DNA of 30,798 nucleotides, from positions 1 through 30,798 of IMG/VR virus record IMGVR_UViG_3300037087_000136, one strand, 5' to 3'. Under the pieces are notes generated by a model. That model searched no databases. It was not told the DNA's origin and saw only the letters and a program-made list of their open reading frames with translations. Source of the DNA: a virus. The position numbers were made by a program, and so were the translations under genes. Positions 1 through 30,798 of the stretch are shown piece by piece (positions within the stretch are counted from its first letter, which is position 1; every line of letters starts with the position of its first letter).

Positions 1-3000
1 CCGATCCGTGGCAACCTGCTTAATGTACAGTCCATCGGGCCCAAGGTCGATGCTGCTACCATCGAAAAGTACAGTCAAGGCGCCGCCAGAGCCCTTGTAG
101 ATGCTTACGCCGTCCACCACTGCCTTCAGTTGCCCGGCATCTACTATCAAGCCAGAGTCAGCGGCCGCTGCCGAACTGAGTAGTGATCCGGCAGTCACGC
201 TACCGCTCGGCGCAGACGGGGTCACGTCATAGTGGTCCGCGCCTCCCGGCCAGCAGTGCATGAGTACCCAACTCTGAGTAGGGTCGACCGAGTCTACCCA
301 TGGAATTACGCCTGGAGTCTCAACGTAGGACGGCGCGTGCCTAGCGTCAGCATACAGGCGCATCCTGAACTTGGTGTTGGGAATCACGCCCCAGTGGTCG
401 ACGTTGTACGTCTTGCTTCCGGGAAGTACGTCAGAACCTACTAGCTGCTCAGCGTCTGTAGATAACCCGGTCGTCACATCGTACCACTGCACCGTAAGGT
501 TGGCGAACCATGCAGTAGGCGTGTTGTTGAGCTGAAATGTGAGCAGCATCTTCCACATGGCGACGCCATCACCATTGCGGTAAGAAGACACAGCCGACAC
601 GGCCGCATTAGTTATGTCTCCCGCTAGCGGTTGTGTGTACGAAGAGACAGAATAATTGGAAGAAACTGTGCCACTGCTAGGCGCATTGCTACCGTACTGG
701 TTTCCTGTGGTTACTCTCACTGACCACGACTCCGTGGCTGTCGGAACATCCTCCCAGAATACTGGCGTATTGCCTACTGCAAACTTACCGATAGACGCCC
801 AACCGTCACCCTGTGTGAATGACGGCTTATGCAGCCACAACTCAAGAAATGTGGCCGTACTTCCGGAAGGCAAAGTCACGCTGACATAAGTCGGAGTCAG
901 GAGATCACCAGTAGGCGACGTCACGCGCTCGGACGAATGATCAGACGCGACTACTAGCGTTGGGTTAGCAGGCGCCGCATTGGCCGAACCAGCTCCTATA
1001 AAGTACAGCTCACGGGCCGGCGCGTCTAGTGTAAAGCCTCCGGCATCATTGGTTGCGACTGCCCTCAGAAAGATTGGCCCCTTCGCATTCGGCAATTCCA
1101 TCCATCCGAGCAACCTACTGGGATAGCTCACAGCATTGCCGACGACGTTAATTTCTTGAGGTGCGCTGACAGTAGAGTCTAGGATGATGACGAGACTGGT
1201 CGAGTCGAGGGGGACAAGCAGCGGTGCCGCGAACTCCACGGCAGTCGAGGTGTTGCCGCCGATGATGGCTTCCTGGTCTATGCCCGCCCCCCCAACGACC
1301 TTCGCCACACATCCGATGTAGTTGTCGACTGGTAATCCAGCTGGACGCAGAGCATTTACAAAGTTGGCGTCCGACCAACCCCATGCCGACGTTCCTGCCG
1401 GCTTGCTCCTTATCTGGAGCACGTCGCCTGGAGATAGGTAGTGACGGGTGATGCCGCCTGTCACGACCGTCAGATCTCTGTCTGCAACTAAACTTGCGGC
1501 TCCATTAGATGAAATTACGAAGTCTACGACGTCCTGGCCATTTGGTCCTGGTGTCCCCTGATAATAGAGAGATGTGACATGCCCCAGAAACTGATTGGAG
1601 GAAAAACCCGGAGTGCCACGCAGGTTAATTGTACGATCGCCCGAACCTGAGAGAGAATCAACAGTAACAGTTGCCACACCTCCCAGAAGTATGTCCTGAT
1701 ATTCGAGTGATAGATTCTTACACAAGGGGTCAGGCAACCCTGAGCTGTATAGGTTGTCGCTTCCCGAATAAGGCGGACCGAGTACCGACCACGTGTACGT
1801 ATTAACCCGGTTCCAGGGGGTTCTCCTGCTACTCGAAGATGCGATTGAGAGGCCAACTATCTGCACGTCCCAGCAATCAGGTGTTTCGGCGGAGGCTGCA
1901 TACAGTGCGCCGCTCACGGTGCCATCAGCCCAGGAAACATTGAGTGAGACGCTGTAGCCGGAACCTGCAGGCAGCGTCACCCATTCCGCATTGGACGGAG
2001 CCGTCGGATTGCCGCTGGCGTCAATACCAACGACGCAGAGCATATATGCATGACCACCTTGCAGCGAACCACCAGAGCCTACCGTCGCAAAATTGAGCAC
2101 GGGCGCCATCGTCGTGGCACTCGTCTGCGTCGCAGGAGGGTAGCCACTGACGCCAGTTACCACGCGCTGCGACCCATCGGCCGCGGGCTGATACGACGTA
2201 GTAACCCCGAATGTCTGTCGGCCACCGGTGAGCGACGAGTTGGGCGTCACTAAGGCAGGAGACCACTGCAGAGGGCGCTTCCGCCCGAGTAGGTAGTTGG
2301 GTGGATAGCGCAGCTGCGTCGATTGTCCGAACGTGTCAAGGTACCAGTTGTCGTTGTGCCACTGTGCTGTAATCGTCACCGTCTCGTAGTTGGCACCGGG
2401 CTGAATGCGTGTCAGGCGTATCGGGACGTTGACGAGGCCGTACTGCGTGCTGCTCAACAAGCAAATTTGCCCGACACCGAGGTGAAGGCCCTTCACACTG
2501 GTCTTAAAGGTAAAGCACCAGGTACCGCCAGTGTCTCCTATCGCAGAACCCGTCATCGACAGGCGCCCGTTGCCGCGGTAATTTTCGGCGTAGTACAGGT
2601 TGACGGCGCGTTGTATCTGATCGTAGGTGGTGGCACCGACTACCTGGAATGAGCCAGATACCTCCTGACCGAGTCGACCGGAATCCTCAACGTCTACTAT
2701 CGTGCTGCTGTCCTGCGAATAACTATTTTCCCTATTGCCGAATACTACCGACACCTTATTCGGCGCATCCATTCCCTGTTTCTGCGTGATGCTAAGCGTT
2801 GATGCTCCTGAGTTTTCATCGCGCATTATCGACGCATCGTCGAAGTGGTATGCGACGTAGCCGTTCTGAGGCGTGCCATCAACTAGGTACGACGGGACAG
2901 GCAGGTTGTAGTTCGACCCCGTAATCGGAGCGGGCTGCTGGGAGGCAATAGTCTCCTTCACGATCAGCTTCAGTAGACCAGTGTTGTAGTCAAAATAGAG

Positions 3001-4563
3001 GTTGGCGCCCATCGCCGTCCTCAAACCACGAATTAACTCACCTACCGAAGATCGCGTGCGCAGGGAGAACGCAGCCGAGTACTTTGCGTACGGCGTGCTG
3101 TCAGCATCGTTGTAGACGTTCGAATATGTTCCGTCCATACGCATGAAGTAGATCTGTCGATCGCATCTTGCCGCAGCCGTGATGAACGACTGAATGTCGA
3201 TATCGGCATACTTCCAATTGGCCCACACTAGTACGTCGAGCAGAATCCAGGCAGGATTCTGCGTCACGGCGTCGTCGGCCCATGAGGTTGGGGTGGAGTA
3301 GGTGCGGACCGAGCTTCCCGTCAGGCGGATAAGCACGTCTGGCACGGACGACGAGGCAGCTTGCTGCTGAGTAACCATTATCCCGATAGTGGCAATGCTG
3401 CCATAGGGATCGCCCTTGCTATTCCAGCCAGTGCCCGGATTCGGTTTCCCGTTGCGCTGACCGTTGTTGATCGTGTACCAGTAGCCATTTTTCGGCGAAT
3501 TGGTCACGATGGCGCTCATGATGAAGTTGTCGGGCTGGTTACCAGCATCTGCCGAGATCCAGGGAACAACCACTCCGTTGACCACCACCTCCGCGATGTA
3601 CGACACTAGGCCATAACAGAGCGCAACTTCCAGATACGTGTAGTTGCCGTCGCCGTAGACGCCCATGACTTCGGGTTGCAGCCACGTGTCACCGTACACC
3701 ATCGGTACGTAGTCACCGTACTTCGCCTGATTCGTCGCGTTGATGAGTTGCTCCCACTTGCCGGTAACGTATGGGCGAACTAAGCCTACGTTCTGCACAG
3801 GAATGAACTGGAATCCACCGAAGCGGCCCGTCTTCCTGCTGGCGTGGTCTTGCGCAATAGGTACGGCAGCGCTGGAATTGCCGAGGCGGTCGATGCAGTC
3901 GCCGAAGGCGTGCGGGCAAGATGTATAGCAGGACGTACCCGTGGCATAATTGCCGACGCCCCCTGTAATATCGGGCGAGTACGCACACTGGTAATACAGC
4001 GAATCTGGCGATGAGATGGCGGCAGAACGGCCATCGTAGTCGGGAGGGAATGACCAACCGCAGAATGGCTGAACCGCTACGGGAGGCATCTGCATCGACG
4101 ACATGTTGAGCAGACTAACGGCCGTAACTGTCAGGGACGACTCGTCGAAGACCGGAGACTGACATGTGCCGACGAACTTAATAGGCGCAGGAGAGTTGCT
4201 GGAAAAGAACCCCGTACCAGGCGAGTTGGCGTCGTACATGACCGCGTATATCTTCAACTTAGCGCCCTTGAATCCAATGTTCTGCTCGATCGTACTGAGG
4301 GCACCGTCTGGATCGGCCAGTACTACCTGCACCTGCGGCGACACGTCGATACCGATGTCTGTCATCGCCTGCGTGGCACCCATGTCCTGGTTGAGGACGC
4401 GCGGATACCACGAGCTGCCTGCATACTGCGGTCCGCCGTGGGTGCCGTCCAGGGGGTGCGTTGACGCTCGCACGGTCGACCCATCTACCAAGGTAAACTC
4501 GCACAGCAACAGCGGCTGGAATCCTTGCTGCTGTTCTTTCGCAGTGTAGATGTCGCCTATCAT
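1..4563 (-). CDS. Tail tip hub / host-specificity protein, gpL-gpJ-like fusion (partial, C-terminus beyond window)
   Basis: I translated this frame from the ATG at 4563 to base 1 without meeting a stop: 1521 residues, still open at the left edge. Its start overlaps the upstream gene's TGA (ATGA). Residues 1-260 resemble the end of lambda minor tail protein gpL: cysteines at 168, 193, 212, 216 and 223 precede RFGGFQFIP (247-255), the layout of the gpL Fe-S domain. From about 265 the text turns gpJ-like (YGDYVPMVYGDTWLQPEV, then a VALCYGLVSYIAEVVVNGV stretch). Around 500-540 is a hub-type segment (SSVGELIRGLRTAMGANLYF). The rest is Ser/Thr/Gly-rich beta sandwich sequence, probably fibronectin-like, ending near VSIYKGSGGALTV, typical of fibre-like C-termini. 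Role by family: closes the tail tip, initiates tail assembly and contacts the host receptor. Position after tape measure and distal tail genes agrees. Domain borders are estimates. Confidence 0.85.
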   Translation of the reverse strand, partial: MIGDIYTAKEQQQGFQPLLLCEFTLVDGSTVRASTHPLDGTHGGPQYAGSSWYPRVLNQDMGATQAMTDIGIDVSPQVQVVLADPDGALSTIEQNIGFKGAKLKIYAVMYDANSPGTGFFSSNSPAPIKFVGTCQSPVFDESSLTVTAVSLLNMSSMQMPPVAVQPFCGWSFPPDYDGRSAAISSPDSLYYQCAYSPDITGGVGNYATGTSCYTSCPHAFGDCIDRLGNSSAAVPIAQDHASRKTGRFGGFQFIPVQNVGLVRPYVTGKWEQLINATNQAKYGDYVPMVYGDTWLQPEVMGVYGDGNYTYLEVALCYGLVSYIAEVVVNGVVVPWISADAGNQPDNFIMSAIVTNSPKNGYWYTINNGQRNGKPNPGTGWNSKGDPYGSIATIGIMVTQQQAASSSVPDVLIRLTGSSVRTYSTPTSWADDAVTQNPAWILLDVLVWANWKYADIDIQSFITAAARCDRQIYFMRMDGTYSNVYNDADSTPYAKYSAAFSLRTRSSVGELIRGLRTAMGANLYFDYNTGLLKLIVKETIASQQPAPITGSNYNLPVPSYLVDGTPQNGYVAYHFDDASIMRDENSGASTLSITQKQGMDAPNKVSVVFGNRENSYSQDSSTIVDVEDSGRLGQEVSGSFQVVGATTYDQIQRAVNLYYAENYRGNGRLSMTGSAIGDTGGTWCFTFKTSVKGLHLGVGQICLLSSTQYGLVNVPIRLTRIQPGANYETVTITAQWHNDNWYLDTFGQSTQLRYPPNYLLGRKRPLQWSPALVTPNSSLTGGRQTFGVTTSYQPAADGSQRVVTGVSGYPPATQTSATTMAPVLNFATVGSGGSLQGGHAYMLCVVGIDASGNPTAPSNAEWVTLPAGSGYSVSLNVSWADGTVSGALYAASAETPDCWDVQIVGLSIASSSSRRTPWNRVNTYTWSVLGPPYSGSDNLYSSGLPDPLCKNLSLEYQDILLGGVATVTVDSLSGSGDRTINLRGTPGFSSNQFLGHVTSLYYQGTPGPNGQDVVDFVISSNGAASLVADRDLTVVTGGITRHYLSPGDVLQIRSKPAGTSAWGWSDANFVNALRPAGLPVDNYIGCVAKVVGGAGIDQEAIIGGNTSTAVEFAAPLLVPLDSTSLVIILDSTVSAPQEINVVGNAVSYPSRLLGWMELPNAKGPIFLRAVATNDAGGFTLDAPARELYFIGAGSANAAPANPTLVVASDHSSERVTSPTGDLLTPTYVSVTLPSGSTATFLELWLHKPSFTQGDGWASIGKFAVGNTPVFWEDVPTATESWSVRVTTGNQYGSNAPSSGTVSSNYSVSSYTQPLAGDITNAAVSAVSSYRNGDGVAMWKMLLTFQLNNTPTAWFANLTVQWYDVTTGLSTDAEQLVGSDVLPGSKTYNVDHWGVIPNTKFRMRLYADARHAPSYVETPGVIPWVDSVDPTQSWVLMHCWPGGADHYDVTPSAPSGSVTAGSLLSSAAAADSGLIVDAGQLKAVVDGVSIYKGSGGALTVLFDGSSIDLGPDGLYIKQVATDR

Positions 4564-5867
4564 TTGTACTCCACCAGCGGAAGTGCCGCCGCATTATCGT
4601 TGGGGCTATTGTGTGCGCACGCGAACGTGTCCGTCGCGAACCGAACTTTTGGGTGCAGGCCGTAGTTCCCTGGCGTCCTAATGTAGGCGCCAGGTCCCTT
4701 CATGGGAACCACCTGTGCGCCGAAGGCGCCGACGTCTCCTGCAGCTTGCGCCGCAATCTTCAGAGTGACTGGACCCGTAAACCAAATGACTGAAGAAAAG
4801 TCGATCCTTACCCAGCTGGGTGGCGGTACTACTTCGACGTACTGCTCGGTTCCGTCTGCCGCATTCAAGAAACCGACTCGTATAGGAATAGGTACGCTGC
4901 TACTGTACGGCGACAAGCTATCGAAGTCCGTAATACTGTCGAAGTCAGGAACATCGTCGATGCGCGCGTACTGTCTCTTGAGGTAGATTGAGGCTGAAAC
5001 CGCGTAACCGTCGAGTCCGCCTGCGGCTGGACCTACGATCGTAGTCGCTGAGCTACCATACCCCGTGCTCGAGAGTACTGACCCGACGCTGCCGGAGCCA
5101 AATGGGCCGTTGAGGTCACCGGTGCTTGATAGGCCGGACCGCGTCCAGGAGGCGACAGTGAAATCCTCGGATGACTGCACGAGGTTGCCGCCGGGATCCA
5201 GAAAGCAGAAACCGGCAGTCTGCCCCTGCTGATTGTAGAAGAACGCCCGCAGCGTCTCCACGTCGTCGTCACTTATGCTGGGATAGTTGAGTATGAAACT
5301 GGCTAGTGGTGACAACCGCCTATTTCGCGCCCAGCGCATTCCGCTCGGCATGTCCTGCAGTATGGTGTCGAACGCCTGACCACCTACGTATGGATACTGC
5401 GTCATCATTCCGTTGGCGCGCAGCTGCGGGAAGATAGTCGCGGGCGTACCGGCAACATAGTAGTCGTTCTGCCGCACCTGCTTAATTCGCAGCGTGAACG
5501 AGTACACCTCTCCAGGATTGGATTGCACGTCGAGGCCGTCCTGGTCAAAGACGCAGTACTGATACAGCCTCGGGCCGAGCGTGAAGGAGAACGAGGTTGC
5601 AAGGGCGGCGTCCACGCATCGACCCTTACAAGTAAGAAAGAACGTTCGTATCTGCGCAAGGTCGAAGCCGCTGACACCTACGTACTGGAGCATGAATGCA
5701 GACATCATGGGGGCTGACGTCCAGCGCTGCTCAGAATCATCGAGGAACTTGATGAGGCGTGATTGTACCCGGTCTGCCGTCGTCGTTGGGTATAGCGCCA
5801 TGGACTGACTGCCCAGTGTGCCAATCACCGTGAACGTGCCCGAGGATAAAGTAGGGAATGTTAGCAT
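4560..5867 (-). CDS. Distal tail protein, DUF2460-like, with C-terminal lectin-like module
   Basis: 435 aa. ATG at 5867 lies two bases after the tape measure stop, so the genes are probably translationally coupled. Two successive DUF2460-like segments are visible: residues about 33-111 (ending GPRLYQYCVFDQDGL) and about 178-228 (SISDDDVETLRAFFYNQQGQ, then GFCFLDPGG). This family sits next to the tape measure in siphophages and belongs to the distal tail complex. From 228 a different module starts (NLVQSSEDFTVASWTRSGLS), continues through ASIYLKR and PPSWVRIDF, and ends FGAQVVPMKGPGAYIRT near 398. This is the layout of a beta-sandwich, possibly carbohydrate-binding module common in phage tail proteins. 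The module may help adhesion, which is inference. The stop overlaps the start of the hub gene. Confidence 0.75.
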   Translation of the reverse strand: MLTFPTLSSGTFTVIGTLGSQSMALYPTTTADRVQSRLIKFLDDSEQRWTSAPMMSAFMLQYVGVSGFDLAQIRTFFLTCKGRCVDAALATSFSFTLGPRLYQYCVFDQDGLDVQSNPGEVYSFTLRIKQVRQNDYYVAGTPATIFPQLRANGMMTQYPYVGGQAFDTILQDMPSGMRWARNRRLSPLASFILNYPSISDDDVETLRAFFYNQQGQTAGFCFLDPGGNLVQSSEDFTVASWTRSGLSSTGDLNGPFGSGSVGSVLSSTGYGSSATTIVGPAAGGLDGYAVSASIYLKRQYARIDDVPDFDSITDFDSLSPYSSSVPIPIRVGFLNAADGTEQYVEVVPPPSWVRIDFSSVIWFTGPVTLKIAAQAAGDVGAFGAQVVPMKGPGAYIRTPGNYGLHPKVRFATDTFACAHNSPNDNAAALPLVEYK

Positions 5868-5869
5868 GG

Positions 5870-8800
5870 CTATGCCGGTCCAAAGATTGCGTTTTGTATA
5901 CCGAGACTGAGGTCACTGCCGGAATACAACTCTTTCTTTATAGCACGGGCGAAATCTCCGGAGCGGGCCATCAGGTCCTTAGAGTCAATCGCGTGAACGG
6001 GCACGTTGACTGAGTAGTAGTTGTTGGTGCCGCCCACGCCAGACGTCGGAATTGCGCCGGGTGATACAGTTGAAGGCGAAGTCGCAGGGTAGTTACCAGG
6101 ACCATAGGTCGGATAATTTGGCGACTGACGCCCTGGTATCGTGTACCACTCCGGCACGTTCGGATTCGACCAAGTCTTGCTTGGAGTCTGCCCATACTGC
6201 GTCTGCTGCAGCGCCACGGGATATGCTGCGTAGGGTGTCGTGGCCGCCATTCCAGTGCGCGCTGAGTAAGCAAGCTGCATACCGTTCGTCGAACTCAGCA
6301 CGCTCGCCTGTGTGGGCGCGTTGAACTTCCACGAGGTCATGTAGTTGGCGATTTGTTCCTGGCGCTTTTGCGGAGAGTTGCCAACGAGTGCGGAGATGAG
6401 ATCAGTCGCACCAGCCGCGATGGCGAGACCAGCCGCTACAGCAAAACCTGCTGGCCCGAACATAGCTGCGATTCCGGCTCCAGTCATTAAGACGCCTGCG
6501 GCACCCGATAAGTCGCCCTTGGCTCCGCCATGCTTGAAACCAGAATAAGCTTGCATTGCGCCGCCGGCCGCCACCAACCCGTTGCCAAGCTGCTTGCCAT
6601 GTGTCCCAAGAAATCTGGCCGCTTGACCAAGAGCTCCTTGCGTAGCACCAATCGGACCTGAACCCGTCGAGCCTGGAGAACCACCGGTCACTGGGGCAGT
6701 ACTACCATCTGGATACTGTATAGGCGTCGACGTATCAGCTGGACTTTGTGGTATATCTGTACCTGGCCAATTTCCTACTGAGCCACCGACACCGGGAAGT
6801 GCTGAATAGGCCGTATTGTCGACGCTTCCACCGTCGCCACTACTGCTGCTAGTCCCGCTGTCGAACATGTACGCCGCCGGTGGGGTTCCGCCAACCTTTC
6901 CGGCTTGCATTATCTGGCCAAGGAAACCACCAAGCATTGGGAGGGCCGTATACATGCTGCTCGGACTACTAGTAGGGACGATATCACCGTAGCTTATCGA
7001 AGAGGATACCCGAGCCTGTGGGCTAACGCCCATAATGCTGTTCCCGCTCGCTGCCCCGCCCGTCTGCAGCATTCTACCGAGGAACCCGCCGTTGCTGAGG
7101 ATGCTCCCGCTGTTGCTGAAGATGTTACCAACACCCGCAGCGACACTACCAACAGCAGACATTCCCAGCCAATTAAGCAGGCGTCTAAGGTCAGTATCAA
7201 GGGCCTTAGTATCAGTATCTAAAGCGTCGAGAGACTTCTTCGTCGCATCCAGCTCCGTGGTAGCGTCATTGAGGGAGGCCTGTCCCTTCTGCTCAGCTAT
7301 CTTCCTCTCGCCGGCGGCGGTCTTCTCCATCGCCGCAATTTCATCGAGGTGTTTATCCTCGAGGTGCGTGCCACCAACAATGCGGCCGAGCCAGTTTGGG
7401 TGACCCTGTGGACCCTGAGGCAGAACCACGCGGATGATCTTATCGAGGGTGGGACCAGTTAACTTCCATACCTCTGCGGCGATGTTACCACCAATCTGCT
7501 TGGCAGTGTCGCGCATCATAGTGATGCCGAGGTCCTTCAGCTGGTGCGTCTTGTTGTACGACCGCCGCGTGACGATGTCGATTACGTCGCCAGCGGCTCC
7601 GCGCACAGACTGAGCGTCTTCCTGCTGGCGAGCGAGCATAGTCTGAAGGTACGCCGCGTTGGCCTGGCGCTTCTGCTCAGCAGCTTCTTGCTTCACATCT
7701 TCATTGGTCCCACTAGCATCTCGCGCCTTCGCTTCCTTGTCGATGTACTTTAGACGCTCCTGATAGTTGTTGTAGTCGGCAGCGGCAGACTCTGCCGTGG
7801 TGACGGCCTTCAGCTGCGCGATCTTCGACAACTCGTCGTATTCGCTGCCGTAGAGAGTGATGAGTCTGCGCTCCTGCACCTCGCGGAAGTTCGCAGCCTC
7901 CTTGACCTTATCGAGAGCTTGCTGGACGTCGATCTGCTTTAACTTGGCATTAGTCGCCTTACCGACTGAGTCTAAGCGGCTGCCCCAAGTTTCGCTGCTA
8001 GCTGTATCTGGTAGCATGCCAATCTGAACTATGGCGCCCTGTCGCACGTTGGTGCGTGCCGACGCACTCTGCATAGCGATCCCCATCAGGGCGCGCGTGT
8101 GGTCTGACACGCCTCGCATCGCCAGACCGCTAGCATCCGCTCTAGCAGATACTCCGGAGGTAAAGACATCCAGGCCGGCGGACGCTGCATCTCGAATCTG
8201 GTCTTCGGCATACTGACGCTGGCTATCCAGAAATTGCTCGTTCAACTTCTGAGTAGCATCAATCCTATCTTTTTCAGCAGGAAGCGTATTGATGAAGGCC
8301 AGCCGCGCGTCGTAAGCCCCCTGTAGTCCTGCGGCCCCGCTTTGACCAGGCGCGCTCATAGCGAGTCTAGCCATCTGCTCGGAGGCAAAGCTGCCAGCGC
8401 TCATGAGGGCACTATAGCGGGCTTGATTCCTTGCAGTTAGGGGGCTGGTAATCGCGTCTGACCTATACTTCGCGGCAGCCGCCGACGATTCAGCCTGTAG
8501 TTCCTCGTCCGTGCTAAGTCCCATGCCCTCCGACCGAACGCGAAAATTCTTCTGCGCACCGGCCATCGTGTAGTAGTACTCCATCATGGCCATGTTGCTC
8601 TGCTCTTGGTCAGAGTTAGTGACCGCCAGGGGGCGTAGTTGGTCGATTGCAGAACTGACTCGTATGCTGGTCAACTTCTGCAGACCCTGACGGCGCAACG
8701 ACTCCTTCGCGAGGGCGAGTTCTTCGCGGCGATTTTCCCTCGTGCCCTTAAAGCCCTTAAGTTTATCCTCAAATATCGTGCGCATCTCGCCTATGGTTCC

Positions 8801-11800
8801 GGTCGTAGGTATTCCGGTAGCCGCCATGTCACGGACGAACTGCACCAACGTAGGATTAAACGCGCCCTTGTTCTTATCTGTTTGAGGTGTGATTACGTCG
8901 GCGGCTTTAAGCGTATCCCAGTCTCCAGGCTTAACAATGTCAAGAGCTTTCTTCATTAGCCCTTGCCCCTGCGTTTCGGCGTCGTCAATCTGCGCCATGT
9001 CAATATTATAGCTAGATATGAGGTTCTCGAGTGGCGCGCCGGGGAGGCGCATCGCCCTCTTAGTGGCGCCGCTCGTCATGGGGTTGTACTTCTCTTCCAA
9101 GGCGACGGCGGTCTGCTGCGCCTGCTGAAATACTGACGCAAAGATAGCAGCGTCTCTGGCGGACGCATTCACCAAGCCCAGGTTTTCATTGGGGTTCTGC
9201 CGGTAGCTGGCACTGGCAGCGAGCTCAGCACTGCGCGAGACGATGTCCTGTTGAGAGAATACACCACCAGTTTTTACAGCCATATCTTGCACGTCAGACA
9301 ACGAACCCTGCCGCGCTAGGTCGCCGACACCTCCCCACAAGGGTCCTCGCAGGATAGCCCAAGCTCCAGTGAACGCGGACGCTGCGCGCCTCTGCCAAGA
9401 CGCTCCGGGGGCAAAGCCACGACGGAAGCCAGCAGCTGCGTCTTTGCGACGGTTGTAATCTTCCGCTATGCTGTCTAATTGGTCTCGTCTTGATTCACGC
9501 TCATTCGCGGCGTAACCAAGGGCATTTTGGCCCTCGACTGTGTGCTGGTCAACGCCACCTACCAGTTTGCCACCGCGAGATTCCCAAACGCGGCCATTCT
9601 GCACTACTACAGACCCTTCGGTCAACGTTGTTTTTCCACCAGAAGCTGCCCCCATTATTGAGCGTCGCTCGCTGGCCATCCTCGCGATTTGCTCATTACC
9701 GACTGACATCGTCGCCTTGGTGCGGTCCTGTGAAAGAAGAGCGTACGCCCCACCGCTCACTAAAGCCGCAGCCCCAACAGTAAGAGCGACTGGAGGAGCC
9801 ACTCCCAGCATAAGGCCGCCTAGCTGCAGTGTAGCCGCCGTGCCGAGGCCAGCTCCCGCGGCCGTCAGTCCCGAGATGGCGTCAGCCGAACCCTCGGGGT
9901 GCTCACGAATATAGGAAAGGCCACCGCGTGCCATCTGCATGACTCGCGACATCACTGGTAAGTACTGCCTACCGAGGACGTTCTTCGTTTCCTGAACTTC
10001 CTTGCCCAAGTAGGCGTACTGGCCGCCGGCCGTCAGCATCGACCGCTCATAGGTGCCCGAGAACTTCGCGTCCTCCGACATGATGCGATCGACCATCGCG
10101 TTGCGTATCTCTGAGGGGGTGGGTTCACCCTTCTGGCCGGCGGCCTTCCTCTTAATGCGCAGGTCGTGCATGACCTGCGCCGATGTTACCTGCAGCCCCA
10201 TCATGTGGAGCTGGCGCGTGTACCCGGTAACGACGGCCGACATGAGGCGTTGAATCGTCTCCATCGCGTCCGAACCAGAAACAGCCGCGAGGTCTTGGGC
10301 GACGTGGACCAGGCCAGTCGACTTGCTCAAGTCGACCTGCACCATCATCAACTTCTGAACGACGCTGTGCGCTGCCTGCGTCGTGATGTTGAGGTTCTTC
10401 AACGAGGAAACTTGCTCGTCTACCTTGTCAGTGCTGAGCCCCGCAGCCTCTGCCATGCGCCGAGTGGCGAACTCCATCATCTGGGTGCGAGCGGCGTAGA
10501 CGGCGGAATCCTTGATGATGTTCCTTAGTTCAGAATCTACTCCGGCGAGGGCTGCAGCTGACATGCCCCAGCCATACATGCTTTGCATGCTGCCGCCGCC
10601 ACCTCTACTACCGGTGAACAGGGAGGCGAGCACTCCACGACGACCCCCGCCGCCACCTCCTGCGCCGCCCTCTGCTGCGATCGCCGCCTTCTTAAGGTAG
10701 TCTGACTTAAGTCCGACTTTCTGCTGCTCCGTCGTACTCTTCAACCGACCTAACTTCTCTTCGGCTGCGGTCCGCTTCTCCCATGCTGCGGCCTGCTGCT
10801 CATCTCGTTTGGCGTTGATAGCTGCTTGCTTAACATTGAAGTCCGCGCCGAGGCGACCCTCCGCCCGAGCCTTCTCCTGGGCCGGAGTCATACCGCTCAG
10901 CACGCCATAGTTGAGCAGCTGGGATCTATAAGCTTGAGCCTCACCGGGGCGTGCCCGCCCGCTGATGAAGCGAGCTTCCACCAATCTGTCTGCGTACACA
11001 CCCTGAAGCTTAGAGACCTCCTCGGGGTCGATCAGTCCTGCTGACCGATAGGCATAATCGGCGCGGATGGCACGCAGGCGCGCCTTAACCGGCATGTTCT
11101 GGAGCACAGCCTCCTGCACTTTGTACTGCCTAATGGGATCTTTTATCTTCTTATAACCCTTACTCGTGTACAGCCGAGCGAGGGTCGCATCTTCTGCCAG
11201 TTGTAGCGATTCCTCTGCGTCGAATGCCTTCTTGCCCAAATTTCCGTACGTAGTGTTGTAACGACTCTGTATGTCAGCCCCGCGCCTAGTTCTCCAAAGA
11301 TCGAGGCCTGTCGACCGTACCCCTAGCGCGCTCTCCTGGCGAGCGCGAGTGGTTGGAATCGTTGAGTCGCGAAGCTTCTCAAAACTCTGCGTGGCTTGGT
11401 CAAGCGTGCTGGCCAACTTCGCCAACTTACGATCCAGGGCGGCCTTGCCGATGGAACCTCGCAGGGTAGTTGCTTCTGGCAGCACAAAGTTAGGATCAGC
11501 CGCCATAGCGTCGTAGTCAACGCCTCCGCCGGTAACATTGTGCCGGGAACCAAACCATGAACGGATCCTACTACCGATGCCGCTGAGTGGGTTCAAGAAA
11601 TCGTAGGGAGCAGAACCGCGCTGACTTCCCGTACCGGCGCCAAACCTGCTGCGCATCCGCGAGGCAAAGCTAGGGTATGCCTCAGATGCTGATGTGTCAG
11701 ACATCGCTCCTACGGTAGATGCCGCCAGCAAGCGACCCTGCTTCTGCTTGTAGCTAGCGAGACGACTCGCCTCCATGATACGGGTCAGGGGTGTGTATAG

Positions 11801-13600
11801 CGCGCTACTCTCACCTACCTGAGCGGCCATTTGCGCGGCCTGAACATGGAGACCAGGTCCAGTGTTACTGCGGTTGGCCTTGATGAAGTCGCGTATTGCG
11901 TCGCTGTCTGCTTGCGGACCTGTCCCGCCGCGAGTGAACCAACCGACGTGCCTGTTCATTTCGGCACGCTTCTGCCACTTATTGCTCTGTGCCTCAGTAG
12001 TACCAAGCCACCGATTACTGCGCGACCACGTACTAGTAGTTACGTCGGCACCCCACTCAGGCTGCGCCCGCCACAGGTTAGCCTGCTGGTTGACGAGGTC
12101 CATCGCCTCCAGGTGCATGTCCTGCCCACCGCGCGCCAGCTTACCACTTCGGTTGCCGTGCTCCAAGCCACGGCTGTCTATTAGCGTACTGGCATGGCGG
12201 TACGCATCATACAACTTATCTGGCGGCAAAAGGTAGGCGTTACGGATGAACCTCTCCGCTACGCGCTTCTGGCGGTCCAGACCGAGGATTGTCTTATCGG
12301 GAAGATCACCAGGTGTCGCCTCTGCCGGCGTATTGCTGAACGTATGCCCGAGACCCTGCCACTCATAGCCGTACTCAGGGCGTTTGCCTCCTGACATTAG
12401 GCGCTTGCCGCGCACCAGAGCGTTTGACGCTTGATATCGCGTTGACTCCCTAAGCTGCCCCATTGCGGAGTTGCGGTAGTCCCAGGCAGATTCGACGGCT
12501 GGGGCCATCAGGGCTGCTAACGCATACTTCGAGGCAAACTGGCCTTGTGCCTGCCGCACATCACGCTTGATGATTTTGGAGTAGATGTCATTGTTTGGAG
12601 TATCAGCTGGTGGTTCAGGATACCGCCTACCCAGCATCATCCCGAGATAGTTCGGCCCGGCGCCTTGATTGTCGGGGTGCGTCGAGAAGAGCAGGTGGTT
12701 CAGCTGATAGAGCGAACGTTCAGAGTTGGTGAAGCCAGAAGGCTGCATGTTGTGCGCGCGAGCGAGGCCAGCCACCTTCCTGGTATTGAAGCCAAGAACG
12801 TCCCAAGGCAGCGAACCTACGTCGAACTGCGGCAGGCGCGATACTGCTGCGCCTGGAGGTCGCGCTGAATGGGGGGCAATCTTGGAGATGTCTGCCGCTA
12901 GTTGGCTGACGTTGCGTCCGACCATGATGTCGGACATCTCAGCTAGGCGGCGTAGAGGCGCCCCGGCAATACCTGAGACGTGGCTGGCGGCGGCCGTAGT
13001 CCGCCACGACCCGGTATCACGCGGCGCGCGCTCCTGCCCGGAGTACGCGCCAACTATGCGCCTCGCCTGTCCCGTTGCGCGATCTACCTCGACCACGGCC
13101 GCACTCATGTGTGAGACTTGGCCGTTTATCTTCTTGGTCGCAACAGTAAAGACGTTGAACGTCTTGCCGATGTTGTCGAAGGCCAGGCGCACGTCTGTCG
13201 CGGCCTTGTTCATCAGTTTTGCAACCTGTGTGGCCTGAGCTTGAAAGGCATTGGCCATCGCCGGGTTGACCATGCCGCCGCTCATCTGGTCGCGGCGCGT
13301 GACGACAGACTGCGCGATCTGTGAAAGGCGCTCTGTGGGGTGGCGGGCTATCTGCTTGCGAACGTGCTCAATGATGGGCCTGATGCTAGTGGCACCGGTA
13401 CGCGCGGCCAAGCTGCCGAGAGCGTCGTCCGCCTGTCCGAGTTGCTCACTGATTTGTCTGGAAGAATAGCCGCGTGTGAAGGCCTTCCGTATTAGGCTGT
13501 AGAAGCGGGCGTCAGTCTTCGCCAGGGTAAAGTTCAGGCTCTCCCCCGACTCACTTGCATTTTTCGTTAACTTAAGGACGTCCTCTACGATTTGGGCCAT
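5870..13600 (-). CDS. Tape measure protein
   Basis: 2576 aa, the largest gene, between the tail chaperone locus and the distal tail genes, which is diagnostic for the tape measure. It scaffolds tail tube polymerisation and sets tail length, then is thought to exit ahead of DNA. The sequence is mostly Ala/Gln/Glu/Lys-rich helix. Near residues 973-1004 is a Gly-rich linker (GGAGGGGGGRRG and SRGGGG). It is followed by a tape-measure-type core (AQDLAAVSGSDAMETIQRLM, then GYTRQLHMMGLQVTSAQV). Hydrophobic stretches lie near 1243-1288 (PPVALTVGAAALVSGGAYAL) and 2362-2407 (FGPAGFAVAAGLAIAAGAT), typical membrane-active segments. The C-terminus (NNYYSVNVPVHAIDSKDLM) matches the usual tape measure tail. 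Start: ATG preceded by GGAGACGGAAG. The start overlaps the chaperone extension by 29 bases. No peptidase or lytic motif was recognised. Confidence 0.95.
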   Translation of the reverse strand: MAQIVEDVLKLTKNASESGESLNFTLAKTDARFYSLIRKAFTRGYSSRQISEQLGQADDALGSLAARTGATSIRPIIEHVRKQIARHPTERLSQIAQSVVTRRDQMSGGMVNPAMANAFQAQATQVAKLMNKAATDVRLAFDNIGKTFNVFTVATKKINGQVSHMSAAVVEVDRATGQARRIVGAYSGQERAPRDTGSWRTTAAASHVSGIAGAPLRRLAEMSDIMVGRNVSQLAADISKIAPHSARPPGAAVSRLPQFDVGSLPWDVLGFNTRKVAGLARAHNMQPSGFTNSERSLYQLNHLLFSTHPDNQGAGPNYLGMMLGRRYPEPPADTPNNDIYSKIIKRDVRQAQGQFASKYALAALMAPAVESAWDYRNSAMGQLRESTRYQASNALVRGKRLMSGGKRPEYGYEWQGLGHTFSNTPAEATPGDLPDKTILGLDRQKRVAERFIRNAYLLPPDKLYDAYRHASTLIDSRGLEHGNRSGKLARGGQDMHLEAMDLVNQQANLWRAQPEWGADVTTSTWSRSNRWLGTTEAQSNKWQKRAEMNRHVGWFTRGGTGPQADSDAIRDFIKANRSNTGPGLHVQAAQMAAQVGESSALYTPLTRIMEASRLASYKQKQGRLLAASTVGAMSDTSASEAYPSFASRMRSRFGAGTGSQRGSAPYDFLNPLSGIGSRIRSWFGSRHNVTGGGVDYDAMAADPNFVLPEATTLRGSIGKAALDRKLAKLASTLDQATQSFEKLRDSTIPTTRARQESALGVRSTGLDLWRTRRGADIQSRYNTTYGNLGKKAFDAEESLQLAEDATLARLYTSKGYKKIKDPIRQYKVQEAVLQNMPVKARLRAIRADYAYRSAGLIDPEEVSKLQGVYADRLVEARFISGRARPGEAQAYRSQLLNYGVLSGMTPAQEKARAEGRLGADFNVKQAAINAKRDEQQAAAWEKRTAAEEKLGRLKSTTEQQKVGLKSDYLKKAAIAAEGGAGGGGGGRRGVLASLFTGSRGGGGSMQSMYGWGMSAAALAGVDSELRNIIKDSAVYAARTQMMEFATRRMAEAAGLSTDKVDEQVSSLKNLNITTQAAHSVVQKLMMVQVDLSKSTGLVHVAQDLAAVSGSDAMETIQRLMSAVVTGYTRQLHMMGLQVTSAQVMHDLRIKRKAAGQKGEPTPSEIRNAMVDRIMSEDAKFSGTYERSMLTAGGQYAYLGKEVQETKNVLGRQYLPVMSRVMQMARGGLSYIREHPEGSADAISGLTAAGAGLGTAATLQLGGLMLGVAPPVALTVGAAALVSGGAYALLSQDRTKATMSVGNEQIARMASERRSIMGAASGGKTTLTEGSVVVQNGRVWESRGGKLVGGVDQHTVEGQNALGYAANERESRRDQLDSIAEDYNRRKDAAAGFRRGFAPGASWQRRAASAFTGAWAILRGPLWGGVGDLARQGSLSDVQDMAVKTGGVFSQQDIVSRSAELAASASYRQNPNENLGLVNASARDAAIFASVFQQAQQTAVALEEKYNPMTSGATKRAMRLPGAPLENLISSYNIDMAQIDDAETQGQGLMKKALDIVKPGDWDTLKAADVITPQTDKNKGAFNPTLVQFVRDMAATGIPTTGTIGEMRTIFEDKLKGFKGTRENRREELALAKESLRRQGLQKLTSIRVSSAIDQLRPLAVTNSDQEQSNMAMMEYYYTMAGAQKNFRVRSEGMGLSTDEELQAESSAAAAKYRSDAITSPLTARNQARYSALMSAGSFASEQMARLAMSAPGQSGAAGLQGAYDARLAFINTLPAEKDRIDATQKLNEQFLDSQRQYAEDQIRDAASAGLDVFTSGVSARADASGLAMRGVSDHTRALMGIAMQSASARTNVRQGAIVQIGMLPDTASSETWGSRLDSVGKATNAKLKQIDVQQALDKVKEAANFREVQERRLITLYGSEYDELSKIAQLKAVTTAESAAADYNNYQERLKYIDKEAKARDASGTNEDVKQEAAEQKRQANAAYLQTMLARQQEDAQSVRGAAGDVIDIVTRRSYNKTHQLKDLGITMMRDTAKQIGGNIAAEVWKLTGPTLDKIIRVVLPQGPQGHPNWLGRIVGGTHLEDKHLDEIAAMEKTAAGERKIAEQKGQASLNDATTELDATKKSLDALDTDTKALDTDLRRLLNWLGMSAVGSVAAGVGNIFSNSGSILSNGGFLGRMLQTGGAASGNSIMGVSPQARVSSSISYGDIVPTSSPSSMYTALPMLGGFLGQIMQAGKVGGTPPAAYMFDSGTSSSSGDGGSVDNTAYSALPGVGGSVGNWPGTDIPQSPADTSTPIQYPDGSTAPVTGGSPGSTGSGPIGATQGALGQAARFLGTHGKQLGNGLVAAGGAMQAYSGFKHGGAKGDLSGAAGVLMTGAGIAAMFGPAGFAVAAGLAIAAGATDLISALVGNSPQKRQEQIANYMTSWKFNAPTQASVLSSTNGMQLAYSARTGMAATTPYAAYPVALQQTQYGQTPSKTWSNPNVPEWYTIPGRQSPNYPTYGPGNYPATSPSTVSPGAIPTSGVGGTNNYYSVNVPVHAIDSKDLMARSGDFARAIKKELYSGSDLSLGIQNAIFGPA

Positions 13601-13967
13601 CTTCCGTCTCCATTATTTTGTCAGCTAGGAGTTTTTCCTCAGACATGAGGACGAAGGCGTCCACTACTTTGGCCGGCCACTTAGACATATCGCCGCCGTA
13701 AGGCGATGCGCCAAATTGCGCCATCACTGACGCACGGGCGAAAAAGTCAACCAGCCCAGTGGACTGGACTGATATCAATGATACAGGGCACTCGTTCGAC
13801 GCGGTGCCGAATATTAAACGGGAGGTCCCGCCCTTGGTGGTATACTTCGCTTCCCAAGATGCGGGGCGCCCCTCGTCGACTAGTTGAGCAAAGAACTTCC
13901 GGCAGTTGCGTCCTCGCCAGAGGCCTTTTTTCGGCAGATGCCGCAGTTGAAGAGCTCGGAGGTCCAT
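13572..13967 (-). CDS. Tail assembly chaperone, frameshift-made C-terminal extension (gpT-like)
   Basis: This frame is open from an ATG at 13967, but that ATG lacks a convincing ribosome site. The frame is more likely entered by frameshift, joining at 13925 and adding 117 residues to the upstream product. The extension starts GLWRGRNCRKFFAQLVDEGR and ends EDGPNRRGRP, overlapping the tape measure start by 29 bases. Position between tail tube and tape measure is that of lambda G/GT, where a longer fusion product bridges tube subunits to the tape measure. Entry is possible by -1 from the intermediate frame at the A_AAA_AAG site (13925-13931), or by +1/-2 straight from the upstream frame at the same A6 run. 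With start 14484 the double-shift product is 304 aa; with start 14418 it is 282 aa. I recognise no domain beyond the context. Confidence 0.65.
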   Translation of the reverse strand: MDLRALQLRHLPKKGLWRGRNCRKFFAQLVDEGRPASWEAKYTTKGGTSRLIFGTASNECPVSLISVQSTGLVDFFARASVMAQFGASPYGGDMSKWPAKVVDAFVLMSEEKLLADKIMETEDGPNRRGRP

Positions 13968-14484
13968 CCGCCACCACGCCAGAAGTGGTAGGCGATTCGG
14001 AGTTTTTTCTTTCGGCGCCGTCCAATTCGGCTTCCACCTGAATCGCGCGGTAGATCTCCTTGAATAGGGCGGACGGCCACTTCTTCCAGTCGTCCTTGGT
14101 CAAGGGGATGTCGTTTTCACTCACCAGGCCTTCGAGCGACTTCAGGCCCCACTGAATCCAGGTCGGCTGAATCTCATCGAGCTGAAGTGCGTCCAGCTTC
14201 GTGTTCAGGCCAACCCACTTCGCCATGTCGCGAACGTCTTCAGCCACCTGCGATAGGGCTTGCAGCTCCTGAAACAGGTCACGCTCGCGTGAGGCTACCT
14301 CAGCGAGGGCGGCACGCAGATCAGAGCGTCGGCCCTCCGTCATCTTGAAGAGGTGAGCCACCACTCCGGGGCACACTTCTGACTCGAACTTTCTTGACGT
14401 AATAAACTTATAAGCCATTCCCGAACCGCTCTTCTTTCTGCACCCATAGGCGCCACTGCATCTAATACGATTGATTCGGGCCAT
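13747..14484 (-). CDS. Tail assembly chaperone (gpG-like), zero frame
   Basis: 245 aa from ATG 14484, or 223 aa from the in-frame ATG at 14418 (MAYKFITSRK). Neither has a strong Shine-Dalgarno; 14484 leaves only a 16-base gap to the tail tube gene, 14418 leaves 82. Residues about 23-160 (numbered from 14484) are convincingly protein-like: MTEGRRSDLRAALAEVASRE, then a helical part with TWIQWGLKSLEGL and PSALFKEIYRAIQVEAEL. After the A_AAA_AAC heptamer at 14002-14008 the frame becomes Ser/Thr/Pro-rich and then arginine-rich and shadow-like, down to a stop at 13747, while other frames look coded. Location directly after the tail tube and before the tape measure gives the chaperone assignment. 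The short form probably coats the tape measure during assembly, as known for lambda gpG. Whether the product ending at 13747 is really used is uncertain. Confidence 0.7.
   Translation of the reverse strand: MARINRIRCSGAYGCRKKSGSGMAYKFITSRKFESEVCPGVVAHLFKMTEGRRSDLRAALAEVASRERDLFQELQALSQVAEDVRDMAKWVGLNTKLDALQLDEIQPTWIQWGLKSLEGLVSENDIPLTKDDWKKWPSALFKEIYRAIQVEAELDGAERKNSESPTTSGVVADGPPSSSTAASAEKRPLARTQLPEVLCSTSRRGAPRILGSEVYHQGRDLPFNIRHRVERVPCIIDISPVHWAG
13925..13931 (-). other. Candidate -1 slippery heptamer 2 (A_AAA_AAG)
   Basis: Minus-strand AAAAAAG, read in the intermediate frame as CGA-AAA-AAG, is the same heptamer as the efficient E. coli dnaX site. A -1 slip enters the frame ending at 13572. 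In the zero frame the same run reads GAA-AAA-AGG, so a +1 slip of the AAA tRNA before an AGG codon would also reach that frame directly. Only a weak 4-bp stem (CCTC/GAGG) follows. Confidence 0.6.
13971..13991 (-). other. RNA hairpin downstream of slippery site 1
   Basis: On the minus strand CTACCAC pairs with GTGGTGG around a 7-nt loop TTCTGGC (7 bp including one G-U). It begins 10 nt after the first slippery heptamer, where frameshift stimulators usually sit. No Shine-Dalgarno-like stimulator is evident upstream. Confidence 0.45.
14002..14008 (-). other. Candidate -1 slippery heptamer 1 (A_AAA_AAC)
   Basis: Minus-strand AAAAAAC read in the zero frame as AGA-AAA-AAC, an exact X_XXY_YYZ heptamer. 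A -1 slip moves ribosomes into a frame that stays open to a TAG at 13880 and reads LRIAYHFWRGGGWTSELFNC. A 7-bp hairpin starts 10 nt downstream, a spacing common for stimulators. Shift efficiency cannot be judged from sequence. Confidence 0.6.
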
Positions 14485-14500
14485 CCGTCAGCCGCCAAGC

Positions 14501-15790
14501 TTACGCGATGACCATCGAGAACTCATCCTTGACTGCCAGCGTCGTCGCCGTGGCCACGCTGTCGCCGAACCCCACGTCGAAGCTGATCTGACCATCGCCA
14601 AGAGCGTGCGACGCCAGGTACACGTTCTTCACGATGAACACGAACGTGCTCCCGACGGCCGTGCCAATGTTCATCACCATGTCGATCGGCGTCTTGCTGT
14701 CTCCCCACGCCTTCAGCTGCGTGACCTGAGTGGAGTCGTCGTCGTACACGTTGAAGGTCGCGGAGACCGTGCGAACGTCACCTTCGGTAGACGTACCGTA
14801 GTAGCTGCCGAACGTATCCCTCTTGATGACGTTACCGGTTGCGATCGTGATCGTTGCTCCTCGAACGCCCGTGAACGTCGAGGCGCCAGTCGAGAAGGTC
14901 GCGGCCGTCGTCGAACCGACTGACTGCCCGGCCGTGAACCGGCCAGTAAAGCCTGGGATGATCGACCCGTTGGTGACTGGCGCTGCGGGCTCCGTCGGGA
15001 AGGCGGTCAAGCCGCCCTTCTGGTAGGCATCGCTGTTGGCGAAGTCCGCACTCCGCAGAGTCCAGAGACCCTCGCCGCTCGCCGTAAACGTTGCTACGTC
15101 CTGATTCAACGAGAAGGTGGCGTTGGCGGTGATGCAGCTGTGTGCGACCCGCTGGTCGAGGGTGGATGGGCTGCGGAAGGACCATAGCGTGAACTGCGAA
15201 ACGGTGTCGATGAAGCTGTACGTCAACTTTACGCGGCTGACCACGCCACCCGAACCGGCGCTGCTACCAGTACCGTCCGACCCGACTAAAGTCAGTGACG
15301 TTCCGCCGCCAGCATAGGCCAGCCATACGCCGTTGGCGTTCAAGTTTGTCAGGTGGCCAGAAACCGCCACAACTTCAAATGAAGAAGTAGTAATGCCGTG
15401 AGCCGCAGTAGCTAACACGATTGGGGCGGCGGCCGTCGAACTCGTGATTGCAGCCGTCCCAGCGCCAACAGCCGCAGTTTGGCCAAAGATCGAAGAGAAG
15501 ATTGGGTCAGCATCCGGCGGTGTACCCGCCGTCCCGTTGGAGACCATGGATAGGTCGATGTTCCACGTACAGCCCTTGCGCCCAACGCCGACGCCCTCCC
15601 TCGATCGCGTGCCGGTCTTATCAGGACGCTCGAGAAGACCGACAGCATTCGAAAGTTCCATTCGGATGAAGCGGCACGCGTTGGCGTTTCCCACTGTGGC
15701 GGTGCCGCTCACATTGGGTATCGTCCCAAACACAGGCTGCGCCTGAACGTACGCCCGCTCTAGGCGCGAAAATGAAGCATTAGCACTCAT
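14501..15790 (-). CDS. Major tail (tube) protein with inserted beta domain
   Basis: 429 aa. ATG 15790 follows GGGGAGAG, which overlaps the previous stop codon. The order (terminator candidate, tube, chaperone with frameshift, tape measure) and the Ser/Thr/Gly-rich beta sequence fit the polymerising tube subunit that surrounds the DNA channel. The N-terminus (residues 1-100, MSANASFSRLERAYVQAQPV) and C-terminus (about 200-429, with VSATFNVYDDDSTQ and TPIDMVMNIGTAVGSTFVFI) look like the tube fold. In between, near 107-190, is a repeat-like insert containing HGITTSSFEVVAVSGHLTNL. That resembles the short HG(I/L)TTGD...VSG...NG modules common in phage tail proteins (FCCH-like beta domains). At about 430 aa the protein is long for a tube subunit, and the insert accounts for part of this. 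It could decorate the tube surface, which is inference. Confidence 0.85.
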   Translation of the reverse strand: MSANASFSRLERAYVQAQPVFGTIPNVSGTATVGNANACRFIRMELSNAVGLLERPDKTGTRSREGVGVGRKGCTWNIDLSMVSNGTAGTPPDADPIFSSIFGQTAAVGAGTAAITSSTAAAPIVLATAAHGITTSSFEVVAVSGHLTNLNANGVWLAYAGGGTSLTLVGSDGTGSSAGSGGVVSRVKLTYSFIDTVSQFTLWSFRSPSTLDQRVAHSCITANATFSLNQDVATFTASGEGLWTLRSADFANSDAYQKGGLTAFPTEPAAPVTNGSIIPGFTGRFTAGQSVGSTTAATFSTGASTFTGVRGATITIATGNVIKRDTFGSYYGTSTEGDVRTVSATFNVYDDDSTQVTQLKAWGDSKTPIDMVMNIGTAVGSTFVFIVKNVYLASHALGDGQISFDVGFGDSVATATTLAVKDEFSMVIA

Positions 15791-15791
15791 G

Positions 15792-16316
15792 TTATCTCTC
15801 CCCGGCGGCTATGGCCGCATTTACAGGAAAACCACCTTTGAGGGCGGCCACCACCTTCTCACACTCTGTCTGCGCATCGTTCAACTTCGACTCAAACGAG
15901 GCTGATGGAAAGATGCGTTCGCCGAATGGTCCGTAGTCCGACAACTCTTTCTGCGTGAAGCCAACCTTCTGAAACTTTGATTCTACAACGAATTTTCCGC
16001 CGCCAAGCAGCACGTCACGGAAGATGCTCTCCGGAAATGTCGCGCGTTGCCCAACGGTGTCAAACTCGACGTCTCCCACGACGGAACACCCGCTACCAAC
16101 AAAGCGACACGCAATCACAGAGACCAATCCTCCTATCGCGATTGTATCTCGCGAATATATCTCGGGGCCAACGATGTTGCCTTCCAGAGACGCTATCCCT
16201 GCTGAACTTGAAATAACATCGAGAAGGCTATCTTCTGTATGAAGTTCAAGCCACCCATCCGCAGTGGTCCGCGCTTCCCACGTATTTGACCATTGTACAT
16301 GATGCCGGGAGACCAC
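15792..16316 (-). CDS. Hypothetical protein in neck/tail module
   Basis: Up to 174 aa if started at the GTG at 16316, which overlaps the upstream gene by 124 bases and has no clear ribosome site. A better-supported start may be the GTG at 16118 (residue 67), about 10 nt after AGGAGG, giving 108 aa. CTG or ATT starts nearer 16195 cannot be excluded. The part downstream of 16193 is clearly coded: FVGSGCSVVGDVEFDTVGQR, then GGGKFVVESKFQKVGFTQKE, and a helical C-terminus (SKLNDAQTECEKVVAALKGG). I do not recognise the family. Its slot between tail terminator candidate and tail tube suggests a tail completion or tube-associated role, but that rests on position only. Confidence 0.6.
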   Translation of the reverse strand: MVSRHHVQWSNTWEARTTADGWLELHTEDSLLDVISSSAGIASLEGNIVGPEIYSRDTIAIGGLVSVIACRFVGSGCSVVGDVEFDTVGQRATFPESIFRDVLLGGGKFVVESKFQKVGFTQKELSDYGPFGERIFPSASFESKLNDAQTECEKVVAALKGGFPVNAAIAAGER

Positions 16317-16720
16317 ACCTGGTTCGTCGCTCGGTTTATCACGTCAATGACCGTCGACTCAAAACAATTGAGGTACGACTCAAAGCTATGCACCCCGCCG
16401 CGCTGGCTCCAGGACATATTTACCTCAAGGACGCAGTGCACGTCGCCAGCAAATTTTCTAAATTTCTCAGTGTTGCTGTTGAGACTCTCCAGTACGTACA
16501 ACACCAGCATGGGATAGCAGAATACCCCGGTCTTCTGCATATCCTCTGGATCCAATTGCCCAAGAAAGAAGTTCTTAGACGTAACCAGCCAATCAATTTG
16601 GCCAAATGGGGGCAACCCCATGGTGGAGGCAACCTGCGCCAGCGTGGCGTTGAAGCCGTCTGCAGCCGCCAGCTTGCTTAGTACGTCATCTTCAATAGTT
16701 TGCGACGGTGAGACTATCAT
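16193..16720 (-). CDS. Tail terminator / tail completion protein candidate
   Basis: 175 aa from ATG 16720, chosen because AGAGGTAAAGTC precedes it and overlaps the upstream stop. A longer frame to 16855 would run 130 bases into the neighbour. The protein starts MIVSPSQTIEDDVLSKLAAA. The centre is mixed (SFESYLNCFESTVIDVINRA) and the C-terminal half carries MYNGQIRGKRGPLRMGGLNF followed by FSMLFQVQ, a pattern I associate with tail terminator proteins that cap the tube and join it to the head. It sits between head-side genes and the tail tube gene, which is where terminators map. The family match is from memory of motif style, so a different neck protein is possible. Confidence 0.6.
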   Translation of the reverse strand: MIVSPSQTIEDDVLSKLAAADGFNATLAQVASTMGLPPFGQIDWLVTSKNFFLGQLDPEDMQKTGVFCYPMLVLYVLESLNSNTEKFRKFAGDVHCVLEVNMSWSQRGGVHSFESYLNCFESTVIDVINRATNQVWSPGIMYNGQIRGKRGPLRMGGLNFIQKIAFSMLFQVQQG

Positions 16721-16724
16721 GACT

Positions 16725-17438
16725 TTACCTCTCTGCCGCCAACCACCAGTGCTGACAGCCGTACCCGCCACCACCCTGGTGAAAAATTGCCGGAGCAGGA
16801 GATGGTCCTCCGACAATATGAGCACAAGCATCTCTCGTTGTGTCGGGACCGACATAGTAGTGCGGAGCCCTGATATGTGTAGAAGAGTGCATAGCAGAAA
16901 GTACGCGAGTCAACCCGAAAAATTGATCGCGCACTGTCGTCAACCTCAGCTGCTGATTGAATGAGGTATGCACGCCATCAATAAAGTCGCCAAAGCGAGG
17001 CGCACTAGTCGCTGACATAATAGCCCTTGAGGCGTCGAGCTTTAACTTCTCGACGAACAGGTTGACTTCGTCACCAGCAGACATAACGCGAGCCAGAGCC
17101 GGTCCCTTCCAAAAAGATGAATCAACAGGTAATCCTGCAGCCGCCACAATCTTCGCCACGTAGTCTATGACAATAGTCATGTCGAACATTAAGGTAGTCG
17201 GCATAGCCTCGCTGGCCAATGCTCCTGCCACGCGCCTCGTCACTGTAGCAAGTAGGGCTGTATTATGCCGCGTCTGTGCGACACGACCTTGGCGTATCAC
17301 CAAGCTCGACAGAAATGCAACGGCGTCTGCTTGAATCTGCTCAGTTGTGACGCTAACACGTGTGACGAAGTTCTCAGATAGAACTGTGAGTTCTTCCCTA
17401 TGCGCGACTATGGCTGCGGCCACATTGTCGGGAAGCAC
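16725..17438 (-). CDS. MuF-like minor head protein
   Basis: 237 aa from a GTG at 17438 that shares one base with the upstream TAG. AGAGGTCC lies just before. Residues 1-180 are mainly helical with no clear signature. The C-terminus has the pattern of MuF-related head morphogenesis proteins: YYVGPDTTRDAC at 194-205, then GGGGYGCQHWW at 222-232, matching the D-x-x-T-R-x-x-C ... G-G-Y-x-C-x-H-x-W layout seen near the neck of many siphophages. Such proteins are minor capsid components needed for head assembly, and some are ejected with DNA. Here the gene is well separated from the portal, whereas MuF genes often follow the portal, so the assignment rests on the C-terminal motif. Confidence 0.6.
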   Translation of the reverse strand: MLPDNVAAAIVAHREELTVLSENFVTRVSVTTEQIQADAVAFLSSLVIRQGRVAQTRHNTALLATVTRRVAGALASEAMPTTLMFDMTIVIDYVAKIVAAAGLPVDSSFWKGPALARVMSAGDEVNLFVEKLKLDASRAIMSATSAPRFGDFIDGVHTSFNQQLRLTTVRDQFFGLTRVLSAMHSSTHIRAPHYYVGPDTTRDACAHIVGGPSPAPAIFHQGGGGYGCQHWWLAAER

Positions 17439-18418
17439 TAGGACCTCTGTCTCGTTGGCAATATCGTCAGCCAGCGTGCTTGATACTGCCCTTGACCCAG
17501 GGCATATTTATTCTTCACCGGGTCACCAGTCAGCTGGTATGACGTCTGGGCTATTGGGATAGGATCCATATTCTGTAGATACAGCGATCCACCGGACGTT
17601 CCGGCATAGACGTTCCAATGAGACGCCGCCAATCCAGATACCACAGACAACAGGACGGTGGCCGGATTCTGCTTACCAGACGGCGGATTGAGCGTCGCGA
17701 TGTCGATGACGAGCGAACTATCTACCGGAACAACGACGCCAGGAACTGTCGCCGACGGACCTGACTCAGAATTATTTGGCTGATCCTTCGAAATGTAGAG
17801 ACCGGATTCAAACATGTCGACGTACGTGACGACCACGTCGAATTGGCCGCCGATCGCTCCGACGCACGTGTCAGAAGTAACGTTCGAAACGTCCCACGTT
17901 CCCGTGTTCGCCTCATATATGGCGCCGGGACAGGGAAGCGGCCTTAGCACGATCGGGACACCCTGCGACCACATAGTCGGCGTCATGCGCTTCCTAATCT
18001 CATCGTCGTAGTAATCGGCTTTTTTCTTGTAACGATCTTCGACTGTGCGACCGACAACTGAGTTGAAGAACTTGCGCATCACCCAGTAGGTAGCCCACTG
18101 AACAATGTGCGTCCGTTGCTTTGCAACTGAACCAGACACGCATACCTGTCCGACGAGCGCCTTGGCCCTGACGCTGTTGCCCAGACCAACGTTTAGTACA
18201 GCGGCCAGATGATTGGACGACAAATCGCCATAATTGAGGTAGCCGCCAAAGCTAACCAGCATGCGCTGAAGCTCAGTCGTGACTTCATCGTAGGCACTAG
18301 TAAGAAAACCGTCATCACTCGCGAGGTCCACACCTTCATTAGTGGCTACGCTCTTAACCTCGGGATCTATGCGAGTTAGGTCTTCCGCGGTAATAAATAA
18401 TCTGTCGGTCCAAAGCAT
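17438..18418 (-). CDS. Head-tail connector / neck protein candidate with C-terminal Ig/FN3-like part
   Basis: 326 aa from ATG 18418, chosen because GGGAGGAACTCG lies immediately upstream. A further-upstream in-frame start at 18457 would fall inside the hairpin region. The N-terminal 150 residues are helical (SAYDEVTTELQRMLVSFGGY, then THIVQWATYWVMRKFFNSVV) and include a charged segment DRYKKKADYYDDEIRKRM, the style of head-tail connector proteins. The middle has CPGAIYEANTGTWDVSNVTS. Residues about 245-310 (LNPPSGKQNPATVLLSVVSG, then WNVYAGTSGG) look like a fibronectin or bacterial Ig-like beta domain. Ig-like domains occur on virion proteins and can bind host surface sugars weakly. I cannot name the family. 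Position between capsid and MuF-like genes supports a neck role. Confidence 0.55.
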   Translation of the reverse strand: MLWTDRLFITAEDLTRIDPEVKSVATNEGVDLASDDGFLTSAYDEVTTELQRMLVSFGGYLNYGDLSSNHLAAVLNVGLGNSVRAKALVGQVCVSGSVAKQRTHIVQWATYWVMRKFFNSVVGRTVEDRYKKKADYYDDEIRKRMTPTMWSQGVPIVLRPLPCPGAIYEANTGTWDVSNVTSDTCVGAIGGQFDVVVTYVDMFESGLYISKDQPNNSESGPSATVPGVVVPVDSSLVIDIATLNPPSGKQNPATVLLSVVSGLAASHWNVYAGTSGGSLYLQNMDPIPIAQTSYQLTGDPVKNKYALGQGQYQARWLTILPTRQRS

Positions 18419-18440
18419 CGAGTTCCTCCCGAATACTACA

Positions 18441-18479
18441 CCGGGGATCCCACCCACTAATGATGAGTGAGACCCCCGG
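18441..18479 (-). terminator. GC-rich hairpin between virion gene and connector gene
   Basis: In the 85-base gap 18419-18503, CCGGGG (18441-18446) pairs with CCCCGG (18474-18479). An inner stem CCACT/AGTG with wobble pairs closes a short loop. There is no T-run on the minus strand after it, so it is not a classical intrinsic terminator. It could be a partial terminator, a processing site or an RNA stability element between highly and less expressed virion genes. Confidence 0.4.
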
Positions 18480-18503
18480 CGAGCGGCGGCTGGCGGAAGA
18501 TCG

Positions 18504-18884
18504 TTAGTACTCGATCCAGGCGCGATACGTCACCGAGGGTGACGTACCCTGAATGTCGGTCAGCTGCAGGCGAATCGCGCTAGTGGCCTGACCGAGGCGC
18601 AGATCAGGGAAATCCTGCTTCTTGAACGACCGCACCTTGTCGTACGAAGCCTCGATCTTTCCCTTGATTGAGAACGTTGGGCCGGCAATGTTCGCCGTAC
18701 CGCCGTTCACCGAATCGTCGAACTGGAACCGTGCCGAATTGCCATCAGCCAGCGCCGAGACGTTGATCTTCAGCGTCCAATCGGCAACGCTGCCGTCGCC
18801 GTACTTCACGCCTGATGTGTCGAGCCAAACACCGCCAAATGCAGCGGTCTTGGTTACCTGTGATTGAATTTCCGTGAGCGTCAT
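18504..18884 (-). CDS. Small probable virion protein (hypothetical)
   Basis: 126 aa. ATG 18884 follows GGAAGGAGTAAGCAGAC, a strong ribosome site suggesting high expression. The protein is predicted beta-rich from alternation: FGGVWLDTSGVKYGDGSVAD, WTLKINVSAL, FSIKGKIEASYDKVRSF, then AIRLQLTDIQGTSPSVTYRA and a final WIEY. I see no signal peptide, membrane segment or catalytic motif. Two genes after the major capsid gene and before the connector, it fits a head decoration or head completion protein. That is inference from context; I do not recognise the family. The hairpin at 18441-18479 directly follows its stop. Confidence 0.7.
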   Translation of the reverse strand: MTLTEIQSQVTKTAAFGGVWLDTSGVKYGDGSVADWTLKINVSALADGNSARFQFDDSVNGGTANIAGPTFSIKGKIEASYDKVRSFKKQDFPDLRLGQATSAIRLQLTDIQGTSPSVTYRAWIEY

Positions 18885-18917
18885 GTCTGCTTACTCCTTC
18901 CTTTTCATTTACAGCAA

Positions 18918-19292
18918 TTACTTCGTCGCGGCGACTGGCACGGGCGCGGGCGCCGGCGCGGGCGCCGGCTTGGGTGCCGGCCCCTTGCCCTGCGTGGGAT
19001 CCGCCACAACGAACAACACCTGCTTCTTCCCTTGCTCCGAGAGCGTGTTGCGCTGCAGTTCTTCCTGCTGATGGGCGAGGAATGCCGCTATCTCGGCCTC
19101 CGTCGCGACCCTGTGCGTTCCGTCAGTGATGACGCGAGCCGCATTCCGACAGGATGCAGAGTGAGTCTGTCCCTCGGTCGAGTTTCTGTCGCGGTGGAAC
19201 AGAGACGTGACGTATACCACGTTTGTGCGGTTCGCCTTAGACAGGTCAGCCTCTGTGGTCCGAAGATCTTCGTAATACCGATGTAAGTCCAT
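18918..19292 (-). CDS. Small hypothetical protein with Pro-Ala-rich tail
   Basis: 124 aa from ATG 19292, with AAGGAAACTGGCGGAA upstream as a modest ribosome site. Residues 1-95 form a mixed helical part (MDLHRYYEDLRTTEADLSKA, then ATEAEIAAFLAHQQEELQRN). The C-terminus is a low-complexity Ala-Pro-Lys tail (KGKGPAPKPAPAPAPAPVPV), probably disordered. The underlying DNA is a short GCGCCC-type repeat near 18938-18980. The gene lies between the major capsid gene and a probable virion protein. It may be a minor head protein, but I recognise no family. An E-x(6)-H-Q-Q helix in the middle is the only conspicuous feature. Confidence 0.65.
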   Translation of the reverse strand: MDLHRYYEDLRTTEADLSKANRTNVVYVTSLFHRDRNSTEGQTHSASCRNAARVITDGTHRVATEAEIAAFLAHQQEELQRNTLSEQGKKQVLFVVADPTQGKGPAPKPAPAPAPAPVPVAATK

Positions 19293-19321
19293 TTCCGCCA
19301 GTTTCCTTCAACTGTTGAATT

Positions 19322-19351
19322 GGGGGCGTTCGCCGCCAAGCGCGCGCCCCC
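19322..19351 (-). terminator. GC-rich hairpin after the major capsid gene
   Basis: Minus strand GGGGGCG (19351-19345) pairs with CGCCCCC (19328-19322), with further GC pairing inside, within the 66-base gap after the capsid stop. It lacks a downstream T-run, so it may be a weak or Rho-assisted terminator, or a 3' stability structure that raises capsid transcript levels relative to downstream genes. Confidence 0.45.
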
Positions 19352-19358
19352 GTTCGTA

Positions 19359-20258
19359 CTACGTTAGTACAGGGATGCCGAAGATGTTCCGCAGAACAGC
19401 GCACCCGTAAAGCACGTCCACGGTGAACTGCTGCGCCAGAGTACCCGGCGCATAGCTCAGCACGACGCGCATGCCGAAGTTGCCCATGTTGGCGTATTCC
19501 GCCACGGCGCCGGTGTTGGGTAGCGGTCGCGGCAGCATGCGCATAACCAATGCGAATGCGTCGCGGGCGAAGCCCAGGTTGTAGGTCGTGTTGCCCACCT
19601 TCGAAACGTACTGACTGCGCAGCACGTAGAAGTTCTTCACGCGGCCGACCGTACCGCTCGGAATCACTGACCCCATCTCGGGGGAGACTCGGTCTTCCGA
19701 GAAGCGCTGAATCTGGCGCATGTCGGAGTACGTCGCACCGCTGACCACCAGGAACTTGGGCAGGGACTCCGGAACCTTGGCAGTAAACAGACCGGTTTCC
19801 GCGGCGTCCACGACCGATTCCGTGATGGTGGCGCCCGACGTACCAACCGTTGCGTTGGCCGTCAGATTCAGGTACAGCTGCATCAGATCGCTTTCGATCC
19901 GTTCCGCGATCGCGATGATCGCCGGCAGCATGTACATGTTCAAGAGATCGGGGTGCGCCAAAACGCGCGTGACATCCGGAATCTGGAACGAAGACTCCGC
20001 GTGCACGTTCAACACAACCTGCGCGTTGCCGAGCGACGGCGCCTGCGCCTGGATGGAACCTCCCTCCGCTATGTTGTTGGCGCCCATAACTGGGGGAATT
20101 GGGATGTTGATGGTGTCGCCCTGGTTCGCCAGATCCGCCTCATACGAGCGGTTGACGAGGTTACCCATGACGAGGTTGCCGACCAAGGCCGGTAGGGCAT
20201 CGGCGGCTACAAGTTTGACAATCGCGTCAGCCACGTTGGCACTAGTGATAATGGCCAT
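19359..20258 (-). CDS. Major capsid protein (P22 coat / HK97-fold type)
   Basis: 299 aa. The N-terminus MAIITSANVADAIVKLVAAD is followed by ANQGDTINIPIPPVMGANNI and SSFQIPDVTRVLAHPDLLNM. The C-terminal part reads FARDAFALVMRMLPRPLP, then NFGMRVVLSYAPGTLAQQFT and DVLYGCAVLRNIFGI. This N-arm, spine helix and closing beta pattern is what I expect of P22-gp5-like coat proteins. The preceding gene is scaffold-like and no prohead protease is visible, again as in P22-like heads. The start has the strongest ribosome site in the window (AAGGAGG, 9-nt spacer), fitting the most abundant virion protein. A GC-rich hairpin follows the stop. The exact coat subfamily is not certain. Confidence 0.88.
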   Translation of the reverse strand: MAIITSANVADAIVKLVAADALPALVGNLVMGNLVNRSYEADLANQGDTINIPIPPVMGANNIAEGGSIQAQAPSLGNAQVVLNVHAESSFQIPDVTRVLAHPDLLNMYMLPAIIAIAERIESDLMQLYLNLTANATVGTSGATITESVVDAAETGLFTAKVPESLPKFLVVSGATYSDMRQIQRFSEDRVSPEMGSVIPSGTVGRVKNFYVLRSQYVSKVGNTTYNLGFARDAFALVMRMLPRPLPNTGAVAEYANMGNFGMRVVLSYAPGTLAQQFTVDVLYGCAVLRNIFGIPVLT

Positions 20259-20267
20259 TTCTTTAGG

Positions 20268-20274
20268 CCTCCTT
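20268..20274 (-). promoter_or_regulatory. Strong Shine-Dalgarno of the capsid gene
   Basis: Minus-strand AAGGAGG is a perfect anti-16S match, 9 nt before the capsid ATG at 20258. It is stronger than the sites of neighbouring genes. The rest of the 75-base gap 20259-20333 shows no promoter or terminator that I can support. Confidence 0.75.
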
Positions 20275-20333
20275 ATTCGAAACGGCCACTAGCCGCCTCG
20301 TGTGTTTGTGATACTTACGCAATCCTATGCGCG

Positions 20334-21116
20334 TTACTGCCCTTGCGCCTGCTGCACGGCAGCAGCGATCGAAGCCACGACCTGCTCACGTGTTGCCGGA
20401 GTCATGCCCGGCTTAATGTCCTCTATGCTCGAGCGCATACCCTGGCGCAGCGGCTGCCCCTGAGATACGCCCCCGCCCGAACCGGAACCACCGACCGGAC
20501 GAAGCAGGTAGCCGTGCTCCTTCGCTATGAACTCATTGACGAAGGTATCGACCGGCAGATTGTCTACGCCAGAACTTCCGACCAGCATGCCGTCGTCCAG
20601 GCGCTTGATGTACGGTTCGGTCAGCACGAAGGCCGTCTTCGCCGCCGCATCGTTCGTGAACGACAATCCACTTAATGCCTGACGAATGACGCCGTGACGC
20701 TCGGCCGTTTCTGCGCGCTTATCTGCGTCCGCCTTCGCCGTCTGCAAGGTCGTAATGGTGTTGCCCTGATTCTGCACGAGGGCCTTCAGTTCCTTCATCT
20801 GAGCATTCAGCTCAGGAGGAATGGCGCTGCTGCCAGTGCCAGCACCCGCGCCACCACCAGTGCCACCACCAGTGCCTCCGCCCGCACTAGCATGCGCCGT
20901 CGACAGGGCCTGCACGGCCTCATTGATGCTGCTGAGCGCGGTACTCACCGGAGTAAGCCGCTCGTCGAGGACCTTGGTAAGATCCCCCTTCTTGAAGGTG
21001 TCCAACGCTGCGGCCAACGAGGTCGCGCTGCGCTTATCCACCTCCGCCAAAATTGCTTCCAACGTTAGCGGAACAGTGCCACCCGTCCCGCCATTACCTC
21101 CAGCCGCCAATGACAT
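20334..21116 (-). CDS. Capsid scaffold-like protein
   Basis: 260 aa, directly upstream of the major capsid gene, the usual place of scaffold proteins. ATG 21116 follows GGAGAGTTAACTGAG. Residues 1-75 are helical and charged (LEAILAEVDKRSATSLAAAL, then TVSTALSSINEAVQALSTA-like heptads). Residues about 79-96 form a Gly-Thr-Ala linker (GGGTGGGTGGGAGAGTG). A second coiled-coil stretch follows (LNAQMKELKALVQNQGNTIT, then AKADADKRAETAERHGV). The C-terminal part has a Gly/Ser linker and a basic-acidic helix ending VASIAAAVQQAQGQ. Scaffolds guide procapsid assembly and leave before maturation. No Ser protease motif is seen, so a protease-scaffold fusion is unlikely. Assignment is from architecture and position. 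Confidence 0.7.
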   Translation of the reverse strand: MSLAAGGNGGTGGTVPLTLEAILAEVDKRSATSLAAALDTFKKGDLTKVLDERLTPVSTALSSINEAVQALSTAHASAGGGTGGGTGGGAGAGTGSSAIPPELNAQMKELKALVQNQGNTITTLQTAKADADKRAETAERHGVIRQALSGLSFTNDAAAKTAFVLTEPYIKRLDDGMLVGSSGVDNLPVDTFVNEFIAKEHGYLLRPVGGSGSGGGVSQGQPLRQGMRSSIEDIKPGMTPATREQVVASIAAAVQQAQGQ

Positions 21117-21206
21117 CTCAGTTAACTCTCCAATTGAATTGTACGTCGCGGTTGTGCACCCGACGAATTTTGTTGCCTACTAGGTCGCAGTTGGTTGCTG
21201 CTACTG

Positions 21207-21410
21207 TTACGGTTGATTGGTGCCCAGCGACGTGATGATCGCCGAGATCAAAGGTTGGCCCGACACATTGGACGCCGAACCCCTGTTGTAATTCACTCGA
21301 GCCAGCGCGTCCTGCACCTGGTCGATCTGATACGGCTTCAAGTTCCCCAGCGTCGTATTCGCCAGCGTAGTCAGCTGTGCCGTGGTGAGTTTAGTCAGTG
21401 GTGTTGTCAT
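21207..21410 (-). CDS. Small hypothetical protein between portal and scaffold
   Basis: 67 aa. ATG 21410 lies inside the last codons of the portal gene (20-base overlap), with GAAGGAGGCAGACA as a strong ribosome site. It reads MTTPLTKLTTAQLTTLANTT, then a helix PYQIDQVQDALARVNYNRGS, and ends SAIITSLGTNQP. It is soluble, with no cysteine and no membrane segment. It may be a minor head or neck protein, and I do not recognise it. The 90-base gap that follows (21117-21206) contains a lone TACAAT (21138-21143) without a matching -35, which I do not call a promoter. Confidence 0.65.
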   Translation of the reverse strand: MTTPLTKLTTAQLTTLANTTLGNLKPYQIDQVQDALARVNYNRGSASNVSGQPLISAIITSLGTNQP

Positions 21411-23070
21411 TGTCTGCCTCCTTCTTTACTGATGGGCCTGAACCGCCGCGTCCGGGAGGTTTGATCCCCTCAAGCGCGGCCGAAACTTTGTTCTCAACGA
21501 CGTGAGCATCCTTCCTCCGCAGGGTGTCGGCTCGCTCATCCATCGTTGGTCCGTCGTCAATTTCCTTGTAGACACTCTCCATCTCCCTGCGGTTGGCATC
21601 AGACATCCAGGCCTTGGCAACCTTCTTCATGATGTACTTCTCAAACACCGTTGATGGAATGTGAAGACTAAGTAGAGACGTGACGGCGAACAACTCCTCC
21701 GTCGTCATCTCATCCTCAAATATGAAGCCACGGACGTCGACCTCTACCTTGCCGGTGTTGGCCCTAGCGTCACCTACGTCTGTAAGAACGTCCTGCATCC
21801 CCTGGCGGACGTCGACGCCGAGTGCGGCCAGCACTTGCTTGGCCGGAGCCATCTCAAGAATCTTGCTGCGGCCTGACTGCATAGCCGGCGTAGCATGCAT
21901 TCCGCGCCCCTGCGACTGCAGATTCATCGCACGAAATACTTCCTCCCTGAGCGAGTCAAGACGCTTCGATGCATGGATGAAGCTCTTGCCCTCGGGTTCG
22001 GTCCACTTATACTCTGTCCCGGAAGGAAACTGAAGAAACGATGTCTCACCTGCCGTCAGTCCGTTCGTCGCGTCGTAGTCGCCGATGATGACCGGAATGG
22101 CGAGGTTCGACATAAATAACCCCCAGGCGAGCGTATTGTCCTGGTTGAGGTGATCGATCAGCAGCAGGTATACTCTGTTGGCAAGCCACAATCCACCAGA
22201 AAATGAAACGTATCGTAGTGGCACGCGCCCGACGTGTGCCAGAGCGTGCAGTCCGCGACTGACGAGCTTCGCCTTTCTACTGTTCGAACTCTGACCAACG
22301 TCGACGGTCTGACCAACTGGCCGCAGGTCCTCATACTGGCGAAATTCCTTACGGTCGTAGTACCACCAGATGGTGGCGACTTCCTTCTTACCTAGGAACG
22401 ACGGGCGCTCTTCCTCAAAGCGCAGCACCGCCCACTCCAGCTGGCCTGTCTTATCAATTTTCCAGTTGATCACGTCTAATGGAACGTGGTACGATAGGCG
22501 AGGTCGAAGGAGTCCGCGTTGCTCCTGATCGAGGCGGCTAACAGGCGCCGGTTCTCCTTCCTCAAGCGTCCGAAAATCTGTAAGAACCCAGTCGCCGCCG
22601 AACGTGAGCATGTGCTGAAACATCCGCTTCCAAAAGTCAATGTAGGTCATGCCAGACCCATTGCAATTGGAAAGAAAATCGTCGTAAAATTTCTTGTCGT
22701 GCGCACCATTGAAGAAGAACTCTGGCGGCTCCTCAAAGAGGGCGGCTCCATACCACGACAGTCCAGTTTGCAGGATGTTCTGATAGGTAAACCGATCAAC
22801 GCGCGCCGAGTAAACTTCTGTATCTTCCCTCGGGCGTTTCTTCAGGACTCGATCGGCCTTAGCACGGAGCGCAGAGCCGCCGTCGTACAGAAGTGCGAGG
22901 TCAAGCCAAGTCTCGTAGCGAGCGATGTACAGGGGGTGCTTCTGCTCGAGCATCGCAACCGGAGGTGCGTCCTCATCGAGTTGACCAGCCATTGGTGACG
23001 CAGCTCCGTCGTTGAACATGGGAGCCGGACCCATCGACATTTCGGGTCGAATTGTGATTGTTCCGCCCAA
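21391..23070 (-). CDS. Portal protein (DUF4055-like)
   Basis: 559 aa. I take the TTG at 23070 as start because AGGGGG lies 5 nt before it; the ATG codons at 23040 and 23034 lack a ribosome site. The text fits the portal family that includes DUF4055: KRPREDTEVYSARVDRFTYQ near 76-95, then YGAALFEEPPEFF, a long central wing region, SGTEYKWTEPEGKSFIHASK near 350, and a helical C-terminal third (KYIMKKVAKAWMSDANRREM). Portals form the dodecameric ring at one capsid vertex that docks the terminase and later the neck. The position between packaging genes and scaffold/capsid genes supports this. The final residues are acidic and probably disordered (EADNDNTTD), and they overlap the next gene. Confidence 0.85.
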   Translation of the reverse strand: MGGTITIRPEMSMGPAPMFNDGAASPMAGQLDEDAPPVAMLEQKHPLYIARYETWLDLALLYDGGSALRAKADRVLKKRPREDTEVYSARVDRFTYQNILQTGLSWYGAALFEEPPEFFFNGAHDKKFYDDFLSNCNGSGMTYIDFWKRMFQHMLTFGGDWVLTDFRTLEEGEPAPVSRLDQEQRGLLRPRLSYHVPLDVINWKIDKTGQLEWAVLRFEEERPSFLGKKEVATIWWYYDRKEFRQYEDLRPVGQTVDVGQSSNSRKAKLVSRGLHALAHVGRVPLRYVSFSGGLWLANRVYLLLIDHLNQDNTLAWGLFMSNLAIPVIIGDYDATNGLTAGETSFLQFPSGTEYKWTEPEGKSFIHASKRLDSLREEVFRAMNLQSQGRGMHATPAMQSGRSKILEMAPAKQVLAALGVDVRQGMQDVLTDVGDARANTGKVEVDVRGFIFEDEMTTEELFAVTSLLSLHIPSTVFEKYIMKKVAKAWMSDANRREMESVYKEIDDGPTMDERADTLRRKDAHVVENKVSAALEGIKPPGRGGSGPSVKKEADNDNTTD

Positions 23071-23078
23071 CTTACCCC

Positions 23079-24407
23079 CTATTCAGCCGAGGCCAGCGTG
23101 CCCAACGCCGGAGAGTTCTGCTCCGCGACTTCCATGAACATGCAGCTGAGTTTTTCAGCTAGGTCTGTGCGATACTGCAATTCGGGTATCCGCAACTCAG
23201 AGAGTGCTTGATACGGCTGCTCAAAGGCGTCCCACACGTGGCGCGAGCGCCCCATGGCGACTCCTAGAATGCCGTCGCCGGGAGAATGACACAGCCCGCC
23301 GGTCTCCTCGTCGAGCATCACCTCATAGAAGTAGAACGACCCCTCATTCTTTTCGGTGAGACCACGAATTGGAATGCCGATATTTGGCCGGACCTTGGCC
23401 AGCTCCTTAGCCTCGAACTCGATCGGGTACGGAGGTATCGTGAATCTGATACCAGCGCCAATCTCTTCTGAGAGTGGCTGCTCGCCGGCCTGACCGCGCG
23501 CAAGATCGGAGAAGAATTTGCCTATTTCCCCTGAGCGCATCAAAAACATCTGAGTGGGCGTTGAGTCATATCCAAATCTTGGGGTCCACTCGAGTCCCCA
23601 GACGCCCTCATCGTTGACCACCGTGTTGAGGTCGATAGAACCAACATAGCCCTCGGCAACGATGGCAGCTTCAACTTTTGCTAGGCCGTTGGCGACGATC
23701 CTACTCGGCATGTACTCGGCCCACACGAGATTGCCGGAGCAACCCGTGGCCGGTCCCTTCTCGCCGTTCATCATCGCCTTGACTTCCAGCGTATGGTTGG
23801 CAGGTCGCACGAACTTCGTGCCGTCGCACCACATCTCGCTCATGACGACCACGCCATCGACGAACTCCTGCAGCACGAACGACTCGATCTTGCCCTTGAA
23901 GTGAGCCATAACCCAGTCGACGTAGGAAATTAAGTCCTCAGAATCGAGAGCGCAGTACGTGAGGTATGAGGGAAGGTTCTTGCCAGAAGCCTTGAAGACG
24001 AATCTACGTAAGGAACCGTCCTCCTTCTTCTCATTTGCGCGGACGAAGGTCTCGACGTTATCGGACGAGCTAAAGCGCTGAGTTAACGGAATGAGTATGC
24101 CGTTTTTTTCCATGAACTCGAAGCCGAAATCGCGATCCTGCTCAAGGCGATCGGCGAACTTGGAGGCGCCAACGGTGAAGTAACCAGCCTTACGAAGCTT
24201 GTCGGCAATATTACCCATCGACGAGTCGTCGAAGATGACTATCTCGTCCTTGTCGGGGTTTATCTGGCGCGTCTTCGGCAGGAGACCATCCCAAGCGGCG
24301 GCAGACTCGGGCTCCTTGACGTACAGGCGAACCTGGTTACCTTCGGACTGGATATAGTGCAGCACGTGGCTGCCTTCGCCGCACAAGCTAACCATCAGGA
24401 ACTTCAT
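23079..24407 (-). CDS. ATP-grasp ligase, PurD-like
   Basis: 442 aa from ATG 24407, chosen because GGAGGGGCGGCAA precedes it and the ATGA overlap couples it to the upstream gene. The N-terminus (MKFLMVSLCGEGSHVLHYIQ) resembles the PurD Rossmann-like A domain. ATP-grasp parts follow: FVFKASGK at 136-143 (candidate ATP-binding Lys), LQEFVDGVVVMSEMWCDG at 179-196 (the PurD-type F-x-D-G-x-E-x-S position), ATGCSGN at 220-226 (PurD P-N-T-G-G-M-G equivalent), and GLEWTPRFGYDSTPTQ from 271 (equivalent to PurD E-F-N-x-R-F-G-D-P-E-T-Q, with the metal-binding Glu273 and Arg277). PurD joins phosphoribosylamine and glycine. Here several substrate-site letters differ, so another carboxylate-amine ligation is possible. 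No other purine gene is nearby. Its role in a phage head module is unknown. Confidence 0.7.
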   Translation of the reverse strand: MKFLMVSLCGEGSHVLHYIQSEGNQVRLYVKEPESAAAWDGLLPKTRQINPDKDEIVIFDDSSMGNIADKLRKAGYFTVGASKFADRLEQDRDFGFEFMEKNGILIPLTQRFSSSDNVETFVRANEKKEDGSLRRFVFKASGKNLPSYLTYCALDSEDLISYVDWVMAHFKGKIESFVLQEFVDGVVVMSEMWCDGTKFVRPANHTLEVKAMMNGEKGPATGCSGNLVWAEYMPSRIVANGLAKVEAAIVAEGYVGSIDLNTVVNDEGVWGLEWTPRFGYDSTPTQMFLMRSGEIGKFFSDLARGQAGEQPLSEEIGAGIRFTIPPYPIEFEAKELAKVRPNIGIPIRGLTEKNEGSFYFYEVMLDEETGGLCHSPGDGILGVAMGRSRHVWDAFEQPYQALSELRIPELQYRTDLAEKLSCMFMEVAEQNSPALGTLASAE

Positions 24408-24790
24408 TTGCCGCCCCTCCAATCCAACTCAGCGACGCTAGCTGCGTGCACCGCCCACTCTAGTGGCATCTTTACCGCGACCAACCTCTCGACAACTTCC
24501 GCAATGACGTGCTCGTAATGGTACGGCGCGTCGGCAGCCTCGCCCGGTTCGTCGAGATCAGGATGCGCGATGTCGAAGGCGCAAACATCTTCTTCCGCGA
24601 CGCCGTGTGCCTCGCACAGGATGGCCTCTACGAACTCGTGAAGAGCGACCAGCAAATTTGAGCGCCGGTCGCCTGTGTCCGATACTCGAATGATGATATT
24701 CTCGCCGCCGAACCAATCGCCGCACGTGTCGTACCGCTGCGAATCGTGAGGCACGACTGATATTGACACGAGGTTTTGTTCGTCCGCCAC
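24404..24790 (-). CDS. HEFVE-motif conserved phage protein of unknown function
   Basis: 128 aa from a GTG at 24790 with no Shine-Dalgarno. Residues 46-59 form a helix with LVALHEFVEAILCE (His51, Glu52, Glu55), and a second His-rich helix starts YHYEHVIAEVVERL near 90. This pairing (HExxEA helix, then P-Y-H-x-E-H) resembles a phage family of unknown function that I recall, and looks metal-binding, although it is not a classical HExxH protease. The stretch between the helices is acidic (DIAHPDLDEPGEAADAP). Its stop overlaps the ATP-grasp start by 4 bases, so the two are probably translated together. A TGATATAAT box lies just upstream of the GTG, so the message may be leaderless. Confidence 0.65.
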   Translation of the reverse strand: MADEQNLVSISVVPHDSQRYDTCGDWFGGENIIIRVSDTGDRRSNLLVALHEFVEAILCEAHGVAEEDVCAFDIAHPDLDEPGEAADAPYHYEHVIAEVVERLVAVKMPLEWAVHAASVAELDWRGGK

Positions 24791-24796
24791 GAACTC

Positions 24797-24805
24797 ATTA
24801 TATCA
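24797..24805 (-). promoter_or_regulatory. Extended -10 promoter candidate
   Basis: The minus strand reads TGATATAAT, a perfect extended -10 (TGnTATAAT), in the 59-base gap after the 110-aa gene. No good -35 is seen at 17-18 bp, which extended -10 promoters tolerate. The hexamer ends 6 nt before the GTG at 24790, so transcription would start at or very near the start codon, giving a leaderless mRNA for the HEFVE/ATP-grasp pair. Confidence 0.5.
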
Positions 24806-24849
24806 CGAGATGACCCGCGCAGAATGAAAAATGCGCCGACACTCAACAC

Positions 24850-25182
24850 TTACGCCGTGCTGTACGACACCATCGCCACGTCGCCGGGATTGGTGCCGTG
24901 TATGTAGTAGGCCGACACGTCGATGGTGTTGCTATCAGTCTGCGTCTCCAGCTTCCATATCACGCCGGCCTTGATCGAGCTGTCCGGGTTGATGTCTACC
25001 GACGGAGATATAAATGAACCGGGAGACGCCACGTCGGCAGTCGTCATGTTGGCTCCGCCAATCTTGATATTGCCTCGGTTGCCAGGAGCTGACTGCACGG
25101 AGAGCTTGCAGACGTTCGTCTTCGCCGTTTCCAATCGAATTGGCGACGTGCCAATTGTTACTAGTTTCCAGTTTTCTTGCAT
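24850..25182 (-). CDS. Small hypothetical protein after large terminase
   Basis: 110 aa. ATG 25182 follows the large terminase stop, with TAGGGAGGACACA serving as stop plus ribosome site. It reads MQENWKLVTIGTSPIRLETA, then CKLSVQSAPGNRGNIKIGGA and KAGVIWKLETQTDSNTIDVS. The alternation suggests a compact beta protein of about jelly-roll size. It has no signal peptide or membrane segment. Proteins of this size and composition occur as minor virion or decoration proteins in phage head modules, but I do not recognise the family, so function stays open. Confidence 0.65.
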   Translation of the reverse strand: MQENWKLVTIGTSPIRLETAKTNVCKLSVQSAPGNRGNIKIGGANMTTADVASPGSFISPSVDINPDSSIKAGVIWKLETQTDSNTIDVSAYYIHGTNPGDVAMVSYSTA

Positions 25183-25192
25183 TGTGTCCTCC

Positions 25193-26875
25193 CTACATCA
25201 CTATTCCCTTACGTCCGCCGCCCTGCATCCTCAGCGAGAAGGTGTACTCAACCATGTAGCCGAGCGCGTCGCTGATGTGCGTGCGGTGCTTGTCCTTGCC
25301 CTTTTCCAACAGACCCGTTGAGTTGCCGCCAGAGTCTGTGGCCCAACTCACCTTCTTAAAGTCCTTCACCAACTCAGGACACAGCTGCCTTTGTACGAAC
25401 AGGCGCATCGTTCCGTCGGCAGCCTTCAGGCAGTTGTTGACGGCGTTGACGCGGTCCATGATACGTGGGTTCGCGCGCCTTCGAATGAATCGGGCGTGCA
25501 GCGTGCGATCGAGGTTGAGGTGCTCGGCTACGATCTGCCAGTTGGTCTTGGCGCTGTTCGGTGAACGCTGCGAGCCGGCCGAATCGCCGTATATCTCGAT
25601 GTCGAGCGTATAGCCCCGCTTATACTTCTGAAGGGCGCCCATTGGCCCGATTAGGTGAAACATCATGTCGGGCGTGTTGCTATTCGGCAGCGCCAACTCC
25701 TCCAGAATCTCGCAGCGCTCCAGGATGCGCGGACCGACGCCTCGCTCGTACTGCCCAATGACCGCGCACATCGGGTCAACGTTGAAATCCATCGAAATGA
25801 ACAGCTGCATGCGGTCGTCGCGAGTGAGATCCCTAACGGTCTTCGTCTCGTCAAACTGGTGGTAGACGTTGCCCTCGTCGGCTTCGTCACCTGGACGCTG
25901 CTGAAAGAGGGCGAACCAATCTCGCTGTGAAAGGCTGCGAAACTTCGCTAAGTCGTCTTCAGTATAGCGGTCAGGACATAGTGCTTCACCGCGCCGCCGC
26001 CCGATGAAGTCACGCCACTGGTCAGAACCTTCGCGCCTTAACATTGCGCGCGTCGCAGCTAGATCGAGTGCACCCAGACGCAACTCGTTGACTGGAACGC
26101 CGTAGCTCCTATAGTGAACCTCAGCCTCAGGTTCCGCCAGTGCAGGAAAACAGAACACCTCCCAACCCTCTACCTGAGCCTTAGCGTCGCCTTCGGCCTT
26201 CTTCTTCAGATTTTCCTTCTCGCACTGCAGAATGCGGCCAGTGAGATCGTCCGAATGCCAACGAGTTCCAATCATAAGCATAGAACCGCCGGGCTCCATG
26301 CGAGATCTTACTGTCGAGGTATACCACTCCCAAGTCTTTTCCCGAATCGTAGGCGAATTCGCCTCTTCTGCATTTTTAATTACGTCGTCGAGGATCAGGA
26401 GGTTGGCTCCCTTACCAGTGATGGGGCCTCCTGCGCCAGCGCAAGTCATACCTCCACCGGCGGTAGTTTCCCAGCGATGAGCGGCCGGCATCTTGACCTT
26501 ATGCTGCACCGTCAGAAGATCTTTATTGTCGATGAGGATGTCTCGAACCTTGGCGCCCCACGTCGTGGCGAAGTCCATCTCGTACGATGAAAGAATTATG
26601 CGATTCTGAGGAAATAGTTCTGTGTACCAGGCGGGAAACCACTTTGAGCCGGTCTCACTTTTCGAATGACGCGGAGGCATCACCACTATCAGGCGCTTAA
26701 TGCGCCCAACAGCTAAGTCAACCAACTTGCGTGATAGGAGTTGCAGATACGGCCAAGTGCGATACTGCCCACCTGAAAGTCGAACGGCGAATGAGGCCGG
26801 CGTCATCTTCCAAAGAAGACTGGCAAATGCCGGATCCTGCAGCTGCATCTCCGTAACTGGACCGATTGGCCCCAT
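25193..26875 (-). CDS. terL: Terminase large subunit
   Basis: 560 aa. The ATPase half has a non-canonical Walker A at 65-74 (VMPPRHSKSE), a Walker B at 158-164 (NLLILDD) and the coupling motif LMIGTRWHSDD at about 200-210. The RNase-H-like nuclease half shows the metal ligands Asp363 (SMDFNVDP), Asp431 (YGDSAG) and Asp536 (ISDALGY). All active-site elements appear intact and the length is normal. The protein threads DNA into the procapsid through the portal using ATP and cuts concatemers. The start ATG 26875 comes 3 bases after the upstream stop. The next gene begins at once with a stop-embedded ribosome site. This is the most secure assignment in the window. Confidence 0.96.
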   Translation of the reverse strand: MGPIGPVTEMQLQDPAFASLLWKMTPASFAVRLSGGQYRTWPYLQLLSRKLVDLAVGRIKRLIVVMPPRHSKSETGSKWFPAWYTELFPQNRIILSSYEMDFATTWGAKVRDILIDNKDLLTVQHKVKMPAAHRWETTAGGGMTCAGAGGPITGKGANLLILDDVIKNAEEANSPTIREKTWEWYTSTVRSRMEPGGSMLMIGTRWHSDDLTGRILQCEKENLKKKAEGDAKAQVEGWEVFCFPALAEPEAEVHYRSYGVPVNELRLGALDLAATRAMLRREGSDQWRDFIGRRRGEALCPDRYTEDDLAKFRSLSQRDWFALFQQRPGDEADEGNVYHQFDETKTVRDLTRDDRMQLFISMDFNVDPMCAVIGQYERGVGPRILERCEILEELALPNSNTPDMMFHLIGPMGALQKYKRGYTLDIEIYGDSAGSQRSPNSAKTNWQIVAEHLNLDRTLHARFIRRRANPRIMDRVNAVNNCLKAADGTMRLFVQRQLCPELVKDFKKVSWATDSGGNSTGLLEKGKDKHRTHISDALGYMVEYTFSLRMQGGGRKGIVM

Positions 26876-26878
26876 CGT

Positions 26879-27277
26879 CTACCGTCTCCCCATCACGAAC
26901 TTACCCATCAACGCTTTAGCTGCCCGAGCACCGGTCGCCCGCACCGCGCGCGCGAATAAGGCTTGCTGCTCATCAGTCACGGCGCGTCGGCCATTTTCAC
27001 CCACCAATAAATGGTGCGTGTAGAACTTGATGCCTCCGTCGGTCGCACTCTTCACGCCTGTGCGCCTGGCGTAGATCTTGTATGGTTTGTCGCTGGGTTC
27101 GACAGAAGCAGAGGCGTAGGCCGCCTCTGCGACTATAGAGAAGAAATCATCCGGATGCAGTGACCCGCAGTACTCACACACGCGATCACCACTATCGTGC
27201 TGCAGCCAGTGATCGGCGTTCTCCTGACCGATGTGCCTGCTGCACGTCATCAGCTCAGGAAGCTTTGTCAAGGGCAT
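26879..27277 (-). CDS. Zinc-finger-like protein of the packaging module
   Basis: 132 aa. ATG 27277 starts one base after the upstream TAG (TAGGATG). The N-terminus contains CSRHIGQENADHW (Cys12, His15) and VCEYCGSLHPDDFF (Cys34, Cys37), a likely zinc-binding finger. The rest reads KPYKIYARRTGVKSATDGGI and HHLLVGENG, then a basic helix ending AKALMGKFVMGRR. Genes of this kind are often found directly before the large terminase in phages of this type. A DNA-binding role in packaging, or action as part of the small terminase, is plausible but inferred. Residue counts are by eye. Confidence 0.65.
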   Translation of the reverse strand: MPLTKLPELMTCSRHIGQENADHWLQHDSGDRVCEYCGSLHPDDFFSIVAEAAYASASVEPSDKPYKIYARRTGVKSATDGGIKFYTHHLLVGENGRRAVTDEQQALFARAVRATGARAAKALMGKFVMGRR

Positions 27278-27278
27278 C

Positions 27279-27626
27279 CTACATCACCGGCAGTCCAGTT
27301 GCGTCGCCCATCTCAGACTCCAGCGTTGCTTGGGCTGCGGCGACCGAAAGACGTTGGGCGGCATCGGCCAACAGGGGGTCTGAGAGGATCTTCTGCAGCA
27401 GAGCCGATTGAGCCTCGTCTCCCCTGCCAACGTCCAGTTTGCCCTCGAGGGCGACCGACGCCAGCTTCGGCCAGGCATATGGCAGCAGCACCTCGGCGAT
27501 TTCCTTCTTCTGATCAAAGCCCATGCCCGGAGATTGTGCCATTAGCACGAGCTCCTCCAACGGATCGTAGGCATGCTTCTGCATCGCCTCTCGAGCTGCA
27601 ACCCTTACGCTAACGTTCCTGGCCAC
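27279..27626 (-). CDS. Terminase small subunit candidate
   Basis: 115 aa from a GTG at 27626, well placed after ACAGGAGAACCACG. It begins MARNVSVRVAAREAMQKHAY and has a segment KKEIAEVLLPYAWPKLASVA followed by LEGKLDVG. That motif (a helix, then YxxPKLxSVxxxG) is common in short phage proteins located just upstream of the large terminase and often annotated as DNA-packaging or small terminase proteins. The C-terminal half is Ala/Leu-rich helix (DPLLADAAQRLSVAAAQATL), compatible with oligomerisation. I see no classical helix-turn-helix, so the label rests on the motif and position two genes before the large subunit. Confidence 0.55.
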   Translation of the reverse strand: MARNVSVRVAAREAMQKHAYDPLEELVLMAQSPGMGFDQKKEIAEVLLPYAWPKLASVALEGKLDVGRGDEAQSALLQKILSDPLLADAAQRLSVAAAQATLESEMGDATGLPVM

Positions 27627-27697
27627 CGTGGTTCTCCTGTAGCTGCACTACAACGCCGCTACGAATACTGTAGTCCGGAGACGAGGCACCGCTGGAA

Positions 27698-27970
27698 CTA
27701 TGTTGCTGATGCAGCGTCTCCTCCGGGGGCTTCTGTCTTCGTCGTGCTGGTCGTCTGAGACGTGGTTGCTCGCCCTGATTTAGGATCGCCAACTTGCTCA
27801 GGCATCCCCTTGCCGAACTTGTACCCCAGTACCAGGTTCAAGCCGTTGGAGAAGACGCCTATGGCAAACCATGCGCCCTTCTCATAGCTCGGCGTCCATA
27901 TAAAGCTGAGGAGCGCCAGAATGAAGAGCGCGACACCCAACTCCATGATGATCCAACTTTCGGCCTTCAT
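27698..27970 (-). CDS. Two-TM membrane protein, holin candidate
   Basis: 90 aa from ATG 27970, chosen because GGGAGGGATCCT lies immediately upstream; a start at 27988 would overlap the upstream gene. There are two hydrophobic segments, about 7-26 (IIMELGVALFILALLSFIW) and 34-50 (AWFAIGVFSNGLNLVLG), then a hydrophilic tail rich in Thr/Ser/Ala (TTSQTTSTTKTEAPG). Size, topology and location among exported proteins fit a class II holin, which would permeabilise the inner membrane at lysis. No endolysin is visible next to it, so a different membrane role is possible. The following 71 bases (27627-27697) hold no gene I can support. Confidence 0.55.
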   Translation of the reverse strand: MKAESWIIMELGVALFILALLSFIWTPSYEKGAWFAIGVFSNGLNLVLGYKFGKGMPEQVGDPKSGRATTSQTTSTTKTEAPGGDAASAT

Positions 27971-27981
27971 AGGATCCCTCC

Positions 27982-28521
27982 CTACCACGTCTTCCCGAAC
28001 CCAAAGCGATAGGTACCGCGGGCCCCAAGCTTCTTTAGCTTCTCAGGCAGGTTCGCCTCCTGCTGCATCACGGAGATGTCGTCCTTCTGCCATGTGGCTG
28101 AGAACGCCGCCACTGCACCTGGAATGTTGAGCAGCTTCGCCATGCTGGCAGTTGCCCACGGTCCTAATGCAAAGCTCCCGCCTAGCCCGTTCGCACTCAT
28201 CGCCGCGCCCGCACCTTGGAGACTTCCAGCTGTGAACCACGTGTGATGCAAAAAGACGATCTTGGTATCCACCCGCGCCGCCGTCGAGTTACCGAAGTAG
28301 TCGGTCGCCACGCCGGCGTACGAGTGAAACGCGAACCCGCCAATCGTCACATCTGGCAATGCCTTGTCGATCTCGAGCCATCCCGACATCTGAGGCGTGC
28401 TCATGGCCTGGAAGCCGAGCCCTCCGCCGCCGAAGTTATTAGGAAGTGTAGTTTGCCCGAACGCGCCAACCGCGAGCATGAGCGCAAGCGAAAATGCGAG
28501 TACAACCGTTCTAAAGTTCAT
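27982..28521 (-). CDS. Exported protein with outer-membrane-like C-terminus
   Basis: 179 aa. ATG 28521 follows TAGGAGAACACG. Residues 1-23 form a clear signal peptide (basic MNFR, hydrophobic core, cleavage near AFG|QTT). The mature part is Gly-rich with alternating aromatic residues (GGGGLGFQAMSTPQMSGWLE, then VTIGGFAFHSYAGVATDYFG, VDTKIVFLHHTWFTAGSLQG) and ends RGTYRFGFGKTW. An aromatic final residue after an alternating strand is the C-terminal signature of beta-barrel outer membrane proteins. At about 156 mature residues it could be a small barrel of roughly eight strands. A phage-made outer-membrane protein could alter receptors or exclude other phages, which is inference. A Gly-rich soluble secreted protein is the alternative. 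Confidence 0.6.
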   Translation of the reverse strand: MNFRTVVLAFSLALMLAVGAFGQTTLPNNFGGGGLGFQAMSTPQMSGWLEIDKALPDVTIGGFAFHSYAGVATDYFGNSTAARVDTKIVFLHHTWFTAGSLQGAGAAMSANGLGGSFALGPWATASMAKLLNIPGAVAAFSATWQKDDISVMQQEANLPEKLKKLGARGTYRFGFGKTW

Positions 28522-28530
28522 CGTGTTCTC

Positions 28531-28683
28531 CTAAGTCTCTTTCCACTCCAGAAAGAAGGTCTTTCCGCATCCGGCAGTCAGAAACGTTATTGGTTGATCG
28601 AGTTGACGCGCCGGAAAGTCACCACCGTAATCCGCCAGTTGCCCAGCTACGCGCCGCGTCGCGGCCACCTCGTCTTGGCTCAT
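28531..28683 (-). CDS. 50-aa small protein
   Basis: This short gene is easily missed. The ATG at 28683 sits 10 bases after the upstream stop, in TAGGGAGAAATTT, and the frame ends with TAG at 28531, itself part of the next ribosome site. The product begins MSQDEVAATRRVAGQLADYG, continues DFPARQLDQPITFL and ends CGKTFFLEWKET. It is soluble, with one Cys. The letters GCGKT recall a P-loop but are too isolated in 50 residues to mean one. Coding support comes from good initiation context and exact fit between two genes. Function unknown. Confidence 0.6.
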   Translation of the reverse strand: MSQDEVAATRRVAGQLADYGGDFPARQLDQPITFLTAGCGKTFFLEWKET

Positions 28684-28693
28684 AAATTTCTCC

Positions 28694-29386
28694 CTACCAG
28701 ATCGCCAGCGCGATCCGAATCAGCAGCGGCACAACCCCCACCGCTTTTTGCCCCGGCGTCTTCGGCGCCGTAATCGCATCCACTTCCCGCTTCCCATCGG
28801 CCGCCATTTCCGCCACGCTCGCCGCACTGCTTTCCACGGACGCAGCCACCTTCGGCGCCGCGTCGCGCACAGCTTGAGCGGCTTGCGCCACGCTCGTAAT
28901 GGCTACCGTGGCCGAATCGGCTGACCCTTGAATGTCTGGATATAGCGCATCCAGCGTGTCCTGCGCATCCAGTACCAAGGCAGCCGCATTCGTGAGCACA
29001 GGCCGCGTGTTGACCTCCAGTGTGGTAACCGCGCCCACGGCTTGAACCGCGCTCGCCGCAACCTTCGGCATCGCGTCCCGCACGGCCTGTGATGCCTGCG
29101 CCACGCTCGTGATGGCTACCGTCGCCGAGTCAGCTGATCCTTGAAGATCTGGATAGAGCGCATCGAGGGTGTCCTGCCCGTCCTTGGCAAGCGATGCCGC
29201 GTTCGCCAGAGCCGGTCGAGCATCGCCCTCGATCCGGTCCACCCGTGCCAGCAGCGCCGCCTGCGCCGTGGCTATCATCTGCGGCGCACACACCACATCT
29301 GCGCGCACGGATATCAGCAGTGCCCCAGTGCACACCGACACGAAGGCTACCGAGGTGACCATGATCCATGATTGAGGCTGCGTCAT
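28694..29386 (-). CDS. Duplicated-helix protein with hydrophobic ends (envelope/lysis region)
   Basis: 230 aa from ATG 29386, the first start beyond the upstream stop; the frame extends to 29527 but that part overlaps the neighbour. A hydrophobic stretch at about 7-28 (IMVTSVAFVSVCTGALLISV) is a likely signal anchor. Residues 57-112 and 128-183 are two copies of one unit (47 of 56 residues the same by my count) containing TLDALYPD, QGSADSATVAITSVAQA and QAVRDA. The C-terminus is again hydrophobic (VGVVPLLIRIALAIW). This suggests a membrane-tethered, Ala-rich helical rod, which could span periplasm as spanins do. No lipobox is visible. A spanin role is inferred only from shape and location. 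Confidence 0.6.
   Translation of the reverse strand: MTQPQSWIMVTSVAFVSVCTGALLISVRADVVCAPQMIATAQAALLARVDRIEGDARPALANAASLAKDGQDTLDALYPDLQGSADSATVAITSVAQASQAVRDAMPKVAASAVQAVGAVTTLEVNTRPVLTNAAALVLDAQDTLDALYPDIQGSADSATVAITSVAQAAQAVRDAAPKVAASVESSAASVAEMAADGKREVDAITAPKTPGQKAVGVVPLLIRIALAIW
28838..29218 (-). repeat. Internal tandem duplication (two 168-bp units)
   Basis: The units 29051-29218 and 28838-29005 encode near-identical 56-residue segments, with a 71-residue period. DNA copies differ at many synonymous positions (for example TGAATGTCTGG versus TGAAGATCTGG on the plus strand), so the duplication is not recent and protein sequence appears conserved. Confidence 0.85.
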
Positions 29387-29391
29387 TTCAA

Positions 29392-30246
29392 TTACTTGAC
29401 TACCCATACGAGCGTGCCAGATACCATCATGCAGACGTAGTAAACGTCGGTGGTCGTCGTGTTGTCGAACCACGTGTCCCCGCGAGCTGCGCACGTCGGC
29501 GTCGTGTTCTGAGTGAATGATGGCCACCTACTAGGAGCCCCGCTGATTGCAGCCTGTCTGCTAGTATCGACGGGGTGCACGTGGTCCTCCAGCGCGTACT
29601 TACTGGCCGTACCAACCGCCACAGTTCCATCCATCTTAGGCGCGGCAGTTGCCGCCTGTGGTATCCGCACGAACACCCAGCTCCGAACTCCCGCTGATGT
29701 GGAAACTAGGAATGAACCAGTTACCGAAGGATTCCCGAGAGCGGGTTCAGATGAGCTCCATGCGGGAACACTATTCGTGAACGTCACACCATAGGTTCCC
29801 ACACCTGGCGCAGGCAAGAGCTGCGCTATCCCGGTAGCGCCTCCGTAGAGCATAGAGCCCTGGCTCAAGCCAGCTATAAGTGAGTAGGCTATAGGGTAAA
29901 TCGGCGTAGTGACGATGCCGCTCTCTATGTCCCTGATGGCGAACGGTCCACCGGTTGGGATAGTCCATGTCGCAGTCTTCTGAGTATTGACGTAGAATAC
30001 GGCGTACGTACCTGGGTACAGCACGGCAGATAGATGGCCGCCCACCACGTGCAGGGTGATACCGGTAGGAACCAAGGTTACGCCTGCCGGCATCGTTGCT
30101 CTGGACTGTATGGTGATGACGCCATTCCATAGTGCGCCCGACTCACTGCGTACCTGAGTGTCGAGGATAGAGACTGGTGTTACTTGAGCGACGGCAGTGG
30201 CGACAGTCACCGCGAGGAAAAATAGCCATAGTGAAGTACGCGTCAT
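29392..30246 (-). CDS. Exported protein with tail-fibre-type DHVHP motif
   Basis: 284 aa from ATG 30246 (an in-frame GTG at 30267 would add seven residues; neither has a clear ribosome site). A signal peptide is plain: MTRTSLWLFFLAVTVATAVA, cleavage near AVA|QVTP. The next 90 residues form a beta domain (ALWNGVITIQSRATMPAGVT, then GHLSAVLYPGTYAVFYV). Near 203-231 is MDGTVAVGTASKYALEDHVH followed by PVDTSRQ, a motif typical of phage tail fibre and collar proteins. The C-terminus is CAARGDTWFDNTTTTDVYYV, then MVSGTLVWVVK. A signal peptide on a fibre-like protein is unexpected, since virion fibres assemble in the cytoplasm. It may act in the periplasm or on the cell surface, or the leader may be misread. 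Confidence 0.65.
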   Translation of the reverse strand: MTRTSLWLFFLAVTVATAVAQVTPVSILDTQVRSESGALWNGVITIQSRATMPAGVTLVPTGITLHVVGGHLSAVLYPGTYAVFYVNTQKTATWTIPTGGPFAIRDIESGIVTTPIYPIAYSLIAGLSQGSMLYGGATGIAQLLPAPGVGTYGVTFTNSVPAWSSSEPALGNPSVTGSFLVSTSAGVRSWVFVRIPQAATAAPKMDGTVAVGTASKYALEDHVHPVDTSRQAAISGAPSRWPSFTQNTTPTCAARGDTWFDNTTTTDVYYVCMMVSGTLVWVVK

Positions 30247-30298
30247 GGGATGATAGTACAACGGCACGCAGCAACGCCCAACCGCGCATTGGCTAACT

Positions 30299-30652
30299 TC
30301 ATTTCTTTGCTTCGGGTGGTGTTTGGGAAGCTGGCTGCACCCACTTAAGGTCGTTGTCCAGGAGGCACCCAGAGCACTCGTACTGCTTCTGGAGCGCCTC
30401 GACCTTAGCCTGAACCTGCGGCTGTAGCTTGTCCAGCGCAGCCTTCGATTCGTTGTACTGAACTTGCGCCTGGATCATCGCCAGCTGCGCCTGCGTGATC
30501 GATAGCTGCAACTCGCGGACGGAGCGGGCATCGGCGTCGGCGAGCGGCTTGACGGTAACCGTCGCCGCGTCTTTCGGCTTGTCCTGCGCCCACGATGAGG
30601 CAGGGTAAACTGCCGCGAAGACGAGCCACGCCAACTTTTTAGCTAACGTCAT
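30299..30652 (-). CDS. Exported coiled-coil protein
   Basis: 117 aa. ATG 30652 overlaps the upstream stop (ATGA), with AAAGGAGGAAGTAACAAA upstream, a strong ribosome site. Residues 1-22 are a signal peptide (MTLAKKLAWLVFAAVYPASS, cleavage near SWA|QD). Residues about 40-90 form an amphipathic coiled coil rich in Gln/Ala/Lys (RELQLSITQAQLAMIQAQVQ, then KLQPQVQAKVEALQKQ). This is followed by CSGC (Cys93, Cys96) and a Pro-rich end. It is predicted periplasmic. The paired cysteines could form a disulfide or bind a metal. In a lysis region it could be a spanin-like or envelope protein, but there is no lipobox and no family is recognised. Confidence 0.65.
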   Translation of the reverse strand: MTLAKKLAWLVFAAVYPASSWAQDKPKDAATVTVKPLADADARSVRELQLSITQAQLAMIQAQVQYNESKAALDKLQPQVQAKVEALQKQYECSGCLLDNDLKWVQPASQTPPEAKK

Positions 30653-30798
30653 TTTGTTACTTCCTCCTTTAGGGCAGGCAGGTAGACCGCACGCAATGCC
30701 TGCACGATCGCGCTAAGGGCGGCAGTGGCATCTCCCGTCACCTTGCCATCCTTGTCAACGGTAGCGAGTGTCTTCCCGGTACCGCCCTTGATGGCTCC
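30649..30798 (-). CDS. C-terminal end of an unrecognised gene (partial)
   Basis: The frame is open from the right edge to a TGA at 30649-30651, giving the last 49 residues of a protein whose start lies outside the window. It reads GAIKGGTGKTLATVDKDGKV, then TGDATAALSAIVQALRAVYL, ending LKEEVTK. GGTGKT resembles a P-loop but the context is Gly/Thr-rich and too short to judge. Its stop overlaps the next ATG by 4 bases, so it belongs to the same transcription unit. Confidence 0.55.
   Translation of the reverse strand, partial: GAIKGGTGKTLATVDKDGKVTGDATAALSAIVQALRAVYLPALKEEVTK

Follow-up and report, generated by a model that had tools for sequence, protein, structure and literature searches.

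A G/G-T tail assembly chaperone locus with one conserved -1 frameshift site and a probable one-base deficit in its T domain

We analyzed a 30,798-nucleotide stretch of viral DNA (IMG/VR record IMGVR_UViG_3300037087_000136, positions 1 to 30,798; hereafter the window), in which a sequence-only reading had proposed that two successive -1 frameshifts at a tail chaperone locus yield three functional nested products. The locus is a tail assembly chaperone pair of the G/G-T type with one conserved site for a -1 shift, of the ordinary kind. We give a probability of about 90% to the reading that a single conserved G/G-T shift at the first slippery site is accompanied by a one-base deficit at the second, for which an error in sequencing or assembly is the likeliest source and a recent deletion a less likely one.

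The G/G-T locus and its relatives

The locus lies on the minus strand between the upstream tail tube gene (14501..15790; named from its position) and the downstream tape measure gene (5870..13600), both also on the minus strand. The same gene order was found in L002-L005. The tail tube protein is 63-65% identical to those of L002-L006, and the tape measure protein is homologous to the products of the relatives' genes at the same place. This position, together with the G/G-T layout of the relatives, bore out the assignment of the locus to tail assembly chaperones, and the three open frames described by the sequence-only reading are indeed there. Frame A, the zero frame, is open to 13747 (245 amino acids counted from 14484) and encodes a G-like domain up to the slippery site (14005..14418); alignment with relatives makes ATG at 14418 a more likely start than 14484. 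Site 1, A_AAA_AAC (14002..14008), is a canonical X_XXY_YYZ heptamer, present in register with frame A as claimed, and would lead by a -1 shift into the T frame, while frame A beyond it forms the G tail (13748..13999). Frame B (13880..14001, ending with TAG at 13882-13880) carries the 5' part of the T domain, with homology to T only as far as approximately 13925. The 3' part lies in frame C (13572..13931), which overlaps the tape measure start at 13600 and ends with TAA at 13574-13572.

To collect relatives, we used the tail tube protein (14501-15790) as a query, which returned five contigs with full-length matches at 63-65% identity, and then an alignment of G-T fusions, which returned further loci. 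In total, 15 distinct sequences were gathered, from 18 loci in IMG/VR and one in a Bryobacteraceae metagenome-assembled genome (MAG). Neither G nor the frame C protein of the window retrieved any match from viral contigs, and G-T retrieved none from GenBank phages. The T-domain relative within the Bryobacteraceae MAG (L039) hints that the hosts of this phage group are acidobacterial. Two mobile-element features were seen among the relatives: the large terminase subunit of one (L018:1495-4203) harbours a LAGLIDADG-domain intein (Pfam Intein_splicing and LAGLIDADG_3), unlike the window's own terminase (25193-26875), which has no intein, and L005:7313-8047 is a GIY-YIG/NUMOD3 homing-endonuclease-like open reading frame between the tail tube gene and G, with a GIY-YIG score just under the Pfam cut-off.

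All 15 distinct relatives have a zero-frame G followed, at the position of site 1, by an open T frame in -1. T is a single stop-free frame of approximately 135-160 codons in every one of them, and it opens with (K)-(L/F/I)-x-(I/V/L)-(A/S)-Y-H-(F/W). A canonical in-register heptamer is present at the G-T junction in 13 of the 15, namely A_AAA_AAC (n = 6), A_AAT_TTA (n = 3), A_AAT_TTC (n = 2), A_AAA_AAA (n = 1) and G_GGA_AAC (n = 1). L038 (3390-3396) and L039 (471-477) lack a canonical heptamer and have a G-rich junction, cagggggaatcc; a -1 shift there, if used, would fall on a non-canonical G run. The heptamers themselves occur in the window at chance level (AAAAAAC, 2 observed vs 1.43 expected; AAAAAAG, 2 vs 1.72), and the presence of one is weak evidence by itself, since a stretch this long is expected to contain one or two. 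It is in being conserved among the relatives that site 1 exceeds chance. The hairpin noticed after site 1 does exist (predicted -20.2 kcal/mol) but is no better than those of shuffled sequences (z = -1.03), and the folds predicted at this place vary among relatives. An Rfam search gave no matches.

The -1 G/G-T organization is the lambda-type layout (PMC5009743). The window's family resembles lambda gpG/gpGT in lying between the tail tube and tape measure genes, in its short zero-frame G, in the -1 slip late in G that opens a T overlapping the G tail, and in its character as a diverse but conserved family. It differs in that its sequences matched no family in PHROGs or Pfam and in the conserved CxxC...C...CP cluster of its T domain. 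On this model, most ribosomes would produce G from frame A, a minority would slip by -1 at A_AAA_AAC (14008-14002) to produce G-T, and the native T domain would be one open frame corresponding to frames B and C of the window.

The G domain is 25-48% identical to those of 10 relatives. Its AlphaFold model (pLDDT 84.6) gave one strong fold match, to an uncharacterized Caudovirales protein (E = 5.7e-08), along with several weak fold matches to proteins named tail assembly chaperone; a PDB fold search with this model gave no significant match. Sequence searches of PHROGs, Pfam and PDB found no family above cut-off. We discarded a weak, sub-threshold TFIIS match (E = 0.083) and a T-domain structure model of too poor quality (pLDDT 56).

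The break in T at the second A run

Between the two sites it is frame B that codes, as had been proposed. By our recount, 18 of 22 third positions are G or C in frame B and 11 of 23 in frame A, the same direction as the counts given earlier (19/24 and 11/24). BLOSUM62 scores against L021, L022 and L023 were 97, 93 and 83 for frame B, 40, 36 and 51 for frame A, and 37, 26 and 37 for the third frame. After the second site, coding passes to frame C, again in line with the sequence-only reading: frame C is 47% identical to T of L021 and L004 across 119 codons with no stops, and its substitutions relative to L021 by codon position number 46, 38 and 77. The Cys cluster predicted across the junction of frames B and C is conserved in the relatives, where it lies in one frame.

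The change of frame coincides with site 2, A_AAA_AAG (13925..13931, minus strand), whose register with frame B we confirmed. In tblastn searches, the T proteins of 10 relatives matched the window in two pieces, in frame -3 and then in frame -2; the 5' pieces stopped at 13928-13910 and the 3' pieces started at 13976-13910, the frame -2 matches beginning at 13931 or slightly upstream in most cases. Over 170 nucleotides, the window and L021 share 108 identities when one base near the A run is skipped, compared with 81 when none is, and the best-fitting skipped base in comparisons with L021, L022 and L023 falls at or adjoining the A run of site 2. None of the 15 distinct relatives has an A run or an in-register heptamer at this position (examples are AAACGGAAGGGG and AAGAAGCGCGGATGG), and in 15 out of 15 the sequence that the window divides between frames B and C reads as one frame, with no distinct third frame. 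Five relatives (L022, L023, L025, L026 and L036) carry T_TTC_CCA in the T register approximately 113-119 nucleotides after site 1, encoding Phe-Pro; it is probably a codon coincidence, since T stays open.

A second oddity of the window lies in G. In the relatives, the zero frame runs on for 18-40 Ser/Thr/Pro/Ala-rich codons past the IAYH reference point, with a stop at 39-40 in most, compared with 82 codons in the window. Adding one A would make T gaplessly collinear with its relatives across the junction and would place the G stop 38 codons past the reference point. A single-base deficit would therefore explain the split T and the long G tail together. The frame break at 13931-13925 is thus most likely, from these alignments, a one-base deficit in the A run, and we infer that the missing base is an A, with site 2 most likely an A7 Lys-Lys run minus one base.

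The A run would encode a conserved Lys/Arg-rich stretch that follows the CxxC motif. To judge from CKRKG, CKKRG and CKRRG in the relatives, the native codons might be CGA AAA AAA GGC (Arg-Lys-Lys-Gly). Loss of any A from this sequence would give CGA AAA AAG GCC, which contains an in-register A_AAA_AAG at which a -1 slip would restore the frame. Because an A7 run that loses an A would create this heptamer automatically, the register of site 2 is not independent evidence for a programmed shift.

T is the only split gene within approximately 21 kb of matched sequence. We also rejected two other possibilities: frame breaks are not unusually common across the window, none having been found outside T, and the overlapping genes at 15792-17438 are not split genes, since each is matched in one frame by the relatives' open reading frames.

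Sequencing error, recent deletion or second shift

We infer that the deficit is artefactual rather than real. In contigs assembled from Illumina metagenomes at 10x coverage, approximately 1% of proteins contain a single-base error associated with a homopolymer (PMC3277595). With approximately 30 genes, approximately 0.3 such errors would therefore be expected in the window at the Illumina rate. A survey of prokaryotic genomes took singleton frameshifts validated by homology to be sequencing errors (PMC3711429). Searching for the exact sequence around site 2 turned up no second record. The error reading has to contend with the unbroken state of the other matched genes, which speaks against a generally poor sequence. 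Seven A in a row, which the sequence-only reading had named as refuting its own proposal, is close to what the relatives point to, in that they indicate a one-base deficit.

A real, recent deletion in an A7 run is unlikely, though it is the best placed of the alternatives. T would then be made through a corrective second -1 slip at A_AAA_AAG, through transcriptional slippage, or not at all. A6 is the assembly as given, and frame C is intact and still constrained, so there has been no long decay and an old inactivating mutation is correspondingly less likely. In Escherichia coli, few -1 sites are as shift-prone as A_AAA_AAG (PMC5009743), and a real deletion could therefore be partly rescued, a point that counts against the error reading. 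Corrective slippage on A runs is known from insect endosymbionts (PMC5009743); Buchnera and Blochmannia offer a model for tolerating a real A-run deletion, although they rely on transcriptional slippage at long poly(A) tracts, as the known transcriptional cases do, whereas the window has A6 in a phage genome. Against a real deletion, the G tail is also abnormal (82 codons vs 18-40), full-length G-T would require two successive slips, the deletion is present in no relative, and we saw no stimulator after site 2, where no hairpin stood out from shuffled sequences (z = 0.09). We consider it very improbable that A6 is real in the phage population and that a second -1 slip is used for full-length G-T, which would make the locus a recently acquired two-step relay.

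Slightly less probable still is a programmed relay of two -1 shifts with three functional nested products, the proposal of the sequence-only reading, which was not borne out. In its favour, each heptamer is in register, homology to T extends over frames B and C alike, and successive -1 shifts are known from MMTV and HTLV (PMC5009743), so that the accompanying statement that known systems use one shift was incomplete. Taken at face value, the window would be of the same two-step kind as gag-pro-pol of MMTV and HTLV, but there the double shift makes GagPro and GagProPol, whereas here the arrangement is found in one sequence only and is missing from the 15 relatives, all of which read B and C as a single frame and lack a slippery sequence at the place of site 2. 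The register carries no weight, as any A7 in the same phase that loses an A gives a frame-restoring A_AAA_AAG, and the end of the truncated frame B product has no homology. E. coli dnaX has the same heptamer as site 2, but it is a different gene with a naturally used programmed site, whereas site 2 has no counterpart A run or heptamer in the 15 relatives and no notable predicted hairpin.

Coding in frame A between the sites followed by a single +1 or -2 (Mu-like) shift at site 2 can be dismissed with near certainty: the window's frame A does stay open across site 2 and such a slip on the A run would reach frame C, but the homologues contradict this arrangement, which the sequence-only reading had named as its other refuting case, given the low BLOSUM62 scores of frame A and the relatives' T, which begins at site 1 while their frame A stops 18-40 codons on.

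A double-frameshift relay can thus be mimicked when an A run lacks a single base, since the loss itself makes an in-register slippery site. The analysis also adds an uncharacterized G/G-T tail chaperone family, found in IMG/VR contigs and with one relative in a Bryobacteraceae MAG. The family, whose T domain is Cys-rich and whose slippery heptamers are interchangeable, should help to annotate phages without a database match at this locus.
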